DNA from: Sphingomonas sp. LC-1
GTDB lineage: Bacteria; Pseudomonadota; Alphaproteobacteria; Sphingomonadales; Sphingomonadaceae
Assembly (NCBI RefSeq): GCF_025371035.1
Contig: NZ_JANZXB010000002.1
Coordinates: 186,001 to 250,000 of the forward strand
DNA length: 64,000 nt
Reading direction: 5' to 3'
Below are positions 1-64,000 of the stretch, one piece after another (positions within the stretch are counted from its first letter, which is position 1; every line of letters starts with the position of its first letter). The position numbers and the translations under genes were made by a program. The notes below the pieces were generated by a model. The model did no database searches, had not been told where the DNA came from, and saw nothing but the letters and a program-made list of their open reading frames with translations.

Positions 1-3586
<3,586 letters not shown>

Positions 3587-3652
3587 TCGTCCGCTACCCC
3601 AGTCGAAAGACCGGCATGGGGACGGTCGAGCCCCCATGCCGAGTTTGGGGCC

Positions 3653-6475
3653 TTAATACAGGACGCGGATCGACGCACCGAAGCGCCGGTCGTTGAGCTG
3701 ATATTGCAGCGGCGCGGCGGGCGTCCCGATATACAGCACGTTCATCCGGTTGTTCAGGTTCACCGCGTCGATCGACACCGCCAGATTCTTGGTCAGGTTG
3801 AGGTTCAGCGACGCATCGAGCGAGGCATAGGGCCTGGCATATTGCGCCTCGCCATTCGCCCCGCTGCCCGTGGTGGCATCGAGATAGCTCGACCGCCAGT
3901 TCCACGCGACACGCGCGGTCACCGGACCCTTCTCGTACAGGCCAATCAGATTATAGCTGTGCTTGGACAGCTTTTCGAGCGGCAACGACGCGGGAGCATT
4001 GGCATTGTTTCCCGCGAACGGATTGGCGACGTTGGAGTCGACATAGGTGTAATTCGCCTGGATACCCAGTCCGCTCAGCAGACCCGGCAGGAAGTCGAAG
4101 AACTGCTGATAACCGATCTCCGCCCCCTTCACCGTGCCGCTGCCCGAATTGACCACCGTGTTCACGTCATAGGCACGACCGCCATAGATGCCGACGATCC
4201 GGCCGCTTGCGAGGAAGCCGTTGACCTTCTTGTAGAACAGGCCGCCGGTCAGCGAGCCCGCGGGCGCGAAATACCATTCTGCGGTCAGGTCCAGATTGTC
4301 CGAGTCGATCGGGCTGAGCCGCGGATTGCCCGAGCTGGCGCTGGGCCGTCCGGTCGCGGGATTGACTTGGTTCGGATTGTTCAGCGTGATGTTGGTCGAC
4401 AGCTGGTCGAAGTTGGGACGCGCCAGCCCCTTGGAATAGGCGAAGCGCATCTGGAACTCGTCGGTCAGGCGGGCGCGGAGATTCACGCTGGGCAGGACGC
4501 GGTTATAGCGGTTCTTCAACGCCAGCGGCGCATTGGTGCCGTCGGAATTGAACTGGGTGCCGTTCGAAGTCAGGTCGGTACGGATGATCCGGGCGCCCGC
4601 ACTACCGTCGAAGCGGATGCCGCCCGCCTCGAACTCGTAATCGGCCATGCCCCAGGCCGTATAGGTCTTTTCCGTCTGGTTGTTCAGGTCGCCGGGGGTG
4701 AAGCTGTCCTTGGTCTTGGCGCCGAACAGCGCATAGAGCGCCTTGGTCTGTGCCCAGACGCCGTCACCCTGCGGGAAGGCCGGGTAGAGGATACCGCCCT
4801 TCACCGTGTTGCCGTCGAACCAGTTGGACGAGGGTCCGCGCATCGACAATTGCGGGAAGCGCGACAGCGGGATCAGGGCGGTGCCGCTGGGGGCGTCCGC
4901 ACCCGGCGCATAACCCTGGTACAGGCCGACACCGTTCCACGTGCCGCGCAGATCGATCGTATTGCCCGCATAGCGCGCACCGCCGCGCAGCTTTTGCAGG
5001 ACGCCGCCCTCGAATTCATATTCGATGTCATAGGCCAGCGCGAGCGTTTCGGCATCGTTGCGCTGGAGCGAGTCGGCGATGAAGGGCAGCGTATAATTGG
5101 CCGGATTGTTGAGCACCGAGGGATTGGTCACGTCCCAACGCGGATATTTGCCGCGCAGGTCGAACACCACGGTCGAGGGGTGCGGCGCCGTCAGCGCATT
5201 CTGACCCGACGCGCTGTAGAGCGACAGGACATGGCCGTTGCGATCGGCATTATAATAGGATTTCAGAAACTGGACGTCGAAATTGACCTTGGCCCGATCG
5301 GTCGCCTGCCAGCCGACATTGAAGGTATAGTTCTGGCTGGCGCTCCACAATTGCTGGTCGAAACGGCCCGTCTCGAAGGTCTGGGGCGATAGCGCCCCGC
5401 TGGTCGCATATCCTTCGTTGTTGAAGGTGAAGTTCGCCCCCGGCGCCGCGCTGGTGCCATAGGAGGTGACCTGCCCCGCCGAATTATATTGGTTGGAGCG
5501 GTTGTTGTAATCGTAATAATAGGCGCCGGTGCGGTTGAACCAATATTTGGTCCCCTGATACTGTGCCGTCACCAACACATCGTCATTGGCCTGCCATTGC
5601 AGCGCGGCGGCGATGCCGAAGCGACGGCGGTCGCCGGTATCGTCATAGATTTCGAAGCCATAGGGAATCTTGGCATTGGCGGGAGCATTGGCGATGGTGC
5701 CCGGCTGCGCTTCGGCGAAGGGACCCGCGAGCAGGCCGTCCTGACGATACTGGCTCTTGGAATAGACCGCGTTGACCAGGATTCCGATCTCACCGATCGC
5801 GCTGTCGTAACGGTTGCTGTACAGGCCGGAGATCGATCCGCCGAACTTGTCGACGCGGTCGTAATAATTGGCGCGCGCGGTCAGCGAGATGACCTGGCCC
5901 GCCGCGTCGAACGGCTTGCGGGTGCGCAGATTGACCGCACCGCCGATGCCGCCCTCGATGATATTGGCGGGTGCGTTCTTGTAGACATCGATACCGGCGA
6001 GCAGTTCGGGCGGAACCCCTTCCAGATCGAAGGCGCGGCCGCCCGAGGCCGAATAGACCGCGCGCCCGTCGAGGAAGTTCTGCACCTGGGTCAGGCCGCG
6101 CACGGTCACGGCGGGCTGGGTGCGGTGATCGAAGTCGGTCGCGCCTTCACCGTAGCGGCGCTGGATCTGGACGCCGGTGATACGCTGCAGCGCTTCGGTG
6201 GTGTTGGCGTCGGGCAGCTTGCCGATGTCCTGCGCCTGGACCGAATCGACGATCTGGTCGGCATTGCGCTTGATCGCCTGCGCCGAACGAAGGCTCTCGC
6301 GAACGCCGGTGACGACGATATCCTGATCGCTGACATCGGATCGGGTCGCGGCCTGGTCAGCGGTCAGCGCCTGAGCGGATTGGACCGTGGCCTGAACCTG
6401 TGCCTGGGCCGCGCCCGGCGTAAGTGCGACCGCCGCCATGGACGTGCCGCACAGCAAAACACTGACGATCTTCAT
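3653..6475 (-). CDS. TonB-dependent outer-membrane receptor
   Basis: A 940-aa protein of the TonB receptor type common in Xanthomonas, Caulobacter and sphingomonads, for active import of oligosaccharides or chelates across the outer membrane. It has a signal peptide ending AAQA, a TonB-box-like segment DIVVTGVRES, a plug domain (about residues 65-175, with the motifs VTVRGL and IEGGIGGAVNLRT), and a beta-barrel ending RRFGASIRVLY with a terminal aromatic residue as expected for barrel assembly. The ATG at 6475 follows AAGGGGGG, which decides against the longer frame starting at 6502. The halogenase and beta-galactosidase follow on the same strand, so the substrate is probably a galactose-containing glycan. 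Confidence 0.95.
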   Translation of the reverse strand: MKIVSVLLCGTSMAAVALTPGAAQAQVQATVQSAQALTADQAATRSDVSDQDIVVTGVRESLRSAQAIKRNADQIVDSVQAQDIGKLPDANTTEALQRITGVQIQRRYGEGATDFDHRTQPAVTVRGLTQVQNFLDGRAVYSASGGRAFDLEGVPPELLAGIDVYKNAPANIIEGGIGGAVNLRTRKPFDAAGQVISLTARANYYDRVDKFGGSISGLYSNRYDSAIGEIGILVNAVYSKSQYRQDGLLAGPFAEAQPGTIANAPANAKIPYGFEIYDDTGDRRRFGIAAALQWQANDDVLVTAQYQGTKYWFNRTGAYYYDYNNRSNQYNSAGQVTSYGTSAAPGANFTFNNEGYATSGALSPQTFETGRFDQQLWSASQNYTFNVGWQATDRAKVNFDVQFLKSYYNADRNGHVLSLYSASGQNALTAPHPSTVVFDLRGKYPRWDVTNPSVLNNPANYTLPFIADSLQRNDAETLALAYDIEYEFEGGVLQKLRGGARYAGNTIDLRGTWNGVGLYQGYAPGADAPSGTALIPLSRFPQLSMRGPSSNWFDGNTVKGGILYPAFPQGDGVWAQTKALYALFGAKTKDSFTPGDLNNQTEKTYTAWGMADYEFEAGGIRFDGSAGARIIRTDLTSNGTQFNSDGTNAPLALKNRYNRVLPSVNLRARLTDEFQMRFAYSKGLARPNFDQLSTNITLNNPNQVNPATGRPSASSGNPRLSPIDSDNLDLTAEWYFAPAGSLTGGLFYKKVNGFLASGRIVGIYGGRAYDVNTVVNSGSGTVKGAEIGYQQFFDFLPGLLSGLGIQANYTYVDSNVANPFAGNNANAPASLPLEKLSKHSYNLIGLYEKGPVTARVAWNWRSSYLDATTGSGANGEAQYARPYASLDASLNLNLTKNLAVSIDAVNLNNRMNVLYIGTPAAPLQYQLNDRRFGASIRVLY

Positions 6476-6497
6476 CGTGCATCCCCCCTTTTGAAAC

Positions 6498-6518
6498 CGC
6501 ATCTTCGTTCGAGATGCG
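6498..6518 (-). promoter_or_regulatory. Inverted repeat in the TonB operon leader
   Basis: CGCATCT-N7-AGATGCG is a perfect 7-bp inverted repeat between the predicted promoter and the ribosome-binding site of the TonB receptor. It could be an operator or a leader hairpin. Confidence 0.45.
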
Positions 6519-6534
6519 TCGATTATTTGTCTGA

Positions 6535-6563
6535 TTTATAAGAATATGCCGTTTCGGCCGCAA
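6535..6563 (-). promoter_or_regulatory. Predicted promoter of the TonB-halogenase-galactosidase operon
   Basis: On the minus strand TTGCGG (6563-6558) and TATAAA (6540-6535) are separated by 17 bases, a good sigma-70 layout. The 11-bp palindrome GCCGTTTCGGC (6548-6558) lies inside the promoter and is a candidate repressor site. Confidence 0.5.
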
Positions 6564-6650
6564 TAGGAAATATGGACCCTATCATCATTTTGAGCGCAAT
6601 TTTTGGCCTTTTTCGTCTTAGATACTGAAATTGTTTACGGTTTACGGGCA

Positions 6651-6679
6651 TTGACGAATCCATATAGCCCGTTTTTATA
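6651..6679 (+). promoter_or_regulatory. Predicted promoter of the GH30 gene
   Basis: TTGACG (6651-6656) and TTTATA (6674-6679) are separated by 17 bases and lie just upstream of the GH30 start. A tandem repeat of GTTTACG (6633-6646) lies immediately upstream, and CCTGA-N7-TCAGG (6681-6697) downstream; either could bind a regulator. Confidence 0.5.
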
Positions 6680-6706
6680 GCCTGACCTATTATCAGGAGT
6701 GGGTCG

Positions 6707-8248
6707 ATGAAGCGGCAGGGGCGGCGGGTTGCACAGACAAATCGGGCCGTGCGAGGCGGACGGGTGGGCTGGGGCGCGACCCTCGCCCTCGCCCTCGCCC
6801 AAAGTCTTGCGGCTCCGGCCATGGCGCAACATGGCACCACGGCCCCTCCCGCTTCCCATGCCGACCCCGCCGTACCGATCACGCTGCGTCCCGCGATCGA
6901 CCGGCCGTCGACGGTGTTCGAGGGCTGGGGCACCGCGCTGGCGTGGTTCGCGCATGTCACCGGCGGTTGGCCGGAGGCGGAACGGACGCGGCTGGTCGAT
7001 CTCTTCTATGGCCCACAAGGGCTAGGCTGGACGATCGCGCGCTACAATATCGGCGGTGGCAATGCGGCGGACACCGCGCCCTATATGAAGGTCGGGCGCG
7101 CGGTCCCCGGCTTCTGGCGGCAACCGGCCGGGGCGACCGGCAAGGACTGGTGGCATGCCGACGATCCCGCCATGTGGGACTGGAGTCAGGACGCCAATCA
7201 GCGTTGGTGGCTGGACGCGATCACGGCACGGGTGAAGCAACCGATCTTCGAGGCCTTTTCCAACTCGCCCCCCTGGTTCATGACGGTCAGCGGGCGCGTG
7301 TCGGGCGCCGAAAAGGGCACTGACGACAATCTGCGCCCCGGTCAGGAAACCGCCTTCGCCTCCTATCTCGTCCAAGTCACCGACGAGCTGCAACGGCGGC
7401 ACCGCATTCGTTTCCGGACCCTGTCACCGGTCAACGAACCCAATACCGACTATTGGTTCGCCACCAACACGCAGGAAGGCGCGCATTGGTCGCCCGCGCG
7501 GCAGGCGCAGATGATCGACGCCACCGCCGCCGCGCTGAAGACGCGCAATCTTTCCACCGTCATCGCGGCGCCCGATGAAACCTCATCCAACCTGTTCGTC
7601 GAGGACTGGGCCGCCTATCCCGCCGCCACCCGTGCCCGGATCGGGCAGCTCAACGTCCACAGCTATGGCACCGTCCACCAGACGGCGGTGCGCGACATCG
7701 CCCGCGCCTCTGGCATCAAGCTGTGGATGAGCGAGAACGACACGCCGCTGTCGCGCGATCCGGAGGATTTCACCGGTATGGCGACCCCCCTCGCCTTTGC
7801 CGAGCATGTCGTCGGCGATCTCAAGCGGCTGGAGCCCGCCGCCTGGGTCTTCTGGCAGGCGGTGGAGGATCTGAGCACGCGCAAGGGCGAGAAGGGCTCC
7901 AACTGGGGCATCGTCAAGGCGGATCTGATGGGCGCACCCGATCAGCCCCATGCGATCCACGTTACCGGCAAATATTGGGCGATGGCGCAGTTCAGCCGCC
8001 ATATTCGTCCCGGTGACCGGCTGATCCCGGTGGACGATCAGGATACGGTGGGCGCACTGTCCCCCGACGGACGGCGGCTGGTGCTGGTACACGTCAATCC
8101 GGGGCTGTCGCCGCGTCCGCTGACCGTCGCGGTGCCGGGTGAGTGGCGGCGGCAGATCTTCCTGACCGATGCGACTCACAAGGCGGAAGCGGTTCCGGGC
8201 GAGGTCGCGCCGCCGCGGTCGATCGTGACCTTGGTCTTGACGCGGTAG
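6707..8248 (+). CDS. Secreted GH30 family glycoside hydrolase (beta-1,6-galactanase-like)
   Basis: A 513-aa protein with a long signal peptide ending PAMA. The sequence FEGWGTALAWFAHV, the acid/base glutamate in SPVNEPNTDYW (E244) and the nucleophile in LWMSENDTPLS (E343) are typical of GH30. The overall character resembles the endo-beta-1,6-galactanase subfamily more than the glucosylceramidases, but that assignment is by resemblance only. AGGAG at about 6694 supports the start. It is divergent from the TonB-halogenase-beta-galactosidase operon and shares its control region. Together they suggest cleavage of a galactan outside the cell, uptake by TonB transport, and trimming by beta-galactosidase. 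Confidence 0.88.
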   Translation: MKRQGRRVAQTNRAVRGGRVGWGATLALALAQSLAAPAMAQHGTTAPPASHADPAVPITLRPAIDRPSTVFEGWGTALAWFAHVTGGWPEAERTRLVDLFYGPQGLGWTIARYNIGGGNAADTAPYMKVGRAVPGFWRQPAGATGKDWWHADDPAMWDWSQDANQRWWLDAITARVKQPIFEAFSNSPPWFMTVSGRVSGAEKGTDDNLRPGQETAFASYLVQVTDELQRRHRIRFRTLSPVNEPNTDYWFATNTQEGAHWSPARQAQMIDATAAALKTRNLSTVIAAPDETSSNLFVEDWAAYPAATRARIGQLNVHSYGTVHQTAVRDIARASGIKLWMSENDTPLSRDPEDFTGMATPLAFAEHVVGDLKRLEPAAWVFWQAVEDLSTRKGEKGSNWGIVKADLMGAPDQPHAIHVTGKYWAMAQFSRHIRPGDRLIPVDDQDTVGALSPDGRRLVLVHVNPGLSPRPLTVAVPGEWRRQIFLTDATHKAEAVPGEVAPPRSIVTLVLTR

Positions 8249-8260
8249 GGTTGAGTGGCA

Positions 8261-8355
8261 CGTGGCCTACGGCTGCGCTCAGGCTGAACGGGTCATGGAG
8301 ATTTGTGGGGCGTGATACCAAGCTACGCTCCGGCTGAGCGAAGCCGAAGGCCACG
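8261..8355. repeat. Paired inverted copies of a dispersed intergenic repeat (locus A)
   Basis: Two inverted copies (8261-8291 and 8331-8355) of a repeat with core CTGAGCGAAGTCGAAGG lie between the convergent genes GH30 and mmcB. Other copies occur at 18645-18727, 32264-32341 and 40053-40143. The pair could fold into a hairpin and act as a two-way transcription terminator. Confidence 0.75.
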
Positions 8356-8366
8356 CGAAACCGCCC

Positions 8367-8855
8367 TCACATCCCCGCGTCAGGATCGGTCAGCCCGATC
8401 ATCCGCCGCCCTGCCCGCCTTGCGAAGTTCAGCGTCGTCTTCTTGCGGATATGTGCGGGCAGCGGAACACTATGCGCCTCCCGCACGATCGCGGCGTCGT
8501 AACGGTCGGCGACGATGATCCCCGTCCGCTCGGGCAGAAAGGCCGGACTTTCCAGCGGCGACCAGTCGAAGCCGGCGGGCACCGCCCAGTAAAAACGGTC
8601 GCAATGCGCCAGATAATCGGGCCATTTGCCGTCACCCAGCATATCCGCCCGCGACACCTTGATCTCGACCACGACGATCCCGCCCCGAGCATCCAGCGCC
8701 ATCAGATCGGCACGACGGCCGCCCTCCAGCGGGACTTCGGGAATGGTGATGAGATCGTGGCGGAGCAGCATCCGGGTCACCCCACGCGCGACATCGGCGG
8801 CGCAGAGCGGAGACAGCGGATCGTCGACGCACGAAGCGGGCGGCATGTCCAACAT
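8367..8855 (-). CDS. mmcB: MmcB family DNA repair protein
   Basis: This 162-aa protein matches MmcB, a mitomycin-C-inducible putative endonuclease of alphaproteobacteria. The acidic motif RADLMALD...GGIVVVEIKVS (about residues 48-70) resembles a PD-(D/E)xK nuclease core. A perfect LexA-type box GAAC-N7-GAAC lies 12 bases upstream of the start, so SOS control is very likely. Starts at 8855 (MLDMPP) or 8846 (MPPA) are both possible. It is convergent with GH30 and separate from the SleB gene, whose terminator overlaps the mmcB control region. Confidence 0.9.
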   Translation of the reverse strand: MLDMPPASCVDDPLSPLCAADVARGVTRMLLRHDLITIPEVPLEGGRRADLMALDARGGIVVVEIKVSRADMLGDGKWPDYLAHCDRFYWAVPAGFDWSPLESPAFLPERTGIIVADRYDAAIVREAHSVPLPAHIRKKTTLNFARRAGRRMIGLTDPDAGM

Positions 8856-8867
8856 ACCACCCGCTTA

Positions 8868-8882
8868 GAACATTTGGCGAAC
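8868..8882 (-). promoter_or_regulatory. LexA SOS box of mmcB
   Basis: GAAC-ATTTGGC-GAAC (GTTC-N7-GTTC on the coding strand) fits the alphaproteobacterial LexA operator exactly and is placed just upstream of mmcB. Confidence 0.85.
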
Positions 8883-8910
8883 AAAAGCAAAGCCCCGCAT
8901 CGGCGGGGCT
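8880..8910 (-). terminator. Rho-independent terminator of the SleB-type hydrolase gene
   Basis: AGCCCCGC-ATCG-GCGGGGCT (8891-8910) is a perfect 8-bp stem followed on the minus strand by TTGCTTTTG, six bases after the hydrolase stop codon. Its T-tract overlaps the mmcB SOS box. Confidence 0.85.
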
Positions 8911-8916
8911 GGAGGA

Positions 8917-9570
8917 TCAGCGATAGAAGATATGGTTGCCGATCGCCGCGACCTTCTGCACGCGCACGCCCGGGCGGTTGCCAGGGGTGTTGAAATACAG
9001 GGCCTTGCCCGCGGTGCTGTCCCAAGCCTGGGCCAGTGCGACCTTCGCCACCGCGACGGCGGTGCGATAGGCGCTGCGCGACGGGCTGACCGACGGGATC
9101 TCACCGTGGCGCACGAAGCTGAATTGCCCGCGCTGCTTGATGACATCGCACACCCCGGTGGGGAAGCGGCCCGACTTGGTGCGGTTCAGGATGACCTGCG
9201 CCACGGCGAGTTGTCCGCTGAGCGGTTCACCCTGCGATTCGAAATAAATGGCACCGGCGAGACAGCGGAGCTCTTCGCTCGACGCCATGTCGTCTTGGGC
9301 CGCAACGGCCTCGGCCAGCGACTCGAAATCGTCGTCGCCGTCTTCATCCGTTTCAGAAACTTCGGAAAAATTGGGGAGCGGGGACATGGTGGCCCGGGCG
9401 CTCGTGGGAACCAGCGGCAGGTCGGCCGCGTTGATCCCGGAAACAGCCATTGCAGTGGCTGGTGCAACACCGCCGGCGACATTGGCCAAGCTGGGCGTGC
9501 TGGTGGCGAGGAGGCCCGCCAGGGAAAGAGCCATGGCCGCAGACGCCGCGACTCGTTTGAATACCGTCAT
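8917..9570 (-). CDS. Cell wall hydrolase of the SleB family
   Basis: A 217-aa exported protein with a signal peptide (about residues 1-29) and an acidic linker, DEDGDDDFE, before a C-terminal Hydrolase_2 (SleB/CwlJ) domain from about residue 100. The catalytic glutamate is in GAIYFESQGEP, followed by the motif AVAQVILNR and by YFNTPGNRPG. Members cleave the glycan strand of peptidoglycan, in non-spore-formers for wall remodelling. It has its own terminator and stands alone between mmcB and the DUF1491 operon. The start lacks a strong ribosome-binding site but the signal peptide fits. Confidence 0.88.
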   Translation of the reverse strand: MTVFKRVAASAAMALSLAGLLATSTPSLANVAGGVAPATAMAVSGINAADLPLVPTSARATMSPLPNFSEVSETDEDGDDDFESLAEAVAAQDDMASSEELRCLAGAIYFESQGEPLSGQLAVAQVILNRTKSGRFPTGVCDVIKQRGQFSFVRHGEIPSVSPSRSAYRTAVAVAKVALAQAWDSTAGKALYFNTPGNRPGVRVQKVAAIGNHIFYR

Positions 9571-9726
9571 TCACTCGAACAGACATGCGGTTGGATCACG
9601 GACCCGAGCATTGCCCAAAGGCGCTCGTCCGGGCTTCCCCCCGACTGCGTAACCCACCGGATCGCACCCGATAAGCACAACGCGATATTAAGATGAGGGC
9701 GCTCGTGGCCGATCCGGCCTCGTTCG

Positions 9727-10053
9727 TCAATCGTTCAGGATCGTTTCAGCGGTGAACCGTTCCGCCGCAGCGCCATCCAGTTCCAAGACCCAGAGGTCCG
9801 GATCGCGCGACCGGCGGCGTTGCCAATAGCCCGCGACGTCGTCTTTCGGGGTGGTATCGATCAGCGTGATGCGGCCATCGGGACCGATTCCGCGCTCCAG
9901 CACGCGCTCGGTCCGGTCGGGGCCGATGGCGATCACCAATATGCCGCCCGCCTGCGCATCGCCTCGCGCCAGCACCATGCCCATGCCGCCGCTATCGTTC
10001 ATCCGCCGCAGCAGCGCGGTGACCAGCATTCCGCTGGGCAGGCGGCCGTCCAT
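9727..10053 (-). CDS. DUF1491 family protein
   Basis: This 108-aa protein matches DUF1491, a small alphaproteobacterial family of unknown function. The typical start RLPSGMLVTALLRR, the glycine-rich GGMGMVLARGDAQAGGI strand and the end DLWVLELDG...ERFTAETIL are visible. No catalytic motif, signal peptide or membrane segment can be seen. It starts 5 bases after the stop of the thioesterase gene, so it is the last gene of the operon hpf-ptsN-thioesterase-DUF1491 and is probably translated with it. Confidence 0.85.
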   Translation of the reverse strand: MDGRLPSGMLVTALLRRMNDSGGMGMVLARGDAQAGGILVIAIGPDRTERVLERGIGPDGRITLIDTTPKDDVAGYWQRRRSRDPDLWVLELDGAAAERFTAETILND

Positions 10054-10058
10054 CGCGC

Positions 10059-10517
10059 TCAGGCCGTCCGATAGCCGGGTAGCCCCGCCAACGCGATCTG
10101 CGAGCGCATGAAGGTCCCGGTGCCCCGCGCCACCTCTTCTCCACTGGCGTCGATCAGCCGCGCATCGGCGACGAAGACGCGCCGCCGCCCGCTGACCCAG
10201 CGTCCCTCGGCCATCACCTCCCCGGCCTTGACCGGACGCGTCAGCAGCAGGTTGAACTGGGTCGTCAGCAGGAAACGATCGGTGACCAGGCTGTTGCAGG
10301 CATAGAAGGCCGCATCGTCGAGCATCTTGAAATAGCTGGTGCCATGTGCGGCCCCGGCGGCGTGGTAATGCCGCTCGTCCACCTTGAAGCGGATACGCGC
10401 GATTCCCGGCTCGGGAATTTCGAGACGGGAGTCGAACAGGCGATTGATCGGAGCCTCGGCATAAAGAGCCTCCAGCGCCCGGAAATGCGCCGCCTCGCCC
10501 TCAGGCCGCGGCGTCAC
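10059..10517 (-). CDS. PaaI-type hotdog thioesterase
   Basis: A 152-aa single hotdog-fold protein. The motif AAHGTSYFKMLDDAAFYAC is the PaaI/YigI-type signature, with the conserved HGG-like segment and an acidic residue in the central helix. Proteins of this kind hydrolyse acyl-CoA thioesters; the acyl group cannot be told from the sequence. It uses a GTG start that overlaps the end of ptsN by 17 bases, which suggests translational coupling. DUF1491 follows after 5 bases. Confidence 0.83.
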   Translation of the reverse strand: MTPRPEGEAAHFRALEALYAEAPINRLFDSRLEIPEPGIARIRFKVDERHYHAAGAAHGTSYFKMLDDAAFYACNSLVTDRFLLTTQFNLLLTRPVKAGEVMAEGRWVSGRRRVFVADARLIDASGEEVARGTGTFMRSQIALAGLPGYRTA

Positions 10518-10971
10518 GCGCCTCGTCCTGGGTCAGCAAGGCCCAGATCGCATCGGGAGACCCCGCGCCACGCAGCTTGGCGACGAAACCCTTGTCGCGA
10601 AGACGGCGCGACACCCGGGCCAGCGCCTTGAGATGCGCCGATCCCGCATCGGCGGGGGAAAACATCGCGAAGACCAGGTCGACCGGCATATCGTCGACCG
10701 CCTGAAAATCCACCGGCTGGGCCAGCCGGGCGAACACGCCGACGATCTGGTCCAGTCCCGCCACCTTCCCGTGTGGAATCGCCACGCCCCCGCCAAAGCC
10801 GGTCGAGCCCAGCTTTTCGCGTTCGGTCAGAACATCGGCCAACAGCTTGGCATCCTGTCCCGCAGGTTCGGCGGCCGCAGCCGCCAGAGTCTGGAACAAG
10901 AGTTTCTTGTTGGCGGCGGATACACCCGCCAGCACCGTTTCATGGCGCAACAGATCGCTGAAATCGTTCAT
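10501..10971 (-). CDS. ptsN: PTS IIA-like nitrogen regulatory protein
   Basis: A 156-aa EIIA-Ntr domain protein. The phosphorylated histidine is in GGVAIPHGK (H67), within the family motif ReklGsTgfGgGvaiPHgk. In proteobacteria it is the last acceptor of the nitrogen PTS chain and controls potassium transport, the stringent response and stress sigma factors by its phosphorylation state. It follows hpf by 64 bases on the same strand, the usual hpf-ptsN order, and overlaps the thioesterase gene. Confidence 0.95.
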   Translation of the reverse strand: MNDFSDLLRHETVLAGVSAANKKLLFQTLAAAAAEPAGQDAKLLADVLTEREKLGSTGFGGGVAIPHGKVAGLDQIVGVFARLAQPVDFQAVDDMPVDLVFAMFSPADAGSAHLKALARVSRRLRDKGFVAKLRGAGSPDAIWALLTQDEARDAAA

Positions 10972-11035
10972 GGTCTTTCCGGTGCGCCCCCGCGCGGCCC
11001 GCCTATTAGCGGCCCGCGCGGAAGAACGATAGGGG

Positions 11036-11626
11036 TTATCCCGCCGACGAGGCTCTTTGCGGTTCCACCCAGCCGATGGTTCCGTCGCCCCGGCGATAGA
11101 CCATATTATACGAACCGGTGCCCGAATTCTTAAACAACAGCGCCGCAGTATTGCGCAAATCGAGCATCATGACCGCGTCCGACACGCTGGCATCGGGAAT
11201 ATCGACCCGCGTTTCGGCGATGATCAGGGGCGCATCGCCCGCTTCGTCCTCATCGACCTGTTCGGCGAACAGGGTATAGCCCGCATCATAGGCCCCGGCT
11301 TCGGCCAGTTCGATCGCCTGCCCGGCATTGCGATCCTTCAGGCGGCGGGAATAGCGGCGAAGCTGTTTCTCAATCTTGGTCGCCGCGCCGTCGAACGAAA
11401 GATGCGCGTCCTGCGCGTCGTGACGACCTTTCAGCACCAGGCCGCGAGTGACATGCATCACGATATCGCATTTGAAGCCGATGTCGTGCGGGCCCTTGCC
11501 GAACGTCACCTCGGACGACATGGCACGGGCGAAATATTTCTCGGCGATACCCTGAAGCCGGTCCGTCACATGGGTCCGCAGCGCGTCGCCCGTTTCGACC
11601 TGATGACCAGAAATCCGGATATCCAT
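11036..11626 (-). CDS. hpf: Ribosome hibernation-promoting factor, long form
   Basis: A 196-aa protein with the N-terminal S30AE/RaiA domain (MDIRISGHQVETGDAL to about residue 100) and the C-terminal dimerisation domain (RNTAALLFKNSGTGSYNMVYRR). The long form dimerises 70S ribosomes into inactive 100S particles in stationary phase. ATAAGGAGA upstream of 11626 fixes the start; the longer frame to 11704 runs into the region next to dnaQ and shows no family similarity. ptsN is directly downstream. Confidence 0.96.
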   Translation of the reverse strand: MDIRISGHQVETGDALRTHVTDRLQGIAEKYFARAMSSEVTFGKGPHDIGFKCDIVMHVTRGLVLKGRHDAQDAHLSFDGAATKIEKQLRRYSRRLKDRNAGQAIELAEAGAYDAGYTLFAEQVDEDEAGDAPLIIAETRVDIPDASVSDAVMMLDLRNTAALLFKNSGTGSYNMVYRRGDGTIGWVEPQRASSAG

Positions 11627-11679
11627 CGTCTTCTCCTTATGCACGTGGTGGGACGGTCCTTTTGGCCTGTCCCGTGGCG

Positions 11680-12375
11680 TCAACCGGACGCCTCGGCCCC
11701 CCAAATCGGATCTTTGATCCCCTTTAGAAACGCAGCATGGGCGGCAAGTTCCGCGTCATTGGGGCGGAAGATGCGGGGCGGACGGACTTTTGCCGGCGCG
11801 CGGGCGACGATGGTCGGGCCGGAATCGATCGCCGTCTCCGCCAGGAGACCGAGACCGATCTGGCGCCCGCCCATCAGCTCGACATAGACCTGCGACAGCA
11901 GTTGCGCGTCGAGCAGCGCCCCGTGCAGCACGCGGTGCGACCGGTCGATGCCATAGCGCGAGCAGAGCGCGTCCAGCGTATGCTTGGCGCCGGGGTGCTT
12001 TTGTCGCGCGATGACGAGCGTGTCGACCATGCGGGTCTTCTCGCACACCGGCGCAAAGCCCAGCGCACCCAGTTCGCCGTTGATGAAGCCGAAGTCGAAG
12101 GTCGCGTTGTGCGCGATCAGCGGCGCGTCGCCGATAAAGTCCAGAAACTCGGCCACGCCCGCGGCAAAGACCGGTTTGTCCTTCAGGAACGCGTCGGACA
12201 ATCCGTGGATCGCCTGCGCCTCTGGCGGCATGGACCGTTCGGGGTTGAAATAGGCGTGATAGGTGCGGCCGGTCTCGACCCGGTTGACCAGTTCGACACA
12301 GCCGATTTCGACCAGCCGGTCGCCTTCCGAAAATTTGAACCCTGTCGTTTCGGTGTCGAAAACGATCTCTCTCAT
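11680..12375 (-). CDS. dnaQ: DNA polymerase III epsilon subunit (proofreading exonuclease)
   Basis: A DEDDh 3'-5' exonuclease of about 231 aa. ExoI is FDTETTGF, ExoII is AHNATFDFGFIN, and ExoIII is HRVLHGALLDAQLL with the histidine and aspartate in place. The start at 12375 gives MREIVFDTETTG; an alternative at 12396 overlaps coaE by 14 bases and has a better Shine-Dalgarno (GAGGGG), so the first seven residues are uncertain. It closes the run ppsR-maf-aroE-coaE-dnaQ, which leads away from the proposed oriC as in other alphaproteobacteria. Confidence 0.95.
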   Translation of the reverse strand: MREIVFDTETTGFKFSEGDRLVEIGCVELVNRVETGRTYHAYFNPERSMPPEAQAIHGLSDAFLKDKPVFAAGVAEFLDFIGDAPLIAHNATFDFGFINGELGALGFAPVCEKTRMVDTLVIARQKHPGAKHTLDALCSRYGIDRSHRVLHGALLDAQLLSQVYVELMGGRQIGLGLLAETAIDSGPTIVARAPAKVRPPRIFRPNDAELAAHAAFLKGIKDPIWGAEASG

Positions 12376-12382
12376 GAGCCGA

Positions 12383-12976
12383 CTATCGGCCTTCATCGCC
12401 CCTCATGCAAGCGATCAGCCGCTGCACCGCCGCCTTCGTTTCGGCCAGCGGAATGTCGGTCGCGATGACGTGATCGGCGCGCGCACGCTTTTCCGCATCG
12501 GGCATTTGACGCCCCAGAATCGCGGCGAACTTGGCTTTGGTCATACCGGGTCTTGCCAACACCCTTGCCTCCTGCACGGCCCGTTCTGCCGATACAACCA
12601 ACGTCTTATCCACAGCCTTATCACCACCGGTTTCGAACAGCAGCGGCACGTCCACCACCACCAGGGGCGAGGCGGCATGGCGCGCCAAAAAGGCCGCCCT
12701 CTCCGTCTGAACTGCCGGATGGACGATCGCCTCCAACCGTCGCATCGCGGAATCATCACCCAGCACGGCACGACCGAGCGCGGCGCGATTCACACCCCCC
12801 GAATCGGTCGTACCGGGAAAAGCCGTCTCGATCGCCGCGACCAGCCGCCCATCCGGTCCTTGCAGTTCATGGACACAGGCATCGGCATCGAACACCGGCA
12901 CCCCCTCGTCACGAAACATCTGCGCGACGGTGGATTTGCCCATCCCGATCGAACCGGTGAGGCCAAGGACGATCAT
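12383..12976 (-). CDS. coaE: Dephospho-CoA kinase
   Basis: A 197-aa P-loop kinase that phosphorylates the ribose 3' hydroxyl of dephospho-CoA, the last step of coenzyme A synthesis. The Walker A motif is GSIGMGKST (residues 8-16), followed by FDADACVHEL and DVPLLFETGG, both typical of CoaE. The start codon overlaps the aroE stop in an ATGA. A perfect DnaA box TTATCCACA (12606-12614) lies within the coding region. Confidence 0.96.
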   Translation of the reverse strand: MIVLGLTGSIGMGKSTVAQMFRDEGVPVFDADACVHELQGPDGRLVAAIETAFPGTTDSGGVNRAALGRAVLGDDSAMRRLEAIVHPAVQTERAAFLARHAASPLVVVDVPLLFETGGDKAVDKTLVVSAERAVQEARVLARPGMTKAKFAAILGRQMPDAEKRARADHVIATDIPLAETKAAVQRLIACMRGDEGR

Positions 12977-13785
12977 GCCAGCAGGCGACGGCGCAATTCG
13001 TCGTCCCGGTCGCGCGGCGGCTCCGCCCCGAAGAACAACCGGAACGCCACCGCCGCCTGGCCGATCAGCATCTCCAGCCCGTCGATCCCGACCAGACCCC
13101 TACCCCGCGCCGCCGCCAGCAGCCCGGTTTCGAGCGGCGCATAAACGATGTCATAGACCACCGCCTCTGCGGGCAAGGCCGACAGGTCGAGGGCGAGCGG
13201 CGGCTGGCCCGTCATCCCCAGGCTGGTCGCATTGACCAGCAGCGCCGATGGCGGAACCGCTTCCCCGATCGGCAGCGCCTGCCCCTCGAGCCCAAAGGAC
13301 GACAGCAAATCCGCTCCCTTCGCGACATCACGGTTGAACAGGGTCACCGGGCCGACCGCCATATCCGACAACGCGAACAGGACGGCGCGGGCCGCCCCCC
13401 CTGCCCCGATCACCGTCACCGGCTTGGCCGCGAGATCGAGTCCGGCCAGCGGCGCCGCGAATCCGGACGCGTCGGTGTTGGTGCCGGTCAGCGCACCATC
13501 CTCCGCCCGGATGACCGTGTTGATCGCGCCGATCGATGTGCGAACATCCTCGCGATCCTCGACATGCGCCAGCGCCGCGACCTTGTGCGGCACGGTGATG
13601 TTGCAGCCGCGCCAGTCGGGATCTGCGGCCCTCGTCGCGAAATAGCCGGGCAGTGCGTCGGGCGTGACGTGGGTGGCGCGATACTCCGCGTCGATCCCCA
13701 GCGCCTCCAGCCAGAAGCTGTGGATAAGCGGCGATTTGGTGTGGCCGATCGGATCGCCGATCACCTCCGCATAGGGCCTGGCCAT
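12973..13785 (-). CDS. aroE: Shikimate dehydrogenase (NADP+)
   Basis: A 270-aa enzyme that reduces 3-dehydroshikimate to shikimate in aromatic amino acid synthesis. It has the substrate-binding start VIGDPIGHTKSPLIHSFW, the catalytic lysine in NITVPHKVAAL, the NADP-binding GAGGAARAVLFAL and the end segment GLEMLIGQAAVAF. The start at 13785 overlaps the maf stop as TGATG; a start at 13800 is possible. Much longer frames upstream run inside maf and are not coding. A perfect DnaA box (13719-13727) lies near its 5' end. Confidence 0.95.
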   Translation of the reverse strand: MARPYAEVIGDPIGHTKSPLIHSFWLEALGIDAEYRATHVTPDALPGYFATRAADPDWRGCNITVPHKVAALAHVEDREDVRTSIGAINTVIRAEDGALTGTNTDASGFAAPLAGLDLAAKPVTVIGAGGAARAVLFALSDMAVGPVTLFNRDVAKGADLLSSFGLEGQALPIGEAVPPSALLVNATSLGMTGQPPLALDLSALPAEAVVYDIVYAPLETGLLAAARGRGLVGIDGLEMLIGQAAVAFRLFFGAEPPRDRDDELRRRLLA

Positions 13786-14372
13786 CAGGCGGGCATCCAT
13801 CCGCGCTCGCGCAAATAGCCCAGTATGGGAAGCAGCGGCATGCCCAGAATGGTGAAATGGCTCCCCTCGATCCGCGAGAAGAGCTGGACGCCCGGTCCCT
13901 CGATCCGGAAACAGCCGACACAACCCGATATGGCGGGCCATTCCTGATCCAGATAGCGGTTGATAAAGGCCGGGGAGAGGGGACGAACATGGAGCCTGGC
14001 GCGCTCGACCTGCCGCCAGACGGGGCGGCCATGCTCGGCGATGACGGCGGCACTCCACAATTCGTGGCTGCCGCCGCTCATCCGCGCGAGATGCTCGGCC
14101 GCTTCCTCGCGGCTCTCGGGCTTGTCGAGCAGCGTGCCGTCGGCCAGCGCGACGATCGAATCCGACCCCAGCACCGGGACCGGCCCGGCGTTCGCCGACA
14201 CCTTCACCGCCTTCATCTCGGCCAGCGCGTCGGACAGGTCGCGGGGGGACGAACCCGCCATCGCCGCCTTGACCGCCGCTTCGTCGACGCGGGCGGGCAG
14301 GGCTTCATAGGCGACCCCGGCGGCGTCGAGCATCGCCCGGCGCGAGGCGCTTTGCGAGGCGAGGATGATCAT
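13785..14372 (-). CDS. maf: Maf family nucleotide pyrophosphatase
   Basis: A 195-aa Maf/HAM1-like protein. The start IILASQSASRRAMLDAAG is the family P-loop-like motif, followed by VLGSDSIVALADG with the metal-binding aspartate, and by an E-rich end of the active site. Such proteins hydrolyse non-canonical nucleoside triphosphates and have been linked to control of septation. Its start overlaps the ppsR stop by four bases (ATGA) and its stop overlaps the aroE start, so the operon is tightly coupled. Confidence 0.93.
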   Translation of the reverse strand: MIILASQSASRRAMLDAAGVAYEALPARVDEAAVKAAMAGSSPRDLSDALAEMKAVKVSANAGPVPVLGSDSIVALADGTLLDKPESREEAAEHLARMSGGSHELWSAAVIAEHGRPVWRQVERARLHVRPLSPAFINRYLDQEWPAISGCVGCFRIEGPGVQLFSRIEGSHFTILGMPLLPILGYLRERGWMPA

Positions 14373-15187
14373 GCGTCGGTCTTTCTTTGATTTACGAGGG
14401 AGATGATCGCCGCCGCCGTTTCCTCGATCGAACGGCGGGTCACGTCGATCACCGGCCAGTCATTATCGGCGAACATCCGGCGGGCGAAGGTGAGTTCGCG
14501 GTTCACCGCCTCCTGCGCGACATAGTCGGTGTCGGGCGCCTGGTTGAGCGAGAGCAGCCGGTTGCGCCGGATCGCGATCAACCGATCCGCGCTCGTGGTC
14601 AGCCCGACGACCAGCGGATTTCTAAGCGTGAACAGCGACGGGGGCGGGGGGCTTTCGACCACGATCGGGATGTTGGCGGTCTTGAAGCCGCGATTGGCGA
14701 GATAGATGGAGGTCGGCGTCTTGGACGAGCGGCTGACCCCGGCCAACACGATATCGGCTTCCTCCCATTCCTCCCAGGCGATGCCGTCGTCATGCGCGAT
14801 GGTGAACTGGATCGCATCGACCCGCGCGAAATAGGCGGCGTCCAGGACATGCTGGCGGCCGGGCCGCATCTTGGCCTGAACACCCAACAGCCCCGACAAT
14901 GCGGCGTTGACCGGGTCGAGCGGCGCGACGGTGGGCAGGCCCAGCGCATGACACCGGCTTTCCAGGATGCGGCGGGTCGCCGGGTTGACCAGCGTGTAGA
15001 TGACCAGCCCCGGATTCTGCGCGATCTCCTGAAGGATACGCTCCAGATGGCTTTCGGTGCGGACCATCGGCCAGAAGTGCCGGACGGTTTCCACATCGTC
15101 ATATTGCGCCAGCGCCGCCTTGGCGATGTTCTCCAGCGTTTCGCCCGTGGAATCGGACAAAAGGTGGAGGTGGAGCCGCGTCGTCAT
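14369..15187 (-). CDS. ppsR: Pyruvate, water dikinase regulatory protein (DUF299)
   Basis: A 272-aa bifunctional kinase/pyrophosphorylase of the PSRP/DUF299 family, which switches PEP synthase or pyruvate phosphate dikinase off and on using ADP and phosphate. The family starts LHLLSDSTGETL, and the P-loop is GVSRSSKTPTSIYLANRG. The start at 15187 was chosen because upstream sequence is the intergenic origin region and translates into nonsense. It is the first gene left of oriC; its homologue occupies the same place in other alphaproteobacteria. Confidence 0.93.
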   Translation of the reverse strand: MTTRLHLHLLSDSTGETLENIAKAALAQYDDVETVRHFWPMVRTESHLERILQEIAQNPGLVIYTLVNPATRRILESRCHALGLPTVAPLDPVNAALSGLLGVQAKMRPGRQHVLDAAYFARVDAIQFTIAHDDGIAWEEWEEADIVLAGVSRSSKTPTSIYLANRGFKTANIPIVVESPPPPSLFTLRNPLVVGLTTSADRLIAIRRNRLLSLNQAPDTDYVAQEAVNRELTFARRMFADNDWPVIDVTRRSIEETAAAIISLVNQRKTDA

Positions 15188-15490
15188 GACCGGCCTAATG
15201 ACTCTGTGGATAACATGGGAAGAATCGGTAGCGTAACTTCGCCGACCGGCCAAGCGGCGGACCGGCGGTGGATAACGACCGATTCGTCCACAATGAATCT
15301 CACAGGCCCGATTCTTTTCCACAGCCTGTGAGTTACGGGGGTCATGAATCCGAATCCCGTTGAATCGGCGATTCCCCATGAGTCAACGTGTTGGCATATC
15401 GGGGAGAGCCGCATAATCCCGACAACCAACGTGCCAACCACTTCAACAATCCATTCTTAGAATCTTCTTATTTAGAAGAAGGGGGGTCTC
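15188..15490. other. oriC: Probable chromosomal replication origin, oriC
   Basis: This gap between divergent ppsR and hemE holds a perfect DnaA box TGTGGATAA (15205-15213, minus strand), two boxes with one mismatch (GGTGGATAA 15267-15275 and TTTTCCACA 15315-15323) and a weaker one (TCGTCCACA 15284-15292). An AT-rich stretch (15441-15480, 11 G/C of 40) next to hemE is a candidate unwinding element. Eleven GANTC methylation sites lie in 15200-15464, where about one is expected by chance. The hemE side of alphaproteobacterial origins is well known from Caulobacter, and genes on both sides point away from this gap. Confidence 0.85.
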
Positions 15491-16528
15491 CTGACCGACG
15501 TTGCGATTCAAAAACCCCTGCTCGCCGTGCTTTCCGGTGAGCGGCAGGCAACGCCACCGATGTGGCTCATGCGACAGGCCGGGCGCTATCTGCCGGAGTA
15601 TCGCGCATTGCGGGCAGAGAAGGGGGGCTTCCTGGCTTTGGCCACCGATCCGGCGGCGGCGGCCGAGGTGACGGTGCAGCCGATCAGGCGGTTCGGGTTC
15701 GATGGCGCGATCCTGTTCTCCGACATCCTGATGGTCCCATGGGCGCTGGGCCAGGATCTGAGCTTCGGGGTGGGCGAGGGGCCGCGTCTGGCGCCTGCGC
15801 TGGTCGATCATGCGCTGAATGCCCTGGAGCGCGTCCCTGAGCGGCTCGACCCGGTCTATGCCACCGTGGCAGGGGTGAAGGCGCAATTGCCGTCCCAGAC
15901 CAGCTTCCTGGGCTTTGCGGGCTCTCCCTGGACGGTCGCGACCTATATGGTGGCGGGGCAGGGGTCCAAGGACCAGGGCGAGACGCGGCGCTTCGCCTAT
16001 GCCGATCCGGCCGGGTTCGGGGCGATCATCCAGGCCATCGTGGACATGACGGTCGACTATCTGGCGGGGCAGGTCGCCAACGGGGTCGAGGCGGTGCAGC
16101 TGTTCGACAGTTGGGCGGGCTCCTTGTCCCCGGCGCAGTTCGAGCGCTGGGTGATCGCGCCCAATGCCGCGATCGTCGACGGCTTCCGCAAACGCTGCCC
16201 CGGCGTGCCGGTGATCGGCTTCCCCAAGGGCGCCGGTGGCAAGCTGCCCGCCTATGCCCGCGAGACGGGGGTGGACGCGGTCGGGCTGGACGAGACGGTC
16301 GATCCGGTCTGGGCAGATACCTATATGCCCAAGGGCTTGCCGGTGCAGGGCAATCTCGACCCGCTGGCGCTGATCGCCGGGGGCGAGGCACTGGACGGAG
16401 CGGTCGATCGCATCCTCGCCGCCTTTGGCGACCGGCCGCATATCTTCAATCTGGGGCATGGCATATTGCCCGACACGCCGATCGCGCATGTCGAGCGGCT
16501 GATCGCCCGTGTGAGGAACGACCTATGA
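15491..16528 (+). CDS. hemE: Uroporphyrinogen decarboxylase, probable CTG start
   Basis: UroD removes the four acetate carboxyls of uroporphyrinogen III to give coproporphyrinogen III in heme synthesis. The substrate-binding MRQAGRYLPEYR (R28, R32) and the family motif GFAGSPWTVATYM are present. No ATG, GTG or TTG lies between the in-frame TAG at 15473 and GTG at 15527, but that GTG would remove the first helix and has no ribosome-binding site. CTG at 15491 follows AAGGGGGG by four bases and gives MTDVAIQKPLLAVL, which fits the family start. Predictors that allow only ATG/GTG/TTG will place the start at 15527. The stop overlaps hemJ. Confidence 0.95.
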   Translation: MTDVAIQKPLLAVLSGERQATPPMWLMRQAGRYLPEYRALRAEKGGFLALATDPAAAAEVTVQPIRRFGFDGAILFSDILMVPWALGQDLSFGVGEGPRLAPALVDHALNALERVPERLDPVYATVAGVKAQLPSQTSFLGFAGSPWTVATYMVAGQGSKDQGETRRFAYADPAGFGAIIQAIVDMTVDYLAGQVANGVEAVQLFDSWAGSLSPAQFERWVIAPNAAIVDGFRKRCPGVPVIGFPKGAGGKLPAYARETGVDAVGLDETVDPVWADTYMPKGLPVQGNLDPLALIAGGEALDGAVDRILAAFGDRPHIFNLGHGILPDTPIAHVERLIARVRNDL

Positions 16529-16986
16529 TCGGACTATTGGGGGCCGCCTATGAATGGGTGAAGGCGGCGCATATCATCTTCGTCATCTTCTGGATGGCGG
16601 GGCTGTTCATGATGCCGCGCTATCTGGTCTATCATCAGGAGGCTCTGGTCGCGGGTGACGCGACGGACGCCGCGCGCTGGGTCGAGCGCGAGGGCAAGCT
16701 GCGTTCGATCATCCTGACGCCTGCGATGATCGCGGTCTGGGTGCTGGGGCTGCTGCTGGCGGTATCGCTGGGGCTGTTCTCGGGCGTGCCCGGACTGGGC
16801 TGGCTCCATGCCAAGCTGTTCTTCGTGCTGCTGCTCAGCGGCTATCATGGCTGGATGGTCGGCTATGCGAAGAAGCTGGCGTGCGGGGAGACGAAGCTGA
16901 CCGGCAAGCAATTGCGCATGATCAACGAAGTGCCCGCGCTGGCGGCGACGATCATCGTCGTGCTGGTGGTCATCAAGCCGTTCTGA
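16525..16986 (+). CDS. hemJ: Protoporphyrinogen oxidase HemJ
   Basis: A 153-aa membrane protein of the HemJ (UPF0093) family that oxidises protoporphyrinogen IX to protoporphyrin IX. It has about four hydrophobic segments, a conserved histidine in VKAAHIIFVIFWMAGLF (H15), and the tail KQLRMINEVPALAATIIV shared by the family. The ATG overlaps the hemE TGA by four bases, so the two heme genes are coupled. hemE-hemJ-rho is a common alphaproteobacterial order near the origin. Confidence 0.94.
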   Translation: MIGLLGAAYEWVKAAHIIFVIFWMAGLFMMPRYLVYHQEALVAGDATDAARWVEREGKLRSIILTPAMIAVWVLGLLLAVSLGLFSGVPGLGWLHAKLFFVLLLSGYHGWMVGYAKKLACGETKLTGKQLRMINEVPALAATIIVVLVVIKPF

Positions 16987-16995
16987 ACAGGAGCC

Positions 16996-17024
16996 GGAGA
17001 CGCGAGCGAAGCGCCCGCGTCTCC
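16996..17024 (+). terminator. Hairpin downstream of hemJ
   Basis: GGAGACGCG (16996-17004) pairs perfectly with CGCGTCTCC (17016-17024), ten bases after the hemJ stop. No T-tract follows, so it may stabilise the mRNA end or need Rho to terminate. Confidence 0.5.
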
Positions 17025-17032
17025 ATTCCCCA

Positions 17033-17061
17033 TTGACTTGGGGGTCTTCGAATCCTAACTC
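17033..17061 (+). promoter_or_regulatory. Possible rho promoter
   Basis: TTGACT (17033-17038) and TAACTC (17056-17061) are separated by 17 bases, about 105 bases before rho. The leader would be long enough for the known attenuation of rho by Rho, but nothing in the leader proves this. Confidence 0.4.
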
Positions 17062-17166
17062 GGCACCTGTACGGCGCGGTCCTCGCGTCGGGTACGCTTC
17101 CTTATCGACAGCCTCGTTTCGCCGCGATCATCGCCGACCGACGCCCTCCGACCATCCGGACCGATC

Positions 17167-18423
<1,257 letters not shown>

Positions 18424-18464
18424 GAGCGGGGCGGGGGCACCAACCCCGCCGACGCTACGGTTTG

Positions 18465-18514
18465 ATGGGTTCGCCGGCGGGAAATAGGCCCGCTTGCGAA
18501 CCCATTTTCGTTTT
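18465..18514 (+). terminator. Rho-independent terminator of rho
   Basis: ATGGGTTCGC (18465-18474) pairs perfectly with GCGAACCCAT (18496-18505); an inner GCGGG/CCCGC pair extends the hairpin, and TTTTCGTTTT follows. The rho gene itself therefore ends without needing Rho. Confidence 0.85.
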
Positions 18515-18644
18515 GGGGCGTTAGCAGGCCCGATCCCACCCCCTTTCGGGATCGTGCCGGTCCAAGCACGGCACGGCCGCGTCGTTGCTTACCACGCGAC
18601 GCGGCCAAACGGGGGAGCGCCCCAGTCCCACCGTTTCTCCCCCT

Positions 18645-18727
18645 CCGTTCAGCCTGAGCGGGGTCGAAGGCCAAGGGTGTCCGTTGGCGAAACGCGGACC
18701 ATGCGCTTCGACGTCGCTCAGCGGGAA
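18645..18727. repeat. Paired inverted copies of the dispersed repeat (locus B)
   Basis: A good copy (18645-18675, with TTCAGCCTGAGCGGGGTCGA) is followed by a partial inverted copy (18704-18727, GCTTCGACGTCGCTCAGCGGG). The pair lies between the convergent genes rho and bamE, 28 bases from the bamE stop. Confidence 0.7.
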
Positions 18728-18755
18728 TGGAGGGAAGTGAGAGGCGCTTCAGCCC

Positions 18756-19250
18756 TTATGGCCGGGTGCGCCCGCCGCCCATGCCACCGCCCTGGCCAGC
18801 ACCCGCGCCCGGTGCACCCACCGCGCCGATATTGCCGAACAGATCCTGGAAGAAGCCGCGCTCGCGACCCAGGGTCGGCGTGGTCTTGCCATAGGGCGAG
18901 ATGTCCGCGACCTGATCCAGCCCGGCGCGACGGATCGTCGTCACATTGCCCGCCTTGTCGAAGCTGATCTGCAGCGTGATCTGCGACGAGGGATGGGGCA
19001 GGGTATAGCCCAGATTGCGGCTGTCGCGCGCGACATAATACCAGTCGGTCCCGCCGAACTGGCTGCTGATCGTCGGAGTGCCCAGCGTCTGGAGCACCGA
19101 CTGGCGGTTGTCGACGCCCGGCTGGATCGAGTTGACGAGATCGACATCGACCACATAACCCTGATGCGACCGCAGCGGCGTACAGGCGGACGCGGCCAGG
19201 GCCATCGCCAGGCCGAGCCCGAGGGCGGCGCGGGTGGAAGAAACGCTCAT
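18756..19250 (-). CDS. bamE: Outer membrane protein assembly factor BamE (SmpA/OmlA)
   Basis: A 164-aa lipoprotein with a lipobox ALAASAC (the cysteine becomes lipidated) and the SmpA/OmlA domain (VDLVNSIQPGVDNRQSVLQ...LGTPTISSQFGGTDWYYV). BamE supports the BAM complex that inserts beta-barrel proteins. Three ATGs stand in a row; GGAG six bases before the third decides for 19250. The C-terminal tail is an unusual glycine-rich, disordered stretch (GAPGAGAGQGGGMGGG). The gene is divergent from the bc1 chaperone gene. Confidence 0.92.
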   Translation of the reverse strand: MSVSSTRAALGLGLAMALAASACTPLRSHQGYVVDVDLVNSIQPGVDNRQSVLQTLGTPTISSQFGGTDWYYVARDSRNLGYTLPHPSSQITLQISFDKAGNVTTIRRAGLDQVADISPYGKTTPTLGRERGFFQDLFGNIGAVGAPGAGAGQGGGMGGGRTRP

Positions 19251-19396
19251 CATCATCTCCGGGCCGGATCATCGGCCGCACAGGCAGGTATACAGGCGAC
19301 CGATCCGCTCGACCGTCGCCCCCTCGATATGCGAAGGGAAAGGCGCATACAAGCAATTCGCGCGCGGCTGATCGTGCGGCAAGGAGGGAGGGGCGC

Positions 19397-19930
19397 ATGG
19401 TTCTGGGAACGCTCAAGCGGGGAATCGCGCGCTATTTCGGACGCGACGGCGATCAAGCCCTGCCGCTGTACAATGCGGTGGTGCTGCGGGCACGCGAACC
19501 ACATTGGTATCTGGCCGGTGCGGTGCCCGACACGGTCGATGGCCGGTTCGACATGATCGCGGCCGTCCTGTCGATGGTGCTGATCCGTCTGGAGGCCATG
19601 CCCGAAGGCGCAGGCCCGGCGGCGCGGTTGACCGAGCGCTTCGTCACCGACATGGACGGACAGCTTCGCGAACTGGGCATCGGCGACATCGTGGTCGGCA
19701 AGCATATCGGCCGGATGATGGCGATGCTTGGCGGCCGCCTGACCGCCTATCGCGCGGGGCTGGCGGGGGAGGGGGAGGCGTTCGACGCCGCCCTGCTCCG
19801 CAATCTGTACCGCGGAGAGGTCCCCGCCGATCCGAACGCCATCGCCCATGTTCGCGAGGCGCTTCGTACCCTACATAGCGGGTTGGCGGACGTATCGCTC
19901 GCCCGACTGCTGCTTGGAGAATTACCGTGA
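19397..19930 (+). CDS. Ubiquinol-cytochrome c chaperone family protein
   Basis: A 177-aa helical protein of the Cbp3/UQCC1-like family (Ubiq_cyt_C_chap), which in mitochondria helps cytochrome b enter the bc1 complex. Typical segments are YNAVVLRAREPHWYL, FDMIAAVLSMVLIRLE and VTDMDGQLRELGIGDIVVGK. AGGGAGGGG precedes the ATG. It is followed by DUF177 with a four-base overlap and is divergent from bamE, a grouping seen in many alphaproteobacteria. The role in bacterial respiratory complex assembly is inferred from the eukaryotic family. Confidence 0.9.
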   Translation: MVLGTLKRGIARYFGRDGDQALPLYNAVVLRAREPHWYLAGAVPDTVDGRFDMIAAVLSMVLIRLEAMPEGAGPAARLTERFVTDMDGQLRELGIGDIVVGKHIGRMMAMLGGRLTAYRAGLAGEGEAFDAALLRNLYRGEVPADPNAIAHVREALRTLHSGLADVSLARLLLGELP

Positions 19931-20454
19931 CCCCCGAATGGAGCCGCCCCGAAAAGATCGATACGATCGGCGAGCGGGAAAAGCCGATCGCGATCGAGGC
20001 CAATGACGATGAACGCCGTGCGCTGGCCGGACGGTTCGGGCTGCTGGCGATCGACGCACTGAACGCCGAACTGGTGGTGCGACCCGACGCGATGGGCATC
20101 CTCGTCACCGGCACGGTGCGGGGTTCGGTGGTTCAGCCCTGCTCGGTCACGGGCGATCCCGTTCCCGCGACGGTCGACGAGCCGGTAGCGCTTCGCTTCG
20201 TAGAGCCAACCGCCCATGGGGCGGAGGAGGAAATCGAACTGTCCGAAGACTCGCTCGACACGATCGAGATCGAAGGCGGCACGATCGACCTGGGCGAGGC
20301 AGCGGCGGAAACCATGGCACTGTCGCTGGACCCGTTCCCGCGCAGCCCCAATGCCGCGACGGCGCTCAAGGAAGCAGGGGTCATCAGCGAGGACGAGGCC
20401 GGACCCTTCGGCGCGTTGGCCGGGCTGAAGGCAAAGCTCGAGGGCAAGTCCTGA
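19927..20454 (+). CDS. DUF177 (YceD) family protein
   Basis: A 175-aa protein of the YceD/DUF177 family, which elsewhere is often next to rpmF and has been linked to 23S rRNA accumulation. The family features VQPCSVTGDPVPATVDEPV and the acidic middle EEEIELSEDSLDTIEIEGG followed by DLGEAAAETMALSLDPFPR are clear. The GTG start overlaps the stop of the bc1 chaperone gene (GTGA). No rpmF follows here. The acidic, cysteine-poor sequence suggests a soluble cytoplasmic protein. Confidence 0.9.
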   Translation: MTPEWSRPEKIDTIGEREKPIAIEANDDERRALAGRFGLLAIDALNAELVVRPDAMGILVTGTVRGSVVQPCSVTGDPVPATVDEPVALRFVEPTAHGAEEEIELSEDSLDTIEIEGGTIDLGEAAAETMALSLDPFPRSPNAATALKEAGVISEDEAGPFGALAGLKAKLEGKS

Positions 20455-20497
20455 TTCAATTGAAGCTGTGGAGCGGCAGGGGCGAGGGGACGCCCCG

Positions 20498-21031
20498 TTA
20501 AGGCGTATCCGGCCCCAGCGTCGGGTCCAGATCGCGCGGCCGGATGAACGCCACCAGCGTTGCGCTATGCGGCTGAACCTCGGCCCAGCGGGTGATCGGC
20601 AAGGTCATCTGCGCGACGGTGGCGGTGGGATATTTGTCCTCCACCCGCTCGCGCAATTCGCTGTCCAGCGCCAGTTCGAGGACCAGATCCTCCAGCCCCG
20701 GATTATGGCCGACCAGCAGGACGTGATCCGCCTCGTCCGGCAGGGCATGCACCCGGTCGAGCAGGCTGGGGGCGGAGGCGAGGTACATCGCTTTGTCCCA
20801 CACCGGCGCCAGCGTCCGGCCATAGCCGCCCCACACTTCGTCCAGCGTCTCCATCACGCGAATGGCGGGGGAGGCGACGATATGGTCGAATTGCAGATCG
20901 AGCGATTTCAGATGCCGCCCGATCATCGCGGCGGCGCGGCGGCCCTTGGCGTTGAGGGGCCGATCGAAATCGCGGGAGACCGGATCGTCCCAGCTCGATT
21001 TGGCATGGCGAAGCAGCGTCAGCGTCTTCAT
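20498..21031 (-). CDS. SixA-type phosphohistidine phosphatase
   Basis: A 177-aa histidine phosphatase superfamily member. The catalytic RHA motif is LLRHAKSSW (H8-H9 region), followed by SPAIRVMETLDEVW and the second histidine in LLVGHNPGLEDL. E. coli SixA removes phosphate from histidine residues of phosphotransfer domains, including the nitrogen PTS; with ptsN elsewhere in the window a link is possible but not shown. The start overlaps the stop of the DinG-like helicase by four bases, so they are co-expressed. Confidence 0.88.
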   Translation of the reverse strand: MKTLTLLRHAKSSWDDPVSRDFDRPLNAKGRRAAAMIGRHLKSLDLQFDHIVASPAIRVMETLDEVWGGYGRTLAPVWDKAMYLASAPSLLDRVHALPDEADHVLLVGHNPGLEDLVLELALDSELRERVEDKYPTATVAQMTLPITRWAEVQPHSATLVAFIRPRDLDPTLGPDTP

Positions 21032-23763
21032 CGGACCGGATACTCCGTCGCGGCGGCGGGCAGCGTTTCGCTGTTTCCATGCCCGATCCCGGCGTCGGAG
21101 GAAAGCCGCGCCGCGACCCGCGCGACCGCTTCGTCCAGCGTCACCCGGGTGACCGCGACCCCCGGCGGAAAGGCGTCGCGCAACCGCGACGGCATGGCGG
21201 CGGACAGAAGCACGAACGCACCGCGATCGTCCGCACGCCGGATCAACCGTCCGAACGCCTGCGCCATGCGCGCGCGCACGATCCGGTCGTCATAGGCGCT
21301 GCCGCCCCCGGCCAGTTTGCGCGCGGCATGAAGGACGGTGGGCTTGGGCCATGGCACCCCCTCCATCACCACCAGCCGCAGCGAGGAGCCCGGCACGTCC
21401 ACGCCGTCGCGAAGCGCATCGGTACCCAGCAGCGAGGCGGACGGATCGTCGCGGAAAATATCGACCAGCGTGCCTGTATCGATCGGATCGACATGCTGAG
21501 CATGAAGGGCCAGCCCCTCGCGCGCCAGCCGGTCGGCGATGCGGCCATGGACACCGCGCAGGCGCCGGATGGCGGTGAACAGCCCCAGCGTCCCGCCCTT
21601 CGCCGCCTCGATCAGTCGTGCATAGGCGTTGGCGAGTTGCGGAATGTCGCCACGTTTCACATCGGTCACGATCAGGACCTCGGCACGATCGGGATAATCG
21701 AACGGGCTTTCCGCGACGAAATGAGCAGGGCTTCGCGCCAGATGCGGTGCTCCGCTTCGCGCCTCGGCCACATCCCAATCCCCTCCGGCGCGCAAGGTCG
21801 CGGAGGTGACGACCGCGCCATGCGCGGGTTTCAGCACGATTTCGGCAAAAGGCCGGGTGGGGTCCAGCCAATGGCGGTGGAGCCCGATATCATATTCGCG
21901 CCCCTCCACCCGATCGACCGCCAGCCAGTCGACGAAATCGGGATCGACCGGCCCGCCGATCCGCGCGAGCAGCGATAGCCAGGCGGCCACCGTCTCCGCG
22001 CGCCACGCGATCGAGGCGATCGCACCCTCCACTCGCGCGCGCGCCGGTCCGTCGAGCCAGTCCGGTGCCTCATGCAGCACCGCCTCCAGCCGCTGCCCCA
22101 AAGTCACGAGCGGGCGCAGCAGCGCGTCGAGCGCATGGGCGGCAGGTCCAGCAGCGTCGATCAGTTCGGGCGAGGGGTCGGCGAGTTCGGTCTCCAGACC
22201 ATAGCCCGCATCGCCCGACTGTTCGGCACGAGCGAAGGCCAGGCCTCGCACCGCCGCCAGCAGCGCCTCGATCGGGCCGAAGGGCTGCCCCTCTGCCAGT
22301 CGGCCGAGCCAGCCTTCGCTCGCCAGCGCATGGGCGGCCTGCACCGCATCGCCGATCGCGCGGTTGCCGCCCTCATCATAGCTGGCGACATCGGATAGCC
22401 GTGCGGCCAGACCCCGGCGGCGTCCGCGCGATCCGGCTTCGGGGCCGAGAATCCAGCGCCGCAACTCGATCGTCTCCGCCCCGGTCAGCGCGGTGGCGAA
22501 CATCGAATCCGCCGCATCGAACAGGTGATGTCCCTCGTCGAAGACATAGCGGGTCGGCCGCGTCTGAGTCTCGCGCCCACGCGCGGCGTTGACCATGACC
22601 AGCGCATGGTTGGCGATGACGATATCCGCTTGCACCGAGGCGCGGGCAGCCCGCTCGATGAAGCATTTCCGATAATGCGGACACCCGGCATAGACGCACT
22701 CGCCGCGCCGGTCGGTCAGCGCGGCCGACCCGTTGCGACGGAACAGGGTGGTCAGCCAGCCGGGCAGGTCGCCGCCCACCATATCGCCATCGCTGGTATA
22801 GGCGGCCCAGCGCGCGACCAATTGCGCCAGCACCGCCGCGCGTCCGGCAAAGCCGCCTTGCAGCGCATCCTCCAGATTGAGCAGGCAGAGATAATTTTCC
22901 CGCCCCTTGCGGGTGACGACACGTTCCTTGCGCAGCACGGCGTCGGGGAAGATGCGCGCGGTCTCGCCGCTCAACTGACGTTGCAGCGCTTTGGTATAGG
23001 TCGAGATCCACACCGCGCCGCCCGCCCGCTCGGCCCAGAGGCTGGCGGGGGCAAGATAGCCCAGCGTCTTGCCGATGCCCGTGCCCGCCTCGGCCAACAC
23101 CATATTGGGGGTGTCACGCACCGCGCGCGGCGCGAAGGCGGCGGTGACGGCGGCGGCATAGGCGCGCTGACCGGGGCGTTCTTCCGCGCCCTCGCCGGTC
23201 AGACGGCGCAAGCGGACTTCCGCGTCTTGCGGGGGCAGATCGATGGTGCGCGGGGCGGGGCGTGGGGCGTCCTCCTCCCATTCGGGCAGGGCGCTGAACA
23301 GCCATCGCTCGTTGCGTTCGGGGCGAGTGAGGCGCGGGCCGATCAGCGGCGCCCATGGCCAGCGCAGCCGGGCGAGACTCTGCGCGGCGGTCCATGCCCC
23401 CTCGCGCTCGGGCCAGGCACCATCGGGGGTGGCGAGCAACGTCTCGGTCGCCTGGAGCAGAAAGGCGGCCACCTCCGCGTCACTTCGCGGCGGTTCCAGG
23501 CCACAGGCACGGGCGAGGCCATGCGGGGTCGGCACCGCGAACTGGGCGGGTCGCAAAAAGGCGAAGAGTTCGAGCAGGTCGAGGCCCGACAGCTCGGCAT
23601 AGCCCAGGCGCTGCCCGATCAGCGGCGCGTTGAGCAGGATCACCGGCGTCTCGGCGGCGAGTCCGATCGCTTCGCCACGCGAGACGGCGCGCGTCTGTCC
23701 CTGGGTGGATATCCACACGCCGCTATGGCTGGCGTGCAGGGCGGGGTAGGGAGGCGCGGTCAC
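21028..23763 (-). CDS. DinG/XPD-type ATP-dependent DNA helicase with Fe-S motif
   Basis: A superfamily 2 helicase of about 911 aa. Motif I is AEAGTGIGKT, the DEAH box is VFDEGHHLF, and motif VI is MAQAFGRLIRR. Cysteines in NYLCLLN and ECVYAGCPHYRKC match the four-cysteine Fe-S cluster of XPD/DinG helicases. Such enzymes unwind 5'-3' and act on R-loops, G-quadruplexes and damaged forks. GTG at 23763 (VTAPPYPALH) is the likelier start; TTG at 23799 is also open and neither has a clear ribosome-binding site. The gene leads into sixA and is divergent from lysK. Confidence 0.9.
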   Translation of the reverse strand: MTAPPYPALHASHSGVWISTQGQTRAVSRGEAIGLAAETPVILLNAPLIGQRLGYAELSGLDLLELFAFLRPAQFAVPTPHGLARACGLEPPRSDAEVAAFLLQATETLLATPDGAWPEREGAWTAAQSLARLRWPWAPLIGPRLTRPERNERWLFSALPEWEEDAPRPAPRTIDLPPQDAEVRLRRLTGEGAEERPGQRAYAAAVTAAFAPRAVRDTPNMVLAEAGTGIGKTLGYLAPASLWAERAGGAVWISTYTKALQRQLSGETARIFPDAVLRKERVVTRKGRENYLCLLNLEDALQGGFAGRAAVLAQLVARWAAYTSDGDMVGGDLPGWLTTLFRRNGSAALTDRRGECVYAGCPHYRKCFIERAARASVQADIVIANHALVMVNAARGRETQTRPTRYVFDEGHHLFDAADSMFATALTGAETIELRRWILGPEAGSRGRRRGLAARLSDVASYDEGGNRAIGDAVQAAHALASEGWLGRLAEGQPFGPIEALLAAVRGLAFARAEQSGDAGYGLETELADPSPELIDAAGPAAHALDALLRPLVTLGQRLEAVLHEAPDWLDGPARARVEGAIASIAWRAETVAAWLSLLARIGGPVDPDFVDWLAVDRVEGREYDIGLHRHWLDPTRPFAEIVLKPAHGAVVTSATLRAGGDWDVAEARSGAPHLARSPAHFVAESPFDYPDRAEVLIVTDVKRGDIPQLANAYARLIEAAKGGTLGLFTAIRRLRGVHGRIADRLAREGLALHAQHVDPIDTGTLVDIFRDDPSASLLGTDALRDGVDVPGSSLRLVVMEGVPWPKPTVLHAARKLAGGGSAYDDRIVRARMAQAFGRLIRRADDRGAFVLLSAAMPSRLRDAFPPGVAVTRVTLDEAVARVAARLSSDAGIGHGNSETLPAAATEYPVR

Positions 23764-23842
23764 AAGCGAGGATATCGGCGACCCGGAACAGGATGGCAAC
23801 GGGGCGCACCGCTTTTAATCGCCTGCAAAATCCCTCTTGCTC

Positions 23843-23858
23843 TGTTCCACGTGGAACA
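23843..23858. promoter_or_regulatory. parS: parS site 1 (ParB binding)
   Basis: TGTTCCACGTGGAACA is a perfect 16-bp palindrome and a close match to the bacterial parS consensus TGTTTCACGTGAAACA. It lies in the dinG-like/lysK intergenic region, 6.6 kb from parA. Confidence 0.9.
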
Positions 23859-23866
23859 TGAGCTTC

Positions 23867-23887
23867 TGTGGATAAGTCTGTGAATAA
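23867..23887 (-). promoter_or_regulatory. Two DnaA boxes next to parS site 1
   Basis: TGTGGATAA (23867-23875) is a perfect DnaA box on the minus strand, and TGTGAATAA (23879-23887) matches the degenerate consensus TTATNCACA. They start 8 bases from parS site 1 and lie about 93 bases before the lysK start. Confidence 0.65.
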
Positions 23888-23979
23888 TGTGATGAGAAGC
23901 GGTGGATCGAAGCGGGATATTGGGTGGATCGTGTAAAATGCATTTGTGCATCGCGCCCTGCCTTGCCAGAGGCAAATCC

Positions 23980-25554
23980 ATGACAGACGAACTTCGCTCC
24001 ACCGCTCTCGAGTCCAAGGCCTGGCCCTATGAGGAGGCCCGCAAGCTCCTCAAACGCTATCCCGACGGCAAGCCTGGTGGTGAGCCGATCCTGTTCGAAA
24101 CCGGATATGGCCCATCGGGCCTGCCGCATATCGGTACCTTTAACGAAGTGCTGCGCACCACCATGGTCCGCAACGCCTTTCATGCGCTGTCGGACCAGAA
24201 GACCCGGCTGATCGCCTTTTCGGACGATATGGACGGATTGCGCAAGGTGCCCGACAACGTCCCGAACCAGGAGATGCTGCGCGAGCATCTCGGCAAGCCG
24301 CTGACCCAGGTGCCGGATCCGTTCGAGAAGTTCGATAGCTTTGCCGCGCACAACAACGCACTGCTGCGCCAGTTTCTCGATCGCTTCGGCTTCGACTATG
24401 AATTCGCCTCCTCCACCGAATATTATCATTCGGGCCGGTTCGACGACGCGCTGCGGCTGGTGCTGAAACACTATCAGGGCATTCAGGATGTGATGCTCCC
24501 GACGCTGCGCGCCGAGCGCCGCGCGACCTATTCGCCGGTCCTGCCGATCAGCCCCAAATCGGGTATCGTGCTTCAGGTGCCGGTCGAGGTGATCGACGCC
24601 GAGGCGGGCTTGATCGCCTTCGACGACGAGGGCGAGCGGATCGTCCAGTCGGCGCTGGGCGGCCTGTCCAAGCTGCAATGGAAGGTCGACTGGGCGATGC
24701 GCTGGGTCGCGTTGGGCGTGGATTACGAGATGGCGGGCAAGGACCTGATCGACTCGGTCACCCAGTCGTCGAAGATCGCCCGAGTACTTGGCGGTCGTCC
24801 CCCCGAGGGCTTTAACTATGAGATGTTCCTCGACGAACATGGCGAGAAGATCTCCAAGTCCAAGGGCAATGGCCTGAGCCTCGACCAGTGGCTGACCTAT
24901 GGCCCCGAAGAGAGCCTGGCCTTCTTCGCCTATCGCGAGCCCAAAAAGGCCAAGCAGCTGCACATGGGCGTCATTCCGCGCGCGGTGGACGAATATTGGC
25001 AGTTTCGGGTCAACTATCCCAACCAGTCGCTCAAGGAGCAATTGGGCAATCCGGTGCATCACATCCATGACGGCAAGCTGCCGCAGGGAGAGTTGCCGGT
25101 GACGTTCGGCCTGCTGCTCAACCTGGTCGGGGTGATGGGCGAGGCGACCAAGGAGCAGGTCTGGGGCTATCTTGCCAATTATGTGCCAGAAGCCTCGGCG
25201 GAGAAATATCCCGAGCTGGACCGGCTGATCGACCATGCGCTGGCCTATGCGCGTGACTTCGTCGCCCCGACGCTCCAGCGCCGCGCGCCCGAGCCGCATG
25301 AGGCCGAGGCACTGCGCCAGCTCGACGCGCAATTGGCGGCGCTCCCGGCAGGGGCGAGTGCCGAGGATATCCAGAACATCGTCTATGAGATCGGCAAAAC
25401 CGACGCCTTCCCGTCGCTGCGCGACTGGTTCAAGGCGCTGTACGAAACGTTGCTGGGGTCGGCGCAAGGGCCGCGCATGGGTAGCTTCATCGCGCTTTAC
25501 GGTGTGGATAACAGCCGCAAACTGATCGCCGAGGCATTGGCCAAGGCCGCGTAA
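23980..25554 (+). CDS. lysK: Lysyl-tRNA synthetase, class I
   Basis: A 524-aa class I LysRS, the archaeal-type enzyme that replaces class II LysS in many alphaproteobacteria. The HIGH-like motif is GLPHIGTF (HIGT at 50-53) and the KMSKS loop is EKISKSKGN (from residue 289). It attaches lysine to tRNA-Lys. The start at 23980 follows AGAGGC; the longer frame upstream crosses the regulatory region with a DnaA box and is not used. A perfect DnaA box lies near its 3' end (25503-25511). Confidence 0.96.
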   Translation: MTDELRSTALESKAWPYEEARKLLKRYPDGKPGGEPILFETGYGPSGLPHIGTFNEVLRTTMVRNAFHALSDQKTRLIAFSDDMDGLRKVPDNVPNQEMLREHLGKPLTQVPDPFEKFDSFAAHNNALLRQFLDRFGFDYEFASSTEYYHSGRFDDALRLVLKHYQGIQDVMLPTLRAERRATYSPVLPISPKSGIVLQVPVEVIDAEAGLIAFDDEGERIVQSALGGLSKLQWKVDWAMRWVALGVDYEMAGKDLIDSVTQSSKIARVLGGRPPEGFNYEMFLDEHGEKISKSKGNGLSLDQWLTYGPEESLAFFAYREPKKAKQLHMGVIPRAVDEYWQFRVNYPNQSLKEQLGNPVHHIHDGKLPQGELPVTFGLLLNLVGVMGEATKEQVWGYLANYVPEASAEKYPELDRLIDHALAYARDFVAPTLQRRAPEPHEAEALRQLDAQLAALPAGASAEDIQNIVYEIGKTDAFPSLRDWFKALYETLLGSAQGPRMGSFIALYGVDNSRKLIAEALAKAA

Positions 25555-25564
25555 CGGCTGGCTG

Positions 25565-25656
25565 CCCTCACCCTTCCGGCGCTTCGCGCCTCCCTCCCTC
25601 TCCCATTGGGAGAGGGAAGGGGCCCGCCCGCTGAAAGCGGGTGGGAAGGGTGAGGG
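25565..25656. repeat. Nested palindromic element between lysK and the hydrolase gene
   Basis: Outer arms CCCTCACCCTTCC (25565-25577) and GGAAGGGTGAGGG (25644-25656) are perfect inverted repeats. Inside are a second perfect hairpin, TCCCTCTCCC-ATT-GGGAGAGGGA (25595-25617), and a GC-rich third one. It occupies the gap between convergent genes and probably ends transcription from both sides. Elements of this type are repeated in many GC-rich proteobacteria; only one copy is seen here. Confidence 0.75.
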
Positions 25657-25665
25657 TAGAATTGT

Positions 25666-26367
25666 TTAGCGGAGATGCTCCGCAAAAAACGCCATGGTGC
25701 GTTCGTCCGCCAGCTTGGCGGACTCGTCCGACCGGCGCTGACCGAATTCGGTGGCGAAGCCGTGATCCTCGCCGGGATAGTCGTACAGCGTGACCTTGGG
25801 GTGATCGTCCAGCCCCTCGTGCATCCGCTTCTGCGCGTCCTTGTCGACGAAATGATCCTCCTCCGGAATGTGGAGCAGCACCGGCTTGGCGATGGCGTGT
25901 TTCTCACCGAGCAACCCGTCTATGCCGACACCATAATAGCCGACACTGGCGTCCACATCGGTGCGCGCCGCAGTCATGAAGGCGAGACGCCCGCCCAAGC
26001 AATAGCCGACCACGCCGACCTTGAAGTCCGGGCCATGCTCTTCGCGGATCGCCTTGATCGTCGCCTCGATATCGCGAATGCCGCCATCCTGGTCGAATTG
26101 CCCCATCAGATCGAGCGCCTGCTGCATCTCGTTGGGAACGTCCGGGTCCAGTTCGATACCGGGCGCGATCTTGTGGAAAAGATCGGGGGCAACCGCCAGA
26201 TAGCCCGCTTCGGCCAGCGTATCGCACTTTCGGCGGATGCCCGCATTGATCCCGAAAATCTCCTGAATGACGATGATCGCGGCCGAAGCTGTGCCCTCCG
26301 GCTCGGCATAATAAGCGTTGAACGGGCCTTCGCCGTGCGGGGCGGCGATGGTCTTGGTTCCGGTCAT
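25666..26367 (-). CDS. Dienelactone hydrolase family protein
   Basis: A 233-aa alpha/beta hydrolase of the dienelactone hydrolase family. The nucleophilic cysteine is in VGYCLGGRLAF, the conserved glutamate in VIQEIFGI, an acidic residue in PEEDHFVD and the histidine in GEDHGF, giving the Cys-His-Asp triad of this family. Substrates in the wider family include dienelactones and other esters; none can be named here. ACAGGAGA fixes the start at 26367. The gene is divergent from DUF6489 and convergent with lysK. Confidence 0.88.
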   Translation of the reverse strand: MTGTKTIAAPHGEGPFNAYYAEPEGTASAAIIVIQEIFGINAGIRRKCDTLAEAGYLAVAPDLFHKIAPGIELDPDVPNEMQQALDLMGQFDQDGGIRDIEATIKAIREEHGPDFKVGVVGYCLGGRLAFMTAARTDVDASVGYYGVGIDGLLGEKHAIAKPVLLHIPEEDHFVDKDAQKRMHEGLDDHPKVTLYDYPGEDHGFATEFGQRRSDESAKLADERTMAFFAEHLR

Positions 26368-26437
26368 GCTGGTCTCCTGTGGTCGTCGCGACGATAACGC
26401 CTTATGCCTCACTTGGTCGCGTGAGGAGAATGGCACC

Positions 26438-26662
26438 GTGAAAGTGAATGTGGAAATCGACTGCACGCCCGAAGAAGCGCGCCGCGCCATGGGGCTGCCC
26501 GACCTGACGCCGATCCATGAACGCTATGTCCAGATGATGCTCGACACGATGCAGTCGGGGGTGAAGCCTGAAATGGTCGAGGCGATGATGCGCAGCTGGG
26601 CGCCGATGGGCGAGGCGAGCATGGCGATGTGGCGTCGCATGTTCGAGGGGCAGAAGGGCTGA
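26438..26662 (+). CDS. DUF6489 family protein
   Basis: A 74-aa protein with the start MKVNVEIDCTPEEARRAMGLPDLTP, typical of DUF6489, a small sphingomonad family of unknown role. It is methionine-rich (QMMLDTMQSG, EAMMRSWAPMGEASMAMWRRM) and probably helical, with no signal peptide or membrane segment. GAGGAGAA (26423-26430) before GTG at 26438 fixes the start, so the ORF upstream to 26318 is not used. It ends 21 bases before mnmE. Confidence 0.8.
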   Translation: MKVNVEIDCTPEEARRAMGLPDLTPIHERYVQMMLDTMQSGVKPEMVEAMMRSWAPMGEASMAMWRRMFEGQKG

Positions 26663-26683
26663 TCGCCCCCAAGGATTAAAGGC

Positions 26684-27970
26684 ATGACCGACACAATCTT
26701 CGCCGTCTCCAGTGGACAGCCGCCCGCCGCGATCGCGGTGATCCGCGTCAGCGGCCCGGTGGCGTTCGCCGTGGCCGAGCGTCTGGGCGGACGCTTGCCG
26801 GCGCCACGTCGGGCCGGACTGCGACCGTTGCGGGATGGGGAGGGGGCGCTGCTCGACTCCGCCTTGATGCTATGCTTCCCCGGACCGGCGACGGCGACCG
26901 GCGAGGATCTGGTCGAGCTTCATTGTCATGGCGGGCGTGCTGTGGTCGCGGCGGTCGAGGCGGCGCTTGCCGCGCAGCCCGGTGTCCGTCGGGCCGAGCC
27001 GGGCGAGTTCACCCGCCGCGCGCTGCTCAATGGTCGGATCGATCTGGCCGAGGCGGAAGGGCTGGCCGATCTGCTCGAAGCCCAGACCGAACGTCAGCGC
27101 CGCGCCGCGATCAGCGCGGTCGAGGGGCGGGTCAGTCAGGCGCTGCGGGGATGGATGGACCGCTTGTCGGCGCTGTCCGCCATGATCGAGGCGATGCTCG
27201 ATTTCGCCGAAGAGGATGACGTCCCGCTCGATACCGCTGTGGCGGCGCGGATCAGGCAGGACATGGATGCGCTTGCGGCGGCGATGCTGGAGGTCGTGGA
27301 GCGGCCCCCGGTCGATCGCTTGCATGACGGTATTCGCGTCGTGCTGGCGGGGCCGCCCAATAGCGGCAAGTCGACCCTGCTCAATCTGCTGGTGGAGCGG
27401 GAGGCGGCAATCGTCTCCCCGATTGCGGGCACCACACGCGATCGGATCGAGGCGAGCGTGCTGCGCGGTGGCATCGCCTATATCCTCACCGACACCGCCG
27501 GGCTGGCGGAGGATACGGACGATGTGATCGAAGCGATCGGTGTCACCCGCGCGCAGGAGGCGATCCAACAAGCGGACATTTTGCTATGGATGGCGGACAC
27601 GACGCCCCTTCGTGCGGATGCGATCTGGCTTCATAGCCGGGCCGATCTCGTCGGCCGGGAGGCACTGCCGGGGGGGCGGCGGCTGGCGGTTCGACGTGAC
27701 GATGCGGCGAGCGTGGCGGCGGTGTGGGACGTGATTGCAGAGGCAGCAGCAATGCTTCTCCCCCGCGAGGATAGCATCGGCTTCAAACGTCATCAGCAGG
27801 AGCAGTGCCGCCGGGCGGCCGGTGCGCTGATGGCCGCTCCCGCGGGTGACCTTTTGTTGATGGCGGAAGAGCTTCGGATTGCGCGTCAGGCACTGGCGGA
27901 ATTGCTTGGGGTCAGCGCGACGGAGACCATGCTGGACGCGTTGTTCGGACGGTTCTGCCTCGGCAAATAA
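26684..27970 (+). CDS. mnmE: tRNA modification GTPase MnmE
   Basis: A 428-aa protein with the N-terminal tetrahydrofolate-binding domain (MTDTIFAVSSGQPPAAIAVIRVSG), a helical domain, and a G domain with G1 GPPNSGKST (223-231), the G2 TTRD segment and G3 DTAGL. The C-terminal FCLGK contains the conserved cysteine. With MnmG it adds the carboxymethylaminomethyl group at U34 of certain tRNAs. At 428 aa it is a little shorter than E. coli MnmE (454). mnmG follows after 68 bases that hold parS site 2. Confidence 0.97.
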   Translation: MTDTIFAVSSGQPPAAIAVIRVSGPVAFAVAERLGGRLPAPRRAGLRPLRDGEGALLDSALMLCFPGPATATGEDLVELHCHGGRAVVAAVEAALAAQPGVRRAEPGEFTRRALLNGRIDLAEAEGLADLLEAQTERQRRAAISAVEGRVSQALRGWMDRLSALSAMIEAMLDFAEEDDVPLDTAVAARIRQDMDALAAAMLEVVERPPVDRLHDGIRVVLAGPPNSGKSTLLNLLVEREAAIVSPIAGTTRDRIEASVLRGGIAYILTDTAGLAEDTDDVIEAIGVTRAQEAIQQADILLWMADTTPLRADAIWLHSRADLVGREALPGGRRLAVRRDDAASVAAVWDVIAEAAAMLLPREDSIGFKRHQQEQCRRAAGALMAAPAGDLLLMAEELRIARQALAELLGVSATETMLDALFGRFCLGK

Positions 27971-27971
27971 T

Positions 27972-27987
27972 TGTTCCACGTGGAACG
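27972..27987. promoter_or_regulatory. parS: parS site 2 (ParB binding)
   Basis: TGTTCCACGTGGAACG differs from the palindrome by one end base and lies two bases after the mnmE stop, in the mnmE-mnmG gap. Confidence 0.85.
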
Positions 27988-28038
27988 TTTACCATAGATC
28001 GCTTTGACGCTGACCGCGGCTTCCGGTAGGGCAAAGCC

Positions 28039-29874
28039 ATGTTTGATGTCGTAGTGATCGGTGGCGGTCACGCGGGAACCGAGGCCGCTGCGGCGGCTGC
28101 GCGCCGGGGTGCGCGGACGGCCCTTTTGTCCTTCGACCGTCATGGCCTGGGCGCCATGTCCTGCAATCCGGCGATCGGCGGATTGGGGAAGGGCCATATC
28201 GTGCGCGAGGTCGATAGTTTTGACGGGCTGATCGGCCGCGCGGCAGATCAGGGCGCGATCCACTATCGGATGCTCAACCGTAGCAAGGGAACCGCGGTTC
28301 AGGGCCCGCGCGTCCAGGCCGACCGACGACGCTATGCCGGGGCGATCCAGGCGATGTTGGCGGCACAATCGAACCTGACCATCGTTGAGGGCGAGGCCGA
28401 AGCGCTGCTGCTGGATGGCGACCGGGTGACGGGCGTGCAGCTTGGCGATGGCACGATCCTGTCGGCTCGCGCAGTGGTGCTCGCGACCGGGACGTTCCTG
28501 GGCGGACGACTGTTCCGGGGGGACGAGCGGCATCTGGGCGGGCGGATCGGCGAGCGTGCCGCCACGCGGATGGCCGAGCAGTTGCGTGCGCTGGGGCTGC
28601 CCATGGCACGGATGAAGACCGGCACGCCACCGCGTCTGGATGGCCGGACCATCGACTGGGCGAAGCTGGACGAACAGCTCTCCGATCTCGATCCCTGGAC
28701 CATGTCGCCCATGACGGGCGTGCGGCCGCTGCCGCAAATCGCCTGTGCGATTACCCGGACGACCGAACAGACGCATGCGATCATCGCGGCGGCCTTTCAC
28801 CGTTCGCCGCTATTCACCGGTGCGATCGAGGCGAACGGGCCGCGCTATTGTCCGTCGATCGAGGACAAGATCAAGCGCTTCGCCGATCGCGACAGCCATC
28901 AAATCTTCCTCGAGCCCGAGGGGCTGGACGATCCGCTTGTCTATCCCAACGGCCTGTCGACCTCGCTGCCGACCGATGTGCAGGAGGCAATGATCGCCTC
29001 CATGCCGGGATTGGAACGTGCCGTCATCACGCTGCCGGGCTATGCGGTGGAGTATGACCATATCGATCCGCGCTCGCTCGACGCCCGGCTCGCGCTGGGT
29101 GCGCTGGCGGGTGTGTTCTGCGCGGGGCAGATCAATGGCACGACCGGTTATGAAGAAGCGGCGGGGCAGGGGCTGATCGCCGGACTCAATGCCGCAGCGC
29201 ATGCCTGCGACCTGAGCCCGGTTATTCTCGACCGGGCATCCAGCTACCTGGGTGTGATGATCGACGATCTGGTCCTTCAGGGCGTGACCGAACCCTATCG
29301 AATGCTGACGGCGCGCGCCGAATATCGGCTGTCGCTGCGGGCCGATAATGCCGAAACGCGGCTCGGTGGAATAGCGGAAGCGGCGGGGTGTCTCTCCCCC
29401 GAAAGGCTGGCGCATCGAAGCCGGCGGCAGGAGCAGCAGAGCCTGTTGCGCGAGCGGCTTGCGGTGGTCCGCACCGCGTCCGATCTCGCGCGGAGCGGTG
29501 CCGCGATCGCCCAGGATGGCGCGCGGCGGACGGCCTATGAATGGCTACGCTTCGATGGTGTCACGCTCGCGCATGTTGCGCCAGAGGCGTCCGAAGGTTG
29601 CGATCCCGCGATCGTAGCGGAGACACTGGAGGACGCGCGCTACGCCCCCTATGTCGAACGACAGGCGGAGGAGGTCGCACGGCTTCGTGCCGATGAGCAG
29701 ATCCTGCTGCCCCCCATGATCGACTATATGGCGATCCCTGGCCTGTCGCAGGAGATGATCGACCGCTTGAGCATGGCCCGTCCTGCCACTCTGGCGGCGG
29801 CTTCGCGCATTCGGGGGATTACCCCCGCCGCCCTGTCGGCGGTCCTTCTCCACGCACGAAAGATGGCGGCATGA
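28039..29874 (+). CDS. mnmG: tRNA uridine-5-carboxymethylaminomethyl(34) synthesis enzyme MnmG
   Basis: A 611-aa FAD- and NADH-using partner of MnmE (also called GidA). The FAD motif is [12 protein letters not shown] (near residue 6), followed by [19 protein letters not shown], the cysteine motif [11 protein letters not shown]-like [14 protein letters not shown], and the C-terminal helical MnmE-binding domain ending SAVLLHARK. The gene order mnmE-mnmG-rsmG-parA-parB near the origin is widely conserved. Its stop overlaps the rsmG start by four bases. Confidence 0.97.
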
Positions 29875-30485
29875 CCGAAGAGCAGGCGCGCGACTGGGTC
29901 GTCCAGCGTTTCGGCGAAGAGGCGGCCGAGCGTATCGACCACTTCCTCAATCTGGTGATCGTCGAGAACGACCAGCAGAACCTGATCGCGCCATCGACCA
30001 TTGGCAGCATCTGGTCGCGGCACGCGCTCGACTCGGTGCAGTTGATTCCGCTGGCAGAGCGCTCGGACGGCCAGTGGGTAGACATCGGCACCGGCGGGGG
30101 CTTTCCCGGCATGGTGGTGGCGCTGGCCTGGCCCGGTCGTGTCGCACTGGTCGAACCCCGCAAGCGTCGCGCCGACTTCCTGCGCGAATGTGCTGAAACT
30201 CTGGGCGTGGCGGATCGCGTAACCGTCCATGCGTCCAAGATCGAGGCGGTGCAGGTCAAGGCCGACATTATTTCTGCTCGTGCCGTGGCAACAGTCGAAA
30301 ATCTTTTGCGCGCGGCCGCTCACTGCGGCAAACAGGATACGCGGTGGTTGCTACCGCGCGGCCGCCTGGACGAGCGCGAAATCAAGACCCTCAAGCGGCA
30401 ATGGCGCTTCGTGTTTCACGTGGAACATAGCATCACATCGGCGGACTCGTCGATCGTGATCCTCGACCGAGTAGGGGCCCGATGA
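29871..30485 (+). CDS. rsmG: 16S rRNA (guanine527-N7)-methyltransferase
   Basis: A 204-aa SAM-dependent enzyme (GidB) that makes m7G527 in 16S rRNA; its loss gives low-level streptomycin resistance. The SAM-binding motif is [16 protein letters not shown], preceded by [16 protein letters not shown], and the family motif [13 protein letters not shown] follows. It overlaps both mnmG (ATGA) and parA (ATGA). parS site 3 (30412-30427) is embedded in the coding sequence, encoding part of [10 protein letters not shown]. Confidence 0.96.
30412..30427. promoter_or_regulatory. parS: parS site 3 (ParB binding), inside rsmG
   Basis: TGTTTCACGTGGAACA matches the parS consensus with one change and lies 55 bases before parA. 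Confidence 0.9.
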
Positions 30486-31273
30486 TCTGCGTTGCCATCG
30501 CGAACCAAAAGGGTGGGGTGGGCAAGACCACCAGCGCCATCAATCTTGCCACCGCACTGTCTGCGACGGGGCTGAACGTCCTGTTGATCGATCTCGATCC
30601 TCAGGGAAATGCCTCGACCGGTCTGGGTATCTCCAACAGCCAGCGCATGTTCTCCAGCTATCATGTCTTGCTGGGCGAAGCGCGGATCGACGATGCGGTC
30701 GTGCATACGCAGGTTCCGAGGCTGGACGTGGTGCCGGCCACGGTCGATCTGTCCGGCGCGGAATTGGAGCTTGTCGATTTCGAAAATCGGACCCATCGGC
30801 TCGATCAGGCGATGCGGCGGTCGCAGGGGAATTGGGACATTGTCCTGATCGATTGTCCGCCCTCGCTGGGGCTGCTGACGATCAACGCGATGGTCGCGTC
30901 CGATTCGCTTTTCGTGCCGCTGCAATGCGAGTTTTTCGCGCTGGAGGGGCTTTCGCAACTTTTGACCACGGTCGAGCGGATCAGGGCCCGGTTCAATCCG
31001 GGGCTGGCAATCCTTGGCGTGGCTTTGACGATGTATGACCGGCGCAACCGGTTGACCGACCAGGTGTCGGCGGATGTGCGCGCCGTTTTGGGAGGGGTCG
31101 TGTTCGATACGGTAATACCGCGCAATGTCCGGCTGTCGGAGGCGCCCAGCCATGGCTTGCCTGCGCTGATCTATGATTATCGTTGCGTGGGGAGCCAGGC
31201 CTATATTGCGCTGGCCCGTGAGTTGATCGCGCGGCTGCCGCTAGGCACGCAGCCGGGGGCAGCAGCGGCATGA
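30482..31273 (+). CDS. parA: Chromosome partitioning ATPase ParA
   Basis: A 263-aa deviant Walker A ATPase that forms a DNA-bound gradient and pulls the ParB-parS complex apart after replication. The Walker A motif is KGGVGKTTSAINLAT (residues 10-24), with DLDPQGNASTGLG and the Walker B segment IVLIDCPPSLGLLT. ATG at 30482 overlaps the rsmG stop. Its own stop overlaps the parB start, so the pair is translated together. Confidence 0.98.
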   Translation: MICVAIANQKGGVGKTTSAINLATALSATGLNVLLIDLDPQGNASTGLGISNSQRMFSSYHVLLGEARIDDAVVHTQVPRLDVVPATVDLSGAELELVDFENRTHRLDQAMRRSQGNWDIVLIDCPPSLGLLTINAMVASDSLFVPLQCEFFALEGLSQLLTTVERIRARFNPGLAILGVALTMYDRRNRLTDQVSADVRAVLGGVVFDTVIPRNVRLSEAPSHGLPALIYDYRCVGSQAYIALARELIARLPLGTQPGAAAA

Positions 31274-32190
31274 GCGCCGAACCTGCGGCCAAACGCCCTC
31301 GGCCCGGTCTGGGTCGTGGATTGGGTGCCCTACTCGGCGATATGGCGCGCGAGGCACCGATTCGCCCCGGCGATCAGCCGACGCCGGGCGGCGTGCGGAT
31401 GCTGCCGGTCGGTTCGCTGTCGCCGCACCCCGATCAGCCGCGCCGTCATTTTGAGGAAGCGGCACTGGACGAACTTGCCGCGTCGATCGCGGCACGCGGG
31501 CTGATCCAGCCCATCGTCGTCCGTCCGCACGGCAAGGATTATCAGATCGTCGCGGGTGAGCGGCGTTGGCGGGCGGCGCAGCGGGCCCGGTTGCACGAGG
31601 TGCCGGTCGTCGTCCGGGATTTCGATGATGCCCAGACGCTCGAAGTCGCGCTGATCGAGAATATCCAACGGCAGGACCTCAACGCGATCGAAGAGGCACA
31701 GGCCTATCAGCGGCTGGCGGGCGAGTTCGGCCATACGCAAGAGGCGCTGGCCAAGATCGTCCACAAGTCGCGCAGCCATGTCGCCAATTTGCTGCGTCTG
31801 CTCGAACTGCCGGACACGGTGCAGAGCCAGGTCGTCAGCGGGGCTCTGTCGATGGGCCATGCCCGCGCGTTGCTGGGCGCGAACGAGGTCGAATCGCTGG
31901 CCGATCAGGTCATCGCAAGGGGCCTGAGCGTCCGCGAAACCGAGAAGCTGACCCGTGAGGCCAAGGGCGGCGGGCGTAAGGCGGCTTCGGGCGACAAGGG
32001 TTCAACCAAGCCGTCCGGGCAGGATGCCGCCGACGCCGATATTGCGGCGTTAGAAGGGCAGCTAGCCGATCTACTCGGCCTGTCGGTACGGATCGCGCAT
32101 GGCGAAAAGGGCGGTACACTGACCCTGAGCTATTCGACGCTCGATCAGCTCGACATGGTGTGCCAGCGACTGACCGGTGAGGGTATTTGA
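31270..32190 (+). CDS. parB: Chromosome partitioning protein ParB
   Basis: A 306-aa CTP-dependent DNA clamp that loads at parS. The N-terminal part has the ParA-contact region RPRPGLGRGLGALLGD and the CTP-binding motif VAGERRWRAAQ, then ENIQRQDLNAIEEA and the helix-turn-helix KSRSHVANLLRLLELP. A C-terminal dimerisation domain follows a Gly/Lys-rich linker. Three matching parS sites lie within 8 kb upstream. A terminator follows. Confidence 0.97.
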   Translation: MSAEPAAKRPRPGLGRGLGALLGDMAREAPIRPGDQPTPGGVRMLPVGSLSPHPDQPRRHFEEAALDELAASIAARGLIQPIVVRPHGKDYQIVAGERRWRAAQRARLHEVPVVVRDFDDAQTLEVALIENIQRQDLNAIEEAQAYQRLAGEFGHTQEALAKIVHKSRSHVANLLRLLELPDTVQSQVVSGALSMGHARALLGANEVESLADQVIARGLSVRETEKLTREAKGGGRKAASGDKGSTKPSGQDAADADIAALEGQLADLLGLSVRIAHGEKGGTLTLSYSTLDQLDMVCQRLTGEGI

Positions 32191-32199
32191 AAGCGGGAC

Positions 32200-32242
32200 G
32201 CCGGTCTGCTTCGCAGACAGGCGCAGCTCGTTTTTGATTTTT
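32200..32242 (+). terminator. Rho-independent terminator of parAB
   Basis: The stem GCCGGTCTGC (32200-32209) with GCAGACAGGC (32213-32222) has one mismatch and a three-base loop. TTTTTGATTTTT follows after eight bases. Confidence 0.65.
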
Positions 32243-32263
32243 GAGCGGGGTGGGCGGGGGCTG

Positions 32264-32341
32264 CGACTTCGCTCTGCCCGAACGGTTGTTGGTATGAGGC
32301 AGACTAACCCCATACCCCGTTCAGGCTGAGCGAAGCCGGAT
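32264..32341. repeat. Paired inverted copies of the dispersed repeat (locus C)
   Basis: A partial inverted copy (32264-32285, GACTTCGCTCTGCCCGAACGG) and a better copy (32317-32341, CCGTTCAGGCTGAGCGAAGC) face each other between the convergent genes parB and holA. Confidence 0.7.
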
Positions 32342-32355
32342 TCCAAGGGAATCTC

Positions 32356-33375
32356 TCATCCCCGCCGCGCGATTCCCTGCGCGATGATCGTCGCTTCCGA
32401 CTCGGCCAGCACCGCTCCGGCATTGCCCGGCGCCATGACCGCACGTTCGGAGGCACGGATTCGGGCTAGAGCCCGCGCCAGCATCGCCGGGGTCCAACGG
32501 CGCAGCGCGCGGGCGGTGCGAGCCTCGTCGCGGAAGAAGACACGGTGCCGCTTCATCACCGCATCGACCGGTTCCCCCGCGTCGATATCGGCCCGCATAT
32601 CGGCCAGTGCAACCAGCCGTCGGGCCAGTGCGCGAAGCCACGGGATGGGTGACGCGCCACCTTCGTCCAGTAGGGCCAATTCGCCGCCCAGATCGCTGAC
32701 CCGCCCTTCGATGACGGCCTCGACCGCATCGCCCATCTCGACTTCGCCCAGATCGGCGCCGATCGCGTCGATGGCGGCGTGATCGGCCTCACGCGGACGG
32801 TCGGGCGCAGCGTCCAGATAGAGCGACAGCTTCTCCAACTCGCGGGTAATGACCGACCGATCGGCGCCAGCGGCCTCCACCAGCCGTGCAGCGACGCCCG
32901 CTGCCAAGCGCAGACCCAAGTCGCCCGCGATGGTGTTCGCCAGTCGCTCGGCATCGGCGGCGGTGGGGGCGTAGCAGCCAAAGGCCATGGCACGCGGCGA
33001 ATCGAGCGCGAGCTTGACGATCTTGGCGGTCGTCTTGACCGTCGGAGCGATGGCGACGACCGGATTACCCGCCGATTCCGCTTCCAGCAGCGCGGTGAAC
33101 GCCGCCAGGCCTTCCTCGCCCACGCTGGCAATGCGGATATGGCGCGGTCCGCCGAACAGCGACATGGCGGCGGCCTCATCGGTCAGCCGGGCGGGGTCGC
33201 TTTTGAGCGTCGCCGAATCGAGATCGATCCGTTCGGCTTCACGACCCATTGCGGTAGCGAGCAACCGTGCCAATTCGCTCGCCCCCGCCTCATCGGGGCC
33301 GTGCAGCAGATAGAGGCGAATATCGGCGGATGGGCGGCTCAGCGCCTGGCGAATCTGGTTGGCGCTGGCTTTCAC
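32356..33375 (-). CDS. holA: DNA polymerase III delta subunit
   Basis: A 339-aa clamp-loader subunit that opens the beta sliding clamp. The start KASANQIRQAL, the segment YLLHGPDEAGASELARLLA, the motif AAMSLFGGPRHIRI that contacts the clamp, and a helical C-terminal domain fit HolA. GTG at 33375 is the natural start, 13 bases after the lptE stop; the longer frame runs inside lptE and is not used. It is the last gene of the DUF3576-leuS-lptE-holA run and faces parB. Confidence 0.93.
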   Translation of the reverse strand: MKASANQIRQALSRPSADIRLYLLHGPDEAGASELARLLATAMGREAERIDLDSATLKSDPARLTDEAAAMSLFGGPRHIRIASVGEEGLAAFTALLEAESAGNPVVAIAPTVKTTAKIVKLALDSPRAMAFGCYAPTAADAERLANTIAGDLGLRLAAGVAARLVEAAGADRSVITRELEKLSLYLDAAPDRPREADHAAIDAIGADLGEVEMGDAVEAVIEGRVSDLGGELALLDEGGASPIPWLRALARRLVALADMRADIDAGEPVDAVMKRHRVFFRDEARTARALRRWTPAMLARALARIRASERAVMAPGNAGAVLAESEATIIAQGIARRG

Positions 33376-33388
33376 GATCCGTGAGCCC

Positions 33389-33937
33389 TCACGGCCGCGC
33401 GGAAACCATCGACTCGCCGGGACGCGACCGGGCATAGGTAGCCAGCCGCGCGACGATTTCGTCCGCGACGATGACCGAAAGCCGTTCCAGCGCGGTATTC
33501 TCCGCCGCGATGGTCGCATATTCGGATCGGACCACATCGATCCCGGCATCGGACCCGGCGGTAGCATCGACCAGCACCGCATTGCTCGTCTGGTCGACCA
33601 GCTGGTAGCGCGCGCGCAGGATACGCCGCTCGCGCACCACAGAGTCGTCGCGCCGCACGCCAAGCCCGCGAATCTGGTCGTCCAGTTTCACGTCCAGGCG
33701 ATAGCGCGCCGTACCGTTCTTGCCGCCCAGCCGGTCGCTGAGCGCGTTGGCCATCAGCCAGCCCGCTTTCCCCTGAATCGGTGCGACCTCGATCTGTGAC
33801 AGGGCGCTGGCGACCGGGCCCGAACTGCCCCCCGCGTAAAGCGGGTGCAGTCCACAGCCCGACAGGCCCAGCGTCAGCGCCAGACCGGCGGCGATTTGAC
33901 AGAAGAGGGGCAGGGGAAGGGGGAGGGGGCGGGTCAT
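33389..33937 (-). CDS. lptE: LPS assembly lipoprotein LptE
   Basis: A 182-aa lipoprotein with the signal peptide and lipobox [12 protein letters not shown], the usual LptE start after the cysteine. LptE sits inside the LptD barrel and brings LPS to the outer surface. The start overlaps the leuS stop by four bases and holA follows after 13. A proline/leucine-repeat run right after the start (PLPLPLPL) is unusual but is part of the signal peptide. leuS-lptE-holA is a common proteobacterial order. Confidence 0.9.
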
Positions 33938-36480
33938 GCGACGATATTTACCAGACGGTCGGGCACCACGATCACCTTCTTGGGCGTTGCGCCGTCGAGC
34001 GCGCGGACAATCTTGTCCGACGCCAGCGCGGTCGCCTCCAATACGTCCTTGGGCAGCCCCTTGGCGACGGTCAGCGTGTCGCGCAGCTTCCCGTTGACCT
34101 GCACCGCAACGGTGACCTCGTCCTCGACCAGCAGGCTCTCATCGACCACCGGCCAGGCGGCGTCGGCGATCAGGCCGTCCTGCCCCATGCCCGACCAGGC
34201 TTCCTCGGCCAGATGCGGGACCATCGGCGCGACGAGCAGCATGGTGGTGCGGATCGCCTCAGCGCGCGTGGCGGAGGGCTTGGCCTTTTCGATCGCGTTG
34301 ACCAGTTCGTACAGCTTGGCGACCGCCTTGTTGAAGGCCAGCGCCTCGATGTCCGCCGCCACGCCCGCGATGGTCTGGTGCAGCTTGCGCGCCAGAGCCT
34401 TGTCCTCGCCCTCGGCAGCTTCCGAACCGTCGAACAGACGCCACAAGCGCTGGACGAAGCGCCACGAACCCTCGATGCCCGATTCCGACCAGGGCAGGTC
34501 ACGCTCGGGCGGGCTGTCGGACAGCATGAACCAGCGGACCGCGTCCGCGCCGTACTGATCCACAATGGGTTCGGGATCGACGGTGTTCTTCTTGGACTTG
34601 GACATCTTCTCGACGCGGCCGACATGGACCGGCACTTCCATGCCAGTAAATATCTTGGTGCGGGCAGCGCCTTCTTTCCAAAAAATATCATTCGGAGAGA
34701 ACCATTGCCGGATCGTGAGACCTTCGGAATTGGTGATCTCGACCGAATAGGTCTCGTGCGTGACCATGCCCTGCGTGAACAGGCCAGCAAAGGGCTCCGC
34801 TACGTCGATCAGGCCGATATGCTTCAACGCGCGCGTCCAGAAGCGGGCATAGAGCAGATGCAGGATCGCATGCTCGACGCCGCCGATATACTGGCCGACG
34901 GGCAGCCACTTCTTCACGACCTCGGGATCGAACGGGCGATCGTTGGGCTGGCTGGCGAAGCGGATGAAATACCAGGACGAATCGACGAAGGTGTCGAGCG
35001 TGTCGGTCTCGCGCCGGGCGGGCTTGCCGCAATTGGGGCAGTCGACATGCTTCCACGTCGCATGGCGATCGAGCGGGTTGCCGGGGACATCGAAAGTGAC
35101 GTCCTCGGGCAGCGTCACCGGCAGCTGGTCCTTGGGCACCGGCACCGCGCCGCAATCGTCGCAATGGATGATCGGGATCGGCGTGCCCCAGTAACGCTGG
35201 CGGCTGACGCCCCAGTCGCGCAGGCGGTACACGGTCTGGCCCTGGCCCCAGCCTTCGCTTTCGGCGCGGGCGATAACGGCGGCCTTGGCGGCCTCCACGT
35301 CCATCCCGTCGAGCGGGCCGGAGTTCACCAGCTGGCCGCTGCCAGTATAGGCGGTGTCGCCTTCGAAGACGGGATCGGTGTTATCGCCGTCCGCGACGAC
35401 GCGGGTAACGCTCAGGCCATATTTGCGCGCAAAGTCGAGATCGCGCTGGTCATGCGCGGGCACGCCCATCACCGCGCCCGTGCCGTAATCCATCAGCACG
35501 AAGTTGGCGATATAGACGGGCAGGGTGATGCTCTCGTCCATCGGATGCTGCATCCGATAACCGGTATCGAAGCCCAGCTTTTCCTGCGTTTCCAGTTCGG
35601 CCGCGGTGGTGCCGCCCGCCTTGCAGCGTTCGATGAACGCGGCCGCATCGGCATTCGTCTCGGCCAGTTCGCGCGCGATCGGGTGATCCGCCGCGATCGC
35701 GACGAAGCTCGCCCCGAAGATCGTGTCGGGGCGGGTCGAATAGACCTCGATCGGGGTCGCGAAGGGGGCGACCGGCGCGAAACGGAACTGAAGGCCCTTG
35801 CTGCGGCCGATCCAGTTCTCCTGCATCAGCTTCACCTTGTCGGGCCAATGCTCGAGCGTCGTCAGACCCTCCAGCAGCTCGTCGGCGAAGTCGGTGATCT
35901 TGAGGAACCACTGGTTCAGCTTGCGCTTCTCGACCAGAGCGCCCGAACGCCAGCCGCGCCCGTCGATCACCTGTTCGTTGGCGAGCACGGTCATGTCGAC
36001 CGGATCCCAGTTGACCGCCGATTCCTTGCGATAGACCAGGCCGCCCGCATACAGGTCGAGGAACAGCGCCTGCTCATGCCCGTAATAATCGGGTTCGCAG
36101 GTCGCGATCTCGCGCGTCCAGTCGAGCGCGAAGCCGAGCCGCTTCAGCTGCGCCTTCATCGTCGCGATATTGTCGCGGGTCCAGCCGCCGGGATGGACGC
36201 CCTTTTCCATTGCGGCATTCTCGGCGGGCATGCCGAACGCGTCCCAGCCCATCGGGTGGAGCACCTCATGCCCGATCATCCGCCGATAGCGCGCCAGCAC
36301 GTCGCCCATCGTATAGTTGCGGACATGCCCCATATGGATGCGCCCCGAAGGATAGGGAAACATCTCAAGGACATAGGACCGTGGCTTGGTGCTGTGATCG
36401 TCGGCGGCGAAGGTGCGCCGCTCCTCCCAGATCCGCTGCCAGGTCGAATCCGATTTCAGGGCATTGAAACGCGAGGCCAT
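33934..36480 (-). CDS. leuS: Leucyl-tRNA synthetase
   Basis: An 848-aa class Ia synthetase. The HIGH motif is [15 protein letters not shown] (about residues 46-60), the KMSKS motif is [14 protein letters not shown], and the CP1 editing domain (for example [10 protein letters not shown]-like [21 protein letters not shown]) is present. The zinc-like cysteine pairs CDDCG and CPNCG are also seen. It begins 16 bases after the DUF3576 gene on the same strand and overlaps lptE. Length is normal for the family. Confidence 0.98.
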
Positions 36481-36495
36481 TCTTCTCGTCTTTTA

Positions 36496-36930
36496 TCAGT
36501 TCGTGATCGACGCACGGCGCAGGTCGCGCGCCTTGGTCAGGATAATGTCTTCCAGCTTCTGGATGGTCGCGGCCTGGACGGGTGCCTCGACCCACTGGCC
36601 GCCGCGGTTCACCTCGCGCAGCGCGGTGACGCGCAGCGCATCGGCGCGCAGATCCTGGTCGAGGATGGTGACGGTGACCTTCATCCGCTCGGTCGGCGTC
36701 TGCGGATTGACGTACCAGTCGGTGACGATCACGCCGCCATTGGAATCGGTCTCGGCCAGCGGCATGAAGCTGAGCGTGTCGAGGCTAGCGCGCCACAGAT
36801 AGGAGTTCACGCCGATCGTCGTCACCTTCGACGCGGCCAGATCGCCCTGCGGACGATCCTTCTTGCCGGCACAGGCGCCGAGCGACAGGGCGGCGATAAC
36901 CGCGAACGCGGTGGCGGAACGGCGAAGCAT
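36496..36930 (-). CDS. DUF3576 domain-containing lipoprotein
   Basis: A 144-aa protein of the alphaproteobacterial DUF3576 family. The signal peptide ends in a lipobox, LSLGACAGKK, so it is probably a lipoprotein. The conserved segment IGVNSYLWRASLDTLSFMPLAETDSNGGV is clear. AGGA eight bases before ATG at 36930 favours that start; 36936 is the alternative. It is the first gene of the leuS-lptE-holA operon, and its constant place next to lptE suggests an envelope role, though the function is unknown. Confidence 0.87.
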   Translation of the reverse strand: MLRRSATAFAVIAALSLGACAGKKDRPQGDLAASKVTTIGVNSYLWRASLDTLSFMPLAETDSNGGVIVTDWYVNPQTPTERMKVTVTILDQDLRADALRVTALREVNRGGQWVEAPVQAATIQKLEDIILTKARDLRRASITN

Positions 36931-37149
36931 CGGCATTGTCCTGACTGGGAATAAGGGTTGGTTATAGCCTCTACAGGGGCCCCGCCACCCCGGCAAGCAT
37001 TCCGGCGAATCACGCGCCGAAGACCGATTCTGTGGAAGATGCGCAACACTCGGACAAGAATCGCGGATGTCAGCGTAACAATGGGATCGCTCACCGCCGA
37101 TTTCATGTTAGAGGCTATGTATCAAAGAGGTCTCATAAAGGGGTGGACC

Positions 37150-37857
37150 GTGTCGTTCGGGCGTGTGGTGATCGGAATCGCAATCGGGGCGCTTGCCGCC
37201 ACGACTGCGCTGGTCGCGCCCGCCATCGGTGCGGTGGACCAGAATGGTCGGGCCCCCAAGCGCAGCCTCAGCCTGATGGGGCGCGGCGGCTTCACGCCAG
37301 CGGCGGCGGATCCCCGGCTCGCGGCGATCTTCGCGCGGAGCGGTCTGGACGCAGGCGATCTGCGTTTCACCCCGGCGGAAAGCCAGCGTGGGGCCAATCG
37401 CCCGGTCACCGTGGCGGTCCGCGCCCGCACCAGCCGTACCAACGACGAACGCATCGCCGCCAATACCGCGCCGACGGTGGGACTGGCGCCCATCTCCTAT
37501 AATTTGGGTGTTGCGGTAGGCTGGAAGCGTCTGGCCGTCACCGGCGAACTGGCGCGGGTCGATCTGGCGGGCCTGCCGGGCAGCCGCGAGAGCGCCGATG
37601 TGGCGGTCAGCTATAGCGCGAATCGCTTTACCGGCCGGGTGAAGGCATCGAGCGATCGCCCGATCGAGGGCGTGAACAAGCTGGTCGATATGCCGTCCAG
37701 CTATTCGCTCGACATGAGCAGCTCCTATTCGCTGACCCGCAACCTCGATGTGACGGCGGGCGTCCGCTATCGCTCGGATCGCGAACGTCTGGCGCGGATG
37801 GACGATGATCGCCGGAACAGCCAGGCGGTGTATCTGGGTACGGCCTTCCGCTTCTGA
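37150..37857 (+). CDS. Putative outer-membrane beta-barrel protein
   Basis: A 235-aa protein that I cannot name. It has a signal peptide (about residues 1-30, ending AIGA) and a series of short alternating strands (AVGWKRLAVTGELARVDL, ADVAVSYSANRFTGRVKASSD, VTAGVRYRSDRERL). It ends GTAFRF with the terminal phenylalanine of barrel proteins. AAGGGG before GTG at 37150 supports the start. It is divergent from the DUF3576-leuS operon. Role unknown; a small outer-membrane channel or structural protein is likely. Confidence 0.7.
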   Translation: MSFGRVVIGIAIGALAATTALVAPAIGAVDQNGRAPKRSLSLMGRGGFTPAAADPRLAAIFARSGLDAGDLRFTPAESQRGANRPVTVAVRARTSRTNDERIAANTAPTVGLAPISYNLGVAVGWKRLAVTGELARVDLAGLPGSRESADVAVSYSANRFTGRVKASSDRPIEGVNKLVDMPSSYSLDMSSSYSLTRNLDVTAGVRYRSDRERLARMDDDRRNSQAVYLGTAFRF

Positions 37858-37902
37858 TCCGGTGCTGCCCGCATGACGGCGGCGACCCTGGTTCGATCGG
37901 CG

Positions 37903-38109
37903 TCATTCGGCGTTTATGACAGTCGTCCCTTGCTCCGACCCCTTGATAGGTCGGGCATAGACCAACGCCTCGGGGCGACCATCGTCGTTCAGATCGCGAA
38001 GCGCATGGTCGTAGCGGGTCAGCTTGTGATCGCGGACATAGGGGGCCAGCCCAGCGGGAATCGGTATCGACGCGGGGGCAGCCGCGGCCAGGATCAGCGA
38101 GAATATCAT
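37903..38109 (-). CDS. Small secreted hypothetical protein
   Basis: A 68-aa protein with a short signal peptide (MIFSLILAAAAPA) and the segment LRDLNDDGRPEALVYA, which looks like a calcium-binding or FG-GAP-type loop (DxNxDG). AAAGGAA six bases before the ATG supports translation. The protein stops soon after that loop, whereas proteins with this motif are usually longer, so it may be a shortened relic. No neighbour explains its role. Confidence 0.5.
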   Translation of the reverse strand: MIFSLILAAAAPASIPIPAGLAPYVRDHKLTRYDHALRDLNDDGRPEALVYARPIKGSEQGTTVINAE

Positions 38110-38169
38110 CGCATTCCTTTCACCTTCGCGGCGACCTTAGCGCGCCGGATCGACCGTCCCATGACATAG

Positions 38170-38688
38170 TCACGACCGGGAAGCCCCACCCCAGGCATCG
38201 ATCGCGGCCCAGCCGTCGAAGCGCCCGCGCAAGCGACGGAAACGGCGGGCATCCATTCCGCCCAGCGCGATCAGCGCCAAACCCAGCCCCCGCCCGATTC
38301 GTATCGCCCGATCGGGGCCGAGACTCGGCGCACCGGGATGCGAACGGGTCGGGAAGAGGGGGGAGACGAACAGAAGGTCCGCTCCCGCCCTCCGTCCCGC
38401 GACCGCCTCGGCGCGGTCATGCGCGGGCCAGCTTCGCAGGCCCTGGCCCTTGCCGCGCTTGTGCACGCCATCGCCGGGCAGACCGCCCCCCGCGACCAGC
38501 AACAGCATTCGCCGTGCGCGCGTGATCCGCCATAGCCTGCGGTGAATCGCCCGGCGCTCGGCATGCGGGGTGGCGTGATGGCGGAAGACCACGCCCGAAC
38601 CCGGTGGCAGGCGCCGAAGTGCCGCCCAAAGCCCGTCGCCCAATCGCTCGTCGGTCATCAACCATGTCACGGGGTATCGGTCGGCCAT
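38170..38688 (-). CDS. Thiamine phosphate synthase-like protein
   Basis: A 172-aa protein resembling a short ThiE-type TIM barrel. LMTDERLGDGLWAAL, the segment RAEAVAGRRAGADLLFVSPLFPTRSHPG and ALGGMDARRF match parts of the thiamine phosphate synthase fold, but the diphosphate-binding residues are not all recognisable and the protein is shorter than ThiE (about 210 aa). It may be a TenI-like relative rather than a working synthase. ATG at 38688 was chosen; it is divergent from yggS with a 22-base gap, so the promoters must overlap. Confidence 0.65.
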   Translation of the reverse strand: MADRYPVTWLMTDERLGDGLWAALRRLPPGSGVVFRHHATPHAERRAIHRRLWRITRARRMLLLVAGGGLPGDGVHKRGKGQGLRSWPAHDRAEAVAGRRAGADLLFVSPLFPTRSHPGAPSLGPDRAIRIGRGLGLALIALGGMDARRFRRLRGRFDGWAAIDAWGGASRS

Positions 38689-38710
38689 CCTCACGACTAT
38701 AGCGCGAGGC

Positions 38711-39370
38711 ATGACCGACGACAGCGTTTCCCGCCTTTCCACCGTCTCCGATCAGCTTCGGCGTGCCGCGAAGCTGGGGGATCATGCCATGCCCACCCTG
38801 ATCGCGGTGTCGAAGACCCATGATGCCGAGACGATCCGCCCGTTGCTCGACGCGGGGCACCGCGTATTCGGCGAGAATCGCGTGCAGGAGGCGGCTGCCA
38901 AATGGCCTGCGCTGTGCGAAGGCTATGCGGGTGTCGAACTCCACCTGATCGGCCAGTTGCAGTCGAACAAGGCCGCCGACGCGGTCGCGCTGTTCGATGT
39001 GATCCACACCATCGACCGCCCCTCGCTGATCGCCGCGCTGGCCGAGGCGATGGACAAGAGCGGGCGTCGGCCCGACTGCTTCCTTCAGGTCAATATCGGC
39101 GAGGAGGAGCAGAAAGGGGGCTGCGCCATCGTGGAGGCGCCCGCCATGCTGGAACAGGCGCGGGCGGCCGGGCTTCGCGTCATCGGCCTGATGGCGATCC
39201 CCCCGCACGGGGTGGATGCGGCACCCTATTTCGCGCTGCTCGCCAAGATGGCGCGGGAGATGGGGCTGGAAAAGCTCAGCATGGGCATGTCCGAGGATTA
39301 TGAGGTCGCCGCGATGCTGGGGGCGAGCCATGTCCGGGTCGGCAGCGCGCTGTTCGGAGCACGCCAATGA
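38711..39370 (+). CDS. YggS family pyridoxal phosphate-binding protein
   Basis: A 219-aa PLP-binding protein (PLPBP/YggS) for vitamin B6 homeostasis, with no known enzymatic turnover. The PLP lysine is in TLIAVSKTHD (K35), followed by VFGENRVQEA, HLIGQLQSNKAADA and the tail SMGMSEDYEVAAMLGASHVRVGSALFG. GCGAGG precedes the ATG. Its stop overlaps the HAD hydrolase start by four bases, so the two are co-expressed. Confidence 0.95.
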   Translation: MTDDSVSRLSTVSDQLRRAAKLGDHAMPTLIAVSKTHDAETIRPLLDAGHRVFGENRVQEAAAKWPALCEGYAGVELHLIGQLQSNKAADAVALFDVIHTIDRPSLIAALAEAMDKSGRRPDCFLQVNIGEEEQKGGCAIVEAPAMLEQARAAGLRVIGLMAIPPHGVDAAPYFALLAKMAREMGLEKLSMGMSEDYEVAAMLGASHVRVGSALFGARQ

Positions 39371-40035
39371 GCAAGTTCGCCGCGTTGCTGTTCGATTTCG
39401 ACGGTGTGCTGATCGACAGCGAATATGAGGGCAATCGCCATCTCGCCGAATGGCTGACCGCCAACGGCCACCCGCATACGCCCGAAGAGGCGATGCACCA
39501 TTATATGGGCCTGGCGGGCAAGGACTTCGTCGCCGCGGTCGAGGGGCGGATCGGCTATGCCCTGCCGGATGCCTTTTACGAAGCACGTCGCGTCGAGGAT
39601 ATCCGCGCGATGGAAGAGGGCGTGGCGGCGATCGCCGGTGCGGTGGAGTTCGTCCGCTCGCTCCCCGCCGATTTCCCCAAGGCGGTGGTATCGTCCAGCC
39701 CGACCGTCTGGCTCGACCGGCATCTGCGCCATCTGGGACTGCGCGAGGCGTTCGGCGATCACGTCTATAGCGGGCGCGAGCATGTGACGAGGGGCAAGCC
39801 GGCGCCCGACCTCTATCTCTTCGCCGCCGATCGGCTGGGCGTGCGGATCGAGGATTGCGCGATCCTGGAGGACTCTCCCGTCGGCGCCACCGGCGCGGTG
39901 GCGAGCGGGGGCCATGTCATCGGCATGTGCATGGGCAGCCACTGCGCGGTCGGGCATGACCAGCGGCTGCGCGACATTGGCGTCGCGGCGATCGCCCAGG
40001 ATTATGCGGATGTGCGGCGGGAATTGGGGTTCTGA
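39367..40035 (+). CDS. HAD family phosphatase
   Basis: A 222-aa haloacid dehalogenase-type hydrolase of the beta-phosphoglucomutase/phosphatase subgroup. Motif I is LLFDFDGVLIDSE (D10 and D12), motif II SSS, motif III lysine in RGKPAPDLYLFA, and motif IV EDSPVGATGAV. The helical cap lies between about residues 20 and 85. Sugar phosphates are the usual substrates but none can be named. The start overlaps yggS; a repeat and then convergent ribA follow. Confidence 0.88.
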   Translation: MSKFAALLFDFDGVLIDSEYEGNRHLAEWLTANGHPHTPEEAMHHYMGLAGKDFVAAVEGRIGYALPDAFYEARRVEDIRAMEEGVAAIAGAVEFVRSLPADFPKAVVSSSPTVWLDRHLRHLGLREAFGDHVYSGREHVTRGKPAPDLYLFAADRLGVRIEDCAILEDSPVGATGAVASGGHVIGMCMGSHCAVGHDQRLRDIGVAAIAQDYADVRRELGF

Positions 40036-40052
40036 ACGCCCAACCCCAACTT

Positions 40053-40143
40053 CCGTTCACGCTGAGCGAAGTCGAAGCGCACGTTCCGCGCTGGGCCACA
40101 AAGGCCAATCCCGTGGCCTTCGACTTCGCTCAGGCTGAACGGA
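40053..40143. repeat. Paired inverted copies of the dispersed repeat (locus D)
   Basis: Copy 1 (40053-40079, CGCTGAGCGAAGTCGAAGCG) and inverted copy 2 (40112-40143, CCTTCGACTTCGCTCAGGCT) form a long hairpin between the convergent HAD and ribA genes. This is the best-kept pair of the four loci. Confidence 0.8.
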
Positions 40144-40163
40144 AGGGGGGAAGGAGGACTTTC

Positions 40164-41213
40164 CTAAAGCTGGTGCCCGGTCCGGTCGCGCTTGGTTGCC
40201 AGATAGCGTTCGTTGTGCGGATTGGGTGGCAGGCTGTGCGTGACGCGTTCGATCACATGGACGCCGGCGGCGTCGAGCCCGGCGACCTTGGCCGGATTGT
40301 TGGTCAGCAGCCGAACCTTGTCCTGCCCCAACAGGGTCAGCATCCGCGCCGCCACGCCGAAATCGCGCGCATCGATCGCAAAGCCCAGGCGGGTGTTGGC
40401 ATCGACCGTATCGAACCCCTGGTCCTGAAGCTGATAGGCGCGCAGCTTGTTGACCAGGCCGATCCCGCGCCCCTCCTGCCGCAGATAGAGAAGGATTCCC
40501 CAGCCCGAGTCCGCGATGGCCTGGATCGCGGCATGAAGCTGCGGCCCACAATCGCATTTCAGGCTGCCCAGCACATCGCCGGTCAGGCATTCGCTGTGCA
40601 GCCGCACCAGAGGGGGCTGGCCGTCGGGCTGGCCGATCACCAGCGCGACATGCTCGCCCGCCGCATGGGGCGAGCGGAAGGCGACGATTTCCGCATCCTC
40701 CGCGCCAGCGACGGGAAGGCGGGCGCGGGTCGCGATGGCCAGCGCCTCGGCATTTTCATGCGCGGCGATGTCGGCCAGCGAAAGTGCCGCCTCTACCCCC
40801 GTCCCGCCGAGGAAGAAGGCGGGCAGCATCCCCGCGATCCGCGCGAACCGGATGGCCGCCGCCGCGATCGCCGGATCGGGCAGCGGGAGCGCGCGATAGG
40901 GGCCCTTCAACGGCGTCGCGAGATCGAATTGCGGATCGGCCAGCGCGGTGGCGGCGGCGAAATCGATCCATGGCGCACGTTCGACCAGCACGGCGGCATC
41001 GGGGTCCGCCGCTTCCAGCTGGTTGATCAGCTTGAGCGTTGCCGCACGCCCGGCCGAGATCAGAACCGGCGCACGCGCTTCGGGATCGAAGGCGGACAAG
41101 CGCAGCGGATCGGCCGTCTCGACCGCGAGCAGCGCCTGCCCGTCGATCGCGATCGGCCAGCCCCGGCGCAGCGCGTCGATCGCGCGGGCGGCGGCCTTGG
41201 GGTCAGCGGTCAA
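40164..41213 (-). CDS. ribA: GTP cyclohydrolase II
   Basis: A 349-aa enzyme that opens GTP in the first step of riboflavin synthesis. The zinc site is CLTGDVLGSLKCDCG and the substrate loop is LRQEGRGIGLVNKLRAYQLQD. About 150 residues precede the RibA domain; this N-terminal extension resembles that of other sphingomonad RibA proteins and is not a DHBP synthase. The TTG start at 41213 overlaps the xthA TGA in TTGA, so expression is probably coupled. Longer frames run inside xthA and are rejected. Confidence 0.92.
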   Translation of the reverse strand: MTADPKAAARAIDALRRGWPIAIDGQALLAVETADPLRLSAFDPEARAPVLISAGRAATLKLINQLEAADPDAAVLVERAPWIDFAAATALADPQFDLATPLKGPYRALPLPDPAIAAAAIRFARIAGMLPAFFLGGTGVEAALSLADIAAHENAEALAIATRARLPVAGAEDAEIVAFRSPHAAGEHVALVIGQPDGQPPLVRLHSECLTGDVLGSLKCDCGPQLHAAIQAIADSGWGILLYLRQEGRGIGLVNKLRAYQLQDQGFDTVDANTRLGFAIDARDFGVAARMLTLLGQDKVRLLTNNPAKVAGLDAAGVHVIERVTHSLPPNPHNERYLATKRDRTGHQL

Positions 41214-41992
41214 AAATCGAATTCCGTCATGATCGGGATATGGTCGGACGGCTTGAGCCAGCTCCGGCACCCCTCGAACACCTGGTGCGACACGGCCTTT
41301 GCCGCGACGTCGCGCGTCGCCCACATATGGTCGAGCCGCCGCCCGCGATCCGATGCCGCCCAATCCTTCGCGCGGTAGCTCCACCAGGTATAGAGCCGCT
41401 GCGGCGCCGGGGTGAAATGGCGGCCGAGATCGACCCAGTCGTTCGACGCCTGAAGCCTGGCCAGCGTCTCCACCTCGATGGGGGTGTGGCTGACCACGTC
41501 GAGCAGCTGCTTGTGGCTCCATACGTCCGATTCGAGCGGCGCGATGTTGAAATCGCCGGTCAGGATGGTCGGGCAGTCGAGCTTCTCCGACCAGTCGATC
41601 ATGCGGCCCAGGAAATCGAGCTTCTGCCCGAATTTCGGATTCACCTCTCGGTCGGGCACGTCGCCGCCCGCCGGGATATAGACATTCTCCAGCCGCACGC
41701 CGTTCGGCAGCCGGATGCCGACATGCCGCGCCTCGGCATTGGCCTGCCAGTCCAGGCGGTCGTCCTCGGTGATCGGGACGCGGCTGGCGATGGCGACGCC
41801 GTGATGCATCCGCTGGCCATGGATGATGATGTGCTCGTAACCCGCCGCGCGGAACAGATCGAACGGGAAGTCGTCATCGACGACCTTCGTCTCCTGCAGG
41901 CACAGCACATCGGGCTCGGCTTCCTTCAGGAATTGCTCGACGATGGCGGCGCGGAAACGCACCGAGTTGATATTCCAGGAGGCGATTTTCAC
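41210..41992 (-). CDS. xthA: Exodeoxyribonuclease III
   Basis: A 260-aa AP endonuclease and 3'-5' exonuclease of base excision repair. The family motifs are KIASWNINSVR (N7), CLQETKVVDDDFP with the metal glutamate, PAGGD-type IPAGGDVPD, LTGDFNIAP, and SDHIPIM with the catalytic Asp-His pair at the end. GTG at 41992 begins the natural N-terminus (MKIASWN). The start lacks a strong ribosome-binding site. The gene is coupled to ribA. Confidence 0.95.
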   Translation of the reverse strand: MKIASWNINSVRFRAAIVEQFLKEAEPDVLCLQETKVVDDDFPFDLFRAAGYEHIIIHGQRMHHGVAIASRVPITEDDRLDWQANAEARHVGIRLPNGVRLENVYIPAGGDVPDREVNPKFGQKLDFLGRMIDWSEKLDCPTILTGDFNIAPLESDVWSHKQLLDVVSHTPIEVETLARLQASNDWVDLGRHFTPAPQRLYTWWSYRAKDWAASDRGRRLDHMWATRDVAAKAVSHQVFEGCRSWLKPSDHIPIMTEFDF

Positions 41993-42387
41993 GGACGTCG
42001 ATGTAGCGGCGGGGCGAGGGGGAGACAAGATTACCCGCTTCATGGGGTGGCGTTGTATATCTCTGTACCACCCCGGCGGAGGCCCGGGTCCAGATACGAC
42101 GGACTATCGGGGGCGCGGCGTTTTTGCCTTCCACGCAATGCGATGCGCGCCATCAGCGACATGGCGACAGGGCACCGGCCTTCGCCGGGGTCGCGAAGAA
42201 GAGGTGCAGAAAAGGAAAGGCCCCCGCTCCGGGGGCATGGAGCGAGGGCCGACCTAGCGTTCGTCACGCAGGCGGGATGAGGATGCTCGTCCGAGCAACA
42301 GGGGGGAATCTCGAAGGCCCCTCAACCGCAAAGCCCTGATAGGACAGGAAACCTGTCGCCCGGATGAATGAAACGGTCCGCGAGCGT
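41993..42387. other. Gene-free stretch between xthA and lolA
   Basis: These 395 bases hold no supportable gene. Near the middle is the terminator described separately, and GACAGG-AAA-CCTGTC (42343-42357) forms a short hairpin 31 bases downstream of the lolA stop. The xthA promoter must lie here, but I see no clear one. Confidence 0.6.
42205..42236 (-). terminator. Rho-independent terminator of the lolA transcript
   Basis: GCCCCCG/CGGGGGC (42220-42236, three-base loop) is followed on the minus strand by CTTTCCTTTT. It lies about 150 bases after the lolA stop and points the same way. Confidence 0.7.
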
Positions 42388-43020
42388 TCAGTTTCGCGCC
42401 GCGCCTCTCCGCGGGTCGTTGAATCGGAACGCCTTGTCGTCCACCGGCACGCCGAATCGCTGGTTGGACAGGCGGATGGTGGTTCGGTTGTTCTGGCTGT
42501 CGAGCGCGACCCAACCCTGCATCATCAGCCCGCCAGGCGCCGAGGCATCGCGCGCGAAGACCAGCGTGATCTTGCCATATTCGGGATGCTTGGGATCGTT
42601 CGCCTCGACGGAAAGCAGCCGCGAATCGGCGCTGGGCACCACCTTGGCATAGCGGCCGATGTCGCGGCTGGGGTCGAGCAGCACGCCGAGCGGCGAGTTC
42701 TTGATCGGCCAGCGCTGCACCTGGCGCACCGAATAGTCGATGAAGGTCAACGCGCCGCCATCCGCCACGATCAGCAGGGGCACGCCCTTTTCATATTGAA
42801 ACCGGATCCGGCCCGGCTTCTTCATGGTCAGCGTGCCGGTCAGCACCTTGCCGGCGCGATCGGTCTGGGTGAAGTCGGCGGTCATCGTCTGCACCGATTG
42901 CAGGTGACGCTGCACCGCCGCCAGATCGCCGCTGGCTTGCGCAAGGGCGGGGAGGGGGGCGGCGACCATCGCCATGGCGGTCGGCGCCAACAGGGCGGAC
43001 GCCACAATCGAACGGATCAT
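42388..43020 (-). CDS. lolA: Outer-membrane lipoprotein carrier LolA family protein
   Basis: A 210-aa periplasmic protein with a signal peptide (residues 1-27, ending ALAQA). LQSVQTMTADFTQTDRAGKVLTGTLTMKKPGRIRFQYEKG is split over the typical LolA beta-sheet, and VDDKAFRFNDPR ends the domain. LolA carries lipoproteins across the periplasm to the outer membrane. The OprB porin gene lies upstream on the same strand after 63 bases, but with a gap that could hold a promoter. Confidence 0.9.
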   Translation of the reverse strand: MIRSIVASALLAPTAMAMVAAPLPALAQASGDLAAVQRHLQSVQTMTADFTQTDRAGKVLTGTLTMKKPGRIRFQYEKGVPLLIVADGGALTFIDYSVRQVQRWPIKNSPLGVLLDPSRDIGRYAKVVPSADSRLLSVEANDPKHPEYGKITLVFARDASAPGGLMMQGWVALDSQNNRTTIRLSNQRFGVPVDDKAFRFNDPRRGAARN

Positions 43021-43083
43021 ATCAAACTCCTTTGGCCGACCGTCATGCGTGCGGCCTATTGAACGGGTCGTGAATCGCGGATG

Positions 43084-44484
43084 TCACAGGGTGAAGGCGG
43101 CTTTCAGCCCCAATATGGTGACGTCGTCGGCCTGCGAATAGCCGCCGGGATGGTGGACGAACTGGACGTTGGGCCGCATCTCCAGCCATTCGGCGGGATG
43201 GATGCTGTAATAGACCTCGGCGGCATATTCCGATCCCTGCACGGCGGGGCGGGTGGGGTCGAGCCGCTGTCCATCGGCTACGCGCCCGTTCACATGCGTC
43301 CGCGCGACACCGATGCCCAGCACGTCGCCCGGCACCGCAGGGACCAGCCCCTTGTAGAACAGGCCGGCTGCGACCTGGTTGTCGGTGACGCTGGTCGCTC
43401 GGTCGGCCTGGGTCGCGTTCAGGAAGATGCTGAGGCCGTTCTCCGCCTTGCCGTCCTTGGTCTCGCCGGTCAGTTGCTGCTGGATGTTGACATAGATGCC
43501 GTAGCGGCTGCTCCGCTCCAGCGGGGCCAGCCCGGTGATCGCCACGGGTCTGCGATTGACGTCGAGATACACGTCCGCCGCATCTGCCGTCGCGATCCAG
43601 CCGCCCAGCTTGTACGATCCGATCCGCCCAGCGCTGGCATTGTTGATCCAGCCGATCTCGGCAGGAACCAGCACCCCGGTCGCCCCCTTGAAATGCCCGA
43701 TGAAGAAGTCGGTATCCAGGTTGCGCGGATTGATCTCATAGACCGCGCCCTGGACGTACAGATCGTCGCGCGGCTCGTAACGCAGCCTCGCGCCCCACTG
43801 GCTAACCGGCCAGTTCTGCCAATAGTCGCCGACCAGATTGCCCGGCTGCGCGCCGCAGAAGCTGAGATTCATGAAGTGGCAGGAGAAGATGGCGAAATCC
43901 TCGCCCGGATTGGCGCGGCCCAGCTTCAGCTCGAACCGCTCGCCAATCCGCTGCTCGTACCAGAATTGGGTCAGGCGCAGCGTCTGGCCGCGACCATAGA
44001 CCTCCTGCACCTGTTGCAGCGTGCCCAGATTGGCGTCGTCGCTCAGGTTGCGGCCGCGCCGATAGGTGAGGGTGGCCTGGAACGCCCCGCCCTTCAGTCC
44101 CATCACCTTTTCCAGATCGAACAGCGCGCCCGCATCGAACTGCCCGGTTTCGCGGAACAGGGTCTTGCGGCCGCCGGTCACATTGGCGGCGCTTTCCGAT
44201 GCATAGCGGGCGGTCACGGTGATGCCGCGCTGGTTCAGCCTGGTGCGGATCTCGTGCCAGTTGCCGATGATCCCCGGCGGCGGCGTGCGGCGCGTGTCGG
44301 CGGTGATCGCGGAGGGCGCGCTGTCGGAGGGGCGGACCGGGCGGCGGCGGGTCGGGATTCGCTGCGTATCACCGGTGGCGGCATCGGGCGTGATGCGCGC
44401 GGCGGTGGGGACGGGATCGGTGGTCTGCTGCGGCGACAGCGGGGCCGCGAGCAGCAACGGCGCCCATCCCCAGATCATCGCCAT
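43084..44484 (-). CDS. OprB family carbohydrate-selective porin
   Basis: A 466-aa outer-membrane porin with a signal peptide after ATG 44484 (GGGGGG eight bases before it decides the start). Following a low-complexity threonine/proline-rich linker, the OprB domain begins around GIIGNWHEIRTRL and shows GITVTARYASESAANVTGG, LGRANPGEDFAIF and PAEWLEMRPNVQFVHHPGG. It ends KAAFTL. OprB porins pass sugars; here it may serve galactose or glucose uptake. The linker is an odd feature not shared by all OprB proteins. Confidence 0.88.
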   Translation of the reverse strand: MAMIWGWAPLLLAAPLSPQQTTDPVPTAARITPDAATGDTQRIPTRRRPVRPSDSAPSAITADTRRTPPPGIIGNWHEIRTRLNQRGITVTARYASESAANVTGGRKTLFRETGQFDAGALFDLEKVMGLKGGAFQATLTYRRGRNLSDDANLGTLQQVQEVYGRGQTLRLTQFWYEQRIGERFELKLGRANPGEDFAIFSCHFMNLSFCGAQPGNLVGDYWQNWPVSQWGARLRYEPRDDLYVQGAVYEINPRNLDTDFFIGHFKGATGVLVPAEIGWINNASAGRIGSYKLGGWIATADAADVYLDVNRRPVAITGLAPLERSSRYGIYVNIQQQLTGETKDGKAENGLSIFLNATQADRATSVTDNQVAAGLFYKGLVPAVPGDVLGIGVARTHVNGRVADGQRLDPTRPAVQGSEYAAEVYYSIHPAEWLEMRPNVQFVHHPGGYSQADDVTILGLKAAFTL

Positions 44485-44588
44485 CCTATAGCCCCCCGTT
44501 TTCCAAGACTTATCGTTGCGCGGCGCTAACGATCCGGGGGGCAAAAGGTGCCGTAAACGTCAATCCTCCCCGTCCGGGAAGGATTGGA

Positions 44589-45050
44589 TCAGCCCTGCTC
44601 CGCCGCGCGGACCTGGTCGACATAGTCGCCATATCCCTGCGCCTCCATCTCGCCGAGCGGCACGAAGCGCAGCGACGCCGAGTTGATGCAGTAGCGCAGG
44701 CCACCGCGATCGCGCGGGCCGTCGGGGAAGACATGGCCCAGATGGCTGTCGCCATGCGCCGAGCGGACCTCGGTGCGGATCATCCCGTGCGTGGTGTCGC
44801 GCAGCTCGTTGACATGGGCGGGCTCGATCGGCCGGGTGAAGCTGGGCCAGCCGCAATGCGAATCGAACTTGTCGGCGGAGGCGAACAGCGGCTCGCCCGA
44901 GACAATGTCGACATAGAGGCCCGGTTCGCGGGTGTGCAGATATTCGCCGGTGCCGGGGCGTTCGGTGCCGCTCTGCTGGGTCACATAATATTGCTCCGGG
45001 GTCAGCTTCGCGAGCGCTTCCTCGGTCTTGGCGTAACGGGTGTCGGCCAT
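44589..45050 (-). CDS. msrB: Peptide-methionine (R)-S-oxide reductase
   Basis: A 153-aa MsrB that reduces the R form of methionine sulfoxide in proteins. The catalytic cysteine is in [11 protein letters not shown], with [10 protein letters not shown] and GHVFPDGP also present. The two CxxC zinc pairs of many MsrB proteins are missing ([12 protein letters not shown]), so it is the non-zinc form. GGAG six bases before the ATG at 45050 fixes the start. It follows the FrnE-like gene after 20 bases, a redox-repair pair. Confidence 0.94.
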
Positions 45051-45070
45051 GGGGGACTCCTTTGATGGGT

Positions 45071-45718
45071 TCAGGCTTCGGCGGCGATCTGGCGCAGTGC
45101 CTGTTCGAAAGCTTCGGGCGGTTGCCCACCCGAGATCAGGTAACGATTGTCGATAACGATGGCGGGCACCGATTGGATGCCGCGACCCTGCCACAGCCGC
45201 TCGGCCTCGCGCACCTCGGCCGAATAGCGGTCGGACGTCAGGATGGCGCGGGCGTCATCCTCCGACAAATCGGCACGCACCGCAGCGGCGAGCAGCACGT
45301 CGTGGTCTGAAATATCCTCGCCCCGCGTGAAATAGCTGTCGAACAGCGCGTGCTTCAACGCGGCCTGTCGCCCTTCGATCGCCGCCCAGTGGAGCAGTCG
45401 ATGCGCATCGAAGCTGTTATAGATTCGCGACGTATCGCCCATCGCCATGGTGAAGCCGACCGCCGCCGCGCGCTCGCGGATCGTCGCGCGGTTGGCGGCG
45501 GACTGTTCGGGCGTCGCGCCATATTTGCGGCCGATATGCTCGACGATATTCTCGCCCTCGGGCGCCATGGCGGGGTTCAGCTCGAAAGGCTGGAAGTGAA
45601 TCTCCGCCGCGACCGTATCACCCATCCGCTCCAAGGCGATCTTCAGCCCACGCAAGCCGATGATGCACCAGGGGCAGGAAATGTCGGAGACGAAATCGAT
45701 TCGGATCGGGCGGGGCAT
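45071..45718 (-). CDS. DsbA family oxidoreductase (FrnE-like)
   Basis: A 215-aa thioredoxin-fold protein of the DSBA/FrnE type. The active site is [11 protein letters not shown], and [21 protein letters not shown] carries the cis-proline. No signal peptide is visible, so it is cytoplasmic, as FrnE-type proteins are, and it probably handles disulfides in oxidative stress. It is upstream of msrB in the same operon, which supports a redox role, and divergent from the SDR gene. Confidence 0.88.
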
Positions 45719-45873
45719 CGGGGGTCCTAATTGACGTGGCCGCGAACGGCGTGGGACCTTATGTGGGAAAGCCGAACGCCTGGGCAAAGGGGCGGGAGCG
45801 CAAAGCTGCGTTTCGCCTTTTGGCCGGACACCCCTCTTCGCGCCCGACGCGCCTGCGACCAAGGAGTAAGCCC

Positions 45874-46623
45874 ATGACCCGAACCGCACTTGTCACCGGT
45901 GCCACCGCCGGAATCGGAGCCGCGACCGCGCGCGCCTTCGTCGCGGCCGGATGGCGGGTGATCGGGACGGGGCGCCGCGCCGACCGGTTGCAGGCGCTGG
46001 CCGACGAACTGGGCGAGGCGTTTCACCCGCTGGCCTTCGACATCACCGACGAGGCCGCGCTCGATGCAGGGCTGGCCAGCCTGCCGCAGGATTTCGCGGA
46101 GATCGACCTGCTGATCAACAATGCCGGTCTCGCGCTCGGCACCAAGCCCGCCCAGGACAGCGACCTGGCCCAGTGGCGGACGATGATCGCGACCAATATC
46201 GACGGGCTGATCACCATCACCCACCGGCTGCTCCCCCGCCTGATCGAGCGGCGGGGAGGGATCATCAACCTGTCTTCGGTCGCGGCCAATTACCCCTATA
46301 CCGGCGGCAACGTCTATGGCGGGACCAAGGCGTTCGTGAGGCAATTCTCGCTCAACTTGCGCGCCGACCTGCATGGCAAGGGGGTGCGGGTGACCTCGAT
46401 CGAGCCGGGCATGGTCGAGACCGAGTTCACCACCATCCGCACCGGCGGCGATCAGGCGGCGTCGGATGCGCTTTATGCGGGCTCCAACCCGATGACGGGG
46501 GAGGATATCGCCGCGACGCTGCTCTGGGTGGCCGAACTGCCGCCGCATCTCAACATCAACCGGCTGGAGCTGATGCCGGTCAGCCAGTCCTTTGCCGGAT
46601 TCCAGGTCGCGCGCGGAGCGTGA
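45874..46623 (+). CDS. Short-chain dehydrogenase/reductase (YdfG-like)
   Basis: A 249-aa classical SDR. The cofactor motif is TGATAGIGAATA (residues 8-19), the NNAG motif is LLINNAGLALG, and the Ser-Tyr-Lys triad appears in NLSSVAANYPYTGGNVYGGTKAF. It is close to the YdfG group, which reduces 3-hydroxy acids such as serine or 3-hydroxypropionate-type substrates with NADP. AAGGAG seven bases before ATG 45874 fixes the start. It ends three bases before the GNAT stop on the other strand. Confidence 0.9.
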   Translation: MTRTALVTGATAGIGAATARAFVAAGWRVIGTGRRADRLQALADELGEAFHPLAFDITDEAALDAGLASLPQDFAEIDLLINNAGLALGTKPAQDSDLAQWRTMIATNIDGLITITHRLLPRLIERRGGIINLSSVAANYPYTGGNVYGGTKAFVRQFSLNLRADLHGKGVRVTSIEPGMVETEFTTIRTGGDQAASDALYAGSNPMTGEDIAATLLWVAELPPHLNINRLELMPVSQSFAGFQVARGA

Positions 46624-46626
46624 TCG

Positions 46627-47109
46627 CTACAGCGGTCGGTGCATCACCAGCGTATCGACCGGCCCCAGCGCCGGGTGCCGAAACGCCCCCGGCACCCGGC
46701 CGACCGTCGCGAAGCCCAGCGAGGTCCACAGATGCACGGCGGGGGCATTGGCGCTGACGACGAAGTTGAATTGCATCGCGGTGAAGCCGCGCGCCCGCGC
46801 CGCGTCAAGCGAATGCAGCGCCATCGCCCTGGCAACGCCACGGCCGCGCGCGGCGGGGCTGGTCATATATCCGGCATTGGCGACATGATCCCCGCCGCCC
46901 GCCTGATTGGGGCGCAGAAAATAGGTGCCGAGGATCGCGCCCTCCTGCGCGAACACGAAGGTCCTTTTGTCCGGCGCGCACCAATAGGCCAGGGCATCCT
47001 CCTCCGTCATGGTCGGATCCAGCGCATAGGTCTCGCCCGCGCGGATCACCGGCAGGATGATCGCGGCGATGGCGGGGGCGTCGTCGGGGGTGGCGGGGCG
47101 AATTGGCAT
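46627..47109 (-). CDS. GNAT family N-acetyltransferase
   Basis: A 160-aa single-domain GNAT protein. The acetyl-CoA-binding motif A is AARGRGVARAMALHSLDAAR, with HVANAGYMTSP before it and AVHLWTSLGFATVGR (motif B) after. The start MPIRPATPDDAPAIAAI fits the family. The acceptor is unknown; related proteins acetylate small molecules or amines. It lies between the SDR gene and tRNA-Gly and seems to be a single-gene unit. Confidence 0.86.
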   Translation of the reverse strand: MPIRPATPDDAPAIAAIILPVIRAGETYALDPTMTEEDALAYWCAPDKRTFVFAQEGAILGTYFLRPNQAGGGDHVANAGYMTSPAARGRGVARAMALHSLDAARARGFTAMQFNFVVSANAPAVHLWTSLGFATVGRVPGAFRHPALGPVDTLVMHRPL

Positions 47110-47395
47110 GAAACGGTGATACGCGTGCGCTGCGCGATTGGCGATTCACCTGACAGCGGCTTGATTCCGCCGTGGCGTCGGATGTTGTCTCGCTAGGGTG
47201 GAAAGCCGAGGTCGGGGGCATCGACTTACTCCTCGTACCCGATGGCCATAAACTCGAAATTCCTGAGTCCCGACAAAGGCGAAGAGGAGTTTTCGAGCGG
47301 CACAGGCGATCATCGGCGATCGGTGTCGCCATAACCCGTAGAAGCTGGAAAAAGCGCCGCTGACTGCGACGAAGGCAACTTGTGGAACAAGTCGC

Positions 47396-47470
47396 TGGAG
47401 CGGGCGAAGGGATTCGAACCCTCGACCCCAACCTTGGCAAGGTTGTGCTCTACCCCTGAGCTACGCCCGC
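47396..47470 (-). tRNA. tRNA-Gly (GCC)
   Basis: The 75-base gene starts GCGGGCGTAGCTCAG and ends CGCCCGCTCCA, with a 7-bp acceptor stem, anticodon GCC in the loop TTGCCAA, a T-loop GGTTCGAATCC and an encoded CCA. A short hairpin (ACTTGT-GGA-ACAAGT, 47378-47392) lies just after its 3' end. It decodes GGC and GGU. Confidence 0.97.
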
Positions 47471-47582
47471 TCTGGCGTTCCGAGCCGGCTGACCGGCTGG
47501 GGTGAGGCGGGCTATTAGATGGGGGTTTTCGAACCGGCAAGCCCTTTTTTCAAAATTTTTCCGGCTGGCGGCTTTTTCAATA

Positions 47583-47597
47583 GAACATTACAAGAAC
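47583..47597 (+). promoter_or_regulatory. LexA SOS box of imuA-imuB-dnaE2
   Basis: GAAC-ATTACAA-GAAC fits the alphaproteobacterial LexA operator exactly and ends only four bases before the imuA ATG. Confidence 0.88.
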
Positions 47598-47601
47598 ATA
47601 T

Positions 47602-48363
47602 ATGGAGGAGCCCTTCGCCCTGATCGACCGATTGCGCCGCGCCGCCGCTTTGGCGGGCGAGGTGGTGCCCGGTTCGGTGGCGGCGGCGGAGGATGGGCTG
47701 CCCCGTCTGGCTCGGGCGCAACTCCATGAAATTCATGTGTTTTCCGACAACGAAGGGGCGAGCGGCGCGGGCTTTGCCATGGGATGCGTGCTGACGGCGG
47801 CGGCGCGGCCCCTGCTATGGCTGCGCACCGAATCCGCCGAGCGGGAAGGGGGGCGACTCCATGGGCCGGGGCTGATCGCAATGGGGCTCGACCCCGCCGA
47901 TCTGGTCGTGGTGATCGTGGCCGACGATGCGGCGTTGCTGCGCGCGGCGGCGGATGGTGCGCGCTGTCCGGGCCTGGGCACGGTGATCGTGGAGGGCTGG
48001 GGCGCGATGCGGAACTATGACCTGACCGCATCGCGCCGGTTGATGCTGGCCGCCGAGGCTTCGGGCGTGTTGATGATCCTGCTGCGCGTCGGCGGACAGC
48101 CGGTGCCCAGCGCGGCCGCCACCCGTTGGGGCGTCGCGCCCGCCCCGTCGCGCGCTCTGGCGGCCGATGCGCCGGGCGCGCCCGCCTATGATCTGGAATT
48201 GCTGCGCCGACGGGGAGGGCCCGCAGGCGCCCGGTGGCGCGTGGAGTGGAACCGTGACACGCAAAGCTTCGACCCCGCGCCGCTATCTGGCGCTCGTCTT
48301 CCCCTGGTTGCCGATCGAGCGGTTGCGGGCCCGTCGCCCGCATCTGTTCGTCGGGCGCGATGA
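47602..48363 (+). CDS. imuA: ImuA family SOS mutagenesis protein
   Basis: A 253-aa RecA-like/SulA-related protein, first gene of the imuA-imuB-dnaE2 mutasome cassette, which makes error-prone repair synthesis after DNA damage. Family features are FALIDRLRRAAALAG, LHEIHVFSDNEGASGAGFAMG and GLDPADLVVVIVADDA. A LexA box is only four bases upstream, so either the mRNA is nearly leaderless or the true start is a little further in. It overlaps imuB by 110 bases, which points to coupled translation. Confidence 0.9.
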   Translation: MEEPFALIDRLRRAAALAGEVVPGSVAAAEDGLPRLARAQLHEIHVFSDNEGASGAGFAMGCVLTAAARPLLWLRTESAEREGGRLHGPGLIAMGLDPADLVVVIVADDAALLRAAADGARCPGLGTVIVEGWGAMRNYDLTASRRLMLAAEASGVLMILLRVGGQPVPSAAATRWGVAPAPSRALAADAPGAPAYDLELLRRRGGPAGARWRVEWNRDTQSFDPAPLSGARLPLVADRAVAGPSPASVRRAR

Positions 48364-49819
48364 GGCGCCGATCGTCTTTGCCGAATCGGTGGGCGGCGCG
48401 ATTCGGCTGGCCGCGCTCGACAGGGGCGCGGTCGTGGCGGGGCTGTCGGTCGGGCTGACCCTGGCCGATGCGCGGGCGCGGGTGCCGGAGATCGAAGTGT
48501 TCCCGCACGATCCCGCCGCCGATGCGGACTGGCTGGAGCGACTGGCCGAGGGTGCGCGACGCTATAGCCCGGCGGTGGCGCTCGATCCGCCGCACGGGCT
48601 GGTGATCGACAGCGCCGGCGTGGATCATCTGTTCGGCGGGGAGCGGGGGCTGGCCGAGGATATCGAGACGCGGATGGCGCGGCGGGGAATTACGGTTCGG
48701 CTGGCCTATGGCGACACGCCCGAGGCGGCACGCGCGCTGGCACGGCATGCCGGGGCGCCCGCCCCGGACGAGATGGGGGCGATCCGCCGCCTGTCCGTCG
48801 CCGCGCTGGACCTGGATGAGGAGGCGACCGCCGCGCTGATCGCGGCGGGGCTGAAGCTGGTCGGCGACGTACTGGCGCGGCCGATGGCGACGATCGCCGC
48901 GCGCTTCGGGCGGGAGGCGGCGACCGCGCTGCGGCGGCTGACCGGCGAGGAGGAGAGCCCGCTGACCCCGCGTGTCGTGGCCGCGCCGATCGCGGTCGAG
49001 CGCCGCTTTGCCGAGCCGGTGGCCCGGACCGAGCATATGCTGGGCGTGCTGGAGGAACTGGCGGGGGAAGCGGCGCGGGCGCTGGAGGAACGGCATGAGG
49101 GCGGGCGGCGCTGGGACGCGCGGCTGTTCCGCGCGGATGGCGAGGTTCAGGATCTGCGCGTCGAGACCGGGCAGCCGACCCGCGATCCGGCCATGCTGCT
49201 CCGCCTGTTCCGCGAGCGGATCGAGGCGCTGGCCGATCCGCTCGACCCCGGTTTCGGCTATGACCTGATCCGGCTGGATGTCGGGTTGGCCGAGAAGATG
49301 GATGCGGTGCAGCTTCGACTGGAGGGGGGCGAGGGGCGTGCGCATCAGGCCGAGGCGGCCGTCGCGGCGCTGATCGACCAATTGGGGACGCGGCTGGGGC
49401 GTGAACGGGTGCGGCGTATCCATCCGCGCGACAGCCATATGCCCGAACAGGCCGAATTGCTGCTTCCCGCGACCGAGGCGCCGCCCCGCGCGGAATGGAC
49501 CCGGCCCGAGGCGGGCGAGCCGCCGATGCGCCCGATCCATCTGTTCGACCCGCCTCAGCCGATCGAATCGCTTGCCGCCGAGACGCCCGACGGGCCCCCG
49601 GCGCGCTTTCGCTGGCGGCGCAAGCTGCATGACGTGGCGCGCGCCGAAGGACCCGAGCGGATCGCGGGCGAATGGTGGCGCCGCGCCGACATGGCGCCGC
49701 CGACGCGCGATTATTACCGGGTCGAGGATGTGCGCGGGCGGCGCTTCTGGATCTTCCGCCACGGCCTCTATTCCGAAACCGAACGGCCGCGCTGGTATGT
49801 CCACGGCCTGTTCGCATGA
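48254..49819 (+). CDS. imuB: ImuB, Y-family polymerase-like protein
   Basis: A 521-aa Y-family polymerase relative. The start YLALVFPWLPIERLRARRP matches ImuB, and the acidic catalytic residues of active Y-family polymerases are not in place, as known for ImuB proteins, which act as a hub joining DnaE2 and the beta clamp. The little finger region (RRLTGEEESPLTPRVV) and the C-terminal ImuB domain (RDYYRVEDVRGRRFWIFRHG) are clear. GGAG before GTG 48254 supports the start. It belongs to the imuA-dnaE2 cassette. Confidence 0.93.
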   Translation: MTRKASTPRRYLALVFPWLPIERLRARRPHLFVGRDEAPIVFAESVGGAIRLAALDRGAVVAGLSVGLTLADARARVPEIEVFPHDPAADADWLERLAEGARRYSPAVALDPPHGLVIDSAGVDHLFGGERGLAEDIETRMARRGITVRLAYGDTPEAARALARHAGAPAPDEMGAIRRLSVAALDLDEEATAALIAAGLKLVGDVLARPMATIAARFGREAATALRRLTGEEESPLTPRVVAAPIAVERRFAEPVARTEHMLGVLEELAGEAARALEERHEGGRRWDARLFRADGEVQDLRVETGQPTRDPAMLLRLFRERIEALADPLDPGFGYDLIRLDVGLAEKMDAVQLRLEGGEGRAHQAEAAVAALIDQLGTRLGRERVRRIHPRDSHMPEQAELLLPATEAPPRAEWTRPEAGEPPMRPIHLFDPPQPIESLAAETPDGPPARFRWRRKLHDVARAEGPERIAGEWWRRADMAPPTRDYYRVEDVRGRRFWIFRHGLYSETERPRWYVHGLFA

Positions 49820-49836
49820 GGGAGTCGTTCCCATTC

Positions 49837-49970
49837 CGCCCCTGCAAGGGGAGGTGGCAGTGCATCGCGCTGACGGAGGGGTGTCCCCGGTGGTGAGGTT
49901 CCCCAGCTTCGTTGGCGGCGACACCCCTCCACCATGCTGCGCATGGTCCCCCTCCCCTTTGCGGGGAAGG
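49837..49970. repeat. Palindromic intergenic repeat, copy 1 (imuB-dnaE2)
   Basis: About 134 bases with inner arms GGAGGGGTGTC and GACACCCCTCC and an outer part GGGGAGGTGGCAG. A closely related copy lies at 56046-56160. Its right end reaches within ten bases of the dnaE2 ATG and supplies part of the ribosome-binding stretch. Confidence 0.75.
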
Positions 49971-49980
49971 AAAAGGATAA

Positions 49981-52900
49981 ATGCCCGACTTCGCTGAACT
50001 GGTCGCGGCGACGCATTATTCCTTCCTCGACGGCGCGAGTTCGGCGGAGGCGATGGTCCAGCAGGCTATCGTGCTGGGGCTGGACGGAATCGGTATCGCC
50101 GACCGCAACACGGTGGCGGGGGTGGTACGCGCGCATCGGGCTTTGCGCGAAATCCGTGAGATGCATGGCAAGGACATCGGCGCCTTTGAATTGGTCGTCG
50201 GCGCGCGGCTGGTCTTTAGCGACGGGACGCCGGACATCGTCGCCTATCCGGTCAATCGTACCGGCTGGGGACGGCTGACCCGGATGCTGACGTTGGGCAA
50301 CAAACGGGCGCGAAAGGGGGGCTGCATCCTGGGGCTGGGCGACCTGACGCGTCATGCGGAGGATCTGCTGCTGATCGCGCTGCCGCACTCCAGCGCGCGC
50401 CCCTGCGGGCCGATGGCGGATGCGATGGTGCCGCCGAAGCGCGCTGATCCGGGGTTGGAGGCGACGCTCGACCGGCTGGTCGCGGCGGCGCCGGGGCGGG
50501 TGTGGCTGGGCGTGACGATGCCGAGAGGGGGCGCGGACCGGCGGCGGCTGATGACGCAGGCGGCGCTGGCCGAGGCGCGGGGCGTGCCCTTGCTCGCGAC
50601 CACCGACGCGCTGTTCGCCGATCCTGCCGACCGTCCGGTACAGGATATACTGACCTGTATCCGCGAAGGCTTGACCATCCGCAGCGCCGGGCGACGGCTG
50701 GCCGCCAATGCCGAGCGGCATCTGAAGCCCGCCACCGAAATGGCGCGGCTCTTCGCCGATCGCCCGGACGCGGTCGCACAGAGCAGGACGATCCTCGACC
50801 GGATAGAGTTTCGACTGGGGCATCTGTCCTATCACTATCCCGACGAGCCGGTGCCCGAAGGATGGGAGGCGCAGGACTGGCTGGAGGAACTCGTGCGGCG
50901 GGGGGCGGCGGAGCGCTTTCCAGACGGTGTGCCCGCCACGCTGCAAGCCACGCTGGCCAAGGAACTGGCTCTGATCGGCGAGTGCCAATATGCGCATTAC
51001 TTCCTGACCGTGCACGACGTGGTGAGTCATGCGCGCGGCCTGAAACCGCCAATCCTTTGCCAGGGGCGCGGCTCGGCGGCCAATTCGGCGGTGTGCTGGA
51101 TATTGGGGGTTACGTCGGTCGATCCGACCAGGCACGACCTCCTCTTCTCGCGATTCGTCTCCGCCGAGCGGAACGAGCCGCCCGATATCGACATCGATTT
51201 CGAGCATGAACGGCGCGAGGAGGTGATCCAGTATATCTATAACCGTTATGGCCGCCACCGCGCCGCCATCGCCGCGACGGTCATCCATTATCGCCCGCGC
51301 AGCACGGTGCGCGAGGTCGGCCGCGCGCTGGGCCTGAGCGAGGATGTGACGCAAAGGCTGACCAGCACCGTCTGGGGCAGCTTCTCCAAGCAGTTCGAGG
51401 AAAAGCGCTTCCACGAAACCGGCTTCTCGCCCGACAATCCCGAAATCGCGCGGCTGCGCACGCTGGTAGACCGGCTGCTGGGGGCGCCGCGCCACTTGTC
51501 GCAGCATGTCGGCGGCTTCGTGCTGACGCAGGGGCGGCTCGACGAGACGGTGCCGATCCATAACGGCGCGATGGAGGGGCGGACCTTCATCGAATGGGAC
51601 AAGGACGATATCGACGAATTGAAGATCATGAAGGTCGACATTCTGGCGCTGGGGATGCTGACCTGCATCCGCAAGGCGTTCGACCTGATGGAGGCGAACG
51701 GGCTGCCGCGCCCGGGTCTCGACACGCTGGCGCAGGACGAGGATGGTCGCGTCTACAGGATGCTGCAGAAGGGCGACAGCATCGGCGTGTTCCAAGTGGA
51801 AAGCCGGGCCCAGATCAACATGCTGCCCCGCCTGAAGCCGAAGGAATTCTACGATCTGGTCGTACAGGTCGCGATCGTCCGGCCGGGGCCGATCGAGGGG
51901 GACATGGTCCATCCCTATCTGCGCCGCCGGGCGGGCAAGGAGCCGGTCAGCTATCCTTCCCCGACCAAAGGTCCGGCGGACGAATTGCGAACGCTGCTCG
52001 GCAAGACCTATGGCGTGCCGCTGTTCCAAGAACAGGCGATGAAGCTGGCCATCACGGCGGCGGGGTTCACCCCCGATGAGGCCAACCAGCTTCGCCGCGC
52101 CATGGCCACCTTCCGCAATGTCGGGACCATCCAGAATTTCCGTGACAAGATGATCGGCGGCATGGTCGCACGCGGCTATGAGGCGGAGTTCGCCGAGCGC
52201 TGCTTCAAGCAGATCGAGGGATTCGGCTCCTATGGCTTTCCCGAAAGCCATGCGCTGTCCTTCGCGCGGCTGGTCTATGTCTCGGCCTGGCTGAAATGCC
52301 ATCAGCCCGCGATCTTCACCTGCGCGCTGCTCAATGCCCAGCCCATGGGATTCTATGCCCCCGCCCAGCTGGTTCGCGATGCGCGCGAGAATGGCGGGGT
52401 CGAGGTGCGGCCGGTCGATGTGAATCACAGCGGCTGGGACAATCGACTGGAGCGGCGGGAGGATGGCGCCTTCGCGCTGCGGCTGGGCTTTCGACAGGTG
52501 GATGGGTTTCGCCAAAGCTGGGGCGACGGTATCGCCGACCATGCCCCCTATGAGACGATCGAGTCGGTCGCGATCCGCGCACAGCTTCCCCGCCGGGCGC
52601 TCGACCTGCTGGCGCAGGCGGATGCCTATCGCTCGTTGGGGCGGGGGCGGCGGGAAGGGCAGTGGGAGGCGCGGCGGATGAAATCGGCGCAACTGCCGCT
52701 ATTCGCCGCGATGCAGGCCCCCGAAATGGCCGCCGAGCCCGAGGTGCCGCTTCCCCCCATGACGCCGTCCGAACAGGTGACGGCGGATTACCGCGCCACC
52801 CGCCTGTCGCTGAAAGGCCATCCGATGGCGTTCCTGCGCAGCGAACTGGCGGCCGAAGGCATCCTGTGCGCCGCCGACCTGCCGCATCTGCGCGACGGAC

Positions 52901-53267
52901 GCCGGGTGAAGGTGGCGGGGGTGGTGTTGGTGGGCCAGCGGCCGGGCAAGGGCAATGCGATCTTCGTCACGATCGAGGACGAGACGGGGATCGTTAACGC
53001 GCTGCTCTGGGCGCGCGATTTCGAGGTGAACCGGCGGGCGGTGATGGCGGCGCGGCTGATGCTGATCCACGGCGTCGTCCAGCGGAGCGAGGAGGGGGTG
53101 ATCCATGTGATGACCGCCGGGGTCGAGGATCGCAGCGCGATGCTGGCGCGGCTGGAGGATATACCCGCCATCCCACGTGCTCGCCCGATCCGCGCGGCAC
53201 TCCTGCCCAGCGCGGCATCCATCCGCGCGACGTTCGGCTGCTCCCCCGCTCGCGCGATTTCCATTGA
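49981..53267 (+). CDS. dnaE2: Error-prone DNA polymerase DnaE2, frameshifted near its 3' end
   Basis: A C-family polymerase that carries out mutagenic synthesis with ImuA and ImuB. The PHP start [17 protein letters not shown] and the catalytic aspartates in PDIDIDF (D402, D404) are present, and the OB region follows. Near the end, the frame changes: the family ending [15 protein letters not shown] then TGA (53265-53267) is found in the next frame, so one base seems missing, probably a C in the run at 53184-53186. As read here, the original frame has no stop until 53757, running through clpS (1258 aa). AAGGAAAAGG precedes the ATG. With the base restored it would be about 1095 aa. Confidence 0.93.
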
Positions 53268-53323
53268 GCGGGCCATAAGGGGCCGGAGAAGGCGATTTCT
53301 GCGATGGCCTTATCCTGGGGGAC

Positions 53324-53353
53324 TTGTGCGCACCCCCCACCATGCCATATTTT
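53324..53353 (+). promoter_or_regulatory. Possible clpS promoter
   Basis: TTGTGC (53324-53329) and CATATT (53346-53351) are 16 bases apart; the start site would be near the clpS ATG at 53362, so the message may be almost leaderless. No Shine-Dalgarno is seen before that ATG. Confidence 0.35.
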
Positions 53354-53361
53354 ACATCATC

Positions 53362-53757
53362 ATGGCCCTGAACAGCGACCTTCTCACCCATCCTTTGGGA
53401 ATGACCGGCAATGGGCCGGGACGCGGACCCGGCCAGGGCCCCGACCATGGGGATGACGACGGCAACGGCCTGGGCGTCGCGACGCGGACCCGGACGCGCA
53501 CCAAGCAGCCGACGCCGTACCGCGTGCTGATGCTCAACGACGACTACACGCCGATGGAATTCGTGGTGCTGTGCCTCCAGCGCTTCTTCCGCATGAGCAT
53601 GGACGATGCGACCCGCGTGATGCTGCACGTCCATCAGCGCGGCGTGGGCGTCTGCGGTGTGTTTTCCTATGAGGTGGCGGAGACCAAGGTGGCGCAGGTG
53701 ATCGACTTCGCCCGCGCGAACCAGCATCCGCTGCAATGCACGCTCGAAAAGGCGTAA
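53362..53757 (+). CDS. clpS: ATP-dependent Clp protease adapter ClpS
   Basis: A 131-aa N-degron adaptor that passes proteins with bulky N-terminal residues to ClpA. The conserved part is [39 protein letters not shown] and [21 protein letters not shown], ending [10 protein letters not shown]. The N-terminal glycine/aspartate-rich region is long and variable, as in other alphaproteobacterial ClpS proteins. It lies in the same frame as the broken dnaE2 end, so a read-through product is formally open, but ClpS is normally separate. Confidence 0.93.
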
Positions 53758-53827
53758 GGGGCTTTCCCTCGATCCTTTGCTGACGGGAAGGCGTTCCTGC
53801 CGCCGCCCGCCCGATGCGACGAATGCG

Positions 53828-54562
53828 TCAGCGTGCCGGGGGCAGCCAGCTCAGGTCCAGATTGGCGAAGCGGTCGATATAGGCGGCTTCTTGCGCCAGT
53901 TGCGCCTCGTCCAGCACCGACACCCGGCCGCCCTCGCGCTTGATCAGCCCTTCATCCTCCAACTGGCGCAGCATGCGGTTCACATGCACCGCAGTCAGCC
54001 CGATCGCGTCGCCCATCTCTTCCTGGGTCAGTCCGAGCGTGAAGGAGGTGCCGACCGCCATCCCCGCCTGACGCATCTGACCGCGCAGCGACAGCAGCAG
54101 CGTCGCCACCCGCGCACGGGCCGAGGTCCGGCCCAGTCCGGCGAGGCGATCGGTGGTGACGACCCGTTCGATCTGGTTGAGGACGAGGATCAGGCTGAAC
54201 AGGCGGGGATGGTCGGTCGCCAGCCGGGTGACGTGCGATCGGTCGAAGCCACAGACCACCGCGTTCGACGCCGCCACCACCGTGTCGGGCGATCGGCCAT
54301 AGACCAGGGTCGACATGGCAAAGAGGTCGCCGGGAAACAGGAAGCGCACGATCTGGCGGCTGCCGTCGTCGAGCAGGACATAGCACATCAGCATGCCCTG
54401 CAGCAGGACGAACAATTCCTCGCTGCGCGACTGTTCGTCCATCAGCACCGATCCGCGTCGGACCTGGCGCGGCCGTTCCTCCAGCTGGGACAGGGCTTCA
54501 CGCTCCAACGGGGTTAATTCAACCCATCTTCCCAGTCTGTCAGCAAGGCCGAAATTTGACAC
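53828..54562 (-). CDS. Crp/Fnr family transcriptional regulator
   Basis: A 244-aa regulator with a cyclic-nucleotide-binding-like domain (RRGSVLMDEQSRSEELFVLLQG, FLFPGDLFAMSTLVYGRSP) and a C-terminal helix-turn-helix (LTQEEMGDAIGLTAVHVNRMLRQLEDEGLI). The ligand pocket lacks the Fnr-type cysteine cluster, so it is not an oxygen sensor of that kind. GTG at 54562 has GAGG five bases before it; 54568 and 54601 are alternatives. It is divergent from murA and stands alone. Target genes unknown. Confidence 0.88.
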   Translation of the reverse strand: MSNFGLADRLGRWVELTPLEREALSQLEERPRQVRRGSVLMDEQSRSEELFVLLQGMLMCYVLLDDGSRQIVRFLFPGDLFAMSTLVYGRSPDTVVAASNAVVCGFDRSHVTRLATDHPRLFSLILVLNQIERVVTTDRLAGLGRTSARARVATLLLSLRGQMRQAGMAVGTSFTLGLTQEEMGDAIGLTAVHVNRMLRQLEDEGLIKREGGRVSVLDEAQLAQEAAYIDRFANLDLSWLPPAR

Positions 54563-54755
54563 TGACACCTCATCCCCCGAGCGGACACGTGCCTTAGCCA
54601 CGGAGGGTGCGAGCCCGCATTAATATCGATCAACCGGCCCTTTTCTGGTTTAACCGTCGAGGGATGCCGCGCCGGACGAGTCGCCGGAGGATTTGAACGC
54701 GATCGAGTGCGGGACCCTTGGCGGTGGCGCACGGGTCCGCTAGGAGGACGGGCCT

Positions 54756-56036
54756 ATGGACCGTATCCTCATTCGCGGCGGCAACCGGCTGTCGGGCCGC
54801 CTGAAGATCTCGGGCGCGAAGAACGCCGCGCTCACCCTGATGCCCTGCGCGATCCTGACCGATGAGCCGGTCACGCTGCGCAACCTGCCGCGTCTGGCCG
54901 ATGTCGACGGGTTCGGTCATCTGCTCAACCAGATCGGTGCGTCGACGCGGGTCGAGGGGACGCGGCCCGAGGATTTCGGCCGGGTCATGACGATCCGGGC
55001 GGGTCAGCTTTTCTCGACCGAGGCGCCCTATGACATTGTGCGCAAGATGCGCGCATCGATCCTGGTGCTGGGCCCGATCCTGGCGCGGGCGGGTGAGGCG
55101 CGGGTGTCGCTGCCTGGTGGCTGCGCGATCGGCAACCGCCCGATCGACCTGCACCTGAAGGCGCTGGAAGCGCTGGGCGCCGAGATTGAGCTGACCGCCG
55201 GCTACGTCAAGGCGAGCGCGCCCGGCGGGCGCCTGTCGGGCGGGCGCTATACCTTCCCGGTGGTATCGGTCGGCGCGACCGAGAATGCCCTGATGGCCGC
55301 CGTCACCGCACGCGGGACGTCCGTGCTGGGCAATGCCGCGCGCGAGCCCGAGATCGTCGATCTCTGCCGCTTGCTGATCGCGATGGGCGCGCGGATTGAT
55401 GGCGTCGGTACCGAGACGCTGACGATCGAAGGCGTCGAGCGGTTGCACGGTGCGACCTATTCGGTGATGCCCGACCGGATCGAGGCGGGCTCCTATGCCT
55501 GTGCCGCCGCGATCACCGGCGGCGACCTGGAACTGGTCGGGGCCTGTGCCGAGGATATGCGCGCCACGCTCGCCGCATTGACCGAGGCTGGCGTTACCGT
55601 CGAGGAAGGCCGCGACTCGATCCGCGTGAAGGCCGATGGCCCGCTTCAGCCGCTGACCCTGTCGACCGCGCCCTTCCCGGGCTTCGCGACCGACATGCAG
55701 GCGCAGTTCATGGCGATGCTGTGCAAGGCCGACGGCACCAGCACCCTGACCGAGACGATCTTCGAGAACCGCTACATGCACGTGCCCGAGCTGGCGCGGA
55801 TGGGTGCGGACATCCAGGTCCATGGCCGCACCGCGATGGTCAAGGGCGTCGCCAGGCTGACGGGCGCGCCCGTGATGGCGACCGATCTGCGCGCCTCGAT
55901 GAGCCTGATCCTGGCGGGTCTGGCAGCCGAGGGCGAGACGTCGGTGAGCCGCGTCTATCACCTCGACCGCGGCTATGAGCGGTTGGAGGAAAAGCTGTCG
56001 GCGGTGGGTGCCGACATCGAGCGCGTCGGGGACTAA
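54756..56036 (+). CDS. murA: UDP-N-acetylglucosamine 1-carboxyvinyltransferase
   Basis: A 426-aa enzyme that adds enolpyruvate to UDP-GlcNAc, the first committed step of peptidoglycan synthesis. The active-site cysteine is in [11 protein letters not shown] (C123), followed by the family motifs [12 protein letters not shown] and [16 protein letters not shown]. The start [29 protein letters not shown] is canonical, with the substrate lysine in SGAKN. A repeat separates it from the convergent ligase gene. Confidence 0.97.
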
Positions 56037-56045
56037 ACCCGTTTC

Positions 56046-56160
56046 CTCCCCGGTAAGGGGAGGTGGCAGCACATAGCGCTGACGGAGGGGTGTCCCGCTA
56101 TCGAGAGCGCGACACCCCTCCACCATCCTTCGGATGGTCCCCATCCCCTTGCAGGAGAGG
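56046..56160. repeat. Palindromic intergenic repeat, copy 2 (murA-ligase)
   Basis: The same element as at 49837-49970: GGAGGGGTGTC with GACACCCCTCC, preceded by GGGGAGGTGGCAG and followed by a short hairpin (ACCATCCTTCGGATGGT). It fills the gap between murA and the convergent ligase gene and may end both transcripts. Confidence 0.78.
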
Positions 56161-56171
56161 AATAGAGTTGC

Positions 56172-57764
56172 CTACGTCACCAGCCGCTTCAGCGTTTCCA
56201 CCCGGTCGGCCTCGGCGGCGGGCTTGTCGGTGCGGATACGGGCGATGCGGGGGAAGCGCATCGCAACACCGGACTTGTGCCGTTTCGATTCGTGGATCGA
56301 ATCGAACGCGATCTCCAGCACCAGCGTCTTGTCTACCTCGCGAACCGGCCCGAAGCGCTGGACCGTATGCGCGCGAACGAAGCGGTCCAATGCGCGCAAT
56401 TCCTCATCGGTGATCCCCGAATAGGCCTTGCCGACGGGGAGCAACTCGCCATCCTCGGTCCAGCAGCCAAAGGTATAGTCGCTATAATAGCTCGACCGGC
56501 GGCCATTGCCGCGTTGCGCATACATCATCACGCAATCGGCGGTCAGCGGATCGCGCTTCCATTTGTACCACAGGCCCACGCGCCGCCCACCGCTATAGGG
56601 CGAATCGCGGCGCTTGAGCATCACCCCCTCGATCGCGGCGTCGCGGGCGGTGGCGCGCAGGGCCTCCAGCGCGGTGAAATCCTCCGCCTCGATCACCGCG
56701 CTGACGTCGAAGCGATCGGGGTCGAGTTTCGCGGCGAACGCCTCCAGCCGCTTCCGCCGCTCGGTCCAGGGGAGGGCGCGGACATCCTCGGTCCCGTCGA
56801 CGAGAATATCGTAGAGCCGGACGAAGGCGGGATAATCCGTCAGCATCTTCGCCGACACCGTCTTGCGCCCGAGCCGTTGCTGGAGAGCATTGAAGCTGGC
56901 GGCACCCCCGCCATCCTCCAGCGTACCCCCCTGATGCTCGCCCTTGACGAGCAGTTCGCCATCGACTGCGCCGATCGCGTCGAAGGCGTTCGCCACATCG
57001 GGAAAGGCGTGGGTCACGTCGTCGCCGGTGCGGCTATAGAGTCGGGTCTGCCCCGCGACATGGACGATCTGGACGCGAATGCCGTCCCATTTCCACTCGG
57101 CGGCATAGTCGGTCAGGTCGACCCGCAGATCCTCCAGCGGATGGGCGAGCATGAAGGGGCGGAAGACCGGCACATCGGCGGGTGTCGGCTGTGCCCCCTT
57201 GCCCTCGCCCCAGGCGAACAGTTCGGCATAAGGCGGGGACAAGCCGTGCCAGACCTCTTCCACCGCCTCGACATCCAGGCCGAAATGCTGGGCGAAGGCG
57301 GTCTTGGCCAGCCGCGCGGACAGGCCGATCCGCAGGCCGCCGGTCGCCATCTTAAGCAGTGCGAAGCGCTCCTCCGCGCTCGATCGGTCGAGCATGTCGG
57401 CGAGCACGGCGGGCGCGTCCGACCGCGACAGGTGGCGCAACCGCTCGACCACCGCGCTGACCGATAGCGGCTCGGGATCGAGCGGCCGGTCGGGTGTGGG
57501 CCAGAGCAGGGCGACCGTCTCGGCCGTGTCGCCGACATAATCGCGGCTCATGCGGAACAGCACGGGGTCGACCCGCTGCTCGATCAACGCGCGGATGAGC
57601 GCGGGCTTGACGCCCGGCAGGTCGAGATCGCCCGTCAACGCCGCCATCGCCCAGCCCCGGTCGGGATCGGGCGTGGCGGCGAGGTAATCCGCGACCAGTT
57701 TCAGCTTGGCGTTGCGCGATCGCGTATAGATCAGCGCGTCGAGCAACGCGGCAAAGTCGCGCAC
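56172..57764 (-). CDS. Cisplatin damage response ATP-dependent DNA ligase
   Basis: A 530-aa ATP-dependent ligase of the type found in alphaproteobacteria near damage-response genes. The AMP-accepting lysine is in AEWKWDGIRVQI (K225), with VDGELLVKG, EGVMLKRRDSPY and the C-terminal OB-fold residues following. The N-terminal region (FAALLDALIYTRSRNAKLKLVADYL) is the DNA-binding domain. It follows DUF1328 after seven bases. The usual partner genes, a ligase-associated exonuclease and DEXH helicase, are not seen next to it in this window. Confidence 0.93.
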   Translation of the reverse strand: MRDFAALLDALIYTRSRNAKLKLVADYLAATPDPDRGWAMAALTGDLDLPGVKPALIRALIEQRVDPVLFRMSRDYVGDTAETVALLWPTPDRPLDPEPLSVSAVVERLRHLSRSDAPAVLADMLDRSSAEERFALLKMATGGLRIGLSARLAKTAFAQHFGLDVEAVEEVWHGLSPPYAELFAWGEGKGAQPTPADVPVFRPFMLAHPLEDLRVDLTDYAAEWKWDGIRVQIVHVAGQTRLYSRTGDDVTHAFPDVANAFDAIGAVDGELLVKGEHQGGTLEDGGGAASFNALQQRLGRKTVSAKMLTDYPAFVRLYDILVDGTEDVRALPWTERRKRLEAFAAKLDPDRFDVSAVIEAEDFTALEALRATARDAAIEGVMLKRRDSPYSGGRRVGLWYKWKRDPLTADCVMMYAQRGNGRRSSYYSDYTFGCWTEDGELLPVGKAYSGITDEELRALDRFVRAHTVQRFGPVREVDKTLVLEIAFDSIHESKRHKSGVAMRFPRIARIRTDKPAAEADRVETLKRLVT

Positions 57765-57771
57765 CGGCGGA

Positions 57772-57957
57772 TCAGTCGATCGCGTTCTTCACCGACTTGC
57801 CCGCGACCAGCCCGAGCACCAGGAAGATCACGAACAATGCGATCGCGATGAAGAACAGGATCTTGGCGATCCCGACAAACGCCCCGCCGACACCCCCGAA
57901 ACCGAGTGCGCCGAGAATCAATCCGACGACGAGAAACGTGATGGCGAGCTTGAGCAT
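57772..57957 (-). CDS. DUF1328 family small membrane protein
   Basis: A 61-aa protein of the DUF1328 family with two hydrophobic segments ([17 protein letters not shown] and [17 protein letters not shown]) joined by a glycine-rich loop, [12 protein letters not shown]. Such proteins are often stress-induced inner-membrane proteins; the exact role is unknown. It ends seven bases before the ligase start, so it may lead a short operon, though the link may be only positional. Confidence 0.88.
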
Positions 57958-58099
57958 GGGGGCATCCTTCCGACCTTGATGAAAAGGGTTAACCGGCGGG
58001 GCGGGTTGGTGTTCCGGTTACGGATTGCCGTTGCGATCCATGCGGGCGCGAATGTCGCCTTGCCCGTCGGCGCGCCGTGCCCAGGCGAAAGAGGAAAAA

Positions 58100-58118
58100 G
58101 GGACATGTGGTCTGTCCC
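58100..58118. promoter_or_regulatory. Inverted repeat GGGACA-N7-TGTCCC
   Basis: A perfect 6-bp inverted repeat in the gap between DUF1328 and the NodB-like gene, about 115 bases before the latter. It may be an operator for either gene; no consensus is recognised. Confidence 0.4.
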
Positions 58119-58232
58119 ATCATGGTATCGAAACCGGATCGGCGCCCGATCGCGGCATTGCAACATCGTCCCTCTTTGGGGCATGTGCGGAAGGGGAGGG
58201 GGCAGTAACCAACTGCTCACGGGGGTAAATTC

Positions 58233-60020
58233 ATGACGACTCGGCGCCAATTCCTGATCGGCGCGGCGGCCTTTTCCTGTGCCGGCTGCGTGGTGGAGGG
58301 GGGAAATGATCCCCAGCCGCAACCAACGCCCACGCCGACGCCGACCCCTGTCGCGACCCCGCCGCTCTATATGCTGGCGACGAAGGACGGGTCGGTCGGC
58401 CAAACCTATTCCGTGCCCAATGGGCTGACCGGCATTCAGTGGTTTCGAGAGGCGCTGACCGTGGATCGGACGCGCACGCCGATTGCCGACGCTTCCGGTG
58501 CAACCTATGTCGCCCGCGCGCAGGATCTCGGCACCCGCCTGGTCGCCACCGGCCTGATGAATGGGCAGAACGTCACCGCCGTCGCGCTTGCGGTGGTGCT
58601 CGATTCCCCCATTTTGCTGGAAAGCTTCGATACGACGAGCGGCTTTACGGCAACCAATGGAGCGCTGCTCGCCAGCGGATCGGCTCGGGCTCAGGGTAGC
58701 GGCTCGGTAGAGATGCAGGGGACGGGATCGCGCCTGGGTGGACCGGGACTGCGCAAGTCCGATATCGGCTATCACGACCCCGCCAAGCTGGGAACGATCG
58801 CGCAGTTCGTCGATCTGGGATGGGATCCGGTCTATGGCACTGTCACCGCCTTCGATCTGGCCTTTTTGCGCGACGGGCAGGAGTTTCGCGGCCAGACGGC
58901 GCTGTTGGCGCCGCTCTATCAGACGCCGCAGCCGCTTTTCTATGGCACGATGTGGGGATCGATCCATTCGAGCGAGATTGCGGGGCTGCAAAGCGCGGGG
59001 CCCGGCCGGTTCGGCATGGCGAACAGCGTGTCGACACAGGCACCCGACGCGCCGCGGGTCGGCGTCGATGCACTGGTGGCCCGGGCCGGTGGCCGCCCGA
59101 CCATCATAATCGGCTTCGACGATCTTCTGCGGACGCAATATACCGAAGCCTTTCCCTATATGCGCGCCCGCAACGTCAAGGGCGGCTTCCATGTCGCCCC
59201 CGGCCTGGTCGGCGGCCCCAGCAGGCTGACCCTCGCGCAGATTCGCGAAATGTATGATGCGGGCTGGGATTGCTATCTGAACGGCACCTATGACGACGGT
59301 ATGATGATCGGCCACTCGACGCTGGCTGCTGCAGTGGCCGATCTGCAAAAGGTGCGCGACTGGGCACAGGCCAATGGCATGCCGCGCGGCAATGATTTCT
59401 GCTGCTATCCCAATGGCCGTTACCAGGACAGCCCGGCCCGGCCGCGCAGCTTTTCCGTCCGGACCAATGGCACGGTGATCGCCACCATGGCGGACACTTC
59501 GGGCATCCAGCCTGGCATGTTCGTGGGCGGCTATAACGTCCCGATCGGCACCACCGTGGTCAGCGTGGATAGCACCACCCAGATCACGCTCAGCGCTCCG
59601 GTCATCGCCCAGGTCAAGGCATTCAACTTCACCGACCTGTCGGGCGAATTCTCCTACACCAAGCTGCCGCTGGCGTTGAAGGCGGCGGGGTTCAAGATGG
59701 CGCGAACGACTCAGGGGCGCGGAAGCTGGCTGTCCCGCTTCGGCATTCCCGATCGCGGCGGTGTCCTCGTCCCCGCCAATGCCACGTCGAACGAATCGCT
59801 GGATCAGTTGAAGGCCGATATCGATCTGACCATCCTGCGCGGGGAAACCTCGGAATTTTATATCCATGGCCTCTCTGCCACCGGTACCGGCCAGACCGAT
59901 CCGGACAAGTTCCGCGGCCTGATCGACTATATCGTCGCACGGCGCGATGCCGGGGATCTGGACGTCCTGACCAAGACCGAGCTTTGGATGCGCGACGGGG
60001 CTTCGTCCCTGCCCCTCTGA
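58233..60020 (+). CDS. Tat-type lipoprotein with NodB-like polysaccharide deacetylase domain
   Basis: A 595-aa protein. The start TTRRQFLIGAAAFSCAGC has a twin-arginine motif and a weak lipobox, followed by a PTPTPTPTP linker and a beta-rich domain (about 45-150). From about residue 285 a NodB-like fold appears: PTIIIGFDDLLRTQYTEAFPYMRARN, with the metal-binding aspartates in FDD, and NGTYDDGMMIGH in place of the usual HxxxH. A beta-insert (about 405-470) splits the domain. It probably removes acyl groups from or cuts a surface glycan. GGGGGT before the ATG supports the start. The function is an inference. Confidence 0.72.
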   Translation: MTTRRQFLIGAAAFSCAGCVVEGGNDPQPQPTPTPTPTPVATPPLYMLATKDGSVGQTYSVPNGLTGIQWFREALTVDRTRTPIADASGATYVARAQDLGTRLVATGLMNGQNVTAVALAVVLDSPILLESFDTTSGFTATNGALLASGSARAQGSGSVEMQGTGSRLGGPGLRKSDIGYHDPAKLGTIAQFVDLGWDPVYGTVTAFDLAFLRDGQEFRGQTALLAPLYQTPQPLFYGTMWGSIHSSEIAGLQSAGPGRFGMANSVSTQAPDAPRVGVDALVARAGGRPTIIIGFDDLLRTQYTEAFPYMRARNVKGGFHVAPGLVGGPSRLTLAQIREMYDAGWDCYLNGTYDDGMMIGHSTLAAAVADLQKVRDWAQANGMPRGNDFCCYPNGRYQDSPARPRSFSVRTNGTVIATMADTSGIQPGMFVGGYNVPIGTTVVSVDSTTQITLSAPVIAQVKAFNFTDLSGEFSYTKLPLALKAAGFKMARTTQGRGSWLSRFGIPDRGGVLVPANATSNESLDQLKADIDLTILRGETSEFYIHGLSATGTGQTDPDKFRGLIDYIVARRDAGDLDVLTKTELWMRDGASSLPL

Positions 60021-60033
60021 TCTGACCCATGAA

Positions 60034-60061
60034 AAAGGCCCCGGCTTTCACCGGGGCCTTT
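60034..60061. terminator. Two-way Rho-independent terminator
   Basis: AAAGGCCCCGG (60034-60044) pairs perfectly with CCGGGGCCTTT (60051-60061) around CTTTCA. The A- and T-runs make it work for the NodB-like gene and for dps on the other strand. Confidence 0.88.
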
Positions 60062-60096
60062 CGCCTGTCGTTCTGTTCGAAGGTTGCTCCAGGCCC

Positions 60097-60594
60097 TCAG
60101 CCCTTGCGGCCGGCCTCGAACAGGAACCAGGCGCGCTCCTCGGCCTGGTCGGTCCATTCGTCGACGATGCCGCTGGTGGCATTGTCCTTGGCCTCTTCGG
60201 CGGCGTCCTTCACGGTGCGGAAGCGCTCGACCAGCTTCATATTGTCGTCGCGCAGCTCGACCAGCATGTCGGCGGCGGAGACGAACTCGCGGTCATTGTC
60301 GACGATCGTCTGGCGGCGCGCAATGTCGCCGATCGAGCGCAGCGTGACGTTGCCGGTCTTGCGCACCCGCTCGGCAATGGCGTCGGTCACGCCTAGAATC
60401 TGCGCGGCCTGATCGTCGAGCATCAGGTGATAGTCGCGGAAATGCGGGCCCGAGACATGCCAGTGGAAATTCTTGGTCTTCAGGTACAGCGCATAGCAAT
60501 CGGCCAGCGCGCCGTTCAGGGCATCGGCGACGCTGGCGGTCGCGTTGCGGTTCAGGTCGGTCGGCGTATCGAGCGCCGGATTGATATCGGACAT
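60097..60594 (-). CDS. dps: Dps family starvation DNA-protection protein
   Basis: A 165-aa ferritin-like protein that stores iron and binds DNA in starvation. The dinuclear site residues appear in NFHWHVSGPHFRDYHLMLDDQ, and the family motif EHVARIG-like AERVRKTGNVTLRSIGDIAR follows. GGAG seven bases before the second ATG favours the start at 60594; the first ATG at 60600 is too near. It shares a terminator with the NodB-like gene and is divergent from nothing on its left. Confidence 0.94.
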   Translation of the reverse strand: MSDINPALDTPTDLNRNATASVADALNGALADCYALYLKTKNFHWHVSGPHFRDYHLMLDDQAAQILGVTDAIAERVRKTGNVTLRSIGDIARRQTIVDNDREFVSAADMLVELRDDNMKLVERFRTVKDAAEEAKDNATSGIVDEWTDQAEERAWFLFEAGRKG

Positions 60595-60692
60595 GGACAT
60601 GCTCCCGCTGTCTGGATCGTTGCGTTAACGATTCGATGGCGGAATGGCTCCGCCGCGTCCATGTACAAAGCATGGCCTGAGTGATCGATACC

Positions 60693-61262
60693 CTAGATCA
60701 GTCCTTTCACCGCCAGTGCGATCACCACGCCAGTCAGCCCCATCAGCACGCCCAATCCAACCCGCATGGCCCGCAATGGCAGGCGGCGCCAGCCCCGCTC
60801 CCCCAGGATGATCGCAGGCAGCACGGCCCCGGCCAGCCCGATCGCCGCACCGGGCAGCGCCGCCCAGGGCAGGGGGGAGCGTGCGGCGGCGGCGGCCACG
60901 ATCAACGATCCCGAATCGGCGAACAGGATCGCTCCGCCGCCGATCAATGCCCCGCCGAAAACGCCCAGCCGGGGCCAGCCATAAGGCGTCGCGGAGCGGG
61001 GCAGGGGCCCCATCATCCCAATCCCGATAAAAATCAGTGCGATGGCCAGGAACAGACCATGCGTCTCGGGTGTGAATCGCGCGGCGAGCACGGTGCCGAG
61101 CCGAATCCAGACCCCCGCCAGCAATGCCTGTGCCAGCACCAGCCCGGCCAGCACCGCGACCGGCCGCCCACTCCGCTCCGTCAGTTGCGCCGCCAACAGG
61201 CTCGATCGTCCGCAGGCCTGCCCTGCCAGGGTCGCGACCAGAACGATCATGAAGGCGTCCAT
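60693..61262 (-). CDS. Small membrane protein, possibly a degenerate GDT1-like transporter
   Basis: A 189-aa protein with about six hydrophobic segments in two similar halves, each with a polar motif near the start (ATLAGQACGRSSLLAAQL and GGAILFADSGSLIVAAAA). The overall plan resembles GDT1/UPF0016 cation transporters, but the defining E-x-G-D motif is missing, so transport is not assured. The ATG overlaps the stop of the next gene upstream as TGATG. Function unknown. Confidence 0.6.
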   Translation of the reverse strand: MDAFMIVLVATLAGQACGRSSLLAAQLTERSGRPVAVLAGLVLAQALLAGVWIRLGTVLAARFTPETHGLFLAIALIFIGIGMMGPLPRSATPYGWPRLGVFGGALIGGGAILFADSGSLIVAAAAARSPLPWAALPGAAIGLAGAVLPAIILGERGWRRLPLRAMRVGLGVLMGLTGVVIALAVKGLI

Positions 61263-61597
61263 CAGCCCGCCATTCGTACCGAACACGCCTCGGCGAATCG
61301 GTTTGCGGTCTCCAGATCCTGGCGCTCGCTGGCGACCGCGTCGGTCAGCATCGCGAACCAGCCATGGACGGGCCCCGCCGCGCCGTCACGCGTCAGTGCG
61401 CGGTCGATGAAATGGGTGACGGTGACCGCAGGAGCCAGGCCATACGCATGGGCCAGCCGGCGAATGGCGTCGATTCCACCGGCTAGATCGGCGGCGGGGG
61501 CATAGGGTGCCCTGACGTCGAGCGCGGCGATTCGGGCCCAGAGCTCGTCCCGTATTTCCGAAGGAATCGCCCGATCGGATGATTCGTCCTGCTCCAT
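61262..61597 (-). CDS. Hypothetical protein
   Basis: A 111-aa protein that I cannot place. It is mostly helical and soluble, with segments IPSEIRDELWARIAALDVRAPYAP, DAIRRLAHAYGLAPAVTVTHFIDRALTRDG and LTDAVASERQDLETANRFAEACSVRMAG. GGGGGGAAGCG before ATG 61597 supports the start and rules out the longer frame. Its stop overlaps the start of the membrane protein gene, so the two form a coupled pair, which suggests a shared role. Confidence 0.6.
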   Translation of the reverse strand: MEQDESSDRAIPSEIRDELWARIAALDVRAPYAPAADLAGGIDAIRRLAHAYGLAPAVTVTHFIDRALTRDGAAGPVHGWFAMLTDAVASERQDLETANRFAEACSVRMAG

Positions 61598-61800
61598 CGC
61601 TTCCCCCCGGCCTTTGCCTGTCCGCCTATTCGCCCTGTCAGGGGGCGGATCCGCCTTGGAATATAGCGCCGCGCGCGTAAAGAGGGGCTTAAATCGGGCG
61701 AAATGCTTGACTCGGACGTGCCTTTGGGCCATGCGCCGCCCTTATATAGCGGCGGCTCCGGCTGCCGCTTTCGCTTTTTCACGCATACAGGAACCAGGTC

Positions 61801-61968
61801 ATGGCCAAGCCGACCACCGTCAAGATCAAGCTCGTCAGCTCGGCTGATACCGGCTTCTTTTACGTCACCAAGAAGAACCCGCGCACCAAGACCGAGAAGC
61901 TGAGCTTCAACAAGTACGACCCGGTCGTGCGCAAGCATGTCGAGTTCAAGGAAGCCAAGATCAAGTAA
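61801..61968 (+). CDS. rpmG: 50S ribosomal protein L33
   Basis: A 55-aa L33 of the cysteine-free alphaproteobacterial type, starting [20 protein letters not shown] and ending [15 protein letters not shown]33 sits near the exit site of the 50S subunit. A TATATAG sequence (61743-61749) resembles a promoter -10 box. A terminator follows. The gene is divergent from the hypothetical protein gene at 61262-61597. Confidence 0.97.
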
Positions 61969-62017
61969 TTCGCGGGGGCGGCGCGCACGCCGCCTCGTGA
62001 ATGGCTTGAAGGCGTGA

Positions 62018-62048
62018 AGCCGCCGTCCTGATGGACGCGCGGCTTTTT
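62018..62048 (+). terminator. Rho-independent terminator of rpmG
   Basis: AGCCGC (62018-62023) pairs with GCGGCT (62039-62044), with an inner GTCC/GGAC pair, and TTTTT follows directly. Confidence 0.8.
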
Positions 62049-62157
62049 GTCGTTACCTCATCACGCGTCATCTCGCAGAGCCAGGGCAGTGACACGCTTG
62101 CGAACTGTCGATCGGTAACGGCCCCAGCGTCTGCCGGGGCCATGTCGGGGAACAGGC

Positions 62158-63048
62158 TTACGCTGCCGCGGGGTAGAGCGTCTGGATCAGCCAGTCGTGG
62201 AACAGCCGCACCGATTTCTGCTGGAGCGCGCGGGGGCGACAGACGAACCAGTGGCTATAGGGGCTGTCCACTTCTATATCGAACAGCCGGACCAGTCGCG
62301 GGTCCTGGGCATGTTCGAAATGGCTGGCATGCATGAAGGCGACGCCGAGCCCTTGCGCCACCGCCTCGAGCATCAGGCCCCCGGAGTCGAAAAAGTCGAT
62401 CGCCTTGGGCTTGATGTTGGTCAGCCCCGCCGCCTGGCACCAAGCGGTGAAGGCGTCGGGCATTTCGCGGTGCAGCAAAGCGGTCATCCCGTTCATCTGT
62501 TCGGGATGGAGCAAGGCATTGGGACCCTCGGCCAGCCGCTTGGCGCCGATGACGTAAACCTTGTTGAAATCCAACCGCTTGGCATAAAGCGACGGATCGA
62601 TTTCGCGGCCCAGCGCGATGACGGCGTCCAGCCCTTCGCCCAGGCGCGCAATGCCGTGGCCCGCCGTATCGATGTCCAGATGCAGTTCGGGATGCGCCGC
62701 GCGCAATTGCCCCATATGCGGGAACAGCCGCTGCGCGGCATAGAGCGGCAGCACGCCGAGACGCAGGCGCAATACCTCCTGCCCGCTCGACATCGCCTCC
62801 ACCGCATCGGACAATTGATCGAGCAACGGGGCGATCTGCTCCATCAGCGTCTGGCCGTCTACATTGGGCACCATCGCCTGATGACGCCGGGCGAAGAGCG
62901 GCTTGCCGACGAATCGTTCCAGCGTCTGCACCCGGCGGCTGAGCGCCGGCGCGGACAGCGCCAATTCCTCGGCCGCGGCCTTGATCGAGCCCAGCCGGAC
63001 GACTTGTACAAACGCTTCGATCGCACCCAGCGGAGGGAGCCTGCGCAT
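62158..63048 (-). CDS. LysR family transcriptional regulator
   Basis: A 296-aa LTTR. The N-terminal helix-turn-helix is LPPLGAIEAFVQVVRLGSIKAAAEELALSAPALSRRVQTLE, typical of the GcvA-like group, and an effector-binding domain follows (VLPLYAAQRLFPHMGQL, QGLGVAFMHASHFEH). The co-inducer is unknown. A perfect inverted repeat with the LysR motif T-N11-A lies 36 bases upstream, so it probably controls itself. ATG at 63048 was chosen over GTG 63051. Confidence 0.92.
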   Translation of the reverse strand: MRRLPPLGAIEAFVQVVRLGSIKAAAEELALSAPALSRRVQTLERFVGKPLFARRHQAMVPNVDGQTLMEQIAPLLDQLSDAVEAMSSGQEVLRLRLGVLPLYAAQRLFPHMGQLRAAHPELHLDIDTAGHGIARLGEGLDAVIALGREIDPSLYAKRLDFNKVYVIGAKRLAEGPNALLHPEQMNGMTALLHREMPDAFTAWCQAAGLTNIKPKAIDFFDSGGLMLEAVAQGLGVAFMHASHFEHAQDPRLVRLFDIEVDSPYSHWFVCRPRALQQKSVRLFHDWLIQTLYPAAA

Positions 63049-63083
63049 CACGCAACCTTTATCTTACCGTCGCTTGGGTACAG

Positions 63084-63102
63084 GATTGCATAAACTGCAA
63101 TC
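63084..63102. promoter_or_regulatory. LysR-type operator between lysR and the AAA ATPase gene
   Basis: GATTGCA-TAAAC-TGCAATC is a perfect 7-bp inverted repeat containing T-N11-A, the classic LysR binding motif. It could serve both the lysR gene and the rightward transcript. Confidence 0.7.
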
Positions 63103-63188
63103 ATAACCAAGCTTTTCGCACTTGCAACATAACGTGTCGCAGCGCAAAAGGAACGGGCCTTTCAGGCATCCTCTCCTAAAAACTTTTC

Positions 63189-63219
63189 GGGCTGGTCGTT
63201 TCGATCGGCCCTTTTTTTT
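63189..63219 (+). terminator. Orphan Rho-independent terminator
   Basis: A 9-bp stem (GGGCTGGTC 63189-63197 with GATCGGCCC 63203-63211, two wobble pairs) is followed by eight T residues. It is a strong plus-strand terminator, but no plus-strand gene lies between it and lysR, which suggests an unannotated small RNA or an attenuated leader. Confidence 0.8.
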
Positions 63220-63280
63220 GTCTCGGTTCGGCGGTCCGGTCTTTCACCGGCAGGAACCCGCCCCCACGTCCCGCGCTTTC

Positions 63281-63293
63281 GTGTCTCAGACAC
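63281..63293. promoter_or_regulatory. Palindrome upstream of the AAA ATPase gene
   Basis: GTGTCT-C-AGACAC is a perfect 6-bp inverted repeat with one central base, 17 bases before the ATG of the AAA gene. It may be an operator. Confidence 0.4.
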
Positions 63294-63310
63294 TTTGCCA
63301 AGGGACGATC

Positions 63311-64000
63311 ATGGCCGACAGCGACGCGCCGACCCGCAAGATACAGGTGGCCAACAGCCGCCCCGAGGATTCCGGGCGCGGCCTGGCCCATTTGCCGCGC
63401 AACCTGATGGCCGCGCTGGGCATTACCGAAGGCGATGTGGTCGAGATCGTGGGCAAACAGGCGACCCCGGCTCGCGCCGTTGCCCCCTATCCAGAGGATG
63501 AAGGGCTCGACCTGCTGCGAATCGACGGGTTGCAGCGTGCCAATGCGGGCGTCGGCTCGGGCGATTTCGTCGAGGTGCGTCGGGTCGATTCGAAACCCGC
63601 CACCCGCGTCGTCTTCGCCCCCGCGCAGGAGAATCTGCGGCTGCAGGGCTCGGCCCAGGCGCTCAAGCGGACCTTCTTCAACCGACCGCTCTGTCAGGGC
63701 GATGTGGTGGCGACCGCGGGGCAGCAGCGGGTCACCAACATGCCGCCGGGCGTGGCGCAGTTCATGAACGCGCCCGCTTATGCGCTTCAGGAAATCCGCC
63801 TCGCGGTCGTGGCGGCCAGCCCCAAGGGCGTGGTGCATATCGACGAGAATACCGAGGTTGAGCTTCGCCCCGAATATGAGGAACCGCGCGAGGCCCGCCG
63901 CGCCGACGTCACCTATGACGATATTGGCGGCATGGGCGCGACCATCGACCAGTTGCGCGAGATGGTCGAACTCCCCTTGCGCTACCCCGAATTGTTCGAG
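63311..64000 (+). CDS. CDC48/VCP-type AAA ATPase, cut off by the window edge
   Basis: The first 230 codons of a bacterial CDC48 family protein. The N-terminal substrate-recognition domain has VANSRPEDSGRGLAHLPRNLMAALGITEGDVVEI and a second lobe (RVVFAPAQENLRLQG), and the first AAA module begins DVTYDDIGGMGATIDQLREMVELPLRYPELFE. The full protein should be about 760 aa with two AAA modules outside the window. Such proteins extract or unfold substrates. AGGGA before the ATG supports the start. The LysR gene is divergent. Confidence 0.93.
   Translation, partial: MADSDAPTRKIQVANSRPEDSGRGLAHLPRNLMAALGITEGDVVEIVGKQATPARAVAPYPEDEGLDLLRIDGLQRANAGVGSGDFVEVRRVDSKPATRVVFAPAQENLRLQGSAQALKRTFFNRPLCQGDVVATAGQQRVTNMPPGVAQFMNAPAYALQEIRLAVVAASPKGVVHIDENTEVELRPEYEEPREARRADVTYDDIGGMGATIDQLREMVELPLRYPELFE

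Follow-up and report, generated by a model that had tools for sequence, protein, structure and literature searches.

The gap between ppsR and hemE as the likely chromosomal origin of a Sphingomonas strain, with a dense cluster of GANTC sites of putative role

Is the 303-bp gap between the divergent genes ppsR and hemE the replication origin of this Sphingomonas chromosome, and what could account for the 11 GANTC sites that it holds? We addressed these questions in a 64-kb stretch of DNA (hereafter the window, C12:186001-250000) from a genome of 4,146,635 bases in 48 contigs. An origin at this place is expected, because this position has previously been assigned to the origin in Caulobacter, Rickettsia and Sphingomonadaceae; for GANTC clustering at Sphingomonadales origins we found no earlier report among the matches listed in the main texts of the open-licence literature. 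The cluster matters because the role of the methylase CcrM at alphaproteobacterial origins is disputed, and a lineage with as many as 11 GANTC in 303 bp is well suited to testing that role. Our case for the origin is built from sequence anatomy, conservation and position (skew, parS and DnaA boxes), from which we infer DnaA binding, duplex opening and replication.

The gap was compared across 111 sequences, namely the window, genus relatives (L002-L031) and the 80 best HemE loci (L032-L111). Both genes were present, divergent and 298-454 bp apart in 106 of these, while in L042, L067, L080, L096 and L110 one of the two genes had no match. With the strain's own duplicate (L002) removed, the Sphingomonas-type set comprised 105 loci with 102 distinct gaps. 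By record title these are mostly Sphingomonadales, some without a named order and two apparently mislabelled: L039 and L066 are titled Microvirga sp. SRT01 and Bacillus sp. 2B10 yet carry Sphingomonas-like hemE and ppsR loci, and these titles look wrong. The closest HemE loci are from Sphingomonas ('Candidatus Sphingomonas excrementigallinarum', 93% identity; S. zeae, 92%). At the class level, a ppsR match was found in 99 of 143 genomes, and the 44 genomes with none count against our reading. Forty of the 99, mainly the better matches and including one from the window's own family (G208), served as class-level loci; ppsR and hemE were divergent neighbours in 38 of them. The features of the gap and its flanks are as follows.

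14369-15187, minus strand: ppsR (DUF299/COG1806), kinase-pyrophosphorylase gene (Pfam Kinase-PPPase, 1.6e-91; NCBIfam PRK05339, above cut-off)
15188-15490, no strand: the 303-bp gap between divergent ppsR and hemE, candidate oriC
15205-15213, minus strand: DnaA box 1, perfect TTATCCACA (CTGTGGANAA in 67 of the 102 distinct gaps and, at class level, in 11 of 38)
15267-15275, minus strand: DnaA box 2, TTATCCACC, one mismatch (consensus scan)
15284-15292, plus strand: DnaA box 3, TCGTCCACA, two mismatches (consensus scan)
15315-15323, plus strand: DnaA box 4, TTTTCCACA, one mismatch (CCACAGNCTGTG in 52 of 102 distinct gaps)
15327-15335, minus strand: DnaA box 5, degenerate, the inverted partner of box 4 (TGTGGATAA in some of 19 aligned gaps)
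15389-15416, plus strand: probable hemE promoter, TGTTGGCA, 14 nt, GCATAA
15440-15481, no strand: AT-rich stretch, likely duplex-unwinding element
15491-16528, plus strand: hemE (TIGR01464, 373 bits, above cut-off)

The gap is intergenic, with ppsR (COG1806) and hemE pointing away from it, which is the arrangement of the hemE/COG1806 type of alphaproteobacterial oriC. Leftward, ppsR is followed on the minus strand by maf, aroE, coaE and a dnaQ-like RNase_T exonuclease gene; rightward, hemE is followed by a UPF0093 (hemJ-like) gene and rho. The GC content of the gap is 0.528, compared to 0.668 over 410 kb of the contig. As expected of an origin, it is thus richer in AT than both this contig stretch and the window, and it has a candidate unwinding stretch with 11 G/C per 40 bases within 15440-15481, one of two such places in the 64 kb. 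By nearest-neighbour energy (-44.2 versus a window mean of -62.7) this stretch is the least stable of any 40 bp in the window. The preliminary description, which had proposed an origin here, relied on the divergent flanking genes, the AT-rich stretch beside hemE and four DnaA boxes, one perfect, two with one mismatch and a weaker one. Our scans recovered all of these, the weaker box having two mismatches; box 5 and the 11 GANTC sites were absent from that account. Elsewhere in the window, positions 63150-63226 match the Rfam suhB/mmgR small RNA (53.7 bits, above the gathering score).

In an alignment of 19 selected gaps, the elements occur in the order box 1, TAGCGTAAC...GCCAAGC, box 2, box 3 and the inverted box pair TCCACAG-CTGTGGA, followed by CGANTC, GTCAA..TGTTGGCA, GCATAAG, TTAGANTCTT in the AT-rich stretch and the ribosome-binding site. 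The inverted box pair was present in 52 of the 102 Sphingomonas-type gaps versus 0 of the 38 class-level gaps, and TGTTGGCA in 57 of 102 versus 0 of 38. All 46 matches to the two-part pattern of TGTTGGCA and GCATAA share the identical 14-nt spacing. The upstream edge of this promoter candidate, TCAA-N4-TTG, may alternatively be an IHF-like site: the core TCAA-N4-TTR of the IHF consensus (top strand) occurs in 59 of 102 gaps versus 0 of 102 coding controls, and the full WATCAA-N4-TTR in 0 of 102. A scan of 15100-15600 for sigma-70 promoters and terminators gave no matches. The block TAGCGTAAC...GCCAAGC (15229-15255) is conserved in many gaps, its part AGCG[CGT]AAC being found in 40 of 102 gaps and 1 of 38 class-level gaps, and it may represent a ppsR promoter or another binding site.

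The start codon of hemE is probably the CTG at 15491. The earliest ATG, GTG or TTG after the upstream in-frame stop lies at 15527, which is already inside the conserved protein, and the CTG (15491-15493) has a strong Shine-Dalgarno sequence ahead of it. Of the 102 gaps, 13 have no ATG, GTG or TTG in the final 39 nt ahead of the hemE anchor. A reading of TAGAAGAAG, next to hemE, as a DnaA-trio was rejected, because the same bases are likely the hemE Shine-Dalgarno sequence and no DnaA box adjoins them.

Support for the origin comes from three lines of evidence that are independent of the gap's own sequence, namely skew, parS and the genome-wide distribution of DnaA boxes. According to the preliminary description, a GC-skew switch elsewhere would speak against an origin here. 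In C12:1-410000 of the 454-kb contig, which is one contig of 48 whose mutual order cannot be set, the cumulative GC-skew minimum fell at C12:200282 (window 14282), only 0.9 kb from the gap. When each 20-kb block was removed in turn, the minimum remained no more than 2 kb from the gap in 19 of 21 cases and moved away in two, and none of 2000 shuffles of 10-kb blocks gave a minimum as deep as observed. For keto bases (G+T), the cumulative minimum over this 410 kb is at C12:164870, 36 kb from the gap, and is a point against it.

Three relatives with single-contig genomes, each sampled in 20 stretches of 20 kb, gave mixed skew results. G010 is supportive, with its best step at 2.20 Mb and ppsR at 2.209 Mb. 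The signal of G021 is offset and weak: its best step at 2.60 Mb sits on a plateau (90% of the maximum) that starts at 1.81 Mb, and ppsR lies at 1.772 Mb. G033 is uninformative, with a weak best step at 0.23 Mb and ppsR at 4.005 Mb. Local skew minima within 400 kb were 49 kb (G010) and 38 kb (G021) from ppsR.

The second line concerns the partitioning system, whose features in the window are listed here.

23843-23887, no strand: parS (23843-23858), then DnaA boxes at 23867 (perfect) and 23879 (one mismatch)
27972-27987, no strand: parS with one mismatch (consensus scan)
30412-30427, no strand: parS (consensus scan)
30482-31273, plus strand: parA (Pfam AAA_31/CbiA)
31270-32190, plus strand: parB (Pfam ParB_N, HTH_ParB and ParB_C; TIGR00180 above cut-off)

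A parABS system had been reported at 24-32 kb, and this agrees with parA, parB and the parS-like sites at 23843, 27972 and 30412. In a scan with the parS consensus, allowing at most one mismatch, these were the 3 sites in the whole 4.15-Mb assembly, at 8.7, 12.8 and 15.2 kb from the ppsR start. Hence, the gap has the linked parS and parAB that an oriC is expected to have. Exact parS was present in 53 of 61 genomes searched. Among the matches listed, which comprise 75 sites of 38 genomes, 67 sites lie on the ppsR contig, and 66 of these are 3.6-38.7 kb away on the hemE side. The 67th (in G073) is at 3.135 Mb of a ~3.1-Mb single-contig record that starts with ppsR. Eight sites remain, located either on a contig other than that of ppsR or in a genome in which ppsR had no match.

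Beyond the first parS of the window, a perfect DnaA box comes after 8 bp and a one-mismatch box 3 bp further on, with a class-I lysyl-tRNA synthetase gene just downstream. The arrangement is reminiscent of Caulobacter, whose parS also has DnaA boxes (Mera 2014, according to PMC6399470). No DnaA boxes were found within 150 bp of parS in G010, G021 and G033.

The third line is the clustering of DnaA boxes beyond chance at the gap. The 410 kb of the contig hold 28 boxes with no more than one mismatch; 3 of these lie inside the 303 bp, and the 10-kb bin that holds the gap has 7, with at most 3 in every other bin. The window contains 16 such boxes; shuffling predicts 3.73, and in each of 100 shuffles the count stayed below 16. 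Perfect boxes number 13 genome-wide, and 5 of these lie at 12606-25511 of the window, in 12.9 kb around the gap, where an even spread would give ~0.04 by simple arithmetic. The 102 distinct gaps average 7.5 boxes with at most one mismatch per kb, versus 0.10 per kb in their flanks. Against the origin reading, 43 of the 102 gaps lack a perfect TTATCCACA and 5 lack any one-mismatch box. With the skew minimum, the three parS sites and the box clustering all supporting the earlier proposal, we conclude that the gap is almost certainly the replication origin of this chromosome.

What distinguishes the gap is its set of GANTC sites.

15200-15384, no strand: ten GANTC sites, starting at 15200, 15222, 15281, 15295, 15310, 15346, 15352, 15362, 15370 and 15380
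15460-15464, no strand: eleventh GANTC site, within the AT-rich stretch (in place in 31 of 102 gaps, by alignment)

The mean over the 410 kb is only 0.65 GANTC per 303 bp. GANTC was denser in the gap than in the flanks at all 105 Sphingomonas-type loci (median 12.0 versus 1.8 per kb), and some GANTC was present 20-110 bp ahead of the hemE anchor in 86 of 102 gaps, whereas two 90-bp coding controls scored 7 and 17 of 102. The density of the sites rather than their position is conserved, because 6 of the 11 are kept in at most 10 of the 102 gaps. Counts of 11-12, taken over the stretch up to the HemE anchor (339 bp for the window, slightly longer than the gap), were reached in 6 of the 102 distinct gaps, namely the window, three close relatives (L003, L032 and L033) and two others (L078 and L083), and 63 of the 102 have 3-5 sites. 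Enrichment is thus a general feature, unlike the extreme density. Among the 340-bp windows of 400 kb, the gap was not the one richest in GANTC in either G010 or G021; in G033 it was the richest among the sampled stretches, with 6 sites. At the class level, GANTC was in 2.0-fold excess. Taken together, the cluster is real, a tendency across the sampled Alphaproteobacteria that becomes extreme in the window's lineage, and its role is putative.

The genome encodes one protein matching N6_N4_Mtase, which lies beside rnhB and matches the NCBIfam CcrM model over its full length with 598 bits. This is below the model cut-off of 830, which was reached by 0 of 42 genomes and 0 of 14 controls, Caulobacter vibrioides included. 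This CcrM would be expected to methylate the GANTC sites of the gap. Among the 42 genomes searched for CcrM, three (G219, G121 and G196) had no long match. G219 and G121, of one family, nevertheless have GANTC-rich gaps with 5 and 6 sites, and G196 has 1. Conversely, G127 and G223 possess CcrM and have 0 and 1 GANTC in their AT-rich gaps. Hence, there is no clean link between CcrM presence and GANTC density.

One explanation of the cluster is that it serves transcription, the divergent ppsR and hemE promoters being read by GcrA together with CcrM, as in Caulobacter cell-cycle promoters. The genome has a GcrA homologue, and the fixed-spacing pair that resembles a hemE promoter lies within the cluster. 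Moreover, promoters of this genome do carry GANTC clusters, because the strain's own ccrM promoter holds 6 sites in 261 bp. However, no other 303-bp window in the 410 kb has more than 5 GANTC, though many promoters must be there, and the density is raised in the same gap throughout the class (above the flank in 36 of 38), where this gap is the expected origin. We therefore regard the transcriptional explanation as possible, if doubtful. The 261 bp upstream of ccrM (L152:2299-2559, in G000:C48, between rnhB and ccrM) also have a perfect DnaA box, and five of the six GANTC fall within ~55 bp. Of the 8 perfect boxes outside the window, 7 were scanned for GANTC, the richest 303 bp being that at the ccrM promoter with its 6 sites; the remaining box, at C12:77199, is within the 410 kb already scanned.

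Alternatively, the GANTC excess might be a by-product, either of base composition or of some further conserved binding site in which GANTC happens to occur. The gap is indeed AT-richer than the contig, and the two genomes G219 and G121, which lack a long CcrM match, retain the excess. Yet only 0-2 GANTC were counted in each of 20 low-GC windows taken elsewhere without overlap, and 5000 first-order Markov shuffles of the gap gave a mean of 1.97 sites and a maximum of 8. In the pooled gaps GANTC was 3.74-fold above base composition, the top of 16 motifs of the form XYN-Y'X', the next reaching 1.72. A different binding site fits poorly with the 510 gap GANTC sites, which use all four N bases and show no strong preference in the flanking bases. 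Site 15352, kept in 74 of the 102 aligned gaps, preserves its GA and TC, with A as the N base in 46 gaps and C in 28. That the cluster is such a by-product thus seems quite unlikely. That the gap is a pair of divergent promoters with chance DnaA boxes, the origin being elsewhere, is scarcely credible: two perfect boxes do lie 184 bp apart on contig C24 and dnaA is on C47, but C24, 6.6 kb long, carries genes for DUF2254, TetR and a TonB receptor and never exceeds 2 GANTC per 303 bp, the 14 kb around dnaA hold no box with one mismatch or fewer, and parS, skew and conservation all favour the gap.

With the gap as the origin, initiation would begin with DnaA binding to box 1 and to the inverted pair of boxes 4 and 5, which are the most conserved, with boxes 2 and 3 between them. 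The AT-rich stretch beside hemE would then open, and the duplicated origin region would be pulled apart by ParAB acting on parS 8.7-15.2 kb away. The GANTC sites would be hemimethylated after replication and fully methylated later, which could affect either DnaA assembly or the hemE and ppsR promoters. That the sites are kept for a methylation role of some kind is the interpretation towards which we lean slightly.

Whether such methylation would govern initiation itself is a narrower question. A model paper took full methylation of the Caulobacter origin Cori, at which the number of GANTC is given as 'several' (PMC3973325), to be required for initiation (PMC2217572). According to PMC3973325, however, CcrM is not needed for initiation control in Caulobacter and delta-ccrM cells have a normal DNA content, although over-expression gives extra chromosome copies. 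In Agrobacterium, CcrM is described as affecting ori2 and not visibly ori1 (PMC11514494).

CtrA offers a further comparison. Cori has five TTAA-N7-TTAA CtrA sites (PMC1914354), whereas we found none, also with spacers of 6 or 8, in 410 kb of the contig, the gap included. In the class, gaps that lack a consensus CtrA site are common: an exact site was present in just 3 of the 102 Sphingomonas-type gaps and 3 of the 38 at class level, and allowing one mismatch raised these counts to 10 and 7. Judged by consensus, the gap is not a member of the CtrA-repressed Cori subtype.

Direct control of initiation by CcrM methylation appears rather unlikely, since two genomes without a long CcrM match keep the sites, the Caulobacter result and Agrobacterium ori1 speak against it, and the absence of CtrA sites is not special. 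A specific version would have CcrM methylation of the GANTC sites over the DnaA boxes and the unwinding element gate initiation at an origin that has no consensus CtrA site. This we consider unlikely. Such gating would make the gap a counterpart of a Dam-controlled origin, with a putative reader of hemimethylated GANTC and, possibly, a loop through the DnaA box of the ccrM promoter.

The preliminary description had likened the position beside hemE to that of the Caulobacter origin, and rightly so: an origin between hemE and COG1806 (DUF299, ppsR) is documented for both Caulobacter (Cori) and Rickettsia prowazekii (PMC1914354). The gap shares with these origins the flanking genes, several DnaA boxes and an AT-rich stretch of ~40 bp. 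A linked parS is likewise common to the gap and to Cori, near which Caulobacter parS is located (PMC6399470). In contrast to the Caulobacter type, dnaA lies here on a separate contig from the gap.

Within the same bacterial group, oriC has been predicted beside hemE in Sphingopyxis granuli TFA and other Sphingomonadaceae (PMC4741004) and in Novosphingobium PP1Y (PMC4059872). The Sphingopyxis granuli TFA origin is at the same place, with conserved DnaA boxes and a putative DUE described (PMC4741004). GANTC is mentioned 0 times in the main text of that paper (PMC4741004). A methylome study described GATC clustering at gammaproteobacterial origins and, among motif clusters of orphan methylases, four that are conserved, all at putative origins, GANTC apparently not being one of these four (PMC4752239). 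The present gap likewise has dense orphan-methylase sites at an origin.

In E. coli, the origin oriC is under methylation control by Dam and SeqA. The likeness lies in the dense orphan adenine methylase sites across the DnaA boxes, as expected of the Dam/SeqA type. The methylase and the motif are different, no SeqA match was found in the window's genome by a search whose control matched E. coli only, and sequestration in the gap would be hypothetical. Because SeqA was not found, the gap is not a Dam/SeqA-type origin; at most, it works like one with another reader.
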